Made by a program: the position numbers and the translations under genes
Shown here: one piece after another, positions 1 to 64,000 of the stretch
How positions within the stretch are numbered: the first letter of the stretch is position 1
How the letters are laid out: each line of letters begins with the position of its first letter
Source: Clostridia bacterium
Lineage (GTDB): Bacteria > Bacillota > Clostridia > Oscillospirales > QAKW01
Direction: 5' to 3'
Assembly (NCBI GenBank): GCA_017464525.1
Contig: JAFTZM010000041.1
Span: 76,435-140,434, forward strand
DNA length: 64,000 bases
Notes under the pieces: model-generated
The model's input: only the letters and a program-made list of their open reading frames with translations
Told to the model about the DNA's origin: nothing
The model's database searches: none

Positions 1-29
1 GATGGCTGCTGCCAAAGCTTTAATTTTTA

Positions 30-69
30 AAAACGGCTGTTTTTTCAATTGAAAAAGCAGCCGTTTTTT
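30..69 (+). terminator. Rho-independent terminator of the upstream gene
   Basis: The arms AAAACGGCTG and CAGCCGTTTT pair, with further T/A pairing around a short AATT loop, and a T-run follows. It must end a gene lying before the window. Its right arm also contains the -35 element of the next gene. Confidence 0.8.
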
Positions 70-77
70 GTTATAAT
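49..77 (+). promoter_or_regulatory. Sigma-A promoter embedded in the upstream terminator
   Basis: TTGAAA (49-54), a 17 bp spacer and TATAAT (72-77) lie 24 bp before the AraC start codon. The spacer is the descending arm and T-tract of the preceding terminator, so terminator and promoter share DNA. Confidence 0.55.
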
Positions 78-100
78 GCAGAGGAAAAGGAGGGAAAAAC

Positions 101-853
101 ATGGATATTTCTTTAAAAAGAATGGCCTATGTTCACCATAAAGGCCCTTTTTACAAGCCCCATCACACCCATGAGCTTTGCGAGCTGGCCTATTATGTGA
201 AGGGCCACGGCACCCTGGCAGAGGGTGAGAAGCAATACCAGTATACCAAGGGCACGGTGCATCTGGTGGGGGCGGGGATCCCCCACGATGAAAACAACGA
301 GATGGAAAGCAACATTATCCTGCTCTATTTTGAGGTGCCGGACGGCTTCATTCCCTCCGGGATCTATTCCGACCAAAACGGCGCGGTGCTCTCGCTGCTG
401 CAGCGGCTGCGGGTGGAAATGCAGGAAAACCTTGCATTTAAGCAGGAAATGGCCGATTGCATGGTGCTGCAGATCCTGCTGACCCTCAAGCGCAAGCTGC
501 TGCCTCAGCCGGCGGAAAGCCAGAACTTTAACCGGGTGGTGCAGTACATCGATGAAAATTTTCAATCGGAGATCGATATCCACACCATCGCCGAGCAGAC
601 CTTTTACAGCTACGACCGGTTCCGCCATGTTTTTAAGGAGCATACCGGCTGTGCCCCCTTGGAATACATCAATAATAAACGGATCGAACTGGCCCAACTG
701 TTGATGGAGATGAACCCCGCCGTGCCGCTGGGCGATCTGGCAGCAGAATGCGGCTTTTCGGGGCTCTCCCAATTTTCCAACGCCTTCCGGGCCAAAACTG
801 GGATCTCCCCCAGCCGATATAAAAAACAGATCAAGGAAAGGCAGCCGGCCTAA
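101..853 (+). CDS. AraC-family transcriptional regulator (cupin + two HTH)
   Basis: A 250-residue cytoplasmic DNA-binding regulator. Residues 1-120 look like a cupin sensor, beginning with a His-rich stretch (HHTHELCELAYY) typical of sugar-responsive AraC proteins. Residues about 145-245 hold the two helix-turn-helix motifs, with the family signature GFSGLSQFSNAFRAKTGISPSRY. AAAAGGAGGG sits at the right distance before the ATG. It stands alone on the plus strand just ahead of the sugar-kinase operon at 944, which has its own promoter and is a plausible but unproven target. The ligand cannot be read from the sequence. Confidence 0.9.
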   Translation: MDISLKRMAYVHHKGPFYKPHHTHELCELAYYVKGHGTLAEGEKQYQYTKGTVHLVGAGIPHDENNEMESNIILLYFEVPDGFIPSGIYSDQNGAVLSLLQRLRVEMQENLAFKQEMADCMVLQILLTLKRKLLPQPAESQNFNRVVQYIDENFQSEIDIHTIAEQTFYSYDRFRHVFKEHTGCAPLEYINNKRIELAQLLMEMNPAVPLGDLAAECGFSGLSQFSNAFRAKTGISPSRYKKQIKERQPA

Positions 854-891
854 AATTTTAAAATTTGGCTATCCTCACCAATATGATTTCG

Positions 892-920
892 TTGACTTTA
901 ACCATGCCCAATGTTATAAT
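892..920 (+). promoter_or_regulatory. Promoter of the kinase/SIS-HAD operon
   Basis: TTGACT (892-897), a 17 bp spacer and a perfect TATAAT (915-920) lie 23 bp before the kinase start codon. AAAAGGAGGG follows as ribosome-binding site. Confidence 0.75.
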
Positions 921-943
921 TCAATCAAAAGGAGGGCTTTACC

Positions 944-1972
944 ATGAACGAAGTGAAGATCGGCAGAATTATCGAACGTCTGCAGCAGGTGCCGGAGATC
1001 ACCGTTGCAGTATTCGGGGATTTTTGCCTGGATAAGTATATTTATTCCTACCCGGAACGGGATGAGCTTTCGGTGGAGACAGATCTGGTGGCCCGCCAGT
1101 TCCACCGCAAGAAGACCGCCGCAGGCGCCGGCGGCACCATCACCAATAATCTACGGGCGCTGGGTGCCAATGTGATCTGCGTGGGCGCCATCGGCAAGGA
1201 CGGCGAGGGCTGGGAGCTACTGCGGGAGCTGGAAAAGATCGGCGCAGATACTACTCTTTTATATCAGGCAGAGGATCTCTGCACCCCCACCTACATGAAG
1301 CCCATGATCCGCAGAGCAGACGGCTCCTATGAAGAGGCCGGGCGGCTGGACTTCCGCAACTTCACATCCCTATCCAAGGCCACCGAGGATCAGGTGGTGG
1401 AAAATATCAAGATCGCTTTGGAAAAAGCAGATGTCTGCCTGGCCATCGATCAGTTTTTCCAGCGCAACACCGGCATCATCACAGATGGGGTGCGGGAGCG
1501 TTTTATGGAACTGGCCAAGGCATCGGGCAAGCCGGTGCTGGCAGACTCCCGGGCGCTGATCCATGAATTTGACCGCACCATGATCAAATGCAACAATATT
1601 GAGCTGATCAAATATTTCAACGGCGGCGAGGGAGATCCGGAGGATCTGCAGACAGTGGCCGAATGCGGCAAGCGGCTGTATGCAAAAAACGGCAACCCCA
1701 TGTTTATTACCCGGGGCTCCCGGGGGATGCTGGTCTTTGATGAAAACGGCGTTACCGAGGTGCCCGCCTTTCGGGTGGAGGGTCCGGTGGATATCTGCGG
1801 CGCAGGAGATGCCTCCTCTGCAGGGATCGGCACCGGCTGTGCCTTGGGGCTGAATCTGGCAGAGGCCGCCACCCTGGCCTGCTGCATTTCGTCCATCACC
1901 ATTCTGCAGATCGGCGATACCGGTACCGCCACGGTGCCGGAGGTCATTGAACGATTGAAAACAAGGGAATAA
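944..1972 (+). CDS. PfkB/ribokinase-family sugar kinase, heptose-kinase-like
   Basis: A 342-residue kinase of the ribokinase fold. Residues 57-64 carry the glycine-rich substrate motif (AAGAGGT) and residues 286-289 the GAGD anion hole, with D289 as predicted catalytic base. The N-terminus resembles the kinase half of HldE/RfaE (FGDFCLDKYIY) more than ribokinase. It opens a four-gene operon with a GmhA-like isomerase/HAD fusion, so phosphorylation of a heptose phosphate is the obvious guess. No nucleotidyltransferase (HldC-like) domain is present in this protein or the operon. The exact sugar is unknown. Confidence 0.85.
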   Translation: MNEVKIGRIIERLQQVPEITVAVFGDFCLDKYIYSYPERDELSVETDLVARQFHRKKTAAGAGGTITNNLRALGANVICVGAIGKDGEGWELLRELEKIGADTTLLYQAEDLCTPTYMKPMIRRADGSYEEAGRLDFRNFTSLSKATEDQVVENIKIALEKADVCLAIDQFFQRNTGIITDGVRERFMELAKASGKPVLADSRALIHEFDRTMIKCNNIELIKYFNGGEGDPEDLQTVAECGKRLYAKNGNPMFITRGSRGMLVFDENGVTEVPAFRVEGPVDICGAGDASSAGIGTGCALGLNLAEAATLACCISSITILQIGDTGTATVPEVIERLKTRE

Positions 1973-1988
1973 CAGGAGGGAAACCATC

Positions 1989-3362
1989 ATGAACTGTGCA
2001 GAATTCTTAAAGAACTATGCCGCAGACTGTACTGCCAGAACCATGCAGACGGATTTTGAAGCGCTGGGCCGGGTGGCCGAGCTGCTGATCCAGGCCAAGC
2101 AGCAGGAACGGGCCATCTATACCGCTGGCAACGGCGGCAGCTTAGCCACTGCCTCCCATATCTGCAACGATCTGACCAAGGGCTGCCGGGTATATAACCG
2201 GGCCGGGTTTGATGCGGAGTGTCTGGGAGACTCTGCGGCCATCACCACCTGCCTTTCCAATGATTTCTGCTATGAGGATTTCTATAAGATCCAGGTGGAG
2301 ACCAAGGTGAAGGCCGGGGATGTACTGCTGGTATTTTCCGGCTCCGGCAATTCCGAAAACATTGTGCGGGCGGTGATCGCCGCCAAAGAGCGGGGCGCAT
2401 CCGTCGTGGGCTTTCTGGGCCGGGACGGCGGCAAGCTGCTGCTGCTCTGCGATATCAGCGTGGTAGCCCCCTCTGATAATATGGAGCAGATCGAGGATAT
2501 CCATATGCTGTATGTCCACGCCCTTTCCTCCTTGCTGCAGCAAAAGCTGCAGGAGATCTGGGGAGCAGAGATCATCAGCCCCCTCTACGGGCGCAAGATC
2601 TCTGCCGCACTCTTCGATTGGGACGGAACCGTCTCCTGCATCCGCTCCGGCTGGCAGAAGATCATGATCCCCTATTTCGTGGAGGTACTGGAAGCCACCC
2701 CGCAGGCGGAGGATCACGAGAGTATTGTGAAGGTAGTTACCGATTTTGTGGACTTCCTCACCGGCAAGCAGACCATCTTCCAATGCATCGCCCTGGATGA
2801 AGAGGTGCAGAAGCGGGGCGGCGCTGCGGTGGATCCCTATGAATATAAGAAGGAATATCTCCGCCGCCTGGAGATCTACATCAAGGATCGCAAGGACGCC
2901 CTGCGGGCCGGTGCCGATCCCGCCGAATACCGGGTGCCCGGCAGCTATGAATTTATTCAGAAACTGCAGGAGATGGGCATTAAGTGCTATCTGGCCTCCG
3001 GTACCGATGAGGCCGATGTGGTATACGAGGCCGGCCTTCTGGGGCTGGACACCGCCTTTGCCGGCGGCATCCACGGAGCTCAGGATCATATGCTGGAATG
3101 CAGTAAAGAACTGGTCATCAAGGATATGATCGAAAAGGAAGGCATCAAGCCGGAAGAGCTGATCTCCTTTGGCGACGGTTATGTGGAGATCGAGCTGGTT
3201 GCCCAACTGGGCGGCTATGCGGTAGGCGCTGCCACCGATGAATTCCGCCGCTGCGGCATTGATGAATGGAAGAGAAACCGCTTGCTGGCAGCCGGGGCCA
3301 AAATGATCATCCCCGATTTTGCTGATTATGACAAGCTGATCCGGATGATCAAGGGGGAATAA
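1989..3362 (+). CDS. SIS-domain sugar isomerase fused to HAD phosphatase
   Basis: A 457-residue two-domain protein. Residues 1-195 form a SIS domain of the GmhA/DiaA kind, with GNGGSLATASH (47-57) and FSGSGNSENIVRAV as sugar-phosphate loops. Residues 205-457 form a HAD hydrolase: DWDGT (nucleophile D210, acid/base D212), a downstream Lys and the acidic GDG near the end. In heptose metabolism GmhA isomerises sedoheptulose-7-phosphate and GmhB, a HAD enzyme, removes a phosphate; here isomerase-like and phosphatase-like units are one chain. It follows the kinase by 16 bp. The pathway assignment is inferred from this combination. Confidence 0.85.
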   Translation: MNCAEFLKNYAADCTARTMQTDFEALGRVAELLIQAKQQERAIYTAGNGGSLATASHICNDLTKGCRVYNRAGFDAECLGDSAAITTCLSNDFCYEDFYKIQVETKVKAGDVLLVFSGSGNSENIVRAVIAAKERGASVVGFLGRDGGKLLLLCDISVVAPSDNMEQIEDIHMLYVHALSSLLQQKLQEIWGAEIISPLYGRKISAALFDWDGTVSCIRSGWQKIMIPYFVEVLEATPQAEDHESIVKVVTDFVDFLTGKQTIFQCIALDEEVQKRGGAAVDPYEYKKEYLRRLEIYIKDRKDALRAGADPAEYRVPGSYEFIQKLQEMGIKCYLASGTDEADVVYEAGLLGLDTAFAGGIHGAQDHMLECSKELVIKDMIEKEGIKPEELISFGDGYVEIELVAQLGGYAVGAATDEFRRCGIDEWKRNRLLAAGAKMIIPDFADYDKLIRMIKGE

Positions 3363-3366
3363 GACC

Positions 3367-4347
3367 ATGCCGTTTGAAAAATTTGACCGTTCCCAGCTAA
3401 ATTTACTGCCGCTGGAGGAGCGGATCCACGATATCAATATCGATATTATCAAGGATATCAATGATGAGATCCCCCCCTTCGACCATCCCGCTATCCCCAT
3501 TCTGGCGGAAAAGATCGTGAAGGCCCGCCGGGAATACGACGCCACCGTGCTGATGATGTACGGGGCCCATGTGATCCGCAGCGGCAACGGTCTCTTTATG
3601 ATCGAGCTGATGAAGCGGGGGCTGGTCAACCACTTCGCCACCAACGGTGCCGGCTCCATCCATGATTTTGAATTTGCGCTGATCGGCAACACCTGCGAAA
3701 GTGTAGCCAAATACATCTCCGAGGGGCAGTTCGGCCTTTGGAAGGAGACCGGCATCATCAATGATATTATTAAAGAAGCCGCCAAAGAGGATCTGGGCTG
3801 GGGCGAGGCCATCGGCCGGTACATCTGGGAAAACAACCTGCCCTACCGGGAAAAGAGCGTGCTGGCCATGGGTTATCATCTGGGGGTTCCCTGCACCGTA
3901 CACATCGGCATCGGCAATGATATCATCCATGAGCACCCCAACTGCGACGGCGCCGCCATGGGCATCTGCTCCTACAACGATTTTCTGATCTATACCAAGA
4001 GCATCGAAAAGCTGGAGCACGGGGTCTTTCTGGACATCGGCTCTGCAGTAGCCGGCCCAGAGGTCTATCTGAAGGCCCTGGCCATGGCCCGAAATGTGGC
4101 TCACCAGAAGGGGGAAAAGATCGCTGATTTCACCACCGCCGTATTCGACCTGCTGGCCATTGATGAGACCGATGGCTACAATGCAGCTCCCTCCAAGTCC
4201 GACCCCCGCTATTATTTCCGCCCCTGGAAGACCATTCTGGCCAGAACGGTGGCAGACGGCGGGCAATCCTTCTATGTACGAGGGGAGCACAATAAGACCG
4301 TACCAAATCTGGCCCGGAAAGTCTTTGAATTGGATGCAAAAAAATGA
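3367..4347 (+). CDS. Deoxyhypusine-synthase-like family protein
   Basis: A 326-residue soluble protein four bases after the SIS-HAD gene. Segments such as MMYGAHVIRSGNGLFMIELM and NGAGSIHDFEFALIG recall the NAD-binding fold of deoxyhypusine synthase relatives, some of which occur in bacteria lacking eIF5A. Deoxyhypusine synthase moves an aminobutyl group from spermidine with NAD, but a hypusine role is very unlikely here. The setting in a sugar-phosphate operon suggests an NAD-dependent step on a sugar-derived metabolite. Family placement is by recognition of these segments only and is moderate; the function is unknown. Confidence 0.55.
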   Translation: MPFEKFDRSQLNLLPLEERIHDINIDIIKDINDEIPPFDHPAIPILAEKIVKARREYDATVLMMYGAHVIRSGNGLFMIELMKRGLVNHFATNGAGSIHDFEFALIGNTCESVAKYISEGQFGLWKETGIINDIIKEAAKEDLGWGEAIGRYIWENNLPYREKSVLAMGYHLGVPCTVHIGIGNDIIHEHPNCDGAAMGICSYNDFLIYTKSIEKLEHGVFLDIGSAVAGPEVYLKALAMARNVAHQKGEKIADFTTAVFDLLAIDETDGYNAAPSKSDPRYYFRPWKTILARTVADGGQSFYVRGEHNKTVPNLARKVFELDAKK

Positions 4348-4880
4348 AAAGAAAACCACTTTTAAAATTAACCTTATCCGCCCTTTTTATTGCCATGGGG
4401 CTCCTGCTGCCGCTGCTGACCGGGCAGATCAAGGAGATCGGCAGTATGCTCTTGCCCATGCATCTGCCCATCCTGCTCTGCGGGCTGCTCTGCGGCTGGC
4501 AATACGGCCTTGCCGTTGGCTTCATCACCCCGCTGCTGCGGTCGGTGACCTTCGGAATGCCCATGCTTTACCCCAATGCGGTGTCTATGGCCTTTGAACT
4601 GGCAACCTATGGCGCTGTGATCGGCCTCTGCTACCGGCTTTTCAAAAAGAAAAGCATTGCTTCTCTTTACGCCTCCCTGATCATTGCCATGATCAGCGGT
4701 CGGCTGGTCTGGGGTCTGGCGCAGACTGTTTTACTGGGCTTTGGGGGAAAACTATTCACCCTGGCTGCCTTCTGGGCAGGAGGCTTTGCCAATGCCTTCC
4801 CCGGCATCCTGATCCAGCTGGTGCTGATCCCTGCTATCATGCTGCTTCTGAAACGCCTGAAAATCACCGAAAAAGTATAA
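4344..4880 (+). CDS. ECF transporter S (substrate-binding) component
   Basis: A 178-residue integral membrane protein with about five to six hydrophobic helices and no signal peptide. Its composition and the early TALFIA-like segment (LSALFIAMGLLLPL) are typical of S components of energy-coupling-factor vitamin transporters. It overlaps the previous stop as ATGA, so translation is coupled. No EcfA or EcfT gene is in the window, implying use of a shared ECF module encoded elsewhere. The substrate is unknown; linkage suggests a precursor or product of the kinase/SIS-HAD pathway. Confidence 0.75.
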   Translation: MKRKPLLKLTLSALFIAMGLLLPLLTGQIKEIGSMLLPMHLPILLCGLLCGWQYGLAVGFITPLLRSVTFGMPMLYPNAVSMAFELATYGAVIGLCYRLFKKKSIASLYASLIIAMISGRLVWGLAQTVLLGFGGKLFTLAAFWAGGFANAFPGILIQLVLIPAIMLLLKRLKITEKV

Positions 4881-4881
4881 A

Positions 4882-4920
4882 AAAACCTGCCGGAAAGTTG
4901 AACTTTTCGGCAGGTTTTTT
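4882..4920. terminator. Bidirectional terminator between ECF gene and topB
   Basis: AACCTGCCG pairs with CGGCAGGTT, extended by GAAAG/CTTTT, flanked by an A-run on one side and a T-run on the other. It serves both converging transcripts. Confidence 0.8.
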
Positions 4921-7006
4921 ATTGAAAATCAAAGACTGCACGGCCTTCCTCCATTTTCAGGCGGGCCTCAAAGGGATTGCCCTTTTTGGAAATAAAACCG
5001 GCAAGCTTCACGGTCTTTCCGTTTGCAAGAAGATCCCGGGCGGCAGAGATGGGGATGACCCGCTTGCAGATGACCCCGCTGATACGGAATTTACAGCCCT
5101 CCTTATAGGAAAGGCAACCGTAGCCGTAGCGCCCCTTGACCACCCTGCCGCCGCAGAGGGGGCAGGTGCCCACTTCATCGCCGTAGAGCCCGGTATCGGT
5201 ATCCGTTTCCGGGGTCTGCTCCAAAGGTTTAAAGACCTTTTGGATCTCCTCTCGAGCGATGGCCACGCTATCGCCGACCCGGATCTCGCCCCGGTACACC
5301 TTTTTCAGCGCCTGACCTAAGGCACTGGTTTTATACTTATCCATTTCAATGCCCATCCGCTCCAGCTCCTCGATCAGGTAGGCGCCCCCGGGCAGCAGAT
5401 AATAGGTATCCTTTTTCAGGGAGATATACTGGCTCTTAATGGCATTGCCGATGATGCCGGTACGGGTGGCCTCGGTGCCCAGCTCCAGCCCCTCAAACAT
5501 GGCCCGGTATTCCTCCCGGTCATCGGCCTCCTCGGCGGCAGCCTTATCCTCCCGGAAAGGATTTTTCAGGTAATTATTCAGGGTCTCAATGGTATAGTGG
5601 CGAGGCGGGGAGGTCTCCTTCTCCTTGGGTGCGAAGCTGATATTTACCTCATCCCCCTTTTCCAGGGGCGGTAGCACCTTATTTTTCTGGCCGCCGTCGT
5701 CATACTGCATCCAGCCGGGCTGCAGGATCATGGTACCTTTTAAGCGGAATTCCTCCACGTCCCCCACCTGAATGACCATTTCTGCCTTTTCTGCCAGGCA
5801 TTCCTCGGCGCAGAAAACTGCGGCGAACCGCCGAAAAATAGTTTGATAGACCATCATCTGGCGCTCGGTGAGGGCTTCCTTTTTGGGGATCTTATAGGTC
5901 GGTGTTAAAGCAGAGTGGGATTCGATCTTGCTATCGTCGAAAATACTTTTTCCGTCCCGGAATTTCACTTTATAACCTAAGCCCGCCACATTGGCCAGGA
6001 TCTTTTTGATCTTGCCCTTTTCCTGCTCGGCCAGATACTCCGAGTTGGTACGGGGATAGGTGATATAGCCCGCTTCGTACAGCTCCTGCGTAAGCTTCAG
6101 GCTTTCCTCCATGGGCATTTTATACTTTTTACCCAAAACATTCTGCAGCTTGGAAAGGGAGAATAATTTACCCGGCTGGAGGGTGGTTTTTTTCTTTTTC
6201 TTTTCGGTAACGATGGCCTTACAGCCATTGAGCCGGGCGGCATACTCCTCTGCCTTGGCTTTGCTGTTTTTATCGAATTTCTGCTTGGAGACCAGCTCGA
6301 TATTTTCGCCCTTGGTCTCAGCGTTGCTGACCACCGCATAGTAGATCTCCGGGATGAAATTTTCGATGGCCTTATCCCTGTCGTAGATGGCCTTCACAAT
6401 GGGCACGATGACCCGGCCCACCCGCAGCAGCACACCGGTCTTGAGGGTGGCATAGCGGGTGAGATTGACCCCATAAAGCCAATCCACATAGGTACGGGCA
6501 AAGCCCTCATCAGCCAGGTTCTGGTACTCGGATTCCTCCTTCATGGTCAGAAGCGCTTCTGCCACCGTTTCGGGAGTCTGATCGGGGAGCCACAGCCGGT
6601 AAAAGGGCTTTTCCACCCCCGTATGCTCCACGCAAAGGCGGATGATAATCTCTCCCTCCCGGTCGGCGTCTCCCGCATTGACGATCTTTTCCACATCCGG
6701 GCGGGCGCAGAGGGTACGGATCAGCTCAAACTGCCGCTGGATCCCCTCATCGGGCTGCTTATCAGCGCCCTTGCGGAGCTGAAAGCGAAACTTTTCGGGA
6801 AAGCAGGGCAGATTTTCCATGGACCATCGGCCGGTGGCTGTGGGGCCGGTATAATCCTCGATATCACAGAGGGAGAAAAGATGGCCGAAGGCCCATGTGA
6901 CCAGATATCCTTCCCCTTCAAAATAGCCGCTGCGGCGGGCGCATTTGCCGATACCTGCCACGATATTCCGGGCAAGACTTGGTTTTTCGGCAATAATTAA
7001 GATCAT
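4919..7006 (-). CDS. topB: DNA topoisomerase III (type IA)
   Basis: A 695-residue type IA topoisomerase. It starts with a Toprim domain (IIAEKPSLARNI, then the acidic cluster NAGDADREGE). The active-site tyrosine lies in the YPRTNSEYL motif, and the C-terminus has one zinc-ribbon (CPLCGGRV, later C residues in YGCLSYKEGCKF). It relaxes or decatenates negatively supercoiled DNA through a 5' phosphotyrosine. Plasmid and conjugative-element TopB proteins look similar, but no mobilisation genes are next to it. GAAAGGAG precedes the ATG. Its promoter lies about 350 bp upstream, beyond an inverted-repeat element. Confidence 0.92.
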   Translation of the reverse strand: MILIIAEKPSLARNIVAGIGKCARRSGYFEGEGYLVTWAFGHLFSLCDIEDYTGPTATGRWSMENLPCFPEKFRFQLRKGADKQPDEGIQRQFELIRTLCARPDVEKIVNAGDADREGEIIIRLCVEHTGVEKPFYRLWLPDQTPETVAEALLTMKEESEYQNLADEGFARTYVDWLYGVNLTRYATLKTGVLLRVGRVIVPIVKAIYDRDKAIENFIPEIYYAVVSNAETKGENIELVSKQKFDKNSKAKAEEYAARLNGCKAIVTEKKKKKTTLQPGKLFSLSKLQNVLGKKYKMPMEESLKLTQELYEAGYITYPRTNSEYLAEQEKGKIKKILANVAGLGYKVKFRDGKSIFDDSKIESHSALTPTYKIPKKEALTERQMMVYQTIFRRFAAVFCAEECLAEKAEMVIQVGDVEEFRLKGTMILQPGWMQYDDGGQKNKVLPPLEKGDEVNISFAPKEKETSPPRHYTIETLNNYLKNPFREDKAAAEEADDREEYRAMFEGLELGTEATRTGIIGNAIKSQYISLKKDTYYLLPGGAYLIEELERMGIEMDKYKTSALGQALKKVYRGEIRVGDSVAIAREEIQKVFKPLEQTPETDTDTGLYGDEVGTCPLCGGRVVKGRYGYGCLSYKEGCKFRISGVICKRVIPISAARDLLANGKTVKLAGFISKKGNPFEARLKMEEGRAVFDFQ

Positions 7007-7030
7007 GGCGCCACTCTCCTTTCGCGGATG

Positions 7031-7357
7031 GTAGCCAAAGCATTGATACTTGAACCGGATTTTGGAACACGTATTTTCCGCTGAGGCTTTGTTTTCTCTG
7101 CATAAATTCCACCAACCAAATCGAAGTTTGGGGTGTCACTAAAAAATACTCGCAAATCCGTCAGGATTTGCGGAGTTTTATGCCACGCCCACCGAAAAAT
7201 CCGTTGTTTCAAAATTCTGCGACCCGAAAGGTGCGGTTTTTTAAATGATTTTTGGTGAAGCGAAGCGAATAAGGCTGGCGCCTATTGGCGACAATGAGCC
7301 GAAAAGCATCAAAAAACCGCCCTTTCAGGCCGATTCAAGTTTCAATGCTTTGGCTAT
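7031..7357. repeat. Inverted-repeat (MITE-like) element in the topB 5' leader
   Basis: Terminal arms at 7031-7058 and 7330-7357 are inverted copies matching at about 25 of 28 positions (core TAGCCAAAGCATTGA). A second inverted pair lies inside (7220-7247 with 7307-7332). There are two strong hairpins between them: CCAAATCGAAGTTTGG near 7116 and GCAAATCC/GGATTTGC near 7155-7171, the latter followed on the minus strand by a T-run. No convincing gene is inside. It looks like a non-autonomous mobile element or structured leader. Confidence 0.55.
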
Positions 7358-7384
7358 TGTAACATAAAAAACAGATTATTGCAA
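7356..7384 (-). promoter_or_regulatory. Predicted topB promoter
   Basis: On the minus strand TTGCAA (7384-7379), a 17 bp spacer and TACAAT (7361-7356) point toward topB. The inverted-repeat element lies between this promoter and the gene, so the mRNA leader would be about 340 nt. Confidence 0.5.
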
Positions 7385-7411
7385 GCCCGGCAGGATCTTT
7401 CATTTTTTTAA

Positions 7412-7449
7412 AATTACCTATTGACAAAGTAGGTAATTAGTGTTACAAT
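7412..7449 (+). promoter_or_regulatory. Promoter with overlapping operator dyad, methionine transporter operon
   Basis: TTGACA (7421-7426), a 17 bp spacer and TACAAT (7444-7449) form a strong promoter. A perfect dyad with 9 bp arms, AATTACCTA and TAGGTAATT, separated by 9 bp, brackets the -35 hexamer (7412-7438). A repressor bound here would block RNA polymerase. Its identity is unknown. Confidence 0.7.
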
Positions 7450-7482
7450 ACAGCCAAACAACACGGAAAGGAGAACACAGCT

Positions 7483-7587
7483 ATGAAGAAGATCACCGCT
7501 ATGATGATGGAGATGTGCATGTGTGGCCGCATGTGCATGGCTTTTCATACGCCCATATCCGATATGTTCTCCGAAACCGAGATGTGA
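7483..7587 (+). CDS. Met/Cys-rich leader peptide of the methionine transporter operon
   Basis: A 34-codon open frame starts 9 bases after AAAGGAG, about 30 bp downstream of the promoter. Ten of its 34 residues are Met and three are Cys. The densest part is codons 7-19, which contain seven Met and three Cys codons. It lies ahead of a terminator-like hairpin and of metQNI. That arrangement is that of an attenuator leader peptide sensing charged tRNA-Met or tRNA-Cys. No SAM-I riboswitch or T-box sequence was recognised in the leader. The function is inferred from codon content and position. Confidence 0.6.
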   Translation: MKKITAMMMEMCMCGRMCMAFHTPISDMFSETEM

Positions 7588-7610
7588 TCCGCATAAATTG
7601 CCGCGGAATC
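7586..7610 (+). promoter_or_regulatory. Hairpin just after the leader peptide stop
   Basis: GATCCGC pairs imperfectly with GCGGAATC directly after the leader stop codon. It is placed where a pause or anti-terminator stem would compete with the following terminator. The competing fold is not established. Confidence 0.3.
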
Positions 7611-7622
7611 TATTATGCTTTT

Positions 7623-7661
7623 AACCGGGAGACCTGATCGGAGCCTCCTGGTTATTTTTTT
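7623..7661 (+). terminator. Attenuator-like terminator before metQ
   Basis: AACCGGGAG pairs with CTCCTGGTT (nine pairs, one G-U) and a run of seven T follows. It lies between the leader peptide and the structural genes, so transcription must read through to express metQNI. Confidence 0.65.
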
Positions 7662-7676
7662 AAGAAAGGTATTACC

Positions 7677-7733
7677 ATGATACGATTAATTGAAGAGCTC
7701 GTACGGGCCAATTTTCGGTTCGGCCGAACGTGA
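7677..7733 (+). CDS. Second small leader ORF, 18 residues
   Basis: An 18-codon frame (MIRLIEELVRANFRFGRT) begins six bases after AAAGGT, between the attenuator and metQ. It has four Arg codons and no Met after the start. It may be a second leader peptide or only a translated spacer. Support is the ribosome-binding site and the operon position; a non-coding reading is quite possible. Confidence 0.3.
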   Translation: MIRLIEELVRANFRFGRT

Positions 7734-7793
7734 AGGTTCCTTATTATTTCACCCATTTTAATTTTAAATTATTTTTGAAAGGAATTTACTCTC

Positions 7794-8639
7794 ATGAAAA
7801 AGTTTATTACATTTGCGCTTATCGCTGTTCTTACTCTTGTTTCCCTGACTGCCTGCGGCAGTTCCGATCAGATCACCATTGCCATCCCCAACGACACCAC
7901 CAACGAAGCCCGTGCCCTGCTCCTGCTGGAGGATCTGGGGCTGATCACCCTGAAGGAGGGTGCCAGCATTACCGCCACCCCGCTGGATGTTGCTGAAAAT
8001 CCCTACAATATTACTTTTAAAGAAGTGGAAGCTGCCCAGCTGCCCAACGTTTTGCAGGATGTGGATTATGCGGTGATCAATTCCAACTACGCCATTGAAG
8101 CCGATCTGAATCCCACCAAGGATGCCCTTGGCATTGAAGGCTCTGCCTCTGCCTACGGTAACATCCTTGCTGTGAAGGAAGGCAACGAAAACACCGATCT
8201 CATCAAAGCCCTCAAGGCCGCCCTGGAAAGCAAGCAGGTAGCTGATTTTATCGCAGAGGAATATGACGGTGCTGTAGTATCTGTGGTAGACAACACCACC
8301 GACGGCTATGATGCCTCCCTGGACTACGCCGCTCTGGCCGGCAAGACGGTCACCGTTGCTGCCTCCCCCACTCCCCATGCAGAGATCCTGGGTGTAGTAA
8401 AGACCATCCTGGCCGCCAAGAGCATCACCCTGGACATCAAGGAATTTACTGATTATGTGCAGCCCAACAATGTGGTGGAAAGCGGCGAGATCGATGCCAA
8501 CTACTTCCAGCACATCCCCTATCTGGATGATTTCAATGCTGAAAACGGCACCCATCTGGTTTCTGTTTCTGCTATCCATGTGGAGCCCTTGGGCATCTAC
8601 GGCGGCAAGCAGACCTCTCTGGATGCCATCAAAAAATAA
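7794..8639 (+). CDS. metQ: Methionine-binding lipoprotein MetQ, circularly permuted
   Basis: A 281-residue lipoprotein: signal peptide 1-20, lipobox LTAC with C21. It has every hallmark of MetQ/NlpA, but in swapped order. Residues 26-165 (ITIAIPNDTTNEARALLLL to GAVVSVV) match the second half of ordinary MetQ. Residues 184-281 (KTVTVAASPTPHAEIL, EFTDYVQPN, VEPLGIYGGKQTSLDAIKK) match the first half. An 18-residue linker (166-183) joins the old C- and N-termini. The new ends fall at the usual junction between SLDELK and the IPND strand. It should still fold as a two-lobe binding protein delivering methionine to MetNI. Confidence 0.85.
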   Translation: MKKFITFALIAVLTLVSLTACGSSDQITIAIPNDTTNEARALLLLEDLGLITLKEGASITATPLDVAENPYNITFKEVEAAQLPNVLQDVDYAVINSNYAIEADLNPTKDALGIEGSASAYGNILAVKEGNENTDLIKALKAALESKQVADFIAEEYDGAVVSVVDNTTDGYDASLDYAALAGKTVTVAASPTPHAEILGVVKTILAAKSITLDIKEFTDYVQPNNVVESGEIDANYFQHIPYLDDFNAENGTHLVSVSAIHVEPLGIYGGKQTSLDAIKK

Positions 8640-8658
8640 AAAATAAACACCGGAGGCT

Positions 8659-9678
8659 ATGATGATCGAGATCAGGAATATTTCAAAAACCTTTCACACG
8701 GCCGACGGTTCTGTAGAAGCCCTGAAAAATGTGTCGATCTCCATTCCGGACGGGGACATCTTCGGCATTATCGGCATGAGCGGTGCGGGAAAAAGCACCC
8801 TGGTGCGATGTATTAATCTGCTGGAGCGCCCCACCGAAGGGAGCATTGAGATCAACGGCGTGGACCTCTGCAAGCTTTCCGAAGGGGAGCTACGGAAGGT
8901 ACGCCGGGAGATCACCATGATCTTTCAGGGCTTCAATCTGCTGATGCAGCGGAACTGTCTGAAAAACGTCTGCTTCCCCCTGGAGCTGGCGGGCAAAAGC
9001 CGGGCCGAGGCCAAAAAAAGAGCCCTGGAGCTGCTGGATATCGTGGGGCTGAAGGATAAAGCCAAGGCTTATCCGGCGCAGCTTTCCGGCGGCCAGCAGC
9101 AGCGGGTGGCCATCGCCCGAGCCCTGGCTACCGACCCCAAGGTGCTGCTTTGCGATGAAGCAACCAGCGCCCTGGATCCCACCACCACCAACTCCATTCT
9201 GGAGCTGATCCGCAGCATCAATGAAAAGCTCGGCATCACCGTGATCATCATTACCCACCAGATGAGTGTGGTAGAAAGTGTCTGCCGGCACGTTGCCATT
9301 CTGGACGACGGCACCGTTGCAGAGCAGGGGGCGGTGGCAGAGGTGTTCTCCCACCCCAAATCCCCTGCCGCCCGGCGGCTGGTATTCCCCGAAGGGATCA
9401 GCGACAGCCCGGTGGTCAGCGAAGCGGGAGAGCGGCTGATCCGTGTAGTATTCAACGGTGCGGCAGCCGCCGGCTCCCCGCTGATCGCCAGAATGGCAGT
9501 GGAAAAGGGGATCGAAGCCAATATCGCCTATGCCTCCACCAAAAGCATCGGCGGCAAGGCTTACGGCTCCATGCTTCTGGGGATTCCCGGGGGCAGCGAG
9601 ACGGTGCGTGCCGCCATTGACTATATGACCCAGACCCCAGACGTACTGGCAGAGGAGGTGACCCCCCATGCTGAATGA
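8659..9678 (+). CDS. metN: Methionine ABC transporter ATP-binding protein
   Basis: A 339-residue cytoplasmic ATPase. Walker A is at 39-47 (GMSGAGKST), the signature LSGGQQQR at 142-149, and Walker B with catalytic Glu in LLCDEATSALD. Residues about 260-335 form the C-terminal NIL domain, which in MetN binds methionine and causes trans-inhibition of uptake. It follows metQ by 19 bp and overlaps metI by 11 bp. Two ATG codons in tandem (8659 and 8662) could each start it. Confidence 0.95.
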   Translation: MMIEIRNISKTFHTADGSVEALKNVSISIPDGDIFGIIGMSGAGKSTLVRCINLLERPTEGSIEINGVDLCKLSEGELRKVRREITMIFQGFNLLMQRNCLKNVCFPLELAGKSRAEAKKRALELLDIVGLKDKAKAYPAQLSGGQQQRVAIARALATDPKVLLCDEATSALDPTTTNSILELIRSINEKLGITVIIITHQMSVVESVCRHVAILDDGTVAEQGAVAEVFSHPKSPAARRLVFPEGISDSPVVSEAGERLIRVVFNGAAAAGSPLIARMAVEKGIEANIAYASTKSIGGKAYGSMLLGIPGGSETVRAAIDYMTQTPDVLAEEVTPHAE

Positions 9679-10378
9679 TCTTTTTTCCCCCGAGACCCTC
9701 AGTGAGGCCTGGCGCATCATCCAAGCGGAATTTCTCACCGCGGTGTGGGAAACGGTCTATGTGACCCTGCTGGCTACTGCCTTTTCCATTATTATCGGCC
9801 TGCCCTTAGGGGTATTGCTGGTGGCCGGGGAAAAGAACGGTGTTCTGCCGCTGCCCTCCTGGCTGCTGCAGACCCTGAATATTCTGATCAATCTGCTGCG
9901 TTCGGTTCCCTTTTTGATCTTAATGATCCTGGTCTTCCCCCTGACCCGATTCGTGGTGGGGACGGTCGTGGGAACCACCGCCTCCATTGTTCCGCTGGTG
10001 ATCGCCGCCTTTCCCTTTGTAGCCAGGCTGGCGGAAAGCAGCCTCAGAGAGGTGAGCCCCAACACCGTGGAAATGGCCCAGAGCATGGGTGCTTCTCCCC
10101 TGCAGATCATTGTAAAGGTGATGATCCCGGAGAGTATTCCCTCTCTGATCTCCAACGCCACCATTGCCATTACCACCATTCTGGGCTATTCGGCCATGAG
10201 CGGCATCATCGGCGGCGGGGGCTTGGGCAAGATCGCCATCAACTACGGCTATTACCGCTATAAATACCTGATCATGCTTGCTGCTGTTGTGCTGCTGATC
10301 CTTCTGGTGCAGATCTTCCAGAGCGTGGGCACACGCCTGGCGGCAAGGCTGGATAAACGGCTGAAAAGGAAAGGATGA
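9668..10378 (+). CDS. metI: Methionine ABC transporter permease
   Basis: A 236-residue permease with about five to six membrane helices. The EAA-type loop, which contacts MetN, lies around ETVEMAQ-SMGASPLQIIVKV. Together with the upstream metQ and metN it forms a complete methionine importer. It begins inside the 3' end of metN, indicating coupled translation. Confidence 0.95.
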   Translation: MLNDLFSPETLSEAWRIIQAEFLTAVWETVYVTLLATAFSIIIGLPLGVLLVAGEKNGVLPLPSWLLQTLNILINLLRSVPFLILMILVFPLTRFVVGTVVGTTASIVPLVIAAFPFVARLAESSLREVSPNTVEMAQSMGASPLQIIVKVMIPESIPSLISNATIAITTILGYSAMSGIIGGGGLGKIAINYGYYRYKYLIMLAAVVLLILLVQIFQSVGTRLAARLDKRLKRKG

Positions 10379-10384
10379 TCGTAC

Positions 10385-10942
10385 ATGATCCCAACAAGAG
10401 AGGAAGCCTTCGCCCTACTGAAGGAATATAATCAAGAGCCCTTCCACATCAAGCACGCCCTCACGGTAGAGGGTGTCATGCGCTACTTTGCCCGGGAGCT
10501 GGGCTACGGCGAGGAAGAGGAATTCTGGGGCATTGTGGGGCTGCTCCACGACCTGGATTTTGAGCAATTCCCGGATCAGCACTGTATTAAGGAGCAGCAG
10601 CTGCTGCGGGAGCGGGGCATCGACGAACGGATCGTTCACGCCACCGCCAGCCATGGCTACGCCCTGACGGTGGATATCGCCCCGGAGCACGAAATGGAAA
10701 AGGTGCTTTATGCGGTGGACGAGCTGACCGGGCTGATCGGGGCAGTGGCCCTCATGCGGCCCTCCAAAAGTGTTGCCGATCTGGAGCTGAAATCGGTAAA
10801 GAAGAAATATAAAAGCACCGGATTTGCGGCAGGCTGCTCCCGAGAGGTCATCCAACGGGGCGCCGATCTGCTGGGCTGGCCCTTGGATGATCTAATCTCC
10901 CGCACCATTCTGGCCATGCGGGCTACTGATATTGTTGATTAA
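10385..10942 (+). CDS. HD-domain phosphohydrolase
   Basis: A 185-residue protein with the HD motif set: H in FHIKHALTVE, the HD pair in GLLHDLDFE, a later His in ATASHGYA and the Asp in YAVDELTGL. It belongs to the family of small HDIG hydrolases often annotated only as HD-domain proteins. Substrates in the family include nucleotides. It follows metI by 6 bp and ends at the operon terminator, so it is co-transcribed with the methionine importer. A role in methionine or SAM salvage is possible but unproven. Confidence 0.8.
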   Translation: MIPTREEAFALLKEYNQEPFHIKHALTVEGVMRYFARELGYGEEEEFWGIVGLLHDLDFEQFPDQHCIKEQQLLRERGIDERIVHATASHGYALTVDIAPEHEMEKVLYAVDELTGLIGAVALMRPSKSVADLELKSVKKKYKSTGFAAGCSREVIQRGADLLGWPLDDLISRTILAMRATDIVD

Positions 10943-10947
10943 ATAAG

Positions 10948-10979
10948 AATTGCGTGATACCTTGCGGTATCACGCAATT
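10948..10979. terminator. Bidirectional terminator
   Basis: A perfect 14 bp stem (AATTGCGTGATACC with GGTATCACGCAATT) and a TTGC loop. It ends the methionine operon and the converging AraC gene. Confidence 0.85.
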
Positions 10980-11819
10980 TTATTTGCGGGTTTTGGTGAG
11001 AAATTCCCGAGGGCTGCAGCCACGCACCCGACGGAAAGACTGGTAAAAATAGGAATAATTGGAAAACCCCACCTCTGCGGCGCATTTGGCAATGGTCTGC
11101 AGGTTCAGATTGGGGTGGGAAAGAAACTTTTGCACCCGCACTACCCGCAGGTAATGGGTAAAGCTGACCAAAAACTTCCTTTTAAAAAGGGAGCAGAAAT
11201 AATGAGGCTCATAGCCGAAGGCCGCTGCCACTGTTTCCAGCCTCAGGTCCTCGGTATAATGCTGCTCCACAAACTCCGCCACCTGCCGGTCAAAGGGGCC
11301 CTCCGCCTGCTCCCTGGTCTGTACCGTATGGAACAAACGATGCTCCGAGATGACCTGAAAAATGGCCAGACTTTTCAGCAAGACCTTGAACTCGTTATAG
11401 CCGCTTTTGGGGGAGAAGCAATCCACCAGCTCCATCCCCCGGGCAAAGAGCCCCGTTTCCTCGGCCTGATCGGCGGGGATCCGCATAGGCAGGCGGATGC
11501 GGTGCTTTTCCAGCCCCTCCACCAGCCGATCCAGTTCCTCGCTCAACCCCGCAGGGGTCTGCCGCAGGGAAAGCTGAACATAGTAATAATACCCCGGCTG
11601 AACCACCTCGCCGCTATGGGTCTCCCTGCCGTTGACAAGGTAAACATCCCCCGGTAAAAAGATCTCCGTCTCTTCTCCGGCGGTGAAGCGGTACTCTCCG
11701 CTCACCACAAAGATCAGTTCCAGCTGGTTGTGGCGGTGAGGGCTAAAGGTCACAGTCCCTTTGCGGTACTCCGCCCGGGCGGCAAAGGCAATGCTGCCGT
11801 GCTCCGGCTCATAGAACAT
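10980..11819 (-). CDS. AraC-family transcriptional regulator
   Basis: A 279-residue regulator when begun at the ATG at 11819, where GGGGGGTG sits seven bases upstream; a longer frame exists but lacks a good ribosome site. Residues 1-130 look like a cupin arm (FSPHRHNQLELIFVVSGEYRF). The C-terminal ~100 residues carry the AraC HTH pair, ending with GCSPREFLTKT. It is divergent from the giant dockerin protein across a 120 bp gap and may control it. Confidence 0.9.
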   Translation of the reverse strand: MFYEPEHGSIAFAARAEYRKGTVTFSPHRHNQLELIFVVSGEYRFTAGEETEIFLPGDVYLVNGRETHSGEVVQPGYYYYVQLSLRQTPAGLSEELDRLVEGLEKHRIRLPMRIPADQAEETGLFARGMELVDCFSPKSGYNEFKVLLKSLAIFQVISEHRLFHTVQTREQAEGPFDRQVAEFVEQHYTEDLRLETVAAAFGYEPHYFCSLFKRKFLVSFTHYLRVVRVQKFLSHPNLNLQTIAKCAAEVGFSNYSYFYQSFRRVRGCSPREFLTKTRK

Positions 11820-11939
11820 CGAAGACACCCCCCAAATCTTAATATACCACATAGATTATATTAATTTTTTATCTTTTCGTCAAGTGTTTTCTATGATATA
11901 CTTTAAATTAAATTATTATAAGTATGAGGAGGTATACTT

Positions 11940-14900
11940 ATGAAACGCGCACTATCCCTTACTGTGGCGATCGTAATGCTGCTCAGTTCTCTGGTGTTTG
12001 CACCGGCAGCCATTGCAGCAGACGATCCTGTTGTTTCGCGGTTTGTTGTGGTTTCGGATATCCATACCAACCCGACGTCCACCAAAACCACCATCGACCG
12101 CCTTCCCAAGGTATTCGAAACGGCCTATGCCTATGCCGAAACGCAGGGCGGCAATATCGATGCCTTTGTCTTCAACGGCGATAGCATCAACGGAAACGAG
12201 ACCGCTGCCGGCTACACCAATGAAGACGAAATGGCGCTCTTCCTCGCCGGTGTTCGTGATAACGTGAAGAACGGCTCCAAGGTCCTGCTGGCCATGGCCC
12301 GTACCCACGATATCTACGACGGCGACGGAAACATCTTCTATATGCAGGAAGCCGAGCTGAATGCTCTGATCAAAGAGCACCTTGGCAATGACGGTAGCAT
12401 CATCCCCACCGCCGATTGGGGCTACGGCCCGCACCTGAATTATGTTTCCGGTGTTCCGGTGATTACCCTTTCCAACGATATGGGCAACGGCAACGATGTG
12501 ACCGCCGAGGACGACGGCAACACCGGGAACGACGATAATGCCGATAACAGCTACCACGATTGCGAAGACTGGCTGGACACTCAGCTGGCCGCATTGGTAG
12601 CCGAAAATGCTGAGCGCCCCATCTTTGTGGTATTCCATTACCCCGAGGTGGGCAAGCTGGGCTTGACCCAGCGCTGGGGCCAGAACAGCCTGCGGGACAC
12701 CCTGAATAAGTATCCTCAGGTCATTACCATGAACGCCCATGTGCACTGGGATCCCCGCCTTTCCGACTCCATCACTCAGGATCTGTTCACCGAAGTATAT
12801 GACGGTGCCGTCCGCGACACCGGCGGCCCCAATGCCACCTCCGTGTCCGGCGGCAGTTCCCCTATCGTATCCTACTCTATGATCGAGGTCACCGAGTCCG
12901 GTGCGGTTACTATTAAATATATCGATCCCGACACCGGCGATTTCCTGCTGGAGGCCAACGGCTCCGGCGAGGTGCTGGAGTATTCCATCCCCAAGGCATG
13001 GGATAAGAGCACCTATCTCTACACCGACGAAGCAAAATTCGCCACCGAGAAGGCCACCTTCGCCGCCGATGCTTCCATCAAGCTGGAAAACGGCACCCTG
13101 ACCTTTGACCGGGCCGATTCGGAGCACCCCATCATCCGTTACAGAGTGGATGTTTCCAATGGCACCACCACCAAGACCCAGTATGTGTTCTCCGAGCTTT
13201 ATAACAAGGTACTTCCCGAGACCTATTCCACCACCCTGCAGCTCAAGACCGGCGTGGAATATACCATTACCGTCACCGCCATCGACGGCATCTACCGGGA
13301 ATCTGCCAATACCCTGGTACTGACCGGTAATGTCAACGATCCGGAAAAGGTTCTCACCGGCTCTGCCACCGCTGTGGTGGAAAAGACCTACGGCGAAAAC
13401 GGAGAAAAGGGCGAGATCGATTACCCGGATTTCAAGACCTACGCCACTAACATCGATGTCGAAAACATCACCAACTGGGGCATCAGTGATATCGAGGACC
13501 TGAAGGCCTGGTCCGAGTTCAGTAAGGTCAACAGCTGCACCGGCCTCACCTTCCATCTGGAAAACGATATCGACATGAAGGATCAGATCTTCGGGATGAT
13601 CGGCTCCCTTTATGTTCCCTTCAAGGGTACCTTTGACGGCCACCTGCACACCCTCTCCAATCTGCTGATCGACGATGTCAGTGCTATGGGTACCGGCTTC
13701 TTCGTTTACACCCTGGACGCGGAGATCCGCAACTTCGGTATCGAGAGCGGTGTGGTAAAGGGTCATAGCTCCAACCGGAAATATGAGAATGCCGGCAGCT
13801 ATAACGCCGCCACTAACGCGAAGAGAAACCCCTTCATTGATGTCATCGGCGTGGGTGCCATTGCCGGCCGTGCCGATAACACCACCTTCACCCATGTATG
13901 GAACGGTGCCGATGTCACCTTCCGGGATGGGCATATGACCGGTCTCGGCATCAGCAACCCCTGCTATGCCGGTCTGGTCGGACGTGCGCAGCTCAGCTGT
14001 AACTTTGTGGGCTGCTACAATACCGGTGATGTTCACGGTCTGGACCGTGCCAGCGGTATCACCAACTGGGCGCAGAGCGGTGGCAACATCGCCCGGATCA
14101 GCAACTGCTTCAACTTGGGTAACATCACCTGCGAAGCCGGTTACGAAACCGAGGCCATCGGCCGCTTCAACACCGCAAGCAGCAGCGACCGCACCTATTT
14201 CAACTATAACAACTACTATCTGGCCGGCTCTGCCGACATTGCAAACAACCGTGCCAGCGATACCGGCTACATCGTAGCAGGTGCCGAGGAGCCCATTGCC
14301 CTCACCGCCGAGGAGGTTAAGACCGATCTGGCCAACCTGCTGAACGCAGGCCGCTTCACCGGCCTTTATGCAGACACCGCCACTTGGGCCACCGATGCAG
14401 ACGGCAACATCTACATTGCTTCGGTGGACGATACCGGTGCCAGCGATATCTACCCCTTCTCCACCTATGCTACCGATTCTACCCATACCTACTACTCCAT
14501 CAACTCTCTGGACGAGTTCAATGCCTTTGCCACCAAGTCCAAGAGCGATCAGTTTGCAGGCAAGGTCATCCTCCTGAATGTAGATCTGGATCTCAGCAGC
14601 ATCGAAGATTTCCAGATGATCGGTACCGACACCTACTCTTTCAAGGGTACCTTCGACGGTAAGGGCCACACCATCAGCAATATGGCCATCGCCACCGCCG
14701 GCGCTACCCGGGGTCTTTTCCGTGACATCGAGGGTACCGTCAAGAACTTCACCTTGAAGGATGCTTCGGTGGGTGCTACTCAGGATTGCGGTATGGTCTC
14801 TGCCAAAATCACCGGTGGCACCATCGAAAACGTCACTGTCAAGGGCGGTACCATGACCATTAGTTCCAACAACGACTTCGGCGGCATCGTCGGCACCACC

Positions 14901-17900
14901 GACGGAACCACCACCGCCACCGTCAAGAACTGTACGGTAGACGGTTTGACGATGAATGGCTCTTCCCGTCAGGGTCTGGGCGGCATCATCGGTAACGCAG
15001 CTTACATCACCGTAGACGGCTGTAAGGTCATTAACTGCACCATCAGCGGTAACCGCAATAACGGTCTTTTGGGCGGTTATGTTTACCACGGCAGCACCTT
15101 TAAAAACTGCATTACCTACGGCAACACCTTCCGCTCCAACTTCAATACATACGGTCTGGTCGGTCGCGGCGGCACCAAGAGCGGTACCGATAATCTTATC
15201 ACCGTGGAAAACTGCGTTTTCTACGACGAAACGATGACGACCACCACCATCACGAACAACACTTCTAATAACATTGCAAGAACCGAAAACTTTGTTCTCT
15301 TCCGCTTCAGCGACACCGAGAACATCGTAACCAACAATGTTTACACTGCATCCCCCGACGACTGCGACTATACCTCTGCAGATGTTATCCACACCAACGC
15401 CACCGAGCTGGCCGGCGGTAAGATCGCCTATGAGCTGGGCTGGACCATGAAGGACGGCTATGTGGCACTCCTCGCCAAGGGCGACGAAGCCACCCACCGC
15501 TACACCTATGTGATGGGCGAGACCACCGAGGTTCGCTACACCGATGCTGCCGGCACCGTCATCAACGGCGCACCCACCGTCACAGCCGAGGACTTCCTTG
15601 GCTGGAGTGTAAAGGACGATGCCAAGAGCGGCGACCTGGTCTACACCGCCGAATACGGCACCGAGGACACCGGCTCCTACCCCATCACCGAGCTTGTGAA
15701 TCGGCCCAAGGCCACCAAGTTCACCATCGCTACCCCCGAAGAGCTGTGCTATCTGGCCACCCTTTCCAAGACAAACACCTTTGAGGGCTACACCATTACC
15801 CTGCTCAACGATATCGATATGACCGGTGTGGAGAATTTCGAGATGATCGGCTCCGAAAGCTGCCGCTTCACCGCCAACTTCGACGGAGGAAACCACACGA
15901 TTTACAATGTGACTATCAGCAGTTCCGATACCTATGCCGGCTTCTTCTCCATGACCGGTGTAGACAAGACCAAAAATGTCACCATCAAGGATCTGACCAT
16001 TGAGGATGCAGCCATCACCGGCGGCGAATCCTCTGCCATCCTGATCGGTAAGGCTTACGGCGTGACCACGCTGGAAAATGTGAAGCTTCGCTACTCCTCC
16101 ATGGTTGGAAGCAAGTTTACCGTAGGCGGCTTCTTCGGTAAGCTGGATGCCAACACCGCCAGCTTCACCGTAAAGAACTGCGTAGCCGAAGGCTGCTATG
16201 TCAGCAATCTCTCTGCAGGCCAGCAGCAGGCCGGCCTCATCGTAGGCGGCAACCCCTATAATGTTATCGTTGAAAACTGCCTGTTGGTCAGCAACACCGT
16301 AGAATCCCACCGTCAGGTTGGTCTGATCGCTTCCTATGCCACCGCCAACATGAAGATCAACGGTGTGATCGCCTATGGCAACACTATCAACTGTAACTAC
16401 GACAGCGCCGGTATCCTTGGCCGCGGCAGCGGTGCCTTTGATGTGCAGAATCTGATTGCTTACAATAACAGCGGTCTGCGCAACAAGAGCGGAAGCGACG
16501 TCATCACCGCCAAGAACTCCACCGTATTCTGGATGCTGGGCCGCTACGATACCGATAACCCCACCCCCACCGGCTCCAACGTTTACATTGATGTGGAAAA
16601 CGACACTACCCTTTCTCCCGTCACGGTGACCACCGTCACCGACGAGCAGGTCAAGAGCGGTGAAGTAGCCTACCTGCTGGGTATGGCCATGGAAAACAAC
16701 AACATTGCCTTCCCCGACGCCGACACAAAGGCTGCTGTTAAGTACACCTACATTGTCAACGGCACGGTTGCCGCCACCCGCTACACCGACGGCGCCGGCA
16801 ACATGATTGGCACCGAGGCCTCCCTTCCCGAAGACTTCGACGAATGGACCGTCACCGAGGACGAGAACGGCGATAAGACCTTCTCCGTTGCCAACGAGTA
16901 CGATCCAGACGGCACCTACCCCATCTCCAAGATGGAGGCTTATCCCTTAGCGAAGAAATTCAGCGTCTCCACCGCCGAGGAATTCAAACTCTTTGCAGAT
17001 CTGGTGAACGCCGGCAAGATCGGCAGCGATATCACCATCCTGCAGACCGCCAACATCGACCTGAAGGATTACCCCAATGTGCAGGTTGGCTCCGGCCGCA
17101 GCACCGACGTATCCGCTATCGTGGCCTTTGAAGCCACCTACGACGGCCAGAACTACACCATCTCCAACTACTCCCTTACTAAGTCGGATGTAGGTCAAGG
17201 TCTCTTTAAGAACCTGATGGGTACCATTAAGAATCTGGTGATCGATAACGCCACCGTTTCCGTAGCCTCCCACAGCGGTATCGTGGCCGGTGAAACCTAC
17301 AGTGCCACCAACCTGATCGAAAATGTTCACATCCGCAACAGTACCATCACCGCCTCTGCCAGACGGGTCGCCTTCTTCGTTTACGGCTACAACACCTCCG
17401 GGGCCACCGTAAACATCAAGAACTGCACGGTTTCCGGCAGTACCATCAACTCCGGTACCACCGCCAATAACCCCGTCGGTCTGATCACTATCCGGGACGA
17501 GGTTGCAGGCTCTGTGATTGAAAACACCTATGCTTTCAACAACATCATCAACGTGCAGGCCACCGGCGTTGCCGTTTCCGGCATCGTGAGCGACGGCCGC
17601 CAGACCGTGATCACCAACTGCGGTGCCTTCAACAACACCTATACCGGCACCACTCCTTCGGCCATCTACGGCATCAATGGTACCACCGTTAAAACCGTCA
17701 CCATCAACAACTGCTACACCGATGAGGCCAAGCTGACCAACGCCACCTTCACCGGCAGCAACAACTACACCGGTGTGACCGACACCCAACTGGCAGACGG
17801 TTCCCTGGCCTACGCCTTGAAGAACGACACCGATACCAACTGGATCCAGAAGACCTATCCGCAGGTTGCAGTAGGTACGGCTGTTACCAAGCACACCTAT

Positions 17901-19403
17901 GTGGTGGACGGTGAGGAATACGCTCTGCGCTATACCGACAATACCGGCGCCGCCATCGGCACCGAAGTGGCTCTTCCCGAGGGTGCAACCCTCTGGCTGA
18001 CCGCCACTGAGGCTAACGGTGACAAGACCTTCACCACCGTCACCGCCTACGATAAGGACGGCACCTATCCCCTGGCCCAGTATGAGCTGTATCCCGATGC
18101 CCGCAAGTTCACCATCTCCACCGAAGCGGAGCTGAACCAGCTGGCCGCCCTCTCCAAGAGCAATAATTTCAGCGGTTATACCTTCACCCTCACCAATGAT
18201 ATCGACATGAGCAACACCGCAAACTTTGCCATGATCGGTGTGGGCGACAACAAAGACACCTGCTTCGCCGGCACCTTCGACGGCGCAGGCTACACCGTCA
18301 GCAACCTGAAGATGAATTCCACCGCTCAGGTAGGTATGTTCCTGCCCAAGAATGCCACCATCAAGAACTTCACCCTGAAGGATGCGGATGTACGCGGCGG
18401 CCGCTACAGCGGTATTGTGATCGCTTCTGCTTCCAATACCCACGTTTCGGACGTTCACATTGTTGGCGCATACTTCAACCCCAACGATGACATCCGTACC
18501 TACGGCGGTATTGCAGGCTATGTTTACAATGAAGCCCGCGGCGGCGGTCTCAGCACCTTTACCCGCTGCTCCGTTCAGGATAGCACCTTCGATTGCGCCA
18601 CCAACGGGGGCGTAGGTCTGCTGATCGGTGAGATGTGTGCAGGCACGGTGACCGATTGCTATGTCATCAACAACACCGTCTCTGCCCTCAACCGCAGCGG
18701 TCTGCTGATCGGCTACAGCTACGGCGGCACCATTCAGGGTTGCTTCACCTACGGCAACACCTTCACTGCAGAAACCGATGGCACCTCCTATCCCAGCGGC
18801 GTGGTTGTCGGCCAGGTGCAGACCTCTGCCACCACCGTGACCAACAGCGTATTCTGCGAAACTGATTGGGATGTCTACGGCTACATCGTCTCCGGCTCCA
18901 TCACCTTCACCAACTGCTACACCCTCTGCACCGCTGCCACCGCAGGCACGGTTTCCACCGCAGAGCAGCTGGCAAGCGGCGAGCTGGCCTGGAACACCGG
19001 TCTGGCTATGAAGAACGGCAAGCTGGCCCTGGCCACCGAGACCGATCGGGTCGTATACAAGCACGTCTACGAGGTGGATGCAGTAGAATATGCGGTTCGC
19101 TACACCGATTCCACCGGTGCCGTGATCGGCGAAGCTGTTGCCGATCCCACCAAGAAGAGCCACACCTTCCTGAATTGGGAACTGGCTGGCGGGGATGAAC
19201 GGCTGGAGCTCTATGCCGCACGGTTCGAGACCAATGGCGATCTGGATGGCGACGGCGCCGAAACCACCGCCGATGCCACCCTGCTGATGCAATATCTGGT
19301 AGGCTACGAGGTCGAGCTGGATCTCGCCGCCGCCGATATCAACAAAGACGGCAAGGTTTCCATCTTCGATGCAGTAAAACTGCTACAGTCCCTCTCTGCG
19401 TAA
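11940..19403 (+). CDS. Giant secreted metallophosphoesterase with five beta-repeat blocks and C-terminal dockerin
   Basis: A 2487-residue exported protein. Signal peptide 1-27. Residues about 33-310 form a calcineurin-like phosphoesterase: VVSDIHTN, FNGDSING, a degenerate third motif (RTHD in place of GNHD), VVFHYP, and NAHVHW near the end. Residues about 360-470 resemble a fibronectin-III module. Five homologous blocks of roughly 380-420 residues follow, starting near 515, 850, 1260, 1670 and 2055; each opens with a segment like FTLTNDIDM and FKGTFDGKGHTISN, typical of GLUG/beta-helix adhesins. Each block ends in a short RYTD-containing linker domain. The last 55 residues are a type I dockerin with two calcium loops (DLDGDGAETT and DINKDGKVSI). 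It probably docks to a cell-surface cohesin not encoded here. Confidence 0.85.
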   Translation: MKRALSLTVAIVMLLSSLVFAPAAIAADDPVVSRFVVVSDIHTNPTSTKTTIDRLPKVFETAYAYAETQGGNIDAFVFNGDSINGNETAAGYTNEDEMALFLAGVRDNVKNGSKVLLAMARTHDIYDGDGNIFYMQEAELNALIKEHLGNDGSIIPTADWGYGPHLNYVSGVPVITLSNDMGNGNDVTAEDDGNTGNDDNADNSYHDCEDWLDTQLAALVAENAERPIFVVFHYPEVGKLGLTQRWGQNSLRDTLNKYPQVITMNAHVHWDPRLSDSITQDLFTEVYDGAVRDTGGPNATSVSGGSSPIVSYSMIEVTESGAVTIKYIDPDTGDFLLEANGSGEVLEYSIPKAWDKSTYLYTDEAKFATEKATFAADASIKLENGTLTFDRADSEHPIIRYRVDVSNGTTTKTQYVFSELYNKVLPETYSTTLQLKTGVEYTITVTAIDGIYRESANTLVLTGNVNDPEKVLTGSATAVVEKTYGENGEKGEIDYPDFKTYATNIDVENITNWGISDIEDLKAWSEFSKVNSCTGLTFHLENDIDMKDQIFGMIGSLYVPFKGTFDGHLHTLSNLLIDDVSAMGTGFFVYTLDAEIRNFGIESGVVKGHSSNRKYENAGSYNAATNAKRNPFIDVIGVGAIAGRADNTTFTHVWNGADVTFRDGHMTGLGISNPCYAGLVGRAQLSCNFVGCYNTGDVHGLDRASGITNWAQSGGNIARISNCFNLGNITCEAGYETEAIGRFNTASSSDRTYFNYNNYYLAGSADIANNRASDTGYIVAGAEEPIALTAEEVKTDLANLLNAGRFTGLYADTATWATDADGNIYIASVDDTGASDIYPFSTYATDSTHTYYSINSLDEFNAFATKSKSDQFAGKVILLNVDLDLSSIEDFQMIGTDTYSFKGTFDGKGHTISNMAIATAGATRGLFRDIEGTVKNFTLKDASVGATQDCGMVSAKITGGTIENVTVKGGTMTISSNNDFGGIVGTTDGTTTATVKNCTVDGLTMNGSSRQGLGGIIGNAAYITVDGCKVINCTISGNRNNGLLGGYVYHGSTFKNCITYGNTFRSNFNTYGLVGRGGTKSGTDNLITVENCVFYDETMTTTTITNNTSNNIARTENFVLFRFSDTENIVTNNVYTASPDDCDYTSADVIHTNATELAGGKIAYELGWTMKDGYVALLAKGDEATHRYTYVMGETTEVRYTDAAGTVINGAPTVTAEDFLGWSVKDDAKSGDLVYTAEYGTEDTGSYPITELVNRPKATKFTIATPEELCYLATLSKTNTFEGYTITLLNDIDMTGVENFEMIGSESCRFTANFDGGNHTIYNVTISSSDTYAGFFSMTGVDKTKNVTIKDLTIEDAAITGGESSAILIGKAYGVTTLENVKLRYSSMVGSKFTVGGFFGKLDANTASFTVKNCVAEGCYVSNLSAGQQQAGLIVGGNPYNVIVENCLLVSNTVESHRQVGLIASYATANMKINGVIAYGNTINCNYDSAGILGRGSGAFDVQNLIAYNNSGLRNKSGSDVITAKNSTVFWMLGRYDTDNPTPTGSNVYIDVENDTTLSPVTVTTVTDEQVKSGEVAYLLGMAMENNNIAFPDADTKAAVKYTYIVNGTVAATRYTDGAGNMIGTEASLPEDFDEWTVTEDENGDKTFSVANEYDPDGTYPISKMEAYPLAKKFSVSTAEEFKLFADLVNAGKIGSDITILQTANIDLKDYPNVQVGSGRSTDVSAIVAFEATYDGQNYTISNYSLTKSDVGQGLFKNLMGTIKNLVIDNATVSVASHSGIVAGETYSATNLIENVHIRNSTITASARRVAFFVYGYNTSGATVNIKNCTVSGSTINSGTTANNPVGLITIRDEVAGSVIENTYAFNNIINVQATGVAVSGIVSDGRQTVITNCGAFNNTYTGTTPSAIYGINGTTVKTVTINNCYTDEAKLTNATFTGSNNYTGVTDTQLADGSLAYALKNDTDTNWIQKTYPQVAVGTAVTKHTYVVDGEEYALRYTDNTGAAIGTEVALPEGATLWLTATEANGDKTFTTVTAYDKDGTYPLAQYELYPDARKFTISTEAELNQLAALSKSNNFSGYTFTLTNDIDMSNTANFAMIGVGDNKDTCFAGTFDGAGYTVSNLKMNSTAQVGMFLPKNATIKNFTLKDADVRGGRYSGIVIASASNTHVSDVHIVGAYFNPNDDIRTYGGIAGYVYNEARGGGLSTFTRCSVQDSTFDCATNGGVGLLIGEMCAGTVTDCYVINNTVSALNRSGLLIGYSYGGTIQGCFTYGNTFTAETDGTSYPSGVVVGQVQTSATTVTNSVFCETDWDVYGYIVSGSITFTNCYTLCTAATAGTVSTAEQLASGELAWNTGLAMKNGKLALATETDRVVYKHVYEVDAVEYAVRYTDSTGAVIGEAVADPTKKSHTFLNWELAGGDERLELYAARFETNGDLDGDGAETTADATLLMQYLVGYEVELDLAAADINKDGKVSIFDAVKLLQSLSA

Positions 19404-19411
19404 GATCCGTC

Positions 19412-19443
19412 AAAATGCCCGATGCGCAAGCATCGGGCATTTT
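19412..19443 (+). terminator. Terminator of the giant dockerin gene
   Basis: A perfect stem AAAATGCCCGATGC / GCATCGGGCATTTT around a GCAA tetraloop, nine bases after the stop codon. Confidence 0.85.
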
Positions 19444-19444
19444 A

Positions 19445-19817
19445 AACTCTATTTTTTGACAGGCTGGGAGATTGCCAAAAATGTTTCCGAATTCGTCAAC
19501 CCGGTCTCGTCGGCGTTATCTTCGGGGCCCCCAACAAAACATGTTTTGTTGGGGAAAAGGAGAAAGCAATAGAATGAGCGGATTTTTTGCCTTTAGGCAA
19601 AATGGAGCGGTTTCTATTGATTTTGACGCACGGTAGAGAGCGGGTTGGCAGATAGCAGAAAAAAGTTCAATAAAATGCGGCTTTTAGCCGCATTTTTTCC
19701 TTAGAACAACCCCTCCACCGCTTATGCGGTCCGCCGCCCCTTACACAGGGGCGGCAGTGGCTTAATTATGCATTTGTTTTTCTTTTTTCTGCGGTCGGGG
19801 ACTTTTTTGACAGTCTC
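19445..19817 (+). repeat. Structured intergenic repeat, copy 1
   Basis: Shares long stretches with 33145-33421: left part (GGGAGATTGCCAAAAATG onward to GTCTCGTCGGCG), middle (GTAGAGAGCGGGTTGG), and right end (TTTCTGCGGTCGGGGACTTT). It carries a terminator-like hairpin AAATGCGGC/GCCGCATTT at 19673-19695 where the other copies carry different stems. A 115 bp insertion splits its left half. The 465 bp gap between genes is filled by this element, with a promoter at its right edge. Confidence 0.7.
19516..19630. repeat. Nested insertion with perfect 26 bp palindrome
   Basis: This segment interrupts repeat copy 1 exactly at the CGTAT/ATACG hairpin present in copy 2. It contains a perfect 26 bp palindrome at 19529-19554 (arms CCCCAACAAAACA), then inverted octamers CAATAGAA (19567-19574) and TTCTATTG (19612-19619) enclosing a TTTTGCC/GGCAAAA stem. 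Confidence 0.5.
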
Positions 19818-19820
19818 TCA

Positions 19821-19848
19821 TTGACTTTCTTTCTCTTTTTTATATAAT
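19821..19848 (+). promoter_or_regulatory. Promoter of the beta-galactosidase gene
   Basis: TTGACT (19821-19826), a 16 bp spacer and TATAAT (19843-19848), then GCAGGAGG before the ATG. The promoter abuts the right end of the repeat element. Confidence 0.65.
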
Positions 19849-19868
19849 GAAAGCAGGAGGATTTTGCT

Positions 19869-21626
19869 ATGGGTATTTTATCATTCAACAAAGATCATTT
19901 TCTGATGGACGGCGAGCCGTACCAGATCATTTCCGGTGCCATCCATTATTTCCGTGTTCCCCCTGCCTACTGGGAGGATCGCTTAAAGAAGCTCAAGGCC
20001 TGCGGCTTCAACACGGTGGAGACCTACACCTGCTGGAACCTGCATGAGCGGAAAGAGGGTCAATTTGATTTCAGCGGTATTCTGGACCTGGAGAAATTCA
20101 TCGAGACTGCCGAAAAGCTGGAGTTGAATGTGATCATTCGCCCCGGCCCCTACATCTGCGCAGAATGGGAATTCGGCGGGCTGCCCTCCTGGCTGCTGGC
20201 CTATCCCAACATCGCTCTGCGGTGCAATGATCCCCTTTATTTAGAGAAGGTGACTCCCTATTATAAGGAGCTCTGCAAACGCATTAAGCCCCATCTTTCC
20301 ACCAACGGCGGCAGCGTCATCATGCTGCAGGTAGAAAACGAATACGGCAGCTACGGCGATGATAAGGAATATCTCCGCAAGGTGGCCGCCATCTACCGGG
20401 AAAACGGCATGGACTGCCAGCTTTTCACCTCCGACGGCACCAACCTCTGGATGCTCAGCGGCGGCACCCTGCCGGAGCTTTTGGCGGTGGCCAATTTCGG
20501 CAGCGCCCCCAAGGAGCGGGCAAAGATCATGAAGGAATTTAAGCCGGATCAGCCCTTTATGTGCGGCGAATTCTGGTGCGGCTGGTTTGAGCATTGGTAC
20601 GAGGAGCACAAGCAGTATAAGCCTCAGGAGATTGCCGGGATGGTGCAGGAATTCTTTGATATCGGCGGCTCCTTCAATTTTTATATGTTCCACGGCGGCA
20701 CCAATTTCGGCTTCTGGAACGGCGCCAACCACACCGGCGAGCAGTATCAGCCCACCATTACCAGCTATGATTACCGGGCACCCCTCACCGAGGCGGGGGA
20801 TCTCACCGAGACCTACTATGCTATCAAGGAGGTCATCGAAAAGGGTACCGGCAAAAAGGCGCCGGCGCTGGAGATCTCCAACACCCCCAAGGCGGCCTAC
20901 GGCACCCTGGAGCTGATCGAATGTGCACCCTTGATGGAGAACATTCCCAATCTGGCCAGCCCGGTGCATCATGCCTATCCCCAGACCATGGAGCAGCTGG
21001 GGCAGGATTTCGGCTACCTGCTTTATTCCACCGAATTCAAGGGCCCCATCGAGCCTCAAAACCTGATCTTTACCAAGCTCCATGACCGGGCGCATATCTT
21101 TGTGAACGGCAAATTAGCCGGCATCCGGGAGCGTTCCCGCCGGATGGACGAGGTGATCATCGGTGCCGATTACGGCGAGACGGTGAAGGTGGATATTTTA
21201 GTGGAAAATATGGGCCGGGTCAACTACGGGCACAAGCTGTTCGATCAGAAGGGGATCGTGGGCGGTGTACGGTTTGACCGCCGGTTCCATTTCGGCTGGG
21301 AGCACTACTGCCTGCCTATGGAGGATCTCTCCCGGCTGAACTGGCAGGAGGCAAAGCCTCAAAATACCCCCACCTTCTATAAAGGTATCCTGACCATCGA
21401 AGGCGCCCCCTGCGATACCTTCCTGAAGACCGAGCATTTCCAAAAGGGCTTTGTGGTGGTCAACGGCTTCAATATCGGCCGCTACTACAACCCTGCCGGC
21501 CCCACCAAGACTCTTTATGTTCCCGCCCCCTTCCTGAAGGAGGGCGAGAACGAGATCATCATTTTTGAATCCGACGGCTGTGAAAAAACCGCCGTCACCT
21601 TCCTGGATGAGCCGGATTTAGGGTGA
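19869..21626 (+). CDS. GH35 beta-galactosidase
   Basis: A 585-residue glycoside hydrolase family 35 enzyme. The (beta/alpha)8 barrel occupies about 1-310, with acid/base Glu158 in VENEYGSYGDD and nucleophile Glu234 in MCGEFWCGW. Other family marks are GAIHYFRVPP and RPGPYICAEWEFGGLPSWLL. Beta-sandwich domains fill the rest. No signal peptide is seen, so it should act in the cytoplasm on imported galactosides. It has its own promoter and terminator and no transporter beside it. Confidence 0.93.
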   Translation: MGILSFNKDHFLMDGEPYQIISGAIHYFRVPPAYWEDRLKKLKACGFNTVETYTCWNLHERKEGQFDFSGILDLEKFIETAEKLELNVIIRPGPYICAEWEFGGLPSWLLAYPNIALRCNDPLYLEKVTPYYKELCKRIKPHLSTNGGSVIMLQVENEYGSYGDDKEYLRKVAAIYRENGMDCQLFTSDGTNLWMLSGGTLPELLAVANFGSAPKERAKIMKEFKPDQPFMCGEFWCGWFEHWYEEHKQYKPQEIAGMVQEFFDIGGSFNFYMFHGGTNFGFWNGANHTGEQYQPTITSYDYRAPLTEAGDLTETYYAIKEVIEKGTGKKAPALEISNTPKAAYGTLELIECAPLMENIPNLASPVHHAYPQTMEQLGQDFGYLLYSTEFKGPIEPQNLIFTKLHDRAHIFVNGKLAGIRERSRRMDEVIIGADYGETVKVDILVENMGRVNYGHKLFDQKGIVGGVRFDRRFHFGWEHYCLPMEDLSRLNWQEAKPQNTPTFYKGILTIEGAPCDTFLKTEHFQKGFVVVNGFNIGRYYNPAGPTKTLYVPAPFLKEGENEIIIFESDGCEKTAVTFLDEPDLG

Positions 21627-21636
21627 TTTTTCAAAG

Positions 21637-21673
21637 AAAAACGTGCGAAAAGTTGATGCTTTTCGCACGTTTT
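21637..21673. terminator. Bidirectional terminator
   Basis: A 15 bp stem AAAACGTGCGAAAAG with CTTTTCGCACGTTTT, flanked by A- and T-runs. It serves the beta-galactosidase and the converging minus-strand operon. Confidence 0.85.
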
Positions 21674-22621
21674 TTATACTTTTAGGACGATTTTTCCCGT
21701 GTGTATCCCTCGCTCCATCATGGCATGGGCCTCGGCGGCAGCGGTAATGGGCAGCACCCGATAAACCGAGGGACGGATGGCGCCGCTTTCCAACTTAGGC
21801 CAGACCTTTTCCACCAGCTGAGCCAGGATCTGCGCCTTCATCTCAGGGGTACGATTCCGCAGCATACTGCCCACCAGATGCAGCCCCTTGGTCAGCAGCG
21901 GGCGCAGGGGCACGGTGGTCTCGATGCCTGCCAGAGTGGAGATGACCACCCAATAACCGCCCCGCTCCATATAAGGCAGGCACTCACCCAACGCCTTTCC
22001 GGAAAGGCAATCCATGGCCACATGGATAGGATTTTTTTCCAGAACGGGAGCGGGCTCCCCCACGATCACGAGATCGGCGCCCAAGGGCTTGATCTGCTCT
22101 GCCTTCTCCTCTGTGAGCACCGAGGTGATCACCTTAGCGCCGAAGGCCTTAGCCAAGGGAATGGCGGCGCTCGCCAGCCCGCTGGCGCCTGCGGGGATAT
22201 AAGCAGTCTGCCCTGCCTCTAAATGGCCCTCCATAAATAAATTCAGGTAGGAGGTGGCATAGGCCTCCGGCAGAGAGGCGGCCTCCTCTAAGGTGAGCCC
22301 CTTGGGAACCGGCATCAGCATCTCCTGCTTCACCGCCGCATATTCCGCATATCCGCCGCCCCCCAAAAGGGCGCAGACCCGGTCACCCACCTGCCATTTT
22401 TCCACCTTTTCGCCAATCTCTGCGATCTCGCCGGCAATCTCCAGCCCCATCCAGGGTGGGCAGCCGGGGGGTGAAGGATATTTCCCCTGCCGCTGAAGAA
22501 TATCCGCACGGTTGACCCCGACGGCACGGATCCGCACCAGCACCTCATCCGGCCGGATGGCGGGAGTTGCCACCTCGCTCCAGACCATTTCCTGCTTTTC
22601 ATTGACCAGCATGGCTTTCAT
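21674..22621 (-). CDS. Quinone-oxidoreductase-like MDR dehydrogenase
   Basis: A 315-residue medium-chain dehydrogenase/reductase of the zinc-free quinone oxidoreductase (QOR/PIG3) type, with ADILQRQGKYPSPPG and a Rossmann domain in the second half (GASGLASAAIPLAKAFGAKV). I start it at the ATG at 22621, which overlaps the previous stop as ATGA and has GAGGTG six bases upstream; a GTG nine bases earlier is less likely. It is the last gene of the 21.7-27.2 kb catabolic operon and probably reduces an enone or quinone-like intermediate with NAD(P)H. Confidence 0.85.
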   Translation of the reverse strand: MKAMLVNEKQEMVWSEVATPAIRPDEVLVRIRAVGVNRADILQRQGKYPSPPGCPPWMGLEIAGEIAEIGEKVEKWQVGDRVCALLGGGGYAEYAAVKQEMLMPVPKGLTLEEAASLPEAYATSYLNLFMEGHLEAGQTAYIPAGASGLASAAIPLAKAFGAKVITSVLTEEKAEQIKPLGADLVIVGEPAPVLEKNPIHVAMDCLSGKALGECLPYMERGGYWVVISTLAGIETTVPLRPLLTKGLHLVGSMLRNRTPEMKAQILAQLVEKVWPKLESGAIRPSVYRVLPITAAAEAHAMMERGIHTGKIVLKV

Positions 22622-23622
22622 GGAAGGCACCTCTTTTCCAGATAGGCATCCATCCGCCTGCCCACCTCTTTTTCGGCGGGAACAAACCCGGCGGGAATGT
22701 TACCGATCTCCAGCCGCAGGCCGTCATACATAGGCATCAAATCCTCCTGCTTCAGGCCGGTGAGCGCCAGCACCTTGGAATTATCGGTGATACGGTGAAA
22801 AAGCCGGGCATATTCCAGCTGCCAGCGCACATTGTTTTTCTTTTCGGGATCCAGGATGGCAAGATAATCCTCCTTATCCACCCAAACCGCCTCCAGACCC
22901 ACCAGATCCTTATAATAATCGGCGATCTCGCCCCAAGTACGGTGTTCCGCGGAGCAGACGTTATAAAATTCCCGCTTTGCTTCCTCCCGAAAGAGGATAC
23001 GGGCGATCATCCTTGCCACATCCCCGCCCCAGCTGAGGGTGGCCGGCTTATCCTTTGCCTGAATCGGCAGAACGACCTTTTTCCCCTGCAAGGCGCGAGC
23101 CACGCTATTGGAAAATTCCAGCGTTACCAGCTGCAGGCGCATGGTGGAGAAGGTGGTGGCAGGGCGCACCACCGTCCAGTTACCGTAGGGGGAAGCGACC
23201 AGCAGATCCTCGGCCTTCGCCTTATGGATGCAATAATCGTTAGAGGCCTTCAGCACCTCATCCTCCGAAGAATCCCACAGCCGGGGCGAGGTCTCCCGCA
23301 CCGGAACCTCCTTATCATCATAGACCCGGCAGGAGGAAAGAAAGATATAATGATCGGTATTCTTCAAAAACAACTCGTACCAATCGGCAAAGGGACGGCT
23401 CCCGTAGCTCATAAAATTGACAATGCCATCATATTTTTCTGCCAAAAGGGTTTCCACAAAGGGGCGGTTGAAGGCATCCCCCTTAATATGGTTTACATTC
23501 TCATGGCGGCAGAGCGCATCATCCAGCGACACCCCGGTGACCTGATAGCCCATCGCCGCCAGTTCAGGGACGAGATACCGCCCCATGGCGCCGGTAGCGC
23601 CTAAAACCAATATTTTTTTCAT
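22618..23622 (-). CDS. NAD-dependent epimerase/dehydratase-family protein
   Basis: A 334-residue extended short-chain dehydrogenase. The N-terminal GATGAMGRYL motif binds NAD(P), and INFMSYGSRPF-like and SSCRVYDDK segments follow the usual order. The expected YxxxK is replaced by a region reading DYCIHKAKAEDLL, in which the Y...K pair is spaced differently, so catalysis should be checked. It lies between the amidohydrolase and QOR-like genes in one operon. The substrate is unknown. Confidence 0.8.
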   Translation of the reverse strand: MKKILVLGATGAMGRYLVPELAAMGYQVTGVSLDDALCRHENVNHIKGDAFNRPFVETLLAEKYDGIVNFMSYGSRPFADWYELFLKNTDHYIFLSSCRVYDDKEVPVRETSPRLWDSSEDEVLKASNDYCIHKAKAEDLLVASPYGNWTVVRPATTFSTMRLQLVTLEFSNSVARALQGKKVVLPIQAKDKPATLSWGGDVARMIARILFREEAKREFYNVCSAEHRTWGEIADYYKDLVGLEAVWVDKEDYLAILDPEKKNNVRWQLEYARLFHRITDNSKVLALTGLKQEDLMPMYDGLRLEIGNIPAGFVPAEKEVGRRMDAYLEKRCLP

Positions 23623-23634
23623 ATTTTTCTCCTT

Positions 23635-24684
23635 TCAATCCCGGTAGACGACCTGGCCGTCCAACACCGTCAAAACACATCGGTAGCTCTTTTCGCCTTG
23701 CAGACTGCCCAGCGAAAAAGCCTCCTTTCCTTCCTCCAGCACCGCCACATCGGCGGCGTTGCCCACCTGCAGGATCCCCCATTGGGGCTGCCCCAAAATC
23801 GCAGCGGGAGCCGAGGTCACCGCCCGGAAGATGGCCTGCTCCTCCATGCCGCAAGAGCGGGCCACGCTCATGCAAAGAGGCAGGCCGTACCGCCCGCCCC
23901 GCCGGTAGACGCTGAGACGGGTAATATCGGTGCTGAGGGTATCGGGGTAAAAGCCTGCATCAAAAGCCGCCCGCAACACCGCCGGATCGGTATGGACATG
24001 ACCGGCAAAGCCGGCATCCAACACCACCCCTTTTTCACGGGCAAAGCGCAGAGCGGCATGATCCTGCTCCCCGCAGGAATGGATCCCGCCATGGTAAACA
24101 TGGGTCAGAATATCCCCCGGGGACAACGCCTCCACGATCTCCGCCATCGGGGTGGGAGAATGAGAGCAATGAACCATCACCTTCAGCCCATGCCCAGCGG
24201 CGTAAGCCACCACCTCCCGCAGGGGTGCAAGATCCCGTACCTCTGAGACTTCGGTATCAAAGTACACCTTCAGCCCCACCGCCCGCTCACCGTAGCGCAA
24301 AAGCAACCGCTCTGCGGCGGCAAGGTCGGCACAGTTATTTTGGATCCCGACCGATACAAAAACGGTATTTTTCACCCCAAGACCTTCGGCCAGTGCCCGG
24401 TCTCCCTGAACGGCACCGCCATCATTGACTGCAGTGACCCCAAAGGGCAGGGAGGCCATTTCAGCCTGAATGCCGTAGCGGTCGGAGGAGATGCCCTTCA
24501 GGTGGGCATGAAGATCCACCATCCCCGGAAGGACCGTCTTTCCGGCGGCATCATAGATATACGATGCCTCTGCCCGGACTTCCGGCTCAATACAGGCAAT
24601 TTTTTCGCCCTCTGTAAGAAGATCGGTGTAAATGAACCGCTTGCCATCCCAGAGCCTGCCGTTTTTAATCAATATTTTTTCCAT
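23635..24684 (-). CDS. Amidohydrolase / dihydroorotase-like metal hydrolase
   Basis: A 349-residue TIM-barrel amidohydrolase. The HxH metal motif is H59/H61 (VDLHAHLKG). K139 (AVGLKVYFD) sits where the carboxylated Lys occurs. Later ligands are His in VMVHCSHSP and LTHVYHGG and an Asp in LSTDITRLS. The C-terminal strand returns to the small composite domain (NAADVAVLEEG). Such enzymes hydrolyse cyclic amides, lactams or lactone-like rings. Its start overlaps the end of the upstream Gfo/Idh gene by 20 bp. The substrate is unknown. Confidence 0.85.
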   Translation of the reverse strand: MEKILIKNGRLWDGKRFIYTDLLTEGEKIACIEPEVRAEASYIYDAAGKTVLPGMVDLHAHLKGISSDRYGIQAEMASLPFGVTAVNDGGAVQGDRALAEGLGVKNTVFVSVGIQNNCADLAAAERLLLRYGERAVGLKVYFDTEVSEVRDLAPLREVVAYAAGHGLKVMVHCSHSPTPMAEIVEALSPGDILTHVYHGGIHSCGEQDHAALRFAREKGVVLDAGFAGHVHTDPAVLRAAFDAGFYPDTLSTDITRLSVYRRGGRYGLPLCMSVARSCGMEEQAIFRAVTSAPAAILGQPQWGILQVGNAADVAVLEEGKEAFSLGSLQGEKSYRCVLTVLDGQVVYRD

Positions 24685-25669
24685 AGATCTTCACCCCGCC
24701 GATGATCTCATTTAACACCTGCTGCACAGCATAATCATGCCGGTATGTAAACGGATTTTGCTTTGTTCCTTTTATATAAGCATAAAAATCCTGCATCATC
24801 TCATCATAGCGCTCTCCGCCGGTAAGATCCTTCACCGGTACCGTGATCTTTTTATCCTGATAGATCTCGGCCATAGACGTATCGGACCAGGTCATGACGG
24901 TGGGGCGCTCCATAGGGCAGATATTCACCGTACCCTTACTGCCTGCCACCACCAGCTGGCGCCGCCCATATCCATTGACCTCCACCGAGGATACAAAGAT
25001 CCGGGCCAGGGCTTTTTCATACTCCAAAACTGCCAGGTTATTATCCGAAAAATGGATCCCATCCAATCCGGTGGACTTCAAAAAAGAGGTAACCTTTTTG
25101 GGCTTGCCAAGGATATAAACGATCAGATCCACCAGATGGGAGCCTAAAATATACATGATCCCGCCGCCGAAGTTGGTCAGCCAATTTTTATAGGCGGGAG
25201 GATGGAAGGTGCTCATTTCCGCATTGATGGAATAGATCTCGCCCAGCGCCCCCTCCTTAATCAGCTCCAGGCATTTCTGCACCGCCGGATTATAGCGGTA
25301 CATATACCCCAGCTGCACCTCCAGCCCCTTGGCCTCGGCAGTATCCAGCAGATGCTTGTATTCGGTAAGAGTCCCGCCGGCCGGCTTATCCATATGGATA
25401 TGCTTGCCCGCATTGATGCATTTTTGGGCCGTTTCCACCAGATCCCAGACATCTGTTTCGATGAGTACCGCATCGCTGCGTGATATCACTTCCTCCACAG
25501 ACAATCTTTGCAGCCCCTGATACCCTTCGTTATTTCCTCTTTTTTCGATCCAACGTTCATTTTCTTCGGCATAGCCCACCACCTCAAACAGCCCGGGAAA
25601 CTTCCGTACCGCTTTCATCTTGGCTTCGCCATGGTTATGGCCGAGGCCGATCTGGCCAATTCTGATCAT
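24665..25669 (-). CDS. Gfo/Idh/MocA-family oxidoreductase
   Basis: A 334-residue NAD(P)-dependent dehydrogenase with N-terminal Rossmann fold (IGQIGLGHNHGEAK), the family's catalytic-Lys segment (HIHMDKPAGGTL) and a C-terminal alpha/beta domain with HLVDLIVY. I choose the ATG at 25669, which overlaps the upstream stop as ATGA and has GGAGG five bases before it. Members oxidise or reduce sugars and cyclitols. It lies beside a DHQase-like lyase and a damaged MDR gene, and is paralogous to the proteins at 62365 and 63366. Confidence 0.9.
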   Translation of the reverse strand: MIRIGQIGLGHNHGEAKMKAVRKFPGLFEVVGYAEENERWIEKRGNNEGYQGLQRLSVEEVISRSDAVLIETDVWDLVETAQKCINAGKHIHMDKPAGGTLTEYKHLLDTAEAKGLEVQLGYMYRYNPAVQKCLELIKEGALGEIYSINAEMSTFHPPAYKNWLTNFGGGIMYILGSHLVDLIVYILGKPKKVTSFLKSTGLDGIHFSDNNLAVLEYEKALARIFVSSVEVNGYGRRQLVVAGSKGTVNICPMERPTVMTWSDTSMAEIYQDKKITVPVKDLTGGERYDEMMQDFYAYIKGTKQNPFTYRHDYAVQQVLNEIIGGVKIYGKNID

Positions 25670-26358
25670 AGGTTCCTCCAATCAAAGACTGTCCCGATGG
25701 GGAAGCGGGGATCTTCTGCCAATTCTTTAAAGACGGCAGGAGCCTCCTCCGGAGAGACCACTCGGGAAACAATAGGTCTTACCTGCACCCGCCCGGCAGT
25801 GATCAGCTTCAGGATCGCCCGGCAATCATCCTGGTGCGTCCAATGGTGGGGATAGGATTCCACTTTGGGGCGTACAAAGTTATGGGCGCAGAACTGCACC
25901 GCAAACATCCCCAGCAGACCCAACCCCATGACCATGGCGCTCTCGCCCAGCTCCAGCTCTAATTTTCGTACACCCCCCAGCCCCATGGAAGCAATGATCA
26001 CAAAGGCAGCATCCAACGAATTGATGGAATCATCCACCACCTTGGTGATCTCCTCTTCGTCCCGGATGTTATAGGCCGCGTGCTTGCCGTGGTACACCAG
26101 CACCCGGTCGCCGGGTTGAACACCCGTTACCTTTTCGCCGATCTCCACCACCCGCCCGATGGAGCAATACCCTAAAGCCTTGGGGAAATGATTGCTGCCG
26201 GCATTGGGCATTCCGATCAGATTGGCCCGCTCGGTACCGCCGCTGACCACAGAGTATTCGGTTTTTGCCAGCACCTCATGGGGCTTGAGTTCAGGCAACT
26301 CCCGCTCCATTAATTCTGTGATCCCGGGGGCTGTGAAAAGAATTTGTTTGGTTTTCAT
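25666..26358 (-). CDS. Zinc-type MDR dehydrogenase with Rossmann core missing (in-frame internal deletion)
   Basis: A 230-residue protein whose intact paralogue at 61361 has 335. Residues 1-157 align with the paralogue's GroES-like domain through GLGLLGMFAVQF. Then the frame jumps directly to HNFVRPKVESYPHHW, equivalent to residues about 264 onward of the paralogue (GAHTLARPKQESS). About 100 residues, the heart of the NAD(P)-binding domain, are absent without breaking the frame. It may be a decayed but still translated gene, or a structural leftover. Start, stop and overlaps with both neighbours are otherwise normal. Confidence 0.75.
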   Translation of the reverse strand: MKTKQILFTAPGITELMERELPELKPHEVLAKTEYSVVSGGTERANLIGMPNAGSNHFPKALGYCSIGRVVEIGEKVTGVQPGDRVLVYHGKHAAYNIRDEEEITKVVDDSINSLDAAFVIIASMGLGGVRKLELELGESAMVMGLGLLGMFAVQFCAHNFVRPKVESYPHHWTHQDDCRAILKLITAGRVQVRPIVSRVVSPEEAPAVFKELAEDPRFPIGTVFDWRNL

Positions 26359-26359
26359 A

Positions 26360-27187
26360 TTATCGGCTCCTTTTATATCCGTCGATGATAGCCCGTACTA
26401 TCTGCAGATCCGGCTGCTCCAGGTTACTGCCGGCATGGTATCCGTCGTTGCAGAAGCAAAGATACCCGCCCAGCAGCGGATTGATGATCCGGGAGGGCTT
26501 CCCGACCTCCCCGGCGCAATGATAATGGATGGGCGTTTTGATCTCTTTTTTCAGCCGGATCATCGTTGCAAAGCTTTCGGCCAATTGCTCCTCTGTATCG
26601 GCACGGCAGATGATCTTGATGATATCCGGCCCCCGTTGCTCCAAAAATTTGGCCAGCTCCACCACCTGCCCGCAATCCATGGGGATCATGGGATGCACCG
26701 ATAGCAGCACCTCTCCGCCCATGGCGTGGACCTTCCCGATCAGCTCTTTTTGCTTTTGGATCACAGCAGGATCCAGTACGATCTCTCGGGGACAGTCTTT
26801 GGTGAAGGAATAGGCTCCAAAGCCCTCCCGGAAGTTCTTTTTAGAATAAAGATCAAAGGTATAGCCCTGCATATCGATACCGGAGCACCCGGCCTCCACC
26901 GCCTCCAGCAGCAGTGCCACCCGCTCCTCCTCGGCGGAGCCAAGGGGATTCATCTCGTAATCCTGATCGTAATGGAGCGCCAGAATGGGCAGCCTGGAGG
27001 CCGTCACGATCTCGGCAATGGATTTTTTATTCTGAAATTCCTTCTCCAGGCAGGAAATATGCAGGTCGATGGCATCCGCCCCATGGAGGGTACAGTTTTT
27101 AATTTCGGCGATCGCCTCCCGCACCGTTCTGCGGCGTACCACCCCCACTACCATGGGAGAAGGGTTCTTCGCAAAGGATAAACGCAT
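26360..27187 (-). CDS. Type I 3-dehydroquinate dehydratase-like lyase
   Basis: A 275-residue TIM-barrel protein resembling class I dehydroquinases (AroD). The His general base is H165 (LLSVHPM) and the Schiff-base Lys is K191 (PDIIKIICRA), 26 residues apart, close to the spacing in AroD. The N-terminus VVGVVRRRTVREAIAEI and DAIDLHISCL fit the family. Being first in a catabolic operon rather than with aro genes, it more likely dehydrates a ketone made by the neighbouring dehydrogenases than takes part in shikimate synthesis. It is paralogous to the protein at 59813. Confidence 0.75.
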   Translation of the reverse strand: MRLSFAKNPSPMVVGVVRRRTVREAIAEIKNCTLHGADAIDLHISCLEKEFQNKKSIAEIVTASRLPILALHYDQDYEMNPLGSAEEERVALLLEAVEAGCSGIDMQGYTFDLYSKKNFREGFGAYSFTKDCPREIVLDPAVIQKQKELIGKVHAMGGEVLLSVHPMIPMDCGQVVELAKFLEQRGPDIIKIICRADTEEQLAESFATMIRLKKEIKTPIHYHCAGEVGKPSRIINPLLGGYLCFCNDGYHAGSNLEQPDLQIVRAIIDGYKRSR

Positions 27188-27206
27188 TTTTCATCACCTC
27201 TCCTTC

Positions 27207-27234
27207 AGTATAGTGCACTCCTGAAAAAAGTAAA
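27207..27234 (-). promoter_or_regulatory. Promoter of the 21.7-27.2 kb operon
   Basis: Minus strand TTTACT (27234-27229), a 16 bp spacer and TATACT (27212-27207), just upstream of GGAGAGGTG and the DHQase-like start codon. The gap to the divergent AraC promoter is about 40 bp and contains AT-rich repeated TTTTTATC/TTTTTGAT units that could be AraC sites. Confidence 0.5.
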
Positions 27235-27273
27235 TGGGCGATGTGATATTTTTATCATTTTTGATACTAAATC

Positions 27274-27302
27274 TTTACAAAATTGCTAAAATATTGTATG
27301 AT
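27274..27302 (+). promoter_or_regulatory. Promoter of the divergent AraC gene
   Basis: TTTACA (27274-27279), a 17 bp spacer and TATGAT (27297-27302), 17 bp ahead of the start codon with GGGAGGTG between. Confidence 0.6.
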
Positions 27303-27319
27303 GATCGGGAGGTGATGAA

Positions 27320-28072
27320 ATGCTTGATTTATCAAATATGGTGATTACTGAAGTCCGGGCCGCCATTCGACTGACCGGCTCCCCCATCGGCACGGTCACG
27401 GTGCGGAAAAACCGGGAACGCTGGGCCATCGCTTTTAAACAGGGGGTGACCTACTACCGCTGTGGTGGGGAAACGGTGCGCTCCGACGCCCGCCATCCGG
27501 TGCTGCTGCCCCGAGGCAGCTCCTATGAATGGAAATGCACCGAGCCGGGGCCTTGCTGCATCATCGAATTCGAAAGTCCCATGGAGCATCCCTGCCCCAT
27601 CGCATTCACAGCGGCAGAAAGCAATACCTTTTTACGAAATTTCCATCTGATCGAGCAGGCCAAAGGGCAGGCGGAGGCCATCCGCCGGCTTTATGATATT
27701 CTGCTATCCCTGCAAGCCAAAGCGGCTTATACCCCCTCCCGGAAGCAGGCCCTTTTACAGCCCGCCATCACCTTTATGGCGGAGCACTACGCCCACCCCG
27801 CCATCAGCAATGAAAGCCTGGCCGCCCTCTGCGGCATCAGCACGGTATACTTCCGCAAGTGCTTTTCGGCAGCCTACGGCCTGCCGCCCATGAAATATCT
27901 GCAGGATCTGCGGATCGAAAAGGCCAAAAGCCTACTGCAAAGCGATTATAGCACCATCTCTCAGGTGGCAGAGAGCGTGGGTTTTTGCAGCATTTATCAT
28001 TTTTCCAAGATGTTCCGGCGGGCGGTGGGAATCTCCCCCCGGGAATATGGAAAGAGGGCTTTATTTTTTTAA
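27320..28072 (+). CDS. AraC-family transcriptional regulator
   Basis: A 250-residue regulator. Residues 1-130 are a beta-rich sensor of the AraC arm type (TVRKNRERWAIAFKQGVTYY). Residues about 150-248 are the double HTH, with ISTVYFRKCFSAAYGLPPMKYLQDLRIEKA split across helices and the second HTH ending GISPREYGK. It is divergent from the DHQase-like operon and is its likely activator. Confidence 0.9.
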   Translation: MLDLSNMVITEVRAAIRLTGSPIGTVTVRKNRERWAIAFKQGVTYYRCGGETVRSDARHPVLLPRGSSYEWKCTEPGPCCIIEFESPMEHPCPIAFTAAESNTFLRNFHLIEQAKGQAEAIRRLYDILLSLQAKAAYTPSRKQALLQPAITFMAEHYAHPAISNESLAALCGISTVYFRKCFSAAYGLPPMKYLQDLRIEKAKSLLQSDYSTISQVAESVGFCSIYHFSKMFRRAVGISPREYGKRALFF

Positions 28073-28121
28073 CAGTATATGGTAAAATATAAGATAAAGT
28101 GAAATGTCCGAAGGAGCCGTT

Positions 28122-29834
28122 ATGTTTAAATTACTGAAATATCTCAAGCACTATACTCTCCAAAGCATTCTGGGACCGCTCTTTAAATTATCTGAGGCGG
28201 CGCTGGAGCTGCTGGTGCCGCTGGTGGTGGCCGCCATTGTGGATCAAGGCATCACCGCCGGGGATCGTTCTGCCATCCTTTGGTACAGCCTGCTGATGGT
28301 GGCCTTCGGCCTCATCGGCCTGGCCCTTTCGGTAACTGCGCAATATTTTTCCGCCAAGGCGGCGGTGGGCTTTACCACCCGGGTGCGCTCCGCCCTTTTC
28401 CGGCACATTCAGGGCTTCACCTACACCCAATTGGATCAGATCGGCACCTCCACCCTGATCACCCGTATGACCAGCGACATGAACCAGGTGCAATCGGCCG
28501 TCAACCTGACCCTGCGGTTGCTGCTGCGCTCCCCCTTTGTGGTGCTGGGAGCCATGGTGATGGCCTTTACCATCGATTGGAAGGCGGCGCTTGTATTCGT
28601 AGTAACCATTCCGGTGCTCTCTGTGGTGGTATTCGGCATCATGCTGATCTGTATTCCTTTATATAAAAAGGTACAGGCAGCGCTGGATCGTGTGCTGGGC
28701 CGTACCCGTGAGAACCTTTCGGGGGTGCGGGTCATCCGTGCCTTCTGTAAGGAAGAGGAAGAGATCGCGGAATTCGACGCCCGCAACCGGGTGCTGACCG
28801 GGGCCCAGAAGTTTGTGGGCCGGATCTCCGCCCTGATGAATCCCCTGACCTTTGCCCTCATCAATCTGGCCATTATCCTGCTGATCCATACCGGCGCGCT
28901 GCGGGTGGAGGCAGGAATTCTCACCCAAGGTGCGGTGGTGGCCCTTTACAACTATATGTCCCAGATCTTAGTGGAGCTGATCAAGCTGGCCAGCATGATC
29001 ATCAGCCTCACCAAGGGGGTAGCCTGCGGCAACCGGATCCAGGCGGTTTTAGAGCTGCCCACCGGCGAGCCTGTCCGGGAAAGCGGCGAGACCGCCGCGG
29101 GTACGGCGCTGGTCTTTCGCCATGTTTCCTTCCGGTATGAAGGGGCCCAGGAAGACTCCCTCACCGATATCAGCCTGACCCTGAAGCCCGGGGAAACGCT
29201 GGGGGTCATCGGCGGTACCGGCTCCGGTAAATCCACCTTTGCCAATCTCATTCCCCGGTTTTACGAAGCCACCGAGGGAGTTGTTCTGGTGGGCGGCAAG
29301 GATGTTTGCAGCCTGCCTGCCGGGGAGCTGCGCAGCCGCATCGGCACCGTGCCCCAGAAGGCGGTGCTCTTTAAAGGCACCATCCGGGAAAACCTTTGCT
29401 GGGGCAACGAAAATGCCGCCGACGAAGAATTACACGCCGCCCTTTCCGCCGCGCAAGCCGCCGAGATCGTGGCCGCCAAGGGGCTGGATGCTCCGGTGGA
29501 GCAAAACGGCCGGAACCTTTCCGGCGGCCAACGCCAGCGGCTGACCATCGCCCGAGCGCTGGTGAAAAAGCCGGAGATCCTGATTTTGGACGATAGCGCA
29601 TCTGCCCTGGACTTCGCCACCGACGCCGCCCTGCGCCGGGCCCTCAGGGAGCTCCCCTGGAAGCCTGCCACCGTCATCATTTCCCAACGTACCAGCTCCA
29701 TCGCCCATGCAGATCAGATTCTGGTATTAGAGGACGGAGAAGCGGTGGGTCTGGGCACCCATGAGGCTCTTTTAGAGAGCTGCCCCGTTTATAAAGAGAT
29801 CTATGATTCCCAGTTTGGAGGTGCAAAGGCATGA
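28122..29834 (+). CDS. ABC exporter half-transporter, degenerate ATP site
   Basis: A 570-residue fusion of six-helix exporter domain (about 1-310) and ATPase (about 330-570). Walker A is GGTGSGKST and the signature LSGGQRQR. The Walker B region reads LILDDSASALD with Asp in place of the catalytic Glu, and the H-loop reads IISQRTS with Gln for His. These changes mark the degenerate site of a heterodimeric exporter, the partner being the next gene. I start it at the ATG at 28122 after AAGGAG. Substrate could be a drug, lipid or peptide. Confidence 0.92.
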   Translation: MFKLLKYLKHYTLQSILGPLFKLSEAALELLVPLVVAAIVDQGITAGDRSAILWYSLLMVAFGLIGLALSVTAQYFSAKAAVGFTTRVRSALFRHIQGFTYTQLDQIGTSTLITRMTSDMNQVQSAVNLTLRLLLRSPFVVLGAMVMAFTIDWKAALVFVVTIPVLSVVVFGIMLICIPLYKKVQAALDRVLGRTRENLSGVRVIRAFCKEEEEIAEFDARNRVLTGAQKFVGRISALMNPLTFALINLAIILLIHTGALRVEAGILTQGAVVALYNYMSQILVELIKLASMIISLTKGVACGNRIQAVLELPTGEPVRESGETAAGTALVFRHVSFRYEGAQEDSLTDISLTLKPGETLGVIGGTGSGKSTFANLIPRFYEATEGVVLVGGKDVCSLPAGELRSRIGTVPQKAVLFKGTIRENLCWGNENAADEELHAALSAAQAAEIVAAKGLDAPVEQNGRNLSGGQRQRLTIARALVKKPEILILDDSASALDFATDAALRRALRELPWKPATVIISQRTSSIAHADQILVLEDGEAVGLGTHEALLESCPVYKEIYDSQFGGAKA

Positions 29835-31579
29835 AAAAGACCAATCAAAAAGCAGCCCTCCAAGGGGTTTTAAAACGTCTGCGCCCCTATACCGGCTGGG
29901 TGGTCCTTTCCATCCTGCTGGCCACCGTCACGGTGGTGCTCTCCCTTTATATTCCCATTCTGGTAGGAAAGGCCATCGATTGCATTATCGCGCCGGGCAA
30001 GGTGGATTTTGCTGCTATTTTCCGGATCTTCCTGGAGATCGGCGGAGCCGCCGGTATCACCGCCCTTCTGCAATGGGTGATGAATGCCATCAACAATAAG
30101 ATCACCTATCAGGTCATCGAGGATGTGCGGGAAGAGGCCATCCGCAAGATCCAGAGGCTGCCGGTCTCTTATCTGGACAGCCATTCCTCCGGGGATATCG
30201 TCAGCCGCATCATCGCCGATGTGGATCAGTTTGCCGACGGTCTACTTCTGGGCTTTACCCAGCTTTTCACCGGGGTGGTGACCATTTTGGTGACCCTTAT
30301 TTTCATGCTGACCATCCACCCTGGCATTACCGCTCTGGTGGTGGTGCTCACTCCCCTTTCCCTGCTGATGGCTCGCTTTATTGCCGGCCGCACCTATAAA
30401 ATGTTCAAGCTGCAAACCGAGACCCGGGGAGAGCAGACCGCCTTTATCGACGAAATGATCGCCAATCAGAAGGTGGTAAAGGCCTTCAACCGGGAAGAGA
30501 TCAATGCAGAACGGTTTGATGAGATCAACAGCCGGCTGGAAAAGGCCTCCTTAAAGGCCACCTTCTTCTCCTCCCTCACCAACCCCTGCACCCGTTTTAT
30601 CAACAATGTGATCTATGCCCTGGTGGCGCTGACCGGTGCGCTGGTGGCCTTGGCCGGTGGGCTAACCGTAGGCGGGCTGACCTGCTTCTTAAGCTACGCC
30701 AATCAGTACACCAAGCCCTTCAATGAGATCTCCGGAGTCATCACCGAGCTGCAGAGCGCGTTGGCCTGCGCCGCCCGGATCTTTGATCTCACCGACCAAG
30801 CCCCCGCTCTGAAGGAGACCGGCAGCGGAGAGCTTTCCGGGGTGGAGGGCCATGTGGATCTCCAAAATGTCGCCTTCTCCTATATGCCGGAGCAAAAGCT
30901 CATCGAAGATCTGAATCTGCAGGTGCAACCCGGCCAACGGATCGCTATTGTGGGCCCCACCGGCTGCGGAAAGACCACCCTCATCAACCTTTTGATGCGT
31001 TTTTATGATGTGAACGAAGGGAGTATTCAGGTGGAGCGCTGCGATATCCGCACCCTCACCCGCCGCTCTCTGCGGAAGAATTACGGCATGGTCCTGCAGG
31101 AGACCTGGCTCCGGGCGGGCACGGTGAAGGAAAATATCGCCATGGGCAAGCCCGATGCCACCGATGAGGAGATCATCGCCGCTGCCAAAGCCTCCCATGC
31201 CCACAGCTTTATTAAGCGGCTGCCCCAAGGCTACGACACCCTCCTCACCGAGGATGGCGGTAACCTTTCCCAAGGCCAGCGGCAGCTGCTCTGCATCGCT
31301 CGGGTGATGCTCTGCCTGCCCCCCATGCTGATCTTGGATGAAGCCACTTCCTCCATCGATACCCGCACCGAGCTGAAAATTCAGGATGCTTTTGCCAAAA
31401 TGATGAAGGGGCGCACCAGCTTTATTGTGGCCCACCGGCTCTCCACCATCCGGGATGCGGATGTGATCCTGGTGATGAAGGACGGCCACATCATTGAGCA
31501 GGGCAACCACGAAACGCTGTTGGCGCAAAACGGTTTTTACGCAAAGTTATATAATAGTCAATTTTCACTTACAGTATAA
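29831..31579 (+). CDS. ABC exporter half-transporter, catalytic partner
   Basis: A 582-residue six-helix plus ATPase half-transporter. The ATPase has Walker A GPTGCGKTT, a slightly variant signature LSQGQRQL, an intact LILDEATSSID and the switch His in IVAHRLSTI. It starts within the stop of the previous gene (ATGA), so the two are translated together and should form a heterodimer with one active and one degenerate ATP site, in the manner of BmrCD or TM287/288. Confidence 0.93.
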   Translation: MKKTNQKAALQGVLKRLRPYTGWVVLSILLATVTVVLSLYIPILVGKAIDCIIAPGKVDFAAIFRIFLEIGGAAGITALLQWVMNAINNKITYQVIEDVREEAIRKIQRLPVSYLDSHSSGDIVSRIIADVDQFADGLLLGFTQLFTGVVTILVTLIFMLTIHPGITALVVVLTPLSLLMARFIAGRTYKMFKLQTETRGEQTAFIDEMIANQKVVKAFNREEINAERFDEINSRLEKASLKATFFSSLTNPCTRFINNVIYALVALTGALVALAGGLTVGGLTCFLSYANQYTKPFNEISGVITELQSALACAARIFDLTDQAPALKETGSGELSGVEGHVDLQNVAFSYMPEQKLIEDLNLQVQPGQRIAIVGPTGCGKTTLINLLMRFYDVNEGSIQVERCDIRTLTRRSLRKNYGMVLQETWLRAGTVKENIAMGKPDATDEEIIAAAKASHAHSFIKRLPQGYDTLLTEDGGNLSQGQRQLLCIARVMLCLPPMLILDEATSSIDTRTELKIQDAFAKMMKGRTSFIVAHRLSTIRDADVILVMKDGHIIEQGNHETLLAQNGFYAKLYNSQFSLTV

Positions 31580-31641
31580 TTTATTTCTTAAATTTTCTGT
31601 TTTTTTCAGGGCAAAATAAGCAAAAAAGGAGGGCTTTTTCA

Positions 31642-32214
31642 TTGAAACAGACCCGTTTTCACGGACAATTCTTCACCATTCCCAACCTACTGAGCTATCT
31701 GCGGCTGGGGTTGATCCCGGCCATTGTCTGGCTCTATTGCGGGATGCGTTCTTATACGGCCGCCGCCTGGATGATGGCGGTCTCTGCCGCCACCGATGTG
31801 GTGGACGGTTGGATCGCCCGCCATTTTGATCTGGTGACGGATTGGGGCAAAATCATCGATCCCATCGCCGATAAGCTGACCCAGATCGCCATCTGCTTCT
31901 GCCTAGCCTGGCGGTACATTCCGGTGCGGTTTATGCTGGTGCTGCTGATCGTTAAAGAGGTCTATATGGGAATCATCGGCCTGATATTTATTCATAAGAC
32001 CGATTCGGTGGAGGGTGCCGTATGGTACGGCAAAATGACCACTGTTCTCTTCTTCCTGGTTGCCCTCCTGCTGATCCTCTTCCCTGATCTGCCAAACCCT
32101 GCGGTGATCGCAGCGGTGGCGGTGGAATGTGCCTCGATCATCCTTTCGATGATCCTCTATACCGCCCGCTACCTGCGGCTTTATCATGAAAAAAAACAAG
32201 ACCCTGCGGCATAA
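31642..32214 (+). CDS. CDP-alcohol phosphatidyltransferase (PgsA-like)
   Basis: A 190-residue membrane enzyme with about five helices. The family signature D-x2-DG-x2-AR-x8-G-x3-D-x3-D is complete (DVVDGWIARHF then GKIIDPIADK). The best start is TTG at 31642, nine bases after AAGGAGGG. The family makes phosphatidylglycerol phosphate, cardiolipin or similar from CDP-diacylglycerol; which acceptor is used here cannot be told. It follows the exporter pair by about 60 bp. Confidence 0.88.
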   Translation: MKQTRFHGQFFTIPNLLSYLRLGLIPAIVWLYCGMRSYTAAAWMMAVSAATDVVDGWIARHFDLVTDWGKIIDPIADKLTQIAICFCLAWRYIPVRFMLVLLIVKEVYMGIIGLIFIHKTDSVEGAVWYGKMTTVLFFLVALLLILFPDLPNPAVIAAVAVECASIILSMILYTARYLRLYHEKKQDPAA

Positions 32215-32230
32215 ACCGCAGGGTCTTGTT
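32195..32230. terminator. Bidirectional terminator overlapping gene ends
   Basis: A perfect 15 bp stem AACAAGACCCTGCGG / CCGCAGGGTCTTGTT with a six-base loop. It covers the phosphatidyltransferase stop codon and directly abuts the stop of the converging small membrane gene. Confidence 0.85.
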
Positions 32231-32518
32231 TTAATATTTACGAAGTAATTGCTCATCCTCGAACTGCAGCAACACCGTTTGCTGGCGGTGACTGATCTGA
32301 GTCAGCCGTACCGCAAGATACAGAATGGAAAAAAGCAGGTCGATCAGCAGTACCACGATCACCACCGGCATATTCTGCAGCTTGCTTCCGCCGACCAGCC
32401 AGACCGCTACGCCAAAGGCCAACGCAATCCCCAGCACAAGCGCTGTGATCTTCAGCTTCTTCAGCCGGTACTCCTTGATAATGGCTTTTCTCTTTTGATT
32501 GTATTGTTCCATATCCAT
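32231..32518 (-). CDS. Small two-helix membrane protein
   Basis: A 95-residue protein with a basic N-terminus, hydrophobic segments at about 24-46 and 52-72, and a charged tail. I recognise no family. It follows the XRE regulator by 14 bp on the same strand and is probably co-transcribed. GGAGAAACAAAA precedes the ATG. It may be the regulator's target or sensor partner. Confidence 0.6.
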   Translation of the reverse strand: MDMEQYNQKRKAIIKEYRLKKLKITALVLGIALAFGVAVWLVGGSKLQNMPVVIVVLLIDLLFSILYLAVRLTQISHRQQTVLLQFEDEQLLRKY

Positions 32519-32532
32519 TTTTGTTTCTCCTC

Positions 32533-32739
32533 TTAAAGCGGTCTGGGATAATCGATCAATCCCAAAAGATAATCCGCTGACACCTTATAGTATTTGGCAT
32601 ATATAGCAATTACGTCCGACGGTACCGATCTCATCCCGTTTTCATACCGAATATAAGAATTCTTACTGATATTTGCGATCGCCGCACATTGCGCCTGCGT
32701 AAGATCACTGTCCTCCCTTAAATCTCTTAATCGTATCAT
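32533..32739 (-). CDS. XRE-family HTH regulator
   Basis: A 68-residue Cro/CI-type helix-turn-helix protein when started at ATG 32739 (GAGGTG seven bases upstream); a GTG three codons earlier is an alternative. The HTH reads TQAQCAAIANISKNSYIRYE, and the tail IYAKYYKVSADYLLGL is the usual helix following it. It is divergent from the gene at 32857, and three palindromic boxes fill the gap. Confidence 0.85.
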   Translation of the reverse strand: MIRLRDLREDSDLTQAQCAAIANISKNSYIRYENGMRSVPSDVIAIYAKYYKVSADYLLGLIDYPRPL

Positions 32740-32774
32740 GCAAAACACCTCTTTAAAAGTATTTTAAATCATTA

Positions 32775-32841
32775 CCCCAAATGGGGTTGGCAAAATACTC
32801 CAAACGGAGTATTATTTAAGCATTAATACCCCATTCGGAGT
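32775..32841. promoter_or_regulatory. Three palindromic operator-like boxes
   Basis: CCCCAAATGGGG (32775-32786), ACTCCAAACGGAGT (32797-32810) and ACCCCATTCGGAGT (32828-32841) share the half-site CTCC/CCCC-A-A/T. They lie between divergent genes, spaced 22 and 31 bp apart, and are the likely autoregulatory sites of the XRE protein. Confidence 0.6.
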
Positions 32842-32856
32842 TCAAGGAGGACATTT

Positions 32857-33126
32857 ATGTACGACTTTACAAAAATCAAGAATCGGGCTGATATGCAGCA
32901 GATCGCATCCTTTTTGCTTTATGGCGTTTGCGAAGACGAGATCGATGTGCGCTCTCCGGATGTACGCAGAAAGGCAGCAGAAAATCTTCTGCACCGTGAA
33001 CTGGAAAAAACCGTTCCAAAGGAATTGCAGGAGGATGTATTTGATACGGTGCACCACTACGGCGCCATGTTAGAGGATATCTATATGGAGATCGGCTTGT
33101 GCTGTGGAATAAAAATAAGAGGCTGA
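32857..33126 (+). CDS. Small hypothetical protein, possibly DUF6809-like
   Basis: An 89-residue acidic, helical protein starting after CAAGGAGG. The C-terminal half (LHRELEKTVPKELQEDVFD and a final MEIGLCCGIKI) recalls small Clostridial proteins with an amphipathic helix and a GFKLG-like end, but similarity is weak. It is controlled from the same operator region as the XRE gene. No function can be assigned. Confidence 0.55.
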   Translation: MYDFTKIKNRADMQQIASFLLYGVCEDEIDVRSPDVRRKAAENLLHRELEKTVPKELQEDVFDTVHHYGAMLEDIYMEIGLCCGIKIRG

Positions 33127-33143
33127 AAATTCAGCCTCTTATT
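33114..33143 (+). terminator. Terminator of the 32857 gene
   Basis: A 13 bp stem AATAAGAGGCTGA / TCAGCCTCTTATT with an AAAT loop. The same stem recurs at 33422-33449 on the other side of repeat copy 2. Confidence 0.7.
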
Positions 33144-33144
33144 C

Positions 33145-33421
33145 AGCGTGTCAAAAAACTCTATTTTTTAATTTTTGACACGCTGGGAGATTGCCAAAAA
33201 TGTTTCCGAATTCGTCAACCCGGTCTCGTCGGCGTATATCGATACGGTAGAGAGCGGGTTGGCGGATAGCAGAAAAAAGTTCAATAAAATCCTGCCTCGG
33301 CAGGATTTTTCCTTATTTCGGATACGGCGGGAGACGAGCTCCCGCCCTACAAGCTATGACCAAGATGGTGCCAATTTTTTTATTTCTTTTTTCTGCGGTC
33401 GGGGACTTTTTTGACAGTCTC
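33145..33421 (+). repeat. Structured intergenic repeat, copy 2
   Basis: Second and uninterrupted copy of the element at 19445. It opens with a 13 bp inverted repeat (AGCGTGTCAAAAA / TTTTTGACACGCT, 33145-33184). It has a CGTAT-ATCG-ATACG hairpin near 33233, a terminator-like stem AAATCCTGCC/GGCAGGATTT at 33287-33308, a GCGGGAG/CTCCCGC hairpin near 33328, and ends TTTTGACAGTCTC. The 79-codon frame inside it is not conserved in the other copies. Confidence 0.7.
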
Positions 33422-33449
33422 AAAAGAGGCTGAAAATTCAGCCTCTTAT
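33422..33449 (-). terminator. Terminator-like hairpin after the ABC fusion gene
   Basis: AAGAGGCTGA pairs with TCAGCCTCTT, seven bases past the minus-strand stop codon. The stem equals the one at 33114-33143; its minus-strand T-run is short. Confidence 0.5.
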
Positions 33450-33455
33450 TATCTT

Positions 33456-36398
33456 TTACTCCGTTCTTAGTGCAATCACAGGATCTTTTCTTGCCGCAAC
33501 GCCGGAAGGGATCAAGCCCGCCACAAAGGTCAGCAGCATACTGATCCCCACCAGGATCAGGGCGGCAGCCCAAGGCAGCACCGCATTCAGGGTGGGAATT
33601 CCGGTTACCGCGTGAAGAATGATATTTATGATCATATTCAGCAGCAGAGTTACTGCAATACCAAAGGCACCGGCAGTAAAGCCCACAATCAGAGTCTCCG
33701 CATTGAACACCCGGGAAATATCCTTTTTGGAGGCGCCGATGGCCCGCAGGATCCCGATCTCCTTGGTGCGCTCCAGCACCGAGATATAGGTGATGATGCC
33801 GATCATGATGGAGGAGACCACCAAAGAAATGGCCACAAATGCGATCAATACATAGGAGATGGCATTGATCACGGTGGTCACCGAGGACATCAGCAGCGCC
33901 ACATAATCGGTATATTTGATCTGCTGATCCTCCTCCTTGCCTTCGTTATAGGCATCGATGGCATTGGAGATCTTATCCTTATCCTCAAAGGTAGAGGCAA
34001 ACAGATTGATGGTAGAGGGCTTATTCAGATCCACATAGCCCAGCTTTTTCAGGTTTTCCTCCAGAGTGGCTTCGGAAACGGTAGGGGGCATATAGCGGTC
34101 GTAATACTCTGCCAGCTGCGCCTCGGTATAGCCGGGCAACGCCTGCTCAAAGGCGGCAGAAAGGGCAGCCGCAGGCAAGCTGGCCAGCTGCTTACCGGTA
34201 GTCTCTGCATATTGGGCCGTGATCTGCTTTTCCAGCTCTGCCCGTACATATTCAAATAAGGTCTCATCGTCCATGGAGGCGATATATTCCTCAATGGTCT
34301 CTGCATCCATATTGGAGGATTGCTGAGCGGCGGCCTGCACCTGCGCCTCAATGGCGGCACGGTCCATCCCCTTCAACATCCCATCGATAGTAGTATCCAG
34401 ATACTCCTGAGAGGGGGTGGTCATGATGGCGGTATACATCTCTGCCTTACCGTTGGTATCCAGACTCTCAATATACTTTTTGATCTCTACTGCTTTTTCC
34501 GCAGCGGTGGGCTCCACCTCCTCGCCGGTGGCGAAGGGCAGATTGGTAAAGATATCGGTCTTTTCATCGGCCAGCTGGGCCTTGACGATCTCCTTGCTAT
34601 TGGACTGATCGGCGGCATAGCGGGTCAGGGCGGCGGTATAGCCGATGGAGCCGGTCATCATGGCGGAGGCGGCATCCTCATTGGGGCGCACGATCCCGGC
34701 GATCTTCAGTTCAATGGCGTTATCATAGAGGAACCGGAGCCCGGTCTCATTATCGGAAATATCCGTTACCTCGCCGGTATCGGCGTGGTACTGATAGCGG
34801 TCGGCATCCAAAATCAGCCGGAAGGTACGGGAGCCGATCTCCTCATAACTCCAGCTCTTTTGCTCTGTTTGGATCTCTTCGGCGTTCAGGTAGGCTTCCA
34901 TGATCTTGGTCATGTTCTCCTCCGATTCCAGGCCGAGGGCATACAGCACAATATCGCTGAGTTCATTATTCTTATTCAAAATCAGCACCATTTCATCGTG
35001 GGATTCCGGCCAGTTGCCATAAACCAGATCATACTGGTCCTTGACCAGGGGATTGATCAGCTCGCCGTCCTCCCCCTCCAGCATCTCTTCCCAAACGGTG
35101 AAGCCCTGCTGGTAGCTTTGCATCATGGCGCTATCGGTGATGGTAGAGCTCATGCCGCCGCCCATCATATTCTGCATCAGCTCCATCACATCGGATTTCA
35201 CGATGGTACCTTCTTCATCCTTGGTATAGATATTGAAGGTCAGGTCGTAGCCGTACTTGATGGCGCTCAGGTGGGGAGAGATGGTATTATCCTCGCTCTC
35301 CAGATAGGCCTTGAAGGTCTCCAGATCGTTGGTCTCGGTATCGGCGGTATTCAGGGCATTCATCATTTCATACATTCCGGAGCTGGAATAGACCTTATCG
35401 GTGCCGTGATCCAGTTCTCCGGGATCGGAGCCCATCACATTGGCCAGCACCGAGGAAAGATCGGTGGATTCCTTCTGGATGGTGATGGGATAGGAGGAAA
35501 GGGTATCCTCCTGCACCCCGTCGATATAAAACTGCACACCTTGAGAGACAGAAAGGATCAGCGCAATGCCGATAATACCGATGGAACCGGCAAAGCTGGT
35601 CATAAAGGTTCTGCCTTTTTTGGTCAGCAGGTTATTGAAGGAAAGGGAAAGGGCGGTCAAAAAGCTCATGGAGGGCTTTTTATGGCTTTTTTTCTCCTTG
35701 GCGGCCGGCTGTTCCTCCGGCTGATAGGGGTCGGTATCGCTGATGACCTTACCGTCCAGCAGGCGGATGATCCGAGAGGAGTATTCCTCGGCCAGATCCG
35801 GATTATGGGTCACCATGATGATCAGCTTATCCTTGGAGATCTCCTTTAAGATCTCCATGATCTGCACGCTGGTCTCGCTATCCAGGGCGCCGGTGGGCTC
35901 ATCCGCCAGGATGATCTCCGGATCGTTGACCAGGGCACGGGCGATGGCCACCCGCTGCATCTGGCCGCCGCTCATCTGGTTGGGCTTTTTATTGAGCTGA
36001 TCTCCAAGGCCCACCTTCTCCAAAGCCTCCTTGGCACGCTTACGCCGCTCTGCGCGGGAAACACCGGAAAGGGTCAGCGCCAGCTCCACATTGGCCAGCA
36101 CCGATTGATGGGGGATCAGGTTATAGCTCTGGAACACAAAGCCCACCGAATGGTTACGGTAGGTATCCCAATCGCCGTCCTTATACTCCTTGGTGGAGGT
36201 TCCGCTGATTACCAGATCGCCGGAGGTATAGCTATCCAGACCGCCGATGATGTTCAGCAGGGTGGTTTTTCCGCAGCCGGAGGGGCCCAGAATGGAAACA
36301 AACTCACTCTTGCGGAACTGCATGGTGACGCCCTGCAGCGCCTCCACTGTGCTATCGCCCACCGTATAGGTCTTTACGATATTCTCTAAACGCAGCAC
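33456..36398 (-). CDS. ABC transporter ATPase-permease fusion, MacB/FtsX type
   Basis: About 980 residues when begun at the GTG at 36398, the first start codon after AAAGGAGG; the spacing of 13 bases is long. Residues 1-220 are an ATPase with Walker [10 protein letters not shown], signature MSGGQMQR and [10 protein letters not shown]. After a linker come an N-terminal helix ([10 protein letters not shown]), a large extracellular domain of about 500 residues, and three FtsX-like helices near the C-terminus with [13 protein letters not shown]. Such fusions export peptides or act in envelope stress. It is transcribed alone. Confidence 0.88.
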
Positions 36399-36506
36399 TT
36401 TTAAAAAAGCGCCTCCTTTCACATTCTTATCATGATTCCAAATTATACCGCTCTTCTTTTGCATTTTCAAGAAAAAACAGGGAGTATTTAACGATTGTTT
36501 ACAATT

Positions 36507-36538
36507 AAATAGAGCAGATCCGAGGATCTGCTCTATTT
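36507..36538 (-). terminator. Terminator of the amino-acid ABC operon
   Basis: A perfect 15 bp stem AAATAGAGCAGATCC / GGATCTGCTCTATTT. It abuts the last codon of the cyclo-ligase gene and separates that operon from the ABC fusion downstream. Confidence 0.8.
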
Positions 36539-37088
36539 AAAATCTCAATTCAATCGTAATTATCCTCTGCGGGGTGACCAGCAGATCCATTATTTGGTCG
36601 TGGGGCTCATGGGGGAGCTGCTGCACCAGCTGCAGTTCATAGCAAAGCCCACAGCAGACCGGCCGGCAAGGCAGGGCGGCCAGGTAGCGGTCGTAATATC
36701 CGCCGCCATAGCCCATTCGGTGCCCCTCCAAAGAAAAGGCCGCCCCCGGCAGAAGCATCAGATCTCCGGGGCGGGGAACCGCCTCCTCCCCTGCTACCGG
36801 TTCGGGGATACCCCGAAAGCCCGGCTGCAGCATTTCTGCGAAATAAAACTTCATGGTCTCGCGGTCCAGCACCTTTGGATAGGCCACCCGCTTCCCCAGG
36901 TCCCTGGCCAGCGCAATGACCGGCCCGGTGGGAAGCTCGGTGCCATAGGAGGCATAGCAGAACACCGCCTCCGCCGCCTGAAATTCCGGCAGCTCTGCCA
37001 GCCGGCGGGCGCAGAGGGGAGCCTCCATGGGGTCTGCCAGGCTGCGCCGCTCCAGCGCCGCCCGGCGAAAGGCTTTTTTCTCCTCCAT
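36537..37088 (-). CDS. 5-formyltetrahydrofolate cyclo-ligase
   Basis: A 183-residue enzyme of the MTHFS family with the signature GHRMGYGGGYYDRYLA near residues 120-135 and an ATP-binding N-terminus (KKAFRRAALERRS). It converts 5-formyl-THF to 5,10-methenyl-THF using ATP. Its ATG overlaps the ATPase stop by one base (TGATG), so it is translated as the fourth gene of an amino-acid transport operon, a less usual place for it. Confidence 0.9.
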   Translation of the reverse strand: MEEKKAFRRAALERRSLADPMEAPLCARRLAELPEFQAAEAVFCYASYGTELPTGPVIALARDLGKRVAYPKVLDRETMKFYFAEMLQPGFRGIPEPVAGEEAVPRPGDLMLLPGAAFSLEGHRMGYGGGYYDRYLAALPCRPVCCGLCYELQLVQQLPHEPHDQIMDLLVTPQRIITIELRF

Positions 37089-37846
37089 CAGAAGCCTTCA
37101 TGAGCCTTCCGCAAGAAGGCTTGAGTCTTGGGGCTTTGAGGATTGCCGAAGACCTCCTCGGGGGTGCCCATCTCTTCGATGACACCGTCTGCCATAAAGA
37201 CCACCTTATCCGCCACATTTCTGGCAAATTCCATTTCATGGGTCACCACGATCATGGTACTGCCGGTATCCTTCAATTCCTTGATGACCTTCAGCACCTC
37301 GCCGGTCAGCTCCGGATCCAGGGCAGAGGTGGGCTCATCAAAGCAAAGGATCTCCGGGTTCAGCGCCAGCGCCCGGGCGATGGCCACCCGCTGCTTCTGG
37401 CCGCCGGAAAGCTCGCAGGGGTAGGCGGACATTTTATTCAACAGCCCCACCTGCTCCAGCAGCCGCTTGGCGTTGGCCTCGATCTCCTGAGCGGTACCCT
37501 TTTTCAAAAGGGTGGGTGCCAGGGTAATATTTTTCAGTACACTATACTGGGGAAAGAGATTAAAATCCTGAAAGACCAGCCCGAAGTGCAGCCGTTTTTC
37601 CCGGATCTCCGATTCCTTGAGGGTCTCGGCAGCCTCGGTGTCAAAAAGCACCTTATCGTCCACCATGATCCGGCCCACATCGGGCTTTTCCAAAAAGTTG
37701 AGGCAGCGCATCAGGGTAGTCTTCCCGCTGCCGGAGGCACCGATGATGACCAGAACCTCCCCCTTCTCCAGAGAGAAATCGATACCCTTCAATACCTCGG
37801 TCCTGCCGAAGCGTTTATATATATTTTCAACCTGTAATACTGCCAT
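37088..37846 (-). CDS. Polar amino-acid ABC transporter ATP-binding protein
   Basis: A 252-residue GlnQ-type ATPase: Walker A GASGSGKTT, signature [15 protein letters not shown], Walker B LCFDEPTSALD. It works with the permease at 37850 and the binding protein at 38620. Length and motifs are standard. Confidence 0.93.
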   Translation of the reverse strand: MAVLQVENIYKRFGRTEVLKGIDFSLEKGEVLVIIGASGSGKTTLMRCLNFLEKPDVGRIMVDDKVLFDTEAAETLKESEIREKRLHFGLVFQDFNLFPQYSVLKNITLAPTLLKKGTAQEIEANAKRLLEQVGLLNKMSAYPCELSGGQKQRVAIARALALNPEILCFDEPTSALDPELTGEVLKVIKELKDTGSTMIVVTHEMEFARNVADKVVFMADGVIEEMGTPEEVFGNPQSPKTQAFLRKAHEGF

Positions 37847-37849
37847 AGC

Positions 37850-38545
37850 TTAACCTCTGTAATAATCCAGTTTCTTTTCGATAAAGCCGAAGATCAATGT
37901 GAGCAATCCGCTGAACAGCAGATAGAATGCGCCGGTATAGAAGAGGGGCCAGAGGATACCGTCGTTGCGCACAAAATCCTGCGCCGCCCAGATCACCTCG
38001 TAAACGGTGATGGTACGGGCCAGGGAGGTATCCTTCACCAGGGTGATAATCTCATTGGACATGGGCGGAACGATCCGCTTGACCACCTGCATCAGCACCA
38101 CCTTGAAGAAGATCTGGGTCTTGGTCATGCCCAGCACATAGCCGGCCTCATACTGCCCCACCGGGATGCCTTCGATGCCGCCCCGGTAGATCTCGGAAAA
38201 ATAGCAGGCGTAATTGATCACAAAGGCGATCACAGCGATGATCAGGGAATCCGCCTGGTTCAGCGCCCGCATCATATCGGTCAGCAGATTATTGACCCCT
38301 GCCCCCTCCAGCATATTGACCAGCAGGCCGGGGCCGAAATAGAATAAGATCAGCTGCAGCATCAGCGGTGTTCCCCGCACGACCCACACCAGAAATTTAA
38401 AGAGATATTTCACCGGCTTGAACTTGCTCATGGAGCCAAAGCTGATCAACAGGCCCAGCGGCAGAGAAAAAAGCAGGGTAAGCCCGAAAAGCTTCAGGGT
38501 GACCATGAAGTTCTCCAGCAACGTTAAGGTAACTTTTAAAAACAT
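37850..38545 (-). CDS. Polar amino-acid ABC transporter permease
   Basis: A 231-residue permease of the HisM/GlnP kind with about five helices. The coupling loop reads GIEGIPVGQYEAGYVLGMTK. One permease gene suffices if it forms a homodimer. It lies four bases upstream of the ATPase gene. Confidence 0.92.
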   Translation of the reverse strand: MFLKVTLTLLENFMVTLKLFGLTLLFSLPLGLLISFGSMSKFKPVKYLFKFLVWVVRGTPLMLQLILFYFGPGLLVNMLEGAGVNNLLTDMMRALNQADSLIIAVIAFVINYACYFSEIYRGGIEGIPVGQYEAGYVLGMTKTQIFFKVVLMQVVKRIVPPMSNEIITLVKDTSLARTITVYEVIWAAQDFVRNDGILWPLFYTGAFYLLFSGLLTLIFGFIEKKLDYYRG

Positions 38546-38571
38546 TCCATCAATGCCCTTTCAACAACATA

Positions 38572-38601
38572 GGTAGAGACCCGTATCTGCGGGTCTCTAC
38601 C
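38572..38601 (-). terminator. Intra-operon hairpin between binding protein and permease
   Basis: A perfect 12 bp stem GGTAGAGACCCG / CGGGTCTCTACC with a six-base loop. No long T-run follows, so it more likely sets the binding-protein to permease mRNA ratio by partial termination or 3' protection. Confidence 0.55.
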
Positions 38602-38619
38602 GGTATATTCGGTTTCAGC

Positions 38620-39396
38620 TTACTCAGCCAGAGTCAGGCTGTACTTCTCAGCCAGAGCAGGCAAGGTACCGTCTGCAGTCAGTGTATACATCAGCTCGTT
38701 GATCTTAGCGGTCAGATCGGAATCCTTGCGGCAGGCGATGGCATATTCTTCCTCGGTGAGGGAGATGCCGATGCCCAGATCAGCAAAGCTGGTGCCGTCA
38801 CCGGTCATGGCCTTGGCCATGGTGATATCGATGATGCAGGCATCGGCCTTACCGGCAGCGATGGCAGACATTGCATCGGTCTGAGTAGCATATTCGGTCA
38901 CATTGAAGCTGTTTTCAGCAGCGATCTCCTTACCGGCGGAACCGGCCTCTACCGCAAACTTCAGATCCTTCATAGAAGCGGCATCGGCGTAATCGGCAAC
39001 CTTATCGGCCTTCATCACCACAACCTGCGCATTCAGCACATAAGCGTCGGTGCAGCTGGCGTTGGTCTTGGCTTCCTCGGTAAGGGTCATGCCGTTCCAC
39101 ACACAGTCGATCTTCTTGGAATCCAGAGTTGCCCATTTATTATCCCAGTCGATGGTCACAAACTCGGCCTCTACGCCCAGCTTTTCGGCAACCGCCTGCG
39201 CAAACTCGGTATCAAAGCCGGTCCACTCGCCGTCGGCATCCTTATAGTTCATAGGCTCATAAACGGTAATACCGACCACCAGCTTTCCAGCCTCCTGAAT
39301 GGCGGCCACATCGCCCTTTGCCTCGGAGTTACCGCCGCAGGCTGCCAGAGACAGCATCATCACAGCGATCAACAACATTGCTAATACTTTTTTCAT
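38620..39396 (-). CDS. Polar amino-acid-binding lipoprotein
   Basis: A 258-residue type 2 periplasmic-binding-fold lipoprotein: signal peptide 1-19, lipobox SLAAC with C20. GITVYEPMNYKDADGEWTG and the FDTEFAQAVAEKLG segment are typical of the family-3 solute-binding proteins for His, Gln, Cys or Arg. A Tyr-type residue and Asp in the pocket cannot distinguish the ligand by eye. First gene of a four-gene operon. Confidence 0.92.
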   Translation of the reverse strand: MKKVLAMLLIAVMMLSLAACGGNSEAKGDVAAIQEAGKLVVGITVYEPMNYKDADGEWTGFDTEFAQAVAEKLGVEAEFVTIDWDNKWATLDSKKIDCVWNGMTLTEEAKTNASCTDAYVLNAQVVVMKADKVADYADAASMKDLKFAVEAGSAGKEIAAENSFNVTEYATQTDAMSAIAAGKADACIIDITMAKAMTGDGTSFADLGIGISLTEEEYAIACRKDSDLTAKINELMYTLTADGTLPALAEKYSLTLAE

Positions 39397-39443
39397 TGGA
39401 ATTTCCTCCTAATTTTATTGCTTTACTTCGCTAAAGTGATAAC

Positions 39444-39472
39444 ATCATACCACGCGATTGGATATTTGTCAA
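39444..39472 (-). promoter_or_regulatory. Promoter of the amino-acid ABC operon
   Basis: Minus strand TTGACA (39472-39467), a 17 bp spacer and TATGAT (39449-39444), about 45 bp before the binding-protein start. Confidence 0.7.
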
Positions 39473-39492
39473 CGGTTTTTTCAAAAATTCTC

Positions 39493-39521
39493 TTGGAATT
39501 TTCATATTTATCAAGTATAAT
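39493..39521 (+). promoter_or_regulatory. Promoter of the lipoprotein gene
   Basis: TTGGAA (39493-39498), a 17 bp spacer and TATAAT (39516-39521), 22 bp before the GTG start. Confidence 0.65.
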
Positions 39522-39542
39522 AGAAGCAAAGGAAGTGAAACT

Positions 39543-40070
39543 GTGAAAAAAATCATTCTTTCTATCTTATTACTAATAGTCCTCTGCCTCACCGCCTGCC
39601 ATAAGACCCCCGCGCCGGAGGATAAGGGGTACGACTCCTTCCGGGAGCAATCCCAGGAGATGACGGTGGAGGATGCGGAAACGCTTCTACAGCAGGAGAC
39701 CGCCCAGCCCACCGATGTGCAGTATAAGGAGGCGGTATACACCGTAAACGAAAACACCGCCGCCCAGATCATTGCGGAGGCTCAAGAAAAGGAAACTACC
39801 ACCCCGAAGCTGAAGGAGGTCTTTGAAGGCATCTGCTTCAAATTCCTGGAAGGAGAGGATTTTGCCGATCCCGTCATCAAGCAGAAGCTTTTCATCAAAG
39901 GAAACTACGTCTTGGAGGAGGACGGTTGGTATCATTTTACCTTTATCGACCGCACCCTGGCCCAGAATGCGGTCAACCTGACCGATAACGACCATGCTCT
40001 GGCGGAGTACACCGCTGTTATCGAGCTGCTGCTCAGCGACCCAAACGTGACGGTGAAAGCCAACCATTAA
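39543..40070 (+). CDS. Hypothetical lipoprotein
   Basis: A 175-residue protein starting at GTG after AAGGAAGTG. Residues 1-18 are a signal peptide with lipobox LTAC (C19). The mature part is acidic, mostly helical at first (MTVEDAETLLQQE) and more beta-rich later (GNYVLEEDGWYHFTFID). I recognise no family. It has its own promoter and terminator. Confidence 0.75.
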   Translation: MKKIILSILLLIVLCLTACHKTPAPEDKGYDSFREQSQEMTVEDAETLLQQETAQPTDVQYKEAVYTVNENTAAQIIAEAQEKETTTPKLKEVFEGICFKFLEGEDFADPVIKQKLFIKGNYVLEEDGWYHFTFIDRTLAQNAVNLTDNDHALAEYTAVIELLLSDPNVTVKANH

Positions 40071-40079
40071 CATTGCAAA

Positions 40080-40120
40080 AACACGCTGAAAGTTTGCAAA
40101 TACTTTCAGCGTGTTGCTTT
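40080..40120 (+). terminator. Terminator of the lipoprotein gene
   Basis: A perfect 14 bp stem AACACGCTGAAAGT / ACTTTCAGCGTGTT followed by a T-rich tract. Confidence 0.8.
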
Positions 40121-40142
40121 TTTTCAAAAGGATTGCTATAAT
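40114..40142 (+). promoter_or_regulatory. Promoter overlapping the preceding terminator tail
   Basis: TTGCTT (40114-40119), a 17 bp spacer and TATAAT (40137-40142). The -35 begins in the last two bases of the terminator stem. Confidence 0.55.
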
Positions 40143-40164
40143 GCCTTTAAAAGGAGGGTTTTCC

Positions 40165-42027
40165 ATGAAGAATTTACTGAAGATCGTCTGCCAAAATGTG
40201 CGTTGCTGCAATGATCCGGGGGGGAACAGCATTGCTGAGCGAGTCCCTCGCATGAAAGAGGTGCTGGAGCAATATGACCCGGATGTTATTGGATTTCAGG
40301 AGGTATCCAAGCGCTGGGTGCCCTATCTGATGGCAGATTACGGAGAAAAATACGATTACCGTATTGATTTCCGGGCCGAAAAAAGCAAAGAAGCGGTACC
40401 CATCTTCTGGAAGCGGGATAAATTCACCTGCCTGGCCAGCGGGCGCTTCTGGCTCTCCGACACCCCGGAGCAGGAATCCATGGGCTGGGGTGCCAAATAT
40501 TACCGCATCGTCACATGGGTCAAGCTGCAGATCAAGGCCACCGGCAAGATCTTTTTATTCTATAACACCCATTACGATTGGAACGATGAATTTCACCAAA
40601 AAAGCGCCGCTCTGATCGCCGAGCGAGCCGCAGAGCAGGGCGGTTTTTCGGATTATGCAGTCTTCTGCACCGCCGATTTCAACATGGGCAGAAAGAGCGT
40701 GGGCTACGCCGCCATGCTGGAGCATTTTGCCGATGCCAACATCCACGATGACCTCACCCACAGCTATAATTCCTACGGCAAGCGCTCCGGGCTGGGAGAT
40801 TTCATCTTCATGACCCCGGCCCACGCCATTCCGCTACACTATAACGTGATGACGGAGATGCCTGGCGGCGGTTATCCCTCCGACCATTTCGGGCTGTACG
40901 CCGAAGTGATGCTCAAGCCGGAAATGAAGATCATCACCCCGCCGGACGGTCATTACTTCTTCGGCTATTACGATCTCCAGCCCTTCGACAGCACCGGCCG
41001 GTACCATCTTTGCCATAAAGCTCCCTTTGAGGATCATATCCCGGAAAAGGATGATATTTGCGAGATCGGCGCCATTGATTTAGAGACCAACACCTTCATC
41101 AAATACGCCGAGACCACTTCCTGGAACTTCCAGCAGGGCGCCCTGCTCCGCTGGTACCGGGATGATGACCACATCCTTTTCAACACCGCCGAGGGCTGCT
41201 GTATCCTGAATATCAAAACCGGAGAGAAACGGCTCCTCCCCCTGCCCATTGCCGACGTTTCCAGGGATGGAAAATGGGGCATCTCCGTGAATTTCCAGCG
41301 TATCTTTGATTTTCGCCCCGGCTACGGCTACGCCGGCAAAAAGGATCCCCATTTCAATGAAAATGCTCCTGAAACGGACGGCGTTTTCCTGATGGATATG
41401 GAGACCGGGGACTACCGGCTCATCGCCTCCTATCCCCAGCTCCGGGACACCCGCTACGAGCCGCCCCTCAGCGATTGCAAGCTTCTGGTCAACCATATCA
41501 ACTTCAACCCGGCCGGCACTCATTTTGTGATGCTTTTCCGAAATTTCGGCGAGGGCAAAAAATGGGCCACCCAGCTGATCAGCGGCGATCTGCAGGGCAA
41601 TCTGAAATGCCTGGGAAATTGGGGAATGTTTTCCCATTACGGCTGGAAAAATAACGCCGAGCTGCTGATCTTCTCCAAGCAAAACGACCAAAAAGGGCTT
41701 TATCTCTTCAACATCCATACCGGGGAATACGCTCTGCTGGATGCGCCCCACCCGGAGCAGGATATCCATTGCCTCTACTCCCCCTGCGGGCGGTTTATCT
41801 CCGGCGACGGCTACCCCTCCAAGGAGGATCTCTGCCGGGATCTCCATTTTATCGATACGGTGAATAAGACCGATACCGTTATCGCACGCTCCCTGGCCTT
41901 CGAATACAGCAAGGAAAAGGTGGAATTCCGCACCGACCTCCACGCCCGCTTCGACCCCGCCGGCAACCGCATCTCCTACGATAGTAACCACCCCGGCCAA
42001 CGGTGTATCTGTATCCTGGAATTATAA
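40165..42027 (+). CDS. Endonuclease/exonuclease/phosphatase domain fused to beta-propeller
   Basis: A 620-residue cytoplasmic protein when started at ATG 40165 (AAAGGAGGG upstream). Residues 1-255 form an EEP-fold phosphodiesterase: QNVRCC, catalytic Glu in IGFQEVSK, CTADFNMG, and SDHFGLYAEV near the end. Residues 260-620 carry repeated blade-like strands (FFGYYDLQPFD, HILFNTAEGCCILN, THFVMLFRNFG, CLYSPCGRFISGDG), resembling oligogalacturonide-lyase-like or TolB propellers. The pairing suggests cleavage of a sugar phosphodiester or processing of a carbohydrate. The substrate is unknown. Confidence 0.7.
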   Translation: MKNLLKIVCQNVRCCNDPGGNSIAERVPRMKEVLEQYDPDVIGFQEVSKRWVPYLMADYGEKYDYRIDFRAEKSKEAVPIFWKRDKFTCLASGRFWLSDTPEQESMGWGAKYYRIVTWVKLQIKATGKIFLFYNTHYDWNDEFHQKSAALIAERAAEQGGFSDYAVFCTADFNMGRKSVGYAAMLEHFADANIHDDLTHSYNSYGKRSGLGDFIFMTPAHAIPLHYNVMTEMPGGGYPSDHFGLYAEVMLKPEMKIITPPDGHYFFGYYDLQPFDSTGRYHLCHKAPFEDHIPEKDDICEIGAIDLETNTFIKYAETTSWNFQQGALLRWYRDDDHILFNTAEGCCILNIKTGEKRLLPLPIADVSRDGKWGISVNFQRIFDFRPGYGYAGKKDPHFNENAPETDGVFLMDMETGDYRLIASYPQLRDTRYEPPLSDCKLLVNHINFNPAGTHFVMLFRNFGEGKKWATQLISGDLQGNLKCLGNWGMFSHYGWKNNAELLIFSKQNDQKGLYLFNIHTGEYALLDAPHPEQDIHCLYSPCGRFISGDGYPSKEDLCRDLHFIDTVNKTDTVIARSLAFEYSKEKVEFRTDLHARFDPAGNRISYDSNHPGQRCICILEL

Positions 42028-42036
42028 ATTAAAAGA

Positions 42037-42064
42037 CTTGAGCCACCTGGCTCAAGCCTTTTTT
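42037..42064. terminator. Terminator
   Basis: CTTGAGCC pairs with GGCTCAAG around ACCT, followed by a T-run. It ends the fusion gene and may serve the converging mannosidase transcript, whose stop is 94 bp away. Confidence 0.75.
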
Positions 42065-42157
42065 ATCCGTAAATTTCCAGGGCGCCGAGGAGGGTGGAGA
42101 TTTCCACCAGCTCATCGGAAAGGGGCGGGGCCGCCATCGATGACGATCCTCCGCATC

Positions 42158-44752
42158 TTAAAACTCCAGTTCCAGGGTGATGATCTTTTTGCCGCCGGCC
42201 TTCATGGAAAGAGTGCCGTTAAGCACATCCAGGCGTTGCTGCCGTTCCTCGGCCAGGTTGGTCTGCCAGACGCTTTTTACCGGGCGGCGGAGCATCAGGG
42301 CAAATTCCTGCGCCTCCCGGGAGGTATTATAGAACCGCAGGATGGCGGTATTCCGTTTTTCGGTCTTTTTAAAGGCAGCAAAGGAGATGGTATCCCCCGC
42401 CAGGGTAAAGAGAGTATCGGCGGCGGGGAGTTTCCCACCATGAGTCGCATGGCCCCTGGCGATCAAGGGGTCGCCGTGGAAGGCGAAGGCCTCCTGCTGG
42501 GCGGTCTCCTGCTCCGCCGCACCGAAGGGGATGATGGAATAACAAAGGGTATGCGCCCCTTTACATTGGCCATCCGGCGTGGGGAAATAGCCCCAATCTC
42601 CCACCTGATCGACAGCACGGAGCAGGGTGAGGGCCATGGTATTCCGGCCATCCCGCAGGATCTCATATTCATTCAGCCCCCGGACAGCCACAGCCAGCCC
42701 CCGCTCCCCATCGAAGAGGGAGAAGAAGCTCTGGATCCGCTGGCAGTAACAGGGATTTTCCCAAGCCGGATCGGGAACGATCTCCCGGTCCACGATATCG
42801 AACTGCCCCTCTGCCTGCACCCGTTCTGCCTGAATTTCCGGCACAAACAAAGCACGCAGGCGGTGGTTTTCGCTCTGATTATTCAACACCGTTTTCACAT
42901 CCACCCGGGCCACACCGGCGGTGAGGGTAAGATAGGTAGTAACGGTATGAGAAAGAGTCTCGGCGGTACGGCATTTTTCCTGCTTGCCTGCGGGGATCTC
43001 CAAGGAGGTCACCAGCTCCAGGGTGGAAAAGCAAGGGTTCTGCGCCGCCACACGGCAGCCCTTCAGCCCGGCGGCCCCATAGATTCTGGGGCTGCCCTCG
43101 GTCTCCACATAATTGTACAGATTGCCCCGATCCCCGGAATCCTCATAGATCAGGTTATTGCGATAGATCTGGCCGCTGCGCTTATCCTGCAAGGTGACGG
43201 ATCCATCCTTTTCCACCCAGACAGCCAGCAATTCATTTTCGATGCGGCCTTCCACGGCAGAAACGCAGGGCAGTTCCTTAACGCCGGCATGGACAGCATA
43301 GGTCTCATAGCCCATCCCCTCGGCATCCACCAAAAGGGTCACCTCAAACCGCTGCACATAGGCAGGCTGGCGGAACCGATCCTTGGGCAAGGTATAAGTA
43401 AAGGTACGGCCCAGTTTTTTGCAGACAGAGGGCACCAAGGTACCGTCTGCCTTGGTGACATAAACACTTTCCGGCGCCCCATCCTCGGGGTAGTCCACAT
43501 AGGCGGTGACGGTGCCCCGGGTATGGTCGGGAGCGGTATGGAACACGGTGATACAGCGATCCCCAAGGGCTTGGGTATCCATTTCCCCGGTCAGGTAGTC
43601 CAGCGCCTCATCCTGCACAAAGCGGGCGGCCTCATAGGACTTTTCAAAGCGGGTATCCATCTCCCGGGTGACTGCATCCACCGAGCAGCAGCAGATGGAA
43701 TCATGGGGATGGTTCTGCATCAGTTTTTTCCAGGCGTAGAACAGCTCATCCTGATGATACTTGCCGCCGTTCAGCAAAGCCATGACGCTCAAGGGCTCGG
43801 CGATCCGCTCCAGAATATTCTGGCCCCGATGGTTCTTCTGCTTTAATTTCACATGGGCAGAGGCGGTACAGATCAGGGGGCAGGCACCGGAGGTGCGCTG
43901 ACCGTTGATCTCCCCCTCCAGGGTAATAAAACGATCCCGGTAGGGGCGCAGAGCCGCCACCAGATCCTTGAAGTTGGATTGCTTGATCTCCACTTCCTCG
44001 CCGTAGAGCGCCTGCGCTGTTTGGATCACCTCATGGAGATCGGTCTGCACCGGCTGATGGTCACAGCCGTTGAGCCCCAGCATATGGGGAGTAGCGGCAG
44101 AGCGCTCCAGCTTCTCCAGCAATTTATCCAGTTTTTTCTTCAGCTTTTCCGGATCCCGGGGCAGTTCCATGGCGTTATGGTACCAGGGAATGAACATCAC
44201 GCCCATAACCTCGCTGCCGTCCGGCGCTTTCCAGATCAACTCGGAGGGGCGGTTGAACCGCTCCTCTACCGCCTGGTTATCCGCCAGAATGGCGCCGACA
44301 CCCCGGCCAAAGGCGGCGTTATCGATGCCGAAGCCCTGCAGAAGCTGGGGGGCTTGGGAGATATTGCCGAAGGCATCGGGGAAATAGCCGGTCATCACCG
44401 GATCGGCGCCCAGCTCCCTACACAACTTAATGCCATACAGCATATTCCGCACATTGGCCTCACCGCTGGTGAGGTATTCATCCTGCAGCACATACCAGGG
44501 GCCTACCTGGATCCGATCCTCCCGGATCAGCTTCAGAAGGCGATCCCGCATCTGGGGGCGGATCTCCAGGTAGTCCTCGATGACGATATACTGGCCGTCC
44601 ATATGGTAATAGCTGTACTCCGGGTGATTCTCCATCGTTTCGATGAGGGAATCAAAGAGCTCCACCAGCCGCATCCGGTGCTGCTCAAAGCTCATATACC
44701 ATTCCCGATCCCAATGGGAATGGGGAATTATGTGCAGCGTTTTCTTTTCCAT
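42158..44752 (-). CDS. GH38 alpha-mannosidase
   Basis: An 864-residue family 38 glycosidase. The N-terminus HIIPHSHWDREWYMSFE holds the zinc-binding HxHWD motif; the catalytic-nucleophile region is near FPDAFGNISQAPQ and later zinc ligands follow (QNHPHDSICCCSVD). Central helical and C-terminal beta domains complete the fold. No signal peptide is present, so it acts on imported mannosides or phosphomannosides, similar in size to MngB. No transporter or PTS gene is adjacent. Confidence 0.93.
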   Translation of the reverse strand: MEKKTLHIIPHSHWDREWYMSFEQHRMRLVELFDSLIETMENHPEYSYYHMDGQYIVIEDYLEIRPQMRDRLLKLIREDRIQVGPWYVLQDEYLTSGEANVRNMLYGIKLCRELGADPVMTGYFPDAFGNISQAPQLLQGFGIDNAAFGRGVGAILADNQAVEERFNRPSELIWKAPDGSEVMGVMFIPWYHNAMELPRDPEKLKKKLDKLLEKLERSAATPHMLGLNGCDHQPVQTDLHEVIQTAQALYGEEVEIKQSNFKDLVAALRPYRDRFITLEGEINGQRTSGACPLICTASAHVKLKQKNHRGQNILERIAEPLSVMALLNGGKYHQDELFYAWKKLMQNHPHDSICCCSVDAVTREMDTRFEKSYEAARFVQDEALDYLTGEMDTQALGDRCITVFHTAPDHTRGTVTAYVDYPEDGAPESVYVTKADGTLVPSVCKKLGRTFTYTLPKDRFRQPAYVQRFEVTLLVDAEGMGYETYAVHAGVKELPCVSAVEGRIENELLAVWVEKDGSVTLQDKRSGQIYRNNLIYEDSGDRGNLYNYVETEGSPRIYGAAGLKGCRVAAQNPCFSTLELVTSLEIPAGKQEKCRTAETLSHTVTTYLTLTAGVARVDVKTVLNNQSENHRLRALFVPEIQAERVQAEGQFDIVDREIVPDPAWENPCYCQRIQSFFSLFDGERGLAVAVRGLNEYEILRDGRNTMALTLLRAVDQVGDWGYFPTPDGQCKGAHTLCYSIIPFGAAEQETAQQEAFAFHGDPLIARGHATHGGKLPAADTLFTLAGDTISFAAFKKTEKRNTAILRFYNTSREAQEFALMLRRPVKSVWQTNLAEERQQRLDVLNGTLSMKAGGKKIITLELEF

Positions 44753-44754
44753 CG

Positions 44755-46113
44755 TTAATTCCTCAGGCTATGAATGGGGGCGGGAATTCTGCCGCCCCGG
44801 CTGATAAACTTCTCGCTGCTCTCCCGGTGAACGGGCATGATGGGCGCTTCGCCCAGCAGGCCGCCGAAGGCGACGCTTTCGCCCACATCCTTACCGATGG
44901 CGGGGATGACCCGGACAGCAGTGGTCTTATTATTGATGACGCCGATACTGATCTCATCGGCGATGATGGCAGAGATGGTAGAGGCGGGGGTATCGCCGGG
45001 GATGGCGATCATATCCAGCCCCACCGAGCAGACAGCAGTCATGGCCTCCAGCTTGTCCAGGGTCAGTACCCCTTCGCCGGCGGCCCGGATCATCCCGGCA
45101 TCCTCCGAAACGGGGATAAAGGCACCGCTTAAGCCCCCCACATGGGAGGAGGCCATGGTGCCGCCCTTCTTGACCGCATCATTGAGGAGCGCCAGGCAGG
45201 CGGTGGTACCGTGAGTACCGCAACGCTCCAGCCCCATTTCCTCTAAGATATGGGCCACCGAATCCCCCACAGCCGGGGTGGGTGCCAAAGAAAGATCCAC
45301 AATGCCGAAGGGGACATCCAGCCGGCGGCAGGCTTCATTAGCCACCATCTGGCCCATCCGGGTGATCTTGAAGGCGGTCTTCTTAACGATATCAGCGATC
45401 TCGGTGATATCAGCTTCAGGATGCTTGGCAATGGCGCTGCTGACCACGCCGGGGCCGGAAACACCCACGTTGATGACGCACTCGCCCTCGCCCACACCAT
45501 GGAAGGCGCCGGCCATGAACGGATTATCCTCCGGCACATTGGCAAACACCACCAGCTTGGCACAGCCGATGGAATCCGCCTCGGCGGTGGCTTCGGCACA
45601 TTCCCGGATGATCTCGCCCATCAGCTTGACCGCATCCAGATTGATACCGGCCTTGGTGGTGGCCACATTGATGGAGGAGCAGACCCGCGAGGTCTCCTTC
45701 AGCGCCCGGGGCAAGGACTTGATGAGGTTGAGATCGCTCTGGGTGGCCATTTTATGCACCAGGGCAGAATAGCCACCCACAAAATTGATACCGCAGGTAA
45801 TGGCAGCCCGCTCCAGGGCATGGGCTACCTTAAGCATATCCTCCACCGAATAGCCGGGGGTCACCAGGGCGATGGGGGTCACCGCCACCCGCTTATTGAT
45901 GATGGGGATACCGTATTCCCGGGCGATGGCATCGCCGGTGGCAACCAAATTCCCCGCCAGACGGGTGATCTTTTCATACACACGGTCACAGAAAGCATCC
46001 ACATCCCGATCCACACAGTCAAAAAGGGAGATCCCCATGGTGACGGTACGGATATCCAGATGCTCCTCATCGATCATTTTAATGGTTTCTAATATATCGC
46101 GACGGTTTAACAT
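44755..46113 (-). CDS. PFL/DUF711 (UPF0210) family protein
   Basis: A 452-residue protein when started at ATG 46113 after AAGGAGAG, matching the usual family length. Long conserved runs include [22 protein letters not shown] and the glycine-rich [12 protein letters not shown]. Structures show a fold like glycyl-radical enzymes (pyruvate formate-lyase), but the activity of the family is not known. It is almost always paired with the ACT-domain gene found just upstream here. Confidence 0.92.
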
Positions 46114-46123
46114 GAGGCTCTCC

Positions 46124-46393
46124 TTATATTCTGTGCATGGAATCGAAAACGTCCTCATGCATCACATGGACGATCAGACCCATCTCGGCGCCGGCATCCT
46201 CCATCTCCTTGGCGAAAGCGGCAAAATCCTTTTCGCCCTCGGGGATCTCCACCCACATGATCATGGTGAAGGTATCGTGGCGCACCTTCTGGGTGATATC
46301 GTTAATATTCACATTATTTTCGGCGCAGATATTGGAAAGGCGGGCGATGATGCCCACACGGTCCCGGCCGATGACAGAAATGACTGCGTTCAT
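46124..46393 (-). CDS. ACT-domain protein (UPF0237)
   Basis: An 89-residue single ACT domain started at ATG 46393 (AGAGGT upstream). It begins with the typical [17 protein letters not shown] ligand-binding loop. It is ten bases upstream of the DUF711 gene. Such ACT proteins probably sense an amino acid or small metabolite and regulate the partner. Ligand unknown. Confidence 0.92.
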
Positions 46394-46461
46394 AATAGTA
46401 CCTCTTTCTTTCATTATATTATTTCTATTTTAGCATATTTCGGATAAATTGCAATCTTTTA

Positions 46462-46489
46462 TTGAAAAATACGCAGGATGTGATAAAAT
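46462..46489 (+). promoter_or_regulatory. Promoter of ispE
   Basis: TTGAAA (46462-46467), a 16 bp spacer and TAAAAT (46484-46489), then GGAAAGGGGGAGG before the ATG. Confidence 0.55.
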
Positions 46490-46512
46490 AAGTAGGAAAG
46501 GGGGAGGAAAAA

Positions 46513-47394
46513 ATGAGCAGCGTTACCTTAAGAGCCTACGCCAAGATCAATCTGAGCCTGGATGTGGTGGGCAAGCGGGAAGACGGATACCATCTGCTGG
46601 AATCGGTCTTTCAGGGCATCTCCCTTTACGATGATGTGCGGGTCATGCGGGAGGAGGGCAGCGGCGGTATCACCGTGCGGTGCAATCTGCCCTACATTCC
46701 CACCGACCGGCGGAATATTGTATACAAGGTGGCGGAAACCTTTTTCAAGGCCGCCCGGATCAGTAACTATCAGGTCACCATCGAATTAAACAAAACCATC
46801 CCCTCCGGAGCAGGGCTCGGCGGCGGAAGTGCCGACGGTGCGGCGGTCTTTTCTGCCCTTTGCCGCCTCTATAAGGCCTCCTTCTCCACCGAAGAGGCCA
46901 CCGCCCTGCTGGTTCCCTTGGGGGCGGATATTCCCTTCTTTCTCCACAGCGGCACCATGCTGGCCAGAGGCGTTGGGGAGATCCTCACCCCGGCACCCCC
47001 GCTGCAGGATTGCTGCATCGTACTGGCCAAGCCCAAGGCCGGAGCCAGCACCAAGGAGATCTTCTGTAAGCTGAAGGAGGTGGGCATCCCCCGCCATCCG
47101 GATACCCCGGGGGTGCTCAGGAGCTTGGAGACCGGAGATCTTGGCCTGCTGGCCCGCTCCGCCGGTAATGTGCTGGAAAACGCCACTATCCCCTTATGCC
47201 CCCAGATCGGCAAGCTGAAGGGGATCTTGCAGAAATGCGGCGCCGACCTGGCGCTGATGACCGGCAGCGGCTCCACTGTTTTCGGCATCTTTACCGATGA
47301 GAAGCAGGCCCGGCGGGCTATGCGCACCCTGCGGAAGCACACCCGGCTGGTCTATCTGACACGGCCCATCTGCCGCCCCATGAAAACAGAGTGA
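46513..47394 (+). CDS. ispE: 4-diphosphocytidyl-2-C-methyl-D-erythritol kinase
   Basis: A 293-residue GHMP kinase. The N-terminus has AYAKINLSLDVVGKREDGYH with the family's catalytic Lys and the GYH signature; the ATP loop is PSGAGLGGGSADGAA near 97-111; the C-terminal glycine-rich GSGSTVFG loop closes the site. It phosphorylates CDP-ME in the MEP isoprenoid pathway. It stands as a single gene. Confidence 0.95.
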   Translation: MSSVTLRAYAKINLSLDVVGKREDGYHLLESVFQGISLYDDVRVMREEGSGGITVRCNLPYIPTDRRNIVYKVAETFFKAARISNYQVTIELNKTIPSGAGLGGGSADGAAVFSALCRLYKASFSTEEATALLVPLGADIPFFLHSGTMLARGVGEILTPAPPLQDCCIVLAKPKAGASTKEIFCKLKEVGIPRHPDTPGVLRSLETGDLGLLARSAGNVLENATIPLCPQIGKLKGILQKCGADLALMTGSGSTVFGIFTDEKQARRAMRTLRKHTRLVYLTRPICRPMKTE

Positions 47395-47396
47395 AG

Positions 47397-47637
47397 GCTT
47401 CCCAAAAAGGCGTAGACCGCAGAAAAAGGGAAAGAATATTTTTTACTGCCGATTTTTCAGAACAATCTCAAACGATAAAACCTACTCTTTCCTGCTGTTT
47501 ACTTTATAAGGAAAAATTCCGGTCAAAGCCCGGAATTTCATTTAATTCTGCTTTCCGACGAAATGACCGCTCGGCGTATCGCATACGCCGTCGGGATCCT
47601 TTCAGCGAAATCTGCATCCTTTTTTTGAAAGTCTTAG
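47397..47637 (-). repeat. Structured intergenic repeat, copy 3 (diverged, inverted)
   Basis: Read on the minus strand it matches the elements at 19445 and 33145: a GGCGTAT-GCG-ATACGCC hairpin, AGCAGAA, a terminator-like stem AAATTCCGG/CCGGAATTT (47514-47538) followed by TTTTTCCTTAT, and TTTTTCTGCGGTC near its end. Overall identity is much lower than between copies 1 and 2. It fills the gap after ispE. Confidence 0.55.
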
Positions 47638-47653
47638 AAAGATCGCAATAAAA

Positions 47654-47677
47654 AATCGCCCAAGGGCGATTTTTTTA
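47654..47677 (+). terminator. Terminator
   Basis: AATCGCCC pairs with GGGCGATT around AA and a T-run follows. The -35 of the BlaI promoter begins immediately after it. Confidence 0.65.
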
Positions 47678-47731
47678 TTGACAAAGTTGGTCTATTGTTA
47701 TAGACTATAATTAAAGTCGATAATTATAGAC
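47678..47731 (+). promoter_or_regulatory. BlaI-gene promoter with two repressor boxes
   Basis: TTGACA (47678-47683), a 17 bp spacer and TAGACT (47701-47706). Two dyads with the same arms follow: GTCTATTGTTATAGAC (47690-47705), spanning the spacer and -10, and GTCGATAATTATAGAC (47716-47731). They are the probable operator of the BlaI-like repressor encoded next. Confidence 0.75.
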
Positions 47732-47743
47732 CAGGAGGTACAC

Positions 47744-48103
47744 ATGAACGAGTTGAAACTATGCGAAAGCGATTACCGCTTTATGGATCTGATCTGGGAA
47801 CATCAGCCCCTTTCTTCCCGGGAGCTGGTGGCCCTTTGCGCCGAGCGGCTGGGCTGGAAAAAATCCACCACCTACACCGTGCTCAAAAAGATGTGTGAAC
47901 GGGGGTTCGCCTGCAACGAAAACACCGTTGTTACCGCCCTGATCCCCCGGGATCAGGTGCAGGCCTATGCCAGCGTTCATTTTGTGGAGCACACCTTCGC
48001 CGGCTCTCTGCCGGGCTTTCTGGTCTCCTTTTTAGGGGGCAAGACCATTTCAGAGGAAGAGGCAGCGGAATTGAAAAAGCTCATTGACGAGCATAAGGAG
48101 TAA
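47744..48103 (+). CDS. BlaI/MecI/CopY-family repressor
   Basis: A 119-residue winged-helix repressor. ESDYRFMDLIWEHQPLSSRELV and WKKSTTYTVLKKMCERG match the penicillinase-repressor fold, and the C-terminal half gives dimerisation. Members are inactivated by proteolysis when a partner M56 receptor is triggered, and that partner is the next gene. It likely represses its own operon through the two upstream dyads. Confidence 0.92.
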   Translation: MNELKLCESDYRFMDLIWEHQPLSSRELVALCAERLGWKKSTTYTVLKKMCERGFACNENTVVTALIPRDQVQAYASVHFVEHTFAGSLPGFLVSFLGGKTISEEEAAELKKLIDEHKE

Positions 48104-48107
48104 CGCC

Positions 48108-50009
48108 ATGTTTCTTACCGTATTAAATATGAGCATCACCGCAAGCTATGTGATCATAGCGATATTGCTGATCCGGCTGCTTTTGGCAAGGGCACCGAAA
48201 AAGTATTCCTATTGGCTATGGAGTGCAGCGGCCTTTCGGCTTTGCTGCCCGATCTCCTTTGAATCCTTTTTTAGCCTTTTCAGCCTGAAGCCCTTCGACA
48301 TGGGCAAGGCGCAAGCCACGAGCGGCCATCAGCTGCAATACATCACCGCCGATCCGGATCTGATCCGGGTGGAGCTTACCACCGGAATTCCCTATGCCAA
48401 TGCCCTGATTCCGGACTCTGCCCCCAAAGCAGAGCTGACCAGCATCAACCCTTCCCAGTTCTGGATCCCGGTACTGGGGCTCCTTTGGCTGGCAGGGATC
48501 GCCGGGCTACTGCTCTGGGGCATTATCAGCTATCTGCGGCTGGCCCGGAGGATGCGCACTGCCATCCGGATGGAGGGGAATGTATACACCTCCGATCAGG
48601 TGGGCTCTCCCTTTATTCTGGGATTCTTCCGACCGAGGATCTACCTGCCCTTCGGGGTGGAGGAGGATTACATCCTGGCTCATGAGCGGTTTCATTTGCG
48701 GCATCTGGATCATTGGGTCAAGCTCTTCGGCTTTTTACTGCTCTGCCTCCATTGGTTCAATCCCCTATGCTGGCTGGCCTTTTACCTGATGGGGCGGGAT
48801 ATGGAGATGCGGTGCGATGAAGAGGTGCTGAAACGCCATGCCGGAATCGCCAAAGCCTACAGCACATCGCTCCTTTCCTTTGCGGCCAACCGACGGTTTC
48901 CCTCGCCGCTGGCCTTCAGCGAAAGCGGGGTAAAAAAGCGGATCAAAAATGTGCTCCGCTGGAAAAAGCCGGCGTGGTGGATCCGCACGGTCTCGGCCGT
49001 ACTCTGCCTTGCGGTGTTGGCCGGGTGCGCCGCCAATCCGCTCAAAGCAGAGGAGCCGGCCGCCGGCACCGAGACCATTCAACCGGAAAGGATCGAAACT
49101 AATTGCCCGGAGGTCACCGTTGAGCTGCAAAAAAGCGCCCTCCGCTGCGAGGAGCCCTATCTGCAGCTGCGCTGGGTCAACAGCAGCGCCCGCCCGCTGG
49201 AGCGGCAGGAAGAATTCTCCATTGAGCGGAAGGAAGAAAGCGGTTGGGTCTCCGACATTGCCGAGCAGACCTCTGCCGGGGGTACCCTGGCGGCGGGAAA
49301 AGCGGAGGTCATTCATTATAAATTAAAGCAATTTGATCTGGACACCATGGGCAGCTACCGCTTTGTGCAGACATTTTGGTTCGCCGATGAGCCGGATCGG
49401 TGCTACACGGCGGTGGTGGAATTCACCCTGAATGCGCCGCTTTTGATGCAGATGAAGATCACCGTCACAGAAAGCGGTAAGATCGTGGGCGGAGATGTGA
49501 AAAGGCTGCAATTCCGTTCCGATATGGTCTGGGATTTTTCTGATCAGCCCGGCGGGATGATTCTGGAGATCGGCGCTGTAACAGAGGATCAGGCGGAGGT
49601 CACCCTCTTCGGCAAGACCTACGCCATCGGCCGGGAAACGACCGTTATCCGGCAGGATAACTTAACGGCAGAGCTGACCCTCATCGATTCCGATCGGGAA
49701 TACAGCTACGAATACTACCAAATGAAAAACAGCGAGTCTATCCTCACCCCCAGCCTGACCTTAGACCCAGAGACCGGGTATTTTCACTTCTTTTCCGATG
49801 CGGCGTCCTCCTATTTCCATACCGGCTTATATACGGTGGAGGGGGATCTGCTCACCGGCTTTACCGGCGACGGAAGGTATACCTACCGGTTCAAAATTCT
49901 GGATGAATACACCCTGCAATACCGGGAGGAGGGTTCTGTTCCCGCTCCGGTCTATACGGCAGAGCCCCTGAAGGACGGGGATCTCTTTACCAGAAAATTG
50001 ACATCCTGA
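48108..50009 (+). CDS. BlaR1-type M56 metallopeptidase with extracellular sensor
   Basis: A 633-residue membrane protein when started at ATG 48108 after AAGGAG. Four or so helices lie in 1-330, with the zinc motif HERFH at 192-196 facing the cytoplasm. A last hydrophobic segment near 305-320 ends in an AGCAAN stretch. The extracellular part (about 320-633) is not a penicillin-binding domain; it looks like an Ig-like domain (VELQKSALRCEEPYLQLRW) followed by a beta-rich tail. It should cleave the BlaI-like repressor in response to an unknown surface signal. No beta-lactamase gene is nearby. Confidence 0.88.
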   Translation: MFLTVLNMSITASYVIIAILLIRLLLARAPKKYSYWLWSAAAFRLCCPISFESFFSLFSLKPFDMGKAQATSGHQLQYITADPDLIRVELTTGIPYANALIPDSAPKAELTSINPSQFWIPVLGLLWLAGIAGLLLWGIISYLRLARRMRTAIRMEGNVYTSDQVGSPFILGFFRPRIYLPFGVEEDYILAHERFHLRHLDHWVKLFGFLLLCLHWFNPLCWLAFYLMGRDMEMRCDEEVLKRHAGIAKAYSTSLLSFAANRRFPSPLAFSESGVKKRIKNVLRWKKPAWWIRTVSAVLCLAVLAGCAANPLKAEEPAAGTETIQPERIETNCPEVTVELQKSALRCEEPYLQLRWVNSSARPLERQEEFSIERKEESGWVSDIAEQTSAGGTLAAGKAEVIHYKLKQFDLDTMGSYRFVQTFWFADEPDRCYTAVVEFTLNAPLLMQMKITVTESGKIVGGDVKRLQFRSDMVWDFSDQPGGMILEIGAVTEDQAEVTLFGKTYAIGRETTVIRQDNLTAELTLIDSDREYSYEYYQMKNSESILTPSLTLDPETGYFHFFSDAASSYFHTGLYTVEGDLLTGFTGDGRYTYRFKILDEYTLQYREEGSVPAPVYTAEPLKDGDLFTRKLTS

Positions 50010-50073
50010 ATTGCATTCAGGATGAAACTGTGATATACTTTAGTTGTAAAACTGCCTGCCGGGAGGGATTTTT

Positions 50074-50745
50074 TTGAAACAGCGGATCTTTTATCTCCTG
50101 CTTATGATCGTTTCTTTTTTGATCGCCGGTTGCCAGGCGGCTCCTGCAGCAGAAGAACCGCCGGCTGATGAAACAGTCCTTCAATACGATCCAACCAATA
50201 TTATTGTTTCGGTCTCCGAGCCCACCGCCCCGCCGGAGCCTTGCGGCCCATCCCAGGAACTCTGCTACAGTTATTCCGATATTACGGAGATGATGGGCAG
50301 TGACGGGCTGATCGTGGCAGGATATGCCACCGGCCTGCGGGAAAGCCACTACGACCGTGAAGAAAGAATTTGCCATACGCTGACGACCTTCGCGGTTACC
50401 GATGTTTATTCGGGGGTATTTTCTGAAAAATCCTTGATCATCCAGGAACGCTTTGCCTTGATCCAAGATGACGAAAATTCCTATTATCTCTATCAAACAG
50501 GGCAAAAAGTACCTCACCTAAAGAACGATCTGCAATCTCTGCTCTTCCTCAAAAGGTTAGAGAACGGCAACTACCAGATGGTTTATGAATATCTTCCGCT
50601 AATGCCGGATTACCGGAATTATAACGAAGACTATTTGGAAAGCGTACTGGATTTTTACCGAGGCGACCGGTCAGTTTATTACGCTGACGGTTCTTTTACC
50701 GAAACCATCGATGTTTTTTGCAGAAAACTACCAGGCTCCCCTTGA
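50074..50745 (+). CDS. Lipoprotein, N-terminal part (apparent frameshift)
   Basis: Frame of 223 residues starting at TTG after GGGAGGG. Signal peptide with lipobox IAGC (C21). The mature part contains VFSEKSLIIQERFALIQ and LLFLKRLENGNYQMV, patterns of small Clostridial lipoproteins. The last eight codons after ETIDVF look random, while a change of frame at the TTTTTT run (50714-50719) continues sensibly into 50711-50947. The true protein is then about 291 residues. It sits after the BlaI/M56 pair and may be a target. Confidence 0.65.
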   Translation: MKQRIFYLLLMIVSFLIAGCQAAPAAEEPPADETVLQYDPTNIIVSVSEPTAPPEPCGPSQELCYSYSDITEMMGSDGLIVAGYATGLRESHYDREERICHTLTTFAVTDVYSGVFSEKSLIIQERFALIQDDENSYYLYQTGQKVPHLKNDLQSLLFLKRLENGNYQMVYEYLPLMPDYRNYNEDYLESVLDFYRGDRSVYYADGSFTETIDVFCRKLPGSP

Positions 50746-50947
50746 TATTATCTACGCACTGTATTTCTGGCCAGAACGGGATATTTCCAACGAAGCACTG
50801 CTGGCTGAGATGAGCGGCAATATTCTGCTTCATACCGCAACAGAGTATAAAATTGCCATCTGGCCCTACGGACATAAAAACTATACCCTGTACAGCGATT
50901 ACACAGACGGATTATTCAAGATCAGCCAACCGCAAAATGAGCAATAA
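50711..50947 (+). pseudogene. Lipoprotein, C-terminal part in shifted frame
   Basis: Seventy-eight codons overlapping the end of the previous frame. No ribosome-binding site precedes its ATG. If one T is removed from the T6 run, the sequence reads through as DVFAENYQAPLDIIYALY, joining smoothly. This is a real indel, a slippage site, or a sequencing error in a homopolymer. Confidence 0.55.
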
Positions 50948-50957
50948 AGCCTAAAAA

Positions 50958-50987
50958 AATCGGCATCCGAGGATGCCGATTTTTTTT
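50958..50987. terminator. Bidirectional terminator
   Basis: An 11 bp stem AATCGGCATCC / GGATGCCGATT with A- and T-runs on each side. It ends the lipoprotein gene and the converging feo operon. Confidence 0.85.
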
Positions 50988-51153
50988 ATTTCTTTTCATC
51001 ACTGCAACCGCAGCAGCAGCTACACTTTTCAGAGGAGCAGCCGCTATCGGGGCAGCCGATACACTTTTTACCGCTCTTTTTGGCACGGATCACATACCAG
51101 ATCGCCGCACCTACGATCAACACAAGGATCGCAATGATGATAACATTTTCCAT
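50986..51153 (-). CDS. FeoB-associated Cys-rich membrane protein
   Basis: A 55-residue protein: one N-terminal transmembrane helix (about 3-23), then a basic stretch and a tail with eight cysteines (motifs CIGCP, CSCCCGC). Such proteins are found next to feoB in many Clostridia and may pass or scavenge metal at the membrane. It is four bases downstream of feoB on the same strand. Confidence 0.85.
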   Translation of the reverse strand: MENVIIIAILVLIVGAAIWYVIRAKKSGKKCIGCPDSGCSSEKCSCCCGCSDEKK

Positions 51154-51157
51154 ATTC

Positions 51158-53179
51158 TTACTTCACATTGGCAGCAGCCTTGCCATGCAGGGCATACTCT
51201 TCCTTCAGCTTTTTATCGGAGCGGATGCAAAGATATACCACAACAGCGGCCATAGCAGCCACCACGATCAAACCGCAGATGGCAGCGCCGATATGCAGAG
51301 AAGCGGGAGCAGTAATAAGAGTACCGATGGTATAAACCAGGTAACCGATGGTATAGCCCACGCCCAGCTGGAGAGCGATGCCGCCCCACAGCCACTTCTT
51401 CTGCTTGATTTCAGAGTTCATAGCACCCAGAGCAGCAAAACAGGGAGGCGTGAACAGATTGAACATCAGGTAAGCAATTGCAGCCACCTTGGTCAGACCC
51501 ACCATCGTAGCGGCAACTTCGTTGCCGGAGCCAACCATTTCCAAGTCGTCATTGACGACGAAACCGTAGCAGACAGCCAGAGTACCGACCACATTTTCCT
51601 TTGCGATAAAGCCGGTGACAGCCGCGGCAGCAAGCTGCCAAGCGGTAATACCAACGATGGGAACCAGAACCACAGCGATGGGATTCGCAATGGTAGCCAG
51701 AATAGAGGTATTCTCCATGCCCTCTTCTACCAGCTTGAAGCTCCAATCGAAGGATTGCATCACAAATACAGCCGCGTTACACAGCAGGATGATGGTACCG
51801 GCCTTAACGATGTAAGCCCAGCCACGGCTGCACATATCCATGAAAGCACGCTTAAGGCTGGGAGCCTTGTACTCAGGCAGCTCGATGATGAAGAAGGACT
51901 TACGGTTCTTGTAGCCTGCGATCTTGTTGACCATCAGAGAGCACAGCAGGATCAGGGCGATACCCACAAAGTACATCATGGTGCCGACCCATTCAGAGCC
52001 CTCAAAGAAGGCACCCGCAAACAAGGCAATAACAGGAAGCTTTGCACCGCAGGGCATGAAGGGGGTCAGCATAGCAGTGGCATTGCGCTCACGCTCGTTG
52101 CGGATGGTACGGGCAGCCATAACACCGGGGATGGCACAGCCGGTACCGATCACAAAGGGGATGACAGATTTACCGGAAAGGCCCACCTTCTTGAAGATGG
52201 GGTCCAAAACGACAGTGGCACGGGCCATATAGCCGCAATCCTCCAGCAGGGAGATCAGGAAATACATCACCATAACCAGCGGCAGGAAGCCGATAACGGC
52301 GCTGACGCCGCCGATCACACCTTCGGTGAGCAGGGCAACCAGGAAGTCGTTGCCGCCCTCCAACAGGCCGGCTACCCATTCCTTAAAGGTATCGATCCAG
52401 CCCACCAGGAAATCGGCGATCCAGGGGCCTACCCAAGCCTGGGAGATCTGGAATACCAGGAACATGACCACCGCAAAGATGGGGATCCCCAGCCATTTAT
52501 TGGTGAGAACTGCATCCACCTGATCCTGGTTGTTCTTTTCCTTAGTAAGGATCCTACGTTCCTCCACCTTAGCAACCAGCTGATTAACATAGGCGAAGCG
52601 CTTTCTGTCTGCTTCGGTAACAGCCGCCTTATCGGTCAGGTCAATATCACCCTGAACATAAGGAGCGATCTGATCCTTACCCTTCAGCGCAACAGCAGCC
52701 TTGACCACATCGGCCAGGCCCTCATGCTTGCCGGAGGTGGAGATGGTATTGATCACCGGGCAGCCCAGCTCTTTGGAAAGAGCATCTGCATCGATCTTGG
52801 TCTCCTTCTTGGAGTTGATATCACTCTTATTCAGGGCAACAACAACAGGAATTCCCAGCTCCAGCAGCTGGGTGGTAAAGAAAAGGCTGCGGCTCAGGTT
52901 AGTAGCGTCCACGATATTAATGATGGCATCGGGATGCTCATTCTTGACATAAGCGCTGGTGATGCTCTCCTCGGAAGTAAAGGGAGACATGGAGTAGGCA
53001 CCGGGCAGGTCTACTGCGATCAGCTCTTCTGCGCCGTCATAATAAGCCTTTTTAATGGCGGCTTCTTTCTTTTCTACGGTAACACCTGCCCAGTTGCCCA
53101 CCTTTTCGTTACGGCCGGTCAGGGCGTTATACATCGTGGTCTTACCGCTGTTGGGATTGCCTGCAAAAGCAATTCTCAT
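51158..53179 (-). CDS. feoB: Ferrous iron transport protein B
   Basis: A 673-residue iron transporter. Residues 1-165 are the G-protein domain: GNPNSGKTT (7-15), DLPGAYSM, NIVDATN and ALNKSD. A helical guanine-dissociation-inhibitor region follows. The rest is membrane, with two gate repeats (FVIGTGCAIPGVMAAR and the later CYGFV-containing half). It moves Fe2+ into the cell. AGGAGG precedes the ATG. FeoA and the Cys-rich protein flank it. Confidence 0.96.
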   Translation of the reverse strand: MRIAFAGNPNSGKTTMYNALTGRNEKVGNWAGVTVEKKEAAIKKAYYDGAEELIAVDLPGAYSMSPFTSEESITSAYVKNEHPDAIINIVDATNLSRSLFFTTQLLELGIPVVVALNKSDINSKKETKIDADALSKELGCPVINTISTSGKHEGLADVVKAAVALKGKDQIAPYVQGDIDLTDKAAVTEADRKRFAYVNQLVAKVEERRILTKEKNNQDQVDAVLTNKWLGIPIFAVVMFLVFQISQAWVGPWIADFLVGWIDTFKEWVAGLLEGGNDFLVALLTEGVIGGVSAVIGFLPLVMVMYFLISLLEDCGYMARATVVLDPIFKKVGLSGKSVIPFVIGTGCAIPGVMAARTIRNERERNATAMLTPFMPCGAKLPVIALFAGAFFEGSEWVGTMMYFVGIALILLCSLMVNKIAGYKNRKSFFIIELPEYKAPSLKRAFMDMCSRGWAYIVKAGTIILLCNAAVFVMQSFDWSFKLVEEGMENTSILATIANPIAVVLVPIVGITAWQLAAAAVTGFIAKENVVGTLAVCYGFVVNDDLEMVGSGNEVAATMVGLTKVAAIAYLMFNLFTPPCFAALGAMNSEIKQKKWLWGGIALQLGVGYTIGYLVYTIGTLITAPASLHIGAAICGLIVVAAMAAVVVYLCIRSDKKLKEEYALHGKAAANVK

Positions 53180-53226
53180 GGTTATTCCTCCTAAATTTTA
53201 TTTTTACTTTTTAAGATACATATGAA

Positions 53227-53242
53227 GTTAGCAAACGCTAAC
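53227..53242. promoter_or_regulatory. Iron-box-like dyad before feoB
   Basis: GTTAGCAAACGCTAAC, a dyad nearly identical to the one in the feoA promoter. It lies after the feoA terminator, which suggests that feoB is also controlled separately. Confidence 0.6.
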
Positions 53243-53257
53243 CTTTTGCCGGAAAAA

Positions 53258-53276
53258 AACCGCCTTCTCGGCGGTT
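53258..53276 (-). terminator. Terminator between feoA and feoB
   Basis: On the minus strand AACCGCC-GAGAA-GGCGGTT followed by a run of T. It directly follows the feoA stop and can limit read-through to feoB. Confidence 0.65.
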
Positions 53277-53281
53277 CTCCA

Positions 53282-53500
53282 TTATACCTCTACGATAATG
53301 GCTTCAGCCAGTTGGGTATCGATGTTGTATCGCCCGTCCTTGATGGAGACTGTGCAGCCGCCCTTGCGGTGAGCGATCACCGTGATAGGCTCCCCTGCAT
53401 AACAGCCCAGAGAAAACAGGAATGCATCCAGCTCCTCATCGTCGGTCTCGATCCGGAGGATAATATACTCTTTACCTTCTTCAGCCTTTGTTAAATTCAT
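53282..53500 (-). CDS. feoA: Ferrous iron transport protein A
   Basis: A 72-residue SH3-like protein when started at ATG 53500 after GGTAGGA. LFSLGCYAGEPITVIAHRKGG is the core of the FeoA domain, and the C-terminus (DTQLAEAIIVEV) is typical. FeoA supports FeoB function. It opens the feo locus. Confidence 0.9.
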   Translation of the reverse strand: MNLTKAEEGKEYIILRIETDDEELDAFLFSLGCYAGEPITVIAHRKGGCTVSIKDGRYNIDTQLAEAIIVEV

Positions 53501-53525
53501 AAGTATCCTACCCTTCAAGCTTGAA

Positions 53526-53576
53526 TTAGCACACGCTAACCATCCATATTATAGTAAGAGCTCCATGAAAAGTCAA
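53526..53576 (-). promoter_or_regulatory. feoA promoter with iron-box-like dyad
   Basis: Minus strand TTGACT (53576-53571), a 17 bp spacer and TATAAT (53553-53548). TTAGCACACGCTAAC (53526-53540) lies just downstream of the -10, where a repressor would block initiation. A DtxR/IdeR-type gene is at 57765. Confidence 0.75.
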
Positions 53577-53699
53577 TGGTTTTTTTCAGTTTTGGCAGGT
53601 TTATGAAGAAGTTACCCATTGCTAACCGACAATTTGTGCAATCTGCCAAACCCCTTTTTATGCTAGATGAAAAAAATTCGAAGTTTTTGAAAAAAAGAC

Positions 53700-53728
53700 T
53701 TTACAAATCGAAAAGCGTCGGTTATAAT
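53700..53728 (+). promoter_or_regulatory. tRNA-Thr promoter
   Basis: TTTACA (53700-53705), a 17 bp spacer and TATAAT (53723-53728), 27 bp before the tRNA. Confidence 0.7.
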
Positions 53729-53755
53729 AATATAGCGTTCGCAAAAAGAATATTT

Positions 53756-53831
<76 letters not shown>

Positions 53832-53834
53832 AAA

Positions 53835-53868
53835 AATAAAGACCATCGAAAGATGGTCTTTATTTTTT
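53835..53868 (+). terminator. Terminator of the tRNA gene
   Basis: AATAAAGACCATC pairs with GATGGTCTTTATT around GAAA, followed by T. Confidence 0.85.
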
Positions 53869-53872
53869 GTGT

Positions 53873-54022
53873 TTGTGTCCGCAAGGACACAACATCATTT
53901 CGAGCAGGGCGAGAACATCGTTCCACGAAAGCGGACACAAAACGAGGTTGCCTTACGGCAAACAGTGTTGCGCTTCGCACAAACGGTGTGGGCTTCGCCC
54001 AACGATGTTGCACTTCGTGCAA
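53873..54022 (+). repeat. Phased array of short hairpins
   Basis: Successive small palindromes: TTGTGTCC-GCAA-GGACACAA (53873-53892), TTGCC-TTAC-GGCAA (53948-53961), TTGCGC-TTC-GCACAA (one mismatch, 53968-53982), TGGGC-TTC-GCCCA (53989-54001) and TTGCAC-TTC-GTGCAA (54008-54022). The last four centres are 20-21 bp apart. Stems differ but loops (TTC) and the GTGTT/GATGTT joins are alike. More degenerate units lie between 53893 and 53945. Confidence 0.6.
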
Positions 54023-54036
54023 ATTTATGCTATAAT
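54008..54036 (+). promoter_or_regulatory. Promoter whose -35 lies in the last hairpin
   Basis: TTGCAC (54008-54013), a 17 bp spacer and TATAAT (54031-54036). The -35 hexamer is the left arm of the final array hairpin. Confidence 0.55.
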
Positions 54037-54054
54037 AAAGTCGTGGTGATCCAC

Positions 54055-54257
54055 ATGAGGGAAGATAAACTTTCCGATTTATCCATGCAATTATCGGTCG
54101 ACGTATTGAAACCGGCAAATGGCTTGAAATGCTCCTGAAAGCCGATTACATCGACGAAGAGAGGTACAAATCACTTGACAAAATCTGCTCCACCATCCGT
54201 ATTCTGCTAATCGCTTCTATCAAAACCGCAAAAAGAAACGCAAAAAATAAGCCGTGA
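54055..54257 (+). pseudogene. Four-helix-bundle (bIVP/S23-type) protein remnant
   Basis: The ATG frame gives MREDKLSDLSMQLSVDVLK, like the first helix of four-helix-bundle proteins of the 23S-intervening-sequence/Avd-like family, and then stops early at 54138. A second frame from about 54105 gives WLEMLLKADYIDEERYKSL and a C-terminal helix ending in LLIASIKTAKRN, like the last part of the same family. The two central helices are missing and the frame is shifted, so the gene is a deletion/frameshift remnant. Confidence 0.6.
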
Positions 54258-54278
54258 AAATCACGGCTTATTTTTTAC
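54246..54278. terminator. Bidirectional terminator
   Basis: A 12 bp stem AATAAGCCGTGA / TCACGGCTTATT with an AAA loop and T-run. It ends the remnant and the converging YgjV-like gene. Confidence 0.8.
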
Positions 54279-54791
54279 CCCCGCCCGAACAGTCCCAGCC
54301 ACAGCGGAGGCAAGCAGGACCGCATTACAGACAGCGGAAGAATAATTTCGGATAAAGCAGGCGTAGATCAGCCAGAGGGCTTGGGAAAAGAAGCCGACGG
54401 CACGGGTGGCGGCGGGCTTTTTCTGGTAAAAGGCAATGACGCCCAGCATACTGCCGGCGGCGGGAAAGAGGGCATACCAGCCCTCCCGACCGCTGATCAG
54501 GGAAAAAACGGGGGAGGCGGCGGTAATGAAAAGGAACACCGCCAGCCAAAGGGGGGTGGAGGCCCATTTTTTCTTATCACGGAAATAAAAGACCGTCTCC
54601 CGCCCCATGGCGATCAGGTTGAGCAGTGCTCCGGTATAGCCGCCCAACAGCACCAGGTTGAAAAACCACAAAGCATCGGAAATAAATTTAAAGAGCAGGA
54701 TCCGCTCCCGGGTAGAGCTGTAATAGATCATAAAGCCCTCGATAATGGCAATGAGGCCGATACCCTCGCCGATCAGCTTCAACGGATCCAT
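54261..54791 (-). CDS. YgjV-family inner membrane protein
   Basis: A 176-residue protein when started at ATG 54791, inside the 3' end of the upstream glycosidase-like gene. About six hydrophobic helices. The central DALWFFNLVLLGGYTGALLN and the repeat-like second half (FSQALWLIYACF) match the YgjV pattern of duplicated helices. Function is unknown. Confidence 0.75.
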   Translation of the reverse strand: MDPLKLIGEGIGLIAIIEGFMIYYSSTRERILLFKFISDALWFFNLVLLGGYTGALLNLIAMGRETVFYFRDKKKWASTPLWLAVFLFITAASPVFSLISGREGWYALFPAAGSMLGVIAFYQKKPAATRAVGFFSQALWLIYACFIRNYSSAVCNAVLLASAVAGTVRAGVKNKP

Positions 54792-56503
54792 TGGTACCCC
54801 CAAGGCTCCAGGGTGATCCCCTGATAGGTCACCGGCTGATCGGTAAAGTTGCCGCAGACAGCGGAGCCATCCTCATAGGTGGCGATCTGCAGGCCGTTTT
54901 CTAAAATTTCATAGGATCTCATAAAGACGGTCTGCTTTTCGGCAAAGGGACGGTAGATCTCCAGCGCCTCCTTGATCCATGCCACGCTGCGGGTGAGCGC
55001 CTCTTGGTTTTCACAGGTCAGGTCGTTCTCGCCCATCCAATCCTTTTTCCCGGTGCGGAATTTGGAATAGAAATACATGGCAGGCTTACCGCCCCGCATC
55101 AACAGCTCCAGCCGGTCGGCGGGGGGCTGAGCGGTGAAGTTGACGGTGGTGGCCACCGGATTATAAAGGACGATGCCGTGGTAGGCTACCTCCCAGACCG
55201 GCAGAAAGCGGTCGCAGATGGGCACCTCATTTTTTCCAAACCCATTACCGAAGCAGACATAGAGGCCGAAATCCAGATCCTTCAAGGCGAAATCCATGCA
55301 GCCCTCCGAGGAAAAGCCGCCGAAAAGGCCCCGGGTATATTCGATGATCTTCTGGGCATAAAGAACGCCGTTGGCGGTGGAAGAGGGATGCTCCGGCGCA
55401 TGGCAATCATCGGGGGGAACGATGGTGATCACATCGGTGAAGTGCAGCCCGTTTTCCCCCAACGCTGCCAGAGCAGGCAGATCCCGCCGGGTATTCTTCA
55501 GCTGCTTTTCCAGGCAGACATGATAGGCCAGGCCGCCGCTGTAGTGACCGGTCTGGTTGAAGCTGCCGTCCCGATCCACCACCACGTCATCCCAAGTAAA
55601 GGTATCGGCGATGGGGTAACAATCGATGGTATTGGTATGGGTGGAGATGCGGTAACCCAAGGATTTTACATGATCAATGGTCTTTTTCAGTTCCGCATCG
55701 CCCCCTAAGCGAGGATCAGCGGGGAATAGCTGAGGGAAGCGGCCGTCGTGCCCGCTGCGGTTCCAGCCCACCAACTGCAGCTCCGCCCCCTCTACGCCCT
55801 GACGCTTCAGCTCATCGGCGATCTCCCGCACCCGGGCAAAGGAGCAGGCCACAAACATCTCCGGCTCGTTGGCCTCGGTCTGGATCGGCACCGGGCTGGG
55901 GCTGGGCTTCCAGCCCATCCGGATCCGGATCAGGGGGTATTTCCGGGCATATTCTGTGGCGGGGTTTTTACATTTTTCCGCCAGGGTGCGGATCTCAGCC
56001 CGAGCCAGCCGCAGCTCCCGCTCGGTGCGAGCCATCTCGTTATAATCTGCCTCCTCCGGCAGGAAGATCAGCTCCAGGCGGATATCGTCGTAAACCGGAT
56101 CATGAACAGTAAAGTCGAAAAGCGGGCAGGCGGTATAGACCCCACCCTTTACCGTCACTTCATATTGATACTGATAATTGCGTTCCACCCGGATCAGGCA
56201 GCAAAGCCCCTCCTTTTTGATGCCGTACCAAGACATCACCGGGCGGCTATAGCTATACTCCACATCCTCCCGGGGCTTGAAAAAAGTCTGGATCTCCCCG
56301 GTCATCCCGATGGAACGGGGCAGGATGTAATACCCGCTCTCCCCGGCTGCAGCGGTGCTTAACTCCGGCAACACCCGAAGCTGCTTCACCTTCCAGATCG
56401 TTTCTTTTTTTAAGGTAAGCAGCAGGGAATTTCCCAGCTGCACCTGCTCAAAGGGATACTGCTTTCCCTTCTCATCCACAGCATATAAGGCATCACGAAC
56501 CAT
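54779..56503 (-). CDS. Putative TIM-barrel glycoside hydrolase (DUF5696-like)
   Basis: A 574-residue cytoplasmic protein without signal peptide. Residues 1-200 are beta-sandwich-like. Residues about 200-480 look like a catalytic barrel: GAELQLVGWNRSGHDGRFP, ISTHTNTIDCYP and FSSEGCMDFALKD hold acidic residues on strand ends. Residues 490-574 form a C-terminal beta domain. The GHDG and GG-DAELKKTI segments recall alpha-N-acetylgalactosaminidase relatives (GH101/GH129/DUF5696). Family placement is tentative. It is divergent from an AraC regulator, as expected for a glycan-use gene. Confidence 0.6.
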   Translation of the reverse strand: MVRDALYAVDEKGKQYPFEQVQLGNSLLLTLKKETIWKVKQLRVLPELSTAAAGESGYYILPRSIGMTGEIQTFFKPREDVEYSYSRPVMSWYGIKKEGLCCLIRVERNYQYQYEVTVKGGVYTACPLFDFTVHDPVYDDIRLELIFLPEEADYNEMARTERELRLARAEIRTLAEKCKNPATEYARKYPLIRIRMGWKPSPSPVPIQTEANEPEMFVACSFARVREIADELKRQGVEGAELQLVGWNRSGHDGRFPQLFPADPRLGGDAELKKTIDHVKSLGYRISTHTNTIDCYPIADTFTWDDVVVDRDGSFNQTGHYSGGLAYHVCLEKQLKNTRRDLPALAALGENGLHFTDVITIVPPDDCHAPEHPSSTANGVLYAQKIIEYTRGLFGGFSSEGCMDFALKDLDFGLYVCFGNGFGKNEVPICDRFLPVWEVAYHGIVLYNPVATTVNFTAQPPADRLELLMRGGKPAMYFYSKFRTGKKDWMGENDLTCENQEALTRSVAWIKEALEIYRPFAEKQTVFMRSYEILENGLQIATYEDGSAVCGNFTDQPVTYQGITLEPWGYQWIR

Positions 56504-56532
56504 AAAAGTTTCCTCCTTTGATGATTTATGCC

Positions 56533-56561
56533 TTGATTATAGCAAAGGGATCCTTTATAAT
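56533..56561 (+). promoter_or_regulatory. Promoter of the AraC gene
   Basis: TTGATT (56533-56538), a 17 bp spacer and TATAAT (56556-56561), 46 bp before the start. Confidence 0.6.
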
Positions 56562-56607
56562 AAAGACAAAAACCATAGAAAAAAGTTCAAAAAATAAAGG
56601 TGATAAA

Positions 56608-57435
56608 ATGAATTTACAGGATTGCAACCCCTTTGTGCGGGCGGCAGAGATCCAGCCTGCCGTTTTAGAGGGTGCGGGGCTCCGCCAGGCCTATGACCAT
56701 CGGATCTTTTATATTTTAGAGGGGGAAGGGCGGCTGATCATGGAGGAGGCCAGCTATGAGATCCGGCCCGATACCATACTCTATTTCCGGCCGGGGGTGG
56801 GCTACCACTTCAAGGGGCGGATGCGGGTGGCAGTACTGAATTTTGATCTCACCCGGCGCTGCGCCCACCGCACTACCCCCATCTGCCCGCCGCCGGCGGC
56901 AGAATTTGATCCGGCACTGCGATTTGATGATACTGTATTTCCGGAGCCGGCCCAACCGGTCATCCGCGGGGGCTGCCGCCATCTGCAGGAGGATCTGCTG
57001 CGGCTGACCGATGCCTTCCGGGAGGGAGATCCGCTGGCCGATGCGGTCACCTCGGGCCTGCTGAAAAAGCTGCTGGCTGATTTCTTCGGCGGTCCCCGGC
57101 AGGAGGCCGATCCCGGGCAGGCCCTGATCCGGCGGGTAGAGCGGTACATCCGGCTTTATGCCGCCGAGATCCAAAGCAACGAGCAGATCGGCAAATTCTT
57201 CGGCTACCACCCGGTGTATATCGCCACTCTTTTCAAGGAAAAGACCGGGAACTCCCTCCATCGGGCAATTCTGCACCGCCGGATCGAACTGGCCTGCCAA
57301 TGGCTCACCCGCACCGATCACCCGGTGGAATCCATCGCCTTTGATACCGGCTTCACCTCCCGTAGCCATTTCTGTACCGTTTTCAAGGAACAGATGGGCT
57401 GCTCCCCCGGGCAGTATAGAAACCGCATGAAATAA
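56608..57435 (+). CDS. AraC-family transcriptional regulator
   Basis: A 275-residue regulator when started at ATG 56608 after AAAGGTG; upstream in-frame codons cover the promoter and are not translated. The N-terminal half is a cupin arm (HRIFYILEGEGRLIMEEASY), the C-terminal ~100 residues the double HTH (KFFGYHPVYIATLFKEKTG, DTGFTSRSHFCTVFKEQMG). It is divergent from the glycosidase-like gene and probably activates it. Confidence 0.9.
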   Translation: MNLQDCNPFVRAAEIQPAVLEGAGLRQAYDHRIFYILEGEGRLIMEEASYEIRPDTILYFRPGVGYHFKGRMRVAVLNFDLTRRCAHRTTPICPPPAAEFDPALRFDDTVFPEPAQPVIRGGCRHLQEDLLRLTDAFREGDPLADAVTSGLLKKLLADFFGGPRQEADPGQALIRRVERYIRLYAAEIQSNEQIGKFFGYHPVYIATLFKEKTGNSLHRAILHRRIELACQWLTRTDHPVESIAFDTGFTSRSHFCTVFKEQMGCSPGQYRNRMK

Positions 57436-57447
57436 AAAAACGCAGAA

Positions 57448-57725
57448 GGGCGGCGCACCATAGTGATAATCCGCTTAAAAATCGCCTTTTTTGCGCCAAT
57501 ACGGCATTAAAAAACCACGGTACGCGACAGCGTTACCGTGGTCTTTCGCTTTTTCTGACACAAAAATGTCTGATTTTTAAGTGCTTCGCAGTTTTGCCGC
57601 CGCAGATTTTTTCTTGCAAGGATGGCTTGAAACCGCAGGAATACTGCCGTATTTCAAGGTTGAAAACATTCTTGCGGGGAAAAAGATCAAGGCAAAACCG
57701 GGTTTCTCACTATGATGCGCCGCCC
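57448..57725. mobile_element. MITE-like element with terminal inverted repeats
   Basis: The ends GGGCGGCGCACCATAGTGA (57448-57466) and TCACTATGATGCGCCGCCC (57707-57725) are inverted copies with one mismatch. Inside are a hairpin with arms ACCACGGTA/TACCGTGGT near 57513-57542 and no convincing gene. It fills the gap between the AraC and DtxR genes. The size of 278 bp and lack of a transposase fit a non-autonomous element. Confidence 0.65.
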
Positions 57726-57764
57726 AAAAGAAAACTTTTCTGCAGTCTTTGCTTTTTTACAGTC

Positions 57765-58130
57765 TCACCGACCTTCGGCAAACTTTTTGATCGCCGCAAA
57801 GGACTCATCGCTGATATCGTGCTCGATCTTGCAGGCATCCTCGGAGGCGATCTCCGGAGCAACCCCCAAGCGGATGAGAAAATCTGTGATCAGGGTGTGA
57901 CGCTCATAGATCTTTTCAGCAATGGCCCGGCCCTCCTCGGTGAGGGTGAGAGCGCCGTCCCGCTCCATCAGCACATAGCCCGCATTTTTCAGCAGACCGA
58001 TGGCCCGGCTGACGCTGGGCTTGGAATAGCCCATATATTCCCCTACATCAATGGAATGAACATCCTTGCTCTTTTTGGATAATACATAAATGGTCTCCAG
58101 ATACATTTCACCGGATTCTTGAAGTGCCAT
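57765..58130 (-). CDS. DtxR/IdeR-type iron-dependent regulator
   Basis: A 121-residue repressor with winged HTH (GYSKPSVSRAIGLLKNAGYV) and dimerisation/metal domain, lacking the SH3-like C-terminal domain. Likely metal ligands are M9 (GEMYLETIY), H78 (ERHTLITDF), C100, E103 and H104 (DACKIEHDIS). Met and Cys at these places match DtxR/IdeR (iron) rather than MntR. It probably represses the feo genes 4 kb away through the TTAGC-GCTAA dyads. Its own upstream region contains ATTACCTAAT. Confidence 0.85.
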   Translation of the reverse strand: MALQESGEMYLETIYVLSKKSKDVHSIDVGEYMGYSKPSVSRAIGLLKNAGYVLMERDGALTLTEEGRAIAEKIYERHTLITDFLIRLGVAPEIASEDACKIEHDISDESFAAIKKFAEGR

Positions 58131-58182
58131 CTAAAAACCTCCTTTTTCATACATTAGGTAATATTATATCATAAGGAAGGAA

Positions 58183-58959
58183 TTATTTCAAGCCCTTCCT
58201 GTAATCCCGGGGCAGCTGCCCGGTGACTGCCTTAAAGACCCGGCGAAAATAGGCAGAGGAGGCAAAGCCGGTTTCGGCGCTGATCTCCTCGATGGATTTT
58301 TCCCGATCGCTGACCAGAAGCATCGCCGCCCGGCGGACCGCCACCTGATTTTTATAGGTGATCGGCGTAAGGCCGGTCTCCTTTTTAAAGCAATGGTAAA
58401 ACCGGGAGGTGCTCATATTGCCGACCGCCGCCAGCTCCTCCACCGAAAAGGAAAAACTGGCATGGGCATCGATATAGCGGAGGGCTTTGCGGATCCGCTC
58501 ATCCATCGGGGGCGCATCCGCGGCCTCCATCTGCCGGTACAGCCGATCACAAAGGCTATAGAACCGGCCCAGTACCCCAAGGCTCCGCTCCCGGTTGCTG
58601 ATATTCTGATAAATATAGGAAAAATCCTCCTCGGCTCCCTCCCCGCTCAACCGCTGCAGCGGCACAACGCGACCGGAAAAGGGATCACTCTGGGGCGGCA
58701 GCAGAAAATGGCAGGAATAGGTGGAGGAAACGGGATCCCCCACCCAGCGCAGCAGATACCGCAAATGATAGGGAAAAAAGATCACATCTCCCGGCTCTCC
58801 AACCACCACCCGATTCCCCTCTATGCATTCAAGCCGCCCGGAAAGGACATAAGCAAGGGTGTAATAGGGGCGGGGAAGGTCATTGAAATCCTCCTCCAGC
58901 AGCCCCGGTACAATATAATTGTTACAGATCAGATCGGTCAGAAGATGGCGTCTATCCAT
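58183..58959 (-). CDS. AraC-family transcriptional regulator
   Basis: A 258-residue regulator. The N-terminal half is a cupin arm with the VVGEPGDVIFFPYHLRYLL strand pattern. The C-terminal HTH pair includes GNMSTSRFYHCFKKETGLTP and TGFASSAYFRRVFKAVTGQLP. It is divergent from the SDR/DHQase-like genes across about 100 bp and is their likely regulator. Confidence 0.9.
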   Translation of the reverse strand: MDRRHLLTDLICNNYIVPGLLEEDFNDLPRPYYTLAYVLSGRLECIEGNRVVVGEPGDVIFFPYHLRYLLRWVGDPVSSTYSCHFLLPPQSDPFSGRVVPLQRLSGEGAEEDFSYIYQNISNRERSLGVLGRFYSLCDRLYRQMEAADAPPMDERIRKALRYIDAHASFSFSVEELAAVGNMSTSRFYHCFKKETGLTPITYKNQVAVRRAAMLLVSDREKSIEEISAETGFASSAYFRRVFKAVTGQLPRDYRKGLK

Positions 58960-59063
58960 TATTTAGAACCCCTCGCAGTAGAATAGTTTCTATTTTTAGT
59001 ATCATACCATCTTTTTTATTTTTTAGCAATCCCCTATAATAAAAGAAAAAGGAGGAATGACCC

Positions 59064-59816
59064 ATGTTTCAGAATAAAACTGTTTTCATCACCGGCGGCG
59101 CCAGCGGAATGGGGCTTTTGAGCGGCAAATGCTTTGCCGCCGAGGGCGCCAACGTGGTGCTGATGGACATTAACCAGGAGGCGCTGGATGCAGCGGTGGC
59201 CGAATGCGGCGGCAATACCATCGGCATCCAGACCGATGTAACCAAATACGAGCAGCTGGTGGCGGCCAAAGATAAGGCCATCGAAACCTTCGGCTCCATC
59301 GATATCGTACTCCCCTGTGCCGGCGGTGCCGAGGGGCGGCTGGCGGAGGACTACACCGAATTCAAGGATCGGGACATTGCCATCTTTGATTTCGGCATCG
59401 ACCTCAACCTGAAGGGTGCGGTCTATGCGGCGCAGGTCTGCCTCAACCAGATGGCCAAGCAGATGAGCGGTGTCATCATCTTTTTGGGCTCCATCACCGG
59501 CGTGGAGGGAGGCGGCAGCGGTGCCGTTGCCTATTCCTGCGCCAAGAGCGGGCTGATCACCGGCGCCACCAAATCCCTGGCTCAATACGGTGCCAAATAT
59601 AACGTGCGGGTCAACTGCGTCTCCCCCGGCCCGGTGCTGACCCGGGAGGCCATGGCAAAAATGGAGACCCTGATAGGCCGTGCCGCCGACCCCCAGGAGA
59701 TCGTGGATCTGATTCTCTACCTGGCCTCCGATAAGGCCGCCTTTATCACCGGCACCAATTTCCTCATCGACGGCGGCCGGAATATTATGCCGAAAAGGAA
59801 ATATGAGAAAAAATGA
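59064..59816 (+). CDS. Short-chain dehydrogenase/reductase
   Basis: A 250-residue classical SDR. TGGASGMGLLSG (cofactor loop, 12-23), the CAGGAEG strand, catalytic Ser near GSITGVEGG, and YSCAKSG with the Tyr and Lys pair. NVRVNCVSPGPVLT and the C-terminal GTNFLIDGG are standard. It oxidises or reduces a hydroxyl with NAD(P). Its stop overlaps the next start by four bases (ATGA). Confidence 0.93.
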   Translation: MFQNKTVFITGGASGMGLLSGKCFAAEGANVVLMDINQEALDAAVAECGGNTIGIQTDVTKYEQLVAAKDKAIETFGSIDIVLPCAGGAEGRLAEDYTEFKDRDIAIFDFGIDLNLKGAVYAAQVCLNQMAKQMSGVIIFLGSITGVEGGGSGAVAYSCAKSGLITGATKSLAQYGAKYNVRVNCVSPGPVLTREAMAKMETLIGRAADPQEIVDLILYLASDKAAFITGTNFLIDGGRNIMPKRKYEKK

Positions 59817-60559
59817 CCTTCTTAAATCATAAAAAGCCCTTAAAGACCCTGATGATCCAATCGGACAATTTAGAGTACATTTATGAAGTAATTGAACGCT
59901 CCCCCGAGGCAGATGCCTTTGGGCTGCAACTGGAAAAGCTGCCGAATGAGCTCTGCACCGAGGAAAATCTGTGCAGCATCTTTGCTGCCATGGGGCGGCC
60001 GGTCTATGTGACCAACTACCAAAGCAGTGTCAACAAGGAAAAATCCTATGAAGAACTGGCAGAGGAACTGAAAATGCTGGCACGGTGCGGAGCGACCCTC
60101 ATCGACGTGATGGGGGATTACTTCTGCAAGCATCCCGAGGAGTTGACCGACGACCCCGCCGCCATCCAAAAGCAAAAGGAACTCATCGCTGAGCTCCACG
60201 CCTTGGGCGCAGAGGTGCTGATGAGTTCCCATGTGTTGAAATTCACCCCCGCCGAGCGGGTTTTGGAGATCGCCCGGGCCCAAAAGGAGCGGGGTGCCGA
60301 CGTGATCAAGATCGTCACCGGTGCGGAAGGCCCGGAGCAGGAGGTAGAAAACCTGCGGATCGTCACCTTGCTGAAAAAGGAACTGGGAGAGACCCCCTTC
60401 CTCTACCTTTCCGGCGGCGATTGCAAGATCCTGCGGCGATGCGGCCCCATGCTGGGGAGCTGTATGTGGCTCTGCGTGCTGGAGCACAACAAATATGCCA
60501 CCAAAAGCCAGCCCCGGCTGGATAAACTGCAGCAAGTCATCGACGGTTTTGATTTTTGA
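59813..60559 (+). CDS. Type I 3-dehydroquinate dehydratase-like lyase
   Basis: A 248-residue TIM-barrel protein paralogous to the one at 26360. The general base His is H140 (LMSSHVLKF) and the Schiff-base Lys K166 (GADVIKIVTG), 26 residues apart as in the paralogue. Both share AAIQKQKELI before the His strand. Coupled to an SDR, it probably removes water or another leaving group from the ketone the SDR makes. It overlaps the 3' end of the converging AraC gene by 23 bp. Confidence 0.75.
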   Translation: MTFLNHKKPLKTLMIQSDNLEYIYEVIERSPEADAFGLQLEKLPNELCTEENLCSIFAAMGRPVYVTNYQSSVNKEKSYEELAEELKMLARCGATLIDVMGDYFCKHPEELTDDPAAIQKQKELIAELHALGAEVLMSSHVLKFTPAERVLEIARAQKERGADVIKIVTGAEGPEQEVENLRIVTLLKKELGETPFLYLSGGDCKILRRCGPMLGSCMWLCVLEHNKYATKSQPRLDKLQQVIDGFDF

Positions 60560-61268
60560 CCTCTCCCGGCGTTTTGCCGGTGATCTTTGAAAAAACGGTG
60601 CGGAAATAATTGGAGGAGGCAAAGCCTGCCCGGCTGCTGATCTCCTCTACGGTGAGATCGGTATGGGTCAGCAGATCCAGCGCCTGCTGGATCTGGATAT
60701 TCTGCTTATAGATGACCGGGCTGACTCTCAGCGCCCGCTTGAACTGCTTATACAGCGAGGATTCGCTGCAATGGCAGAGCGCCGCCAGATCCTTTACCGA
60801 AAAATCCTCGGCATAATGCTCCTCGATATAGTGGATAGCCGGGTCGATCTGCAGCTTGCGGGTACGCTCCTCCGTTTCCATGCGGCTATATAGATCCTCC
60901 AAAAGCTGATAAAAGAGGCTCAATTGCTTCAACGGCGGGGCGCCATAAATGGCCTCGGGCAGATCAGGAGGATAGTTTTTCAGGATCTGAAAGGGATATT
61001 CATAATACGCATAGGGCTCCGCAAAGGAAAAATCGACGGAATACCAGCAGATCTCCGGCTCCCCCGACCACACCGAATAATAGCGGGTGCCGGCGGCGAT
61101 ATAAATGAGATCCCCCTCCCCCGCAAACACGGTGGCGCCTTTATACAAAAATCGGGCGCCGCCTTTTTTTACATAGCCGATGCAAGGGCGGACAAAATCG
61201 ATAAAGCTCCCCTGGGAATGGGTATGGAGATATTCAAATCGGCGGAATTTGAAAAAAGATAGTAACAT
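60537..61268 (-). CDS. AraC-family transcriptional regulator
   Basis: A 243-residue regulator when started at ATG 61268, six bases after AGAGG; an upstream start is possible but has no ribosome site. The cupin arm holds RFEYLHTHSQGSFIDFVRP, and the HTH pair includes CHCSESSLYKQFKRALRVSP and AGFASSNYFRTVFSKITGKTP. It is divergent from the MDR/Gfo genes and likely controls them. Confidence 0.9.
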   Translation of the reverse strand: MLLSFFKFRRFEYLHTHSQGSFIDFVRPCIGYVKKGGARFLYKGATVFAGEGDLIYIAAGTRYYSVWSGEPEICWYSVDFSFAEPYAYYEYPFQILKNYPPDLPEAIYGAPPLKQLSLFYQLLEDLYSRMETEERTRKLQIDPAIHYIEEHYAEDFSVKDLAALCHCSESSLYKQFKRALRVSPVIYKQNIQIQQALDLLTHTDLTVEEISSRAGFASSNYFRTVFSKITGKTPGEVKNQNRR

Positions 61269-61360
61269 TTCGAACCTCTGCAGAATAATGGTGTTTTTCA
61301 ACAGTATATCCCATTGATTTCCCTCTGTCAATACAGTATAATGGAGGCGAGGTGATAAAA

Positions 61361-62368
61361 ATGAATAAACAAATTCTGTTTACCGCTCCCAATGTTGCGG
61401 AGCTGGTTTTCATTGAAGATCAACCGCTGAAGCCGGATGAGGTGCGGGTGCGCACCGCCGTGCATACCATGAGCAACGGCACCGAGCGGGCCAACCTGAC
61501 CGGCGACCCCAATATCAGCTGTGCCGGCAAGCCCAAGGTGGTCTTTCCCCGGGCGGTAGGCTACAGCTGCGCCGGCGAGATCATCGAGATGGGCAGCGCG
61601 GTGACCGACTTTGCGATCGGCGACCGGGTGGCGGTGAGCTGGAGCAAATATAAAGCTGTCAATGCCCTTCCCGCCGGCAAGGTGAGCAAGCTTCCGGAGA
61701 ATGTTTCCTATGAGGACGCCGCTTTTTGCCACATCGCCACCTTCCCCCTGGCAGCCATCCGCAAGACCCGCCTGGAGATCGGCGAGCCCGCCATGGTGAT
61801 GGGCTTGGGCATCTTAGGGATGATCGGTGTTCAGCTCCTGAAGACGGCGGGGGCCGCCCCGGTCATTGCCGCCGACCCCAACCCCGCCCGGCGGGAAAAG
61901 GCACTGACCTGCGGTGCCGATTATGCGCTGGACCCCTTCGCGCCGGATTTTGCGGAGCAGGTTAAATCGCTGACCGGCGGCATCAAGGTGGCCATCGAGG
62001 TGACCGGTGCCGGCGCGGCGCTGGACGAAACGCTGGATTGCATGGCCCCCTTGGGTCGGGTAGCCCTTTTGGGCTGCACCCGGGATAAAAACTTTACCAT
62101 CGACTATTACCGCAAGGTCCACGGCCCCGGCATCAGCCTCATCGGCGCCCATACTTTGGCCCGCCCCAAGCAGGAATCCTCTGCGGGGCTTTTCACCGAT
62201 AAGGACGACCGGGAATCCATTCTCAAACTGCTCTCGCTGGGGCGGCTGAACTTTCGCGATCTCGTGGACGAGACCCACGCTCCCGAGAAATGCGGCGAGG
62301 TCTTTCACCGTCTGGCCTTTGAGAAGGACTTCCCCTGTATGGTGCAGTTTGATTGGAGAAAACAATGA
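61361..62368 (+). CDS. MDR alcohol/sugar dehydrogenase, intact
   Basis: A 335-residue medium-chain dehydrogenase started at ATG 61361 after GAGGTG. N-terminal GroES-like domain (GTERANLTGDP, FPRAVGYSCAGEI), then a full Rossmann domain from GLGILGMIGVQLLKTAGA to IGAHTLARP. The usual catalytic Cys of zinc ADHs is not obvious. It is the complete version of the damaged gene at 25666. It overlaps the next gene as ATGA. Confidence 0.9.
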   Translation: MNKQILFTAPNVAELVFIEDQPLKPDEVRVRTAVHTMSNGTERANLTGDPNISCAGKPKVVFPRAVGYSCAGEIIEMGSAVTDFAIGDRVAVSWSKYKAVNALPAGKVSKLPENVSYEDAAFCHIATFPLAAIRKTRLEIGEPAMVMGLGILGMIGVQLLKTAGAAPVIAADPNPARREKALTCGADYALDPFAPDFAEQVKSLTGGIKVAIEVTGAGAALDETLDCMAPLGRVALLGCTRDKNFTIDYYRKVHGPGISLIGAHTLARPKQESSAGLFTDKDDRESILKLLSLGRLNFRDLVDETHAPEKCGEVFHRLAFEKDFPCMVQFDWRKQ

Positions 62369-63369
62369 AAAAACTACGTGTTGCCCAGATCGGCTGCTCC
62401 GAATCCACCCACGCTCGGCAGATCTTCAGCAGCCTGATGCGGCAGACCGATCTCTTTGAAGTGGTTGCCATTGCCGATGTGGATCATCATCGGGCAGAGC
62501 GGGATGAGCGGTTCAACGCGGTTCCTCTGCGGAGCGCGGAAGAGATCTTAAATGATACTACTTTGGATGCGGTCTTTATTGAATGTGACGAGGTGCTGGC
62601 CACCCGCTACGCTATTGCCGCCGCAGAGCGGGGATTTCCGATCTTTATGGATAAGCCGGGCAGCCCCTCCGATGGGGATTTTGATCACCTGATCGATCTG
62701 ATCGAGGAAAAGCGGCTACCCTTCGCCATCGGCTATATGTACCGCACCAATCCGGCGGTGCTGCAATTGCTGGAGGAGATCAAAAGCGGCAAATTGGGCG
62801 AGATCTACAGCGTAGAGGCCCAGATGAGCTGCCTGCAAAAGGATTTTCGCCGGGAATTCTTCAAGACCCTCCCCGGCGGGATGCTCTACTATCTGGGCTG
62901 CCATCTCATCGATCTGATCTATCAGATCCAGGGAGAACCGGATGAGGTGCTCCCCCTTTCCTGCTCCATCGCCCCCGAAAAGGGGTTCGGCGAGGATTTC
63001 GGCATGACGGTCTTTCAGTATCCCAAGGGGGTCTCCTTCGCCAGGACCTGCGGCGCAGAGGTGGGGGGCTTTACCCGCCGCCAGCTGGTAGTTCACGGTA
63101 CCAAGGGCTCCTTTGAGATCAATCCTCTGGAGATCTTAGCGGAAAATGATTTCGTTTCCTGCAAAATACGCCGTTGCTATGCCGACGATCCCGAAAACCA
63201 TGGCTGGAACTACGACGGTATCCGGGAAGAATTCCCCGCCTTCAACCGCTACGATGCCACCACCGCCAACTTTGCCGCCTATCTGCGGGGAGAAAAGCAA
63301 AATCCTTACACACCGGATTATGAGCGCATTCTCCATAAATTAATTCTGAAAGCCTGTGGGGTAAAATGA
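62365..63369 (+). CDS. Gfo/Idh/MocA-family oxidoreductase
   Basis: A 334-residue dehydrogenase started at the ATG overlapping the MDR stop. Rossmann start VAQIGCSESTHA, catalytic segment FPIFMDKPGSPSDG and GCHLIDLIYQIQGEP in the second domain. It is a close paralogue of the following gene and of the one at 24665. Likely a sugar or cyclitol dehydrogenase. Confidence 0.92.
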   Translation: MKKLRVAQIGCSESTHARQIFSSLMRQTDLFEVVAIADVDHHRAERDERFNAVPLRSAEEILNDTTLDAVFIECDEVLATRYAIAAAERGFPIFMDKPGSPSDGDFDHLIDLIEEKRLPFAIGYMYRTNPAVLQLLEEIKSGKLGEIYSVEAQMSCLQKDFRREFFKTLPGGMLYYLGCHLIDLIYQIQGEPDEVLPLSCSIAPEKGFGEDFGMTVFQYPKGVSFARTCGAEVGGFTRRQLVVHGTKGSFEINPLEILAENDFVSCKIRRCYADDPENHGWNYDGIREEFPAFNRYDATTANFAAYLRGEKQNPYTPDYERILHKLILKACGVK

Positions 63370-64000
63370 TGAGGAAATTAAGAATTGTACAGATCGGCAT
63401 GGGCCACGACCATGCAACCGTGATCCTGAACAGCCTTTTGAAGCAGACCGATCTCTTTGAGGTGGTGGCTCTGGGGCTGGATGATTATGATCATACCTTC
63501 CCCGAGCGGGTAGACCGCTATGACCTGCCGAAAATGAGCCCGGAAGAGGCGCTGAATCTGCCGGATCTGGATGCGGCAGTCATCGAAAGCCGGGAGATGG
63601 ATCTCACCGGCTATGCCCAAATGGCCGCCGACCGGGGCTTACACATCCATATGGATAAGCCCGGCGCTCCCAACTTAGCCGCCTTTGAAGAACTGGTGGA
63701 GACCTGCCGTGAAAAGAAGCTGGTGTTTCACACCGGGTATATGTACCGCTACAACACTGCGGTGCAGCAGGCACTGGCAGATGCAAAAAATGGAAAACTT
63801 GGCGAAATTTACGCCGTAGAGGCGCAGATGAACTGCCTCCATAAGCCGGAGCGGTACACCTGGCTCCCCGATTACCCCGGCGGGATGATGTTCTTTTTAG
63901 GCTGCCACCTGATCGACCTGATCCTGCAATTCAAGGGGCTGCCGAAGGAGATCCTCCCCCTCAACACCGGCCACACCTACGGCATGGCGGTACTGAAATA
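63366..64000 (+). CDS. Gfo/Idh/MocA-family oxidoreductase, 3' end outside window
   Basis: Starts at ATG 63366 overlapping the previous stop (ATGATG; a start three bases later is possible). At least 211 residues are visible: KLRIVQIGMGHDHATV, LHIHMDKPGAPNLAAF and GCHLIDLILQFKG, in the same order as the gene before. The coding frame is open to the last base, so the gene is cut by the window edge. Confidence 0.9.
   Translation, partial: MMRKLRIVQIGMGHDHATVILNSLLKQTDLFEVVALGLDDYDHTFPERVDRYDLPKMSPEEALNLPDLDAAVIESREMDLTGYAQMAADRGLHIHMDKPGAPNLAAFEELVETCREKKLVFHTGYMYRYNTAVQQALADAKNGKLGEIYAVEAQMNCLHKPERYTWLPDYPGGMMFFLGCHLIDLILQFKGLPKEILPLNTGHTYGMAVLK

Follow-up and report, generated by a model that had tools for sequence, protein, structure and literature searches.

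A putative ribosome-mediated attenuator built on methionine and cysteine codons upstream of metQNI in Clostridia

The metQNI genes of a gut-type bacterium of the class Clostridia are preceded by a short open reading frame crowded with Met and Cys codons, an intrinsic terminator and an antiterminator that covaries among homologs, and we consider it highly probable that these parts work together as a ribosome-mediated transcription attenuator responsive to methionine/cysteine supply. The window, that is, the whole stretch of DNA that was analysed, is 64,000 nucleotides long (contig JAFTZM010000041.1 of assembly GCA_017464525.1). The leader, its codon cluster, the terminator, the covarying antiterminator, their conservation and the gene context are established by sequence and comparison. 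An earlier note, made from the letters of this DNA, had claimed attenuation by a Met/Cys leader peptide, and that claim is largely supported by the homologous leaders, by the covariation, by recovery of further leaders with a model blind to the codons, by leaders found from gene context alone, and by a codon content that tracks the genes downstream. Taken as an attenuator, the device would be a new variant of the ribosome-mediated kind, one that reads Met and Cys codons.

The leader frame occupies positions 7483-7587 of the forward strand, which also carries the RNA features of the leader, the second short ORF and the genes of the operon, and encodes 34 amino acids, MKKITAMMMEMCMCGRMCMAFHTPISDMFSETEM*, with 10 Met and 3 Cys. 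Seven of the Met and the three Cys fall in codons 7-19 (7501-7539), the putative sensing cluster, and both counts agree with the earlier note. Of the window's 240 ORFs that start with ATG and encode 25-60 aa, the leader has the highest Met+Cys content by a wide margin (35%, with the next at 28%); searches of NCBIfam and Pfam returned no protein family match for the peptide. The strong ribosome site and promoter that had been described are a Shine-Dalgarno sequence (SD), AAAGGAGA, at 7467-7474 and a TTGACA-17-TACAAT promoter at 7421-7449, with 11 of 12 consensus matches and a TG preceding the -10 box. Likewise, the terminator said to lie ahead of metQNI is a hairpin at 7622-7654 followed by seven T (7655-7661), the whole spanning 7622-7661, with metQ beginning at 7794. 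The features of the earlier description were correct, but it gave no antiterminator and missed a second short ORF at 7677-7733. The genes downstream are metQ (7794-8639), a methionine ABC transporter substrate-binding lipoprotein (PF03180, E 1e-81; MetQ/NlpA models match below their NCBIfam cut-offs); metN (8659-9678), an ATP-binding subunit with a NIL domain (PF00005 and PF09383 above cut-off; the best NCBIfam model, TIGR02314, below); the permease gene metI (9668-10378); and a gene for an HD-domain protein (10385-10942; HDIG/HD matches just under cut-off) that probably closes the operon. Elsewhere in the window, 11940-19403 encodes a predicted protein of 2487 aa which, on a reading of its sequence, begins like a metallophosphoesterase, contains long repeats and ends in a dockerin-like C-terminus.

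The antiterminator is formed by arm 2 (TCCGATATGTTCTCC, 7558-7572), its 5′ half, which lies within the 3′ end of the leader ORF, and arm 3 (GGAGACCTGATCGGA, 7628-7642), which has as its partner either arm 2 or, in the terminator, arm 4. The duplex of arms 2 and 3 comes to -18.2 kcal/mol in the window, and the terminator hairpin to -15.2 kcal/mol. Between the antiterminator arms, right after the leader stop codon, a small hairpin (TCCGC..GCGGA, 7588-7607) has moderate support and is kept in only part of the homologs. Arm 2 has a further potential partner upstream, in that GGAGAACA (7470-7477), which overlaps the leader SD, is able to pair with TGTTCTCC (7565-7572); an SD:arm 2 helix is not supported as a universal arm 1, the SD being the main arm 2 partner in 14 of 28 untranslated leaders. 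The folding signal of the single sequence is weak (z -1.65) and the per-locus shuffles of arm 2 are mostly not significant; positional agreement and covariation among homologs were needed to support the pairing.

Homologous leaders were sought with an exact 20-base pattern for MMEMCM plus TG, run on a species-level genome collection, which matched at 36 places. Thirty of these were judged genuine on the strength of an SD, a short frame, a terminator and, nearly always, a sulfur gene; L064, L065, L070, L075, L081 and L091 are chance frames and were dropped. The genes that follow the genuine leaders are metQ(NI) or metY; cysK is often present too, and an Rrf2-type gene twice, while some leaders lie too close to a contig end for the downstream gene to be read. 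In all, about 30 MAGs or genomes, by title mostly uncultured gut or rumen Clostridia/Oscillospiraceae, have the leader ahead of metQNI or metY; its ORF and SD are present in 32 of 32 tabulated leaders. The source genome itself holds a second copy, on contig C30, that is 62% identical and lies ahead of metY, a polar amino acid ABC transporter and cysK, in that order. The leader is missing from several close metQNI operons (G006, G008 and G011). Alignment of homologous leaders, which the earlier note had proposed as a check, finds the Met/Cys codons conserved across about 30 genuine leaders, and an extra Met-Cys dipeptide, outside the part selected by the search, is kept in 23 of 25. Two observations on individual loci may be recorded here. 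One leader (L078) precedes, at about +231 from MMEM, what reads as a pyridoxal-kinase-like gene and not a sulfur gene; and the titles of L080 (Prevotella) and L089 (Phascolarctobacterium) conflict with the clostridial-type operons on these contigs, probably through misbinning.

The same check called for alternative hairpins, and the homologs have one, a covarying antiterminator that is mutually exclusive with the terminator. The terminator 5′ arm finds its best partner in the same place, just past the Met/Cys cluster, in nearly all leaders. On a plain MAFFT alignment 92.3% of antiterminator cells are paired, against 24-63% in slid controls, and in a slightly better register 94.0% against 22-57%, these figures covering 26-28 sequences. 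Changes on both sides are seen at 6 of 11 pairs, among them exchanges of CCGAT:ATCGG for CCAAC:GTTGG (L068), CCGCT:AGCGG (L078) and TCGAT:ATCGA (L086), and RNAalifold recovers the antiterminator unprompted. The terminator covaries as well (86% paired, both-side changes at 9 of 10 pairs). The relatives are not independent of one another, and the p-value given below and the shuffle counts thus overstate the certainty. Moreover, arm 2 is kept in two reading frames, in 21 and 7 leaders, in which it encodes FSDVFS or FPMCFL; since the same RNA is read in two frames, the conserved object is the RNA of arm 2 and not the peptide.

Since the first pattern had itself selected for MMEMCM, a covariance model, R1, was confined to the stretch that runs from arm 2 through the T tract, with the Met/Cys codons left out. 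R1 recovers new leaders that lack MMEMCM and are nonetheless rich in Met and Cys, both before metQ (G308, G079, G318, G305 and G365) and before metY (G472 and G550). Another leader, in G119 (L171), NDVCTRCCCCVCRSC, has 10 Cys and precedes the same polar amino acid transporter as follows metY on C30; the binding protein of the G119 transporter matches cystine and lysine/arginine families below their cut-offs, and we infer a transporter of the cystine type. Below about 29 bits the R1 matches are mostly noise, with the exception of L144 (22.6 bits), which is backed by its context; L131 (30.2 bits) and L156 (30.6 bits) are without a leader and look like chance matches. Two further leaders, found by metQ context alone (G104, MRHFVSTMMNMTAMRMMTMCMCRRA; G065, MGKDTAAAARMCMCRSSLHVLSVIK), both have Met/Cys clusters. 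In other genera, leaders of the MMCCRM type stand upstream of relatives of the G119 transporter (L185-L189) with a complete set of arm 2, arm 3 and terminator whose sequence is unrelated to that of the window, and these devices appear to be the same design in unrelated sequence. The median Met/(Met+Cys) share is 0.67 before metQ (n=21) and 0.55 before metY (n=14), with a Mann-Whitney p of 0.002 that is optimistic, as the leaders are related to one another. Codon content tracks the genes, being Met-rich before metQNI, mixed before metY and Cys-rich before the cystine-type transporter.

These results bear directly on the rival that survives best, namely that the product is a nascent-chain arrest peptide, in which the peptide sequence and not the codons would stall the ribosome on a metabolite such as methionine, SAM or sulfide. 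The retention of MMEMCM, including its Glu, in many leaders is unexplained by codon counting and would suit such a peptide, although it is partly a product of the search pattern. However, the leaders found without the pattern lose the motif and stay rich in Met and Cys (MNMTAMRMMTMCMC, MTMMEKMCMSM, NDVCTRCCCCVCRSC), the Met/Cys content shifts with the downstream gene, and the C-terminal end shows no conservation of residues and is translated in either of two frames. We regard arrest by the peptide as improbable, if the least improbable of the alternatives.

The attenuator that we favor would work as follows, leader translation, ribosome stalling and the direction of the response being steps that we infer. 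Transcription would start at the operator-covered promoter and a ribosome would translate the leader ORF. If charged tRNA-Met and/or tRNA-Cys ran short, the ribosome would stall within 7501-7539 and leave arm 2 free to take arm 3 once the latter is made; with arm 3 already held by arm 2 the terminator could not form, and metQNI would be transcribed. When supply is good, the ribosome would reach the stop codon and depart, and arm 2 would be covered, separated by the ribosome, or re-paired upstream, often with the leader SD, such that arm 3 and arm 4 would pair and transcription would stop at 7655-7661. The excess of Met codons before metQNI suggests that methionine may be the dominant signal at this locus. 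Folding estimates agree with this scheme for the stalled and the untranslated states, the median antiterminator probability being 0.82 with a ribosome on the cluster vs 0.12 for an untranslated leader, but the untranslated estimate stands out less clearly at this locus (0.69 against 0.99). The weakest step, as modeled, is shutdown when the ribosome waits at a stop codon far from arm 2. This codon lies up to 27 nt past arm 2 in long leaders, so that a ribosome there leaves arm 2 uncovered, and folding does not prevent the antiterminator (median 0.79); only in leaders with a near stop codon would the waiting ribosome block arm 2. Given the 0.79 estimate, the off state of long leaders would have to come from release of the ribosome and re-pairing of arm 2, or from a faster, local terminator. 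There is also a conceptual awkwardness in a Met-codon sensor, since methionine starvation lowers initiation everywhere and a shortage would act on initiation too.

The promoter carries what is probably a repressor operator, a perfect 9-9-9 inverted repeat, AATTACCTA-TTGACAAAG-TAGGTAATT, at 7412-7438, which overlaps the -35 box. A similar ACCTATTGACAA..TAGGT is found in many homologous promoters. Downstream of metY-cysK in L083 is an Rrf2-family gene (TIGR00738, IscR/CymR-like), and L085 has a gene of similar sequence in the same position; the two regulators are candidate binders of the ACCTA..TAGGT palindrome, and the operator in the window is possibly bound by a regulator of this family. The L083 regulator has a cysteine-rich stretch, CLQCNAEKCDRADTC. 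Could a repressor at this palindrome be the only control, with a constitutive terminator? The strong operator-like palindrome and the Rrf2-family genes of homologous operons would fit, but the codon cluster and the covarying antiterminator would be left unexplained, and leaders in which no simple operator pattern was found (e.g., L058, L063 and L069) keep both; we give this little credence. The attenuator is best read as layered under a probable operator of the Rrf2 type.

Methionine genes in Firmicutes are textbook cases of riboswitches and T-boxes. In agreement with the earlier note, neither an S-box nor a T-box is present in the window at Rfam gathering scores, with nothing relevant at E<=10 in 7380-7830. 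The window has no match to the SAM aptamer (RF00162) and none to the T-box model with its specifier stem and T-box sequence (RF00230), although the genome has 12 T-box matches elsewhere. The single S-box of the source genome (L176, G000:C22:10811-10916) precedes metK, so that a single genome would use separate devices to sense SAM and to sense Met/Cys supply. That the leader and terminator, with their alternative folds, are instead the architecture of a ligand-binding riboswitch to which the short ORF is coincidental or secondary is very unlikely, since conservation is confined to the codons and the pair of arms and does not extend to an aptamer core, Rfam gives no match, and the SD and ORF are kept throughout. 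Equally unlikely is a metal- or redox-binding mini-protein, or a copper-sensing uORF, with incidental RNA structures: the M-x-C-M patterns look like metal-binding motifs and a copper-responsive uORF is described in the literature (PMC9426467), but antiterminator and terminator covary, all identified downstream genes except one are sulfur amino acid genes, and the leader is without a protein family match.

Set against known systems, the attenuator has most in common with those of the trp, his, leu, phe and thr operons, with which it shares a short leader ORF with an SD, clustered cognate codons, an antiterminator arm that a stalled ribosome would free, an exclusive covarying antiterminator, an intrinsic terminator, and cognate transport or biosynthesis genes downstream. 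Unlike in those operons, the codons are Met and Cys, the hosts are Clostridia, which usually employ S-box and T-box RNAs, arm 2 lies within the ORF upstream of the stop codon and not after it, and the device comes combined with an operator and with another conserved short ORF. Leader peptides with Cys runs precede the cys operons of Mycobacterium and Propionibacterium, as well as cbs of Bifidobacterium; there, no conserved terminator hairpins were reported, a Rho-type mechanism was suggested, and no RNA element was reported for Met operons (PMC1262725). These too are short upstream ORFs with Cys codons before sulfur genes, but they are defined by a Cys run near the stop and no terminator, whereas here a Met-dominated Met/Cys cluster lies in mid-ORF and is joined to a covarying antiterminator and an intrinsic terminator. 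S-box and Cys-specific T-box control in Clostridium, e.g., C. perfringens (PMC2940859), also acts on methionine and cysteine genes by premature termination, but here there is no aptamer, specifier loop or T-box sequence, and the proposed sensing is by leader translation. The branched-chain operon of S. aureus, with its leucine-rich attenuator peptide (PMC5794164), is likewise a case of leader-peptide attenuation in a Firmicute, for a different amino acid and different genes. Rfam, NCBIfam and Pfam hold no such element as the one described here, and text searches of open-access papers found no description of a Met-codon leader-peptide attenuator, an absence that is weak evidence of novelty.

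The second short ORF, MIRLIEELVRANFRFGRT (7677-7733; SD AAGAAAGG at 7662-7669), stands between the terminator and metQ and belongs to a family, LxRxN[FY]R[FN]GRM[C/stop], that precedes metY or metQ in many Clostridia; its profile matched 31 of 291 class genomes at E<=0.01, some probably by chance, and further examples are L040, L041-L043, L056 and L094-L120. Of 44 distinct examples, 43 have CGA as the last Arg codon, whereas all six codons occur at the other two Arg positions. An ATG follows the last Arg codon in 43 of 44, the exception being the window copy (ACG), and the codon after CGA-ATG is usually TGT, TGC or TGA. Since it is the first ORF after the promoter in many operons that have no Met/Cys leader, the second ORF looks like an older layer into which the leader and terminator were inserted. 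Within it, CGAATGTG could pair with ACATTC near the metY start at some loci and not at others. The leads to its function are an arrest peptide, or a slow CGA codon beside Met. It is conceivable, if somewhat doubtful, that a single leader holds two translation-based sensors, the Met/Cys-codon attenuator and this more widespread second ORF with its near-invariant CGA-ATG, the latter then being perhaps a new arrest peptide or a codon-level sensor of sulfur amino acid status.

The analysis yields an account, open to testing, of how uncultured Clostridia of gut and rumen control their sulfur amino acids. It ties the Met:Cys codon content of a leader to the function of the gene downstream and brings to light a further conserved leader ORF ahead of metY and metQ. 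Working out how a Met-codon sensor operates would be informative; and, if the two-sensor reading were true, the second ORF would control metY and metQ across Clostridia.
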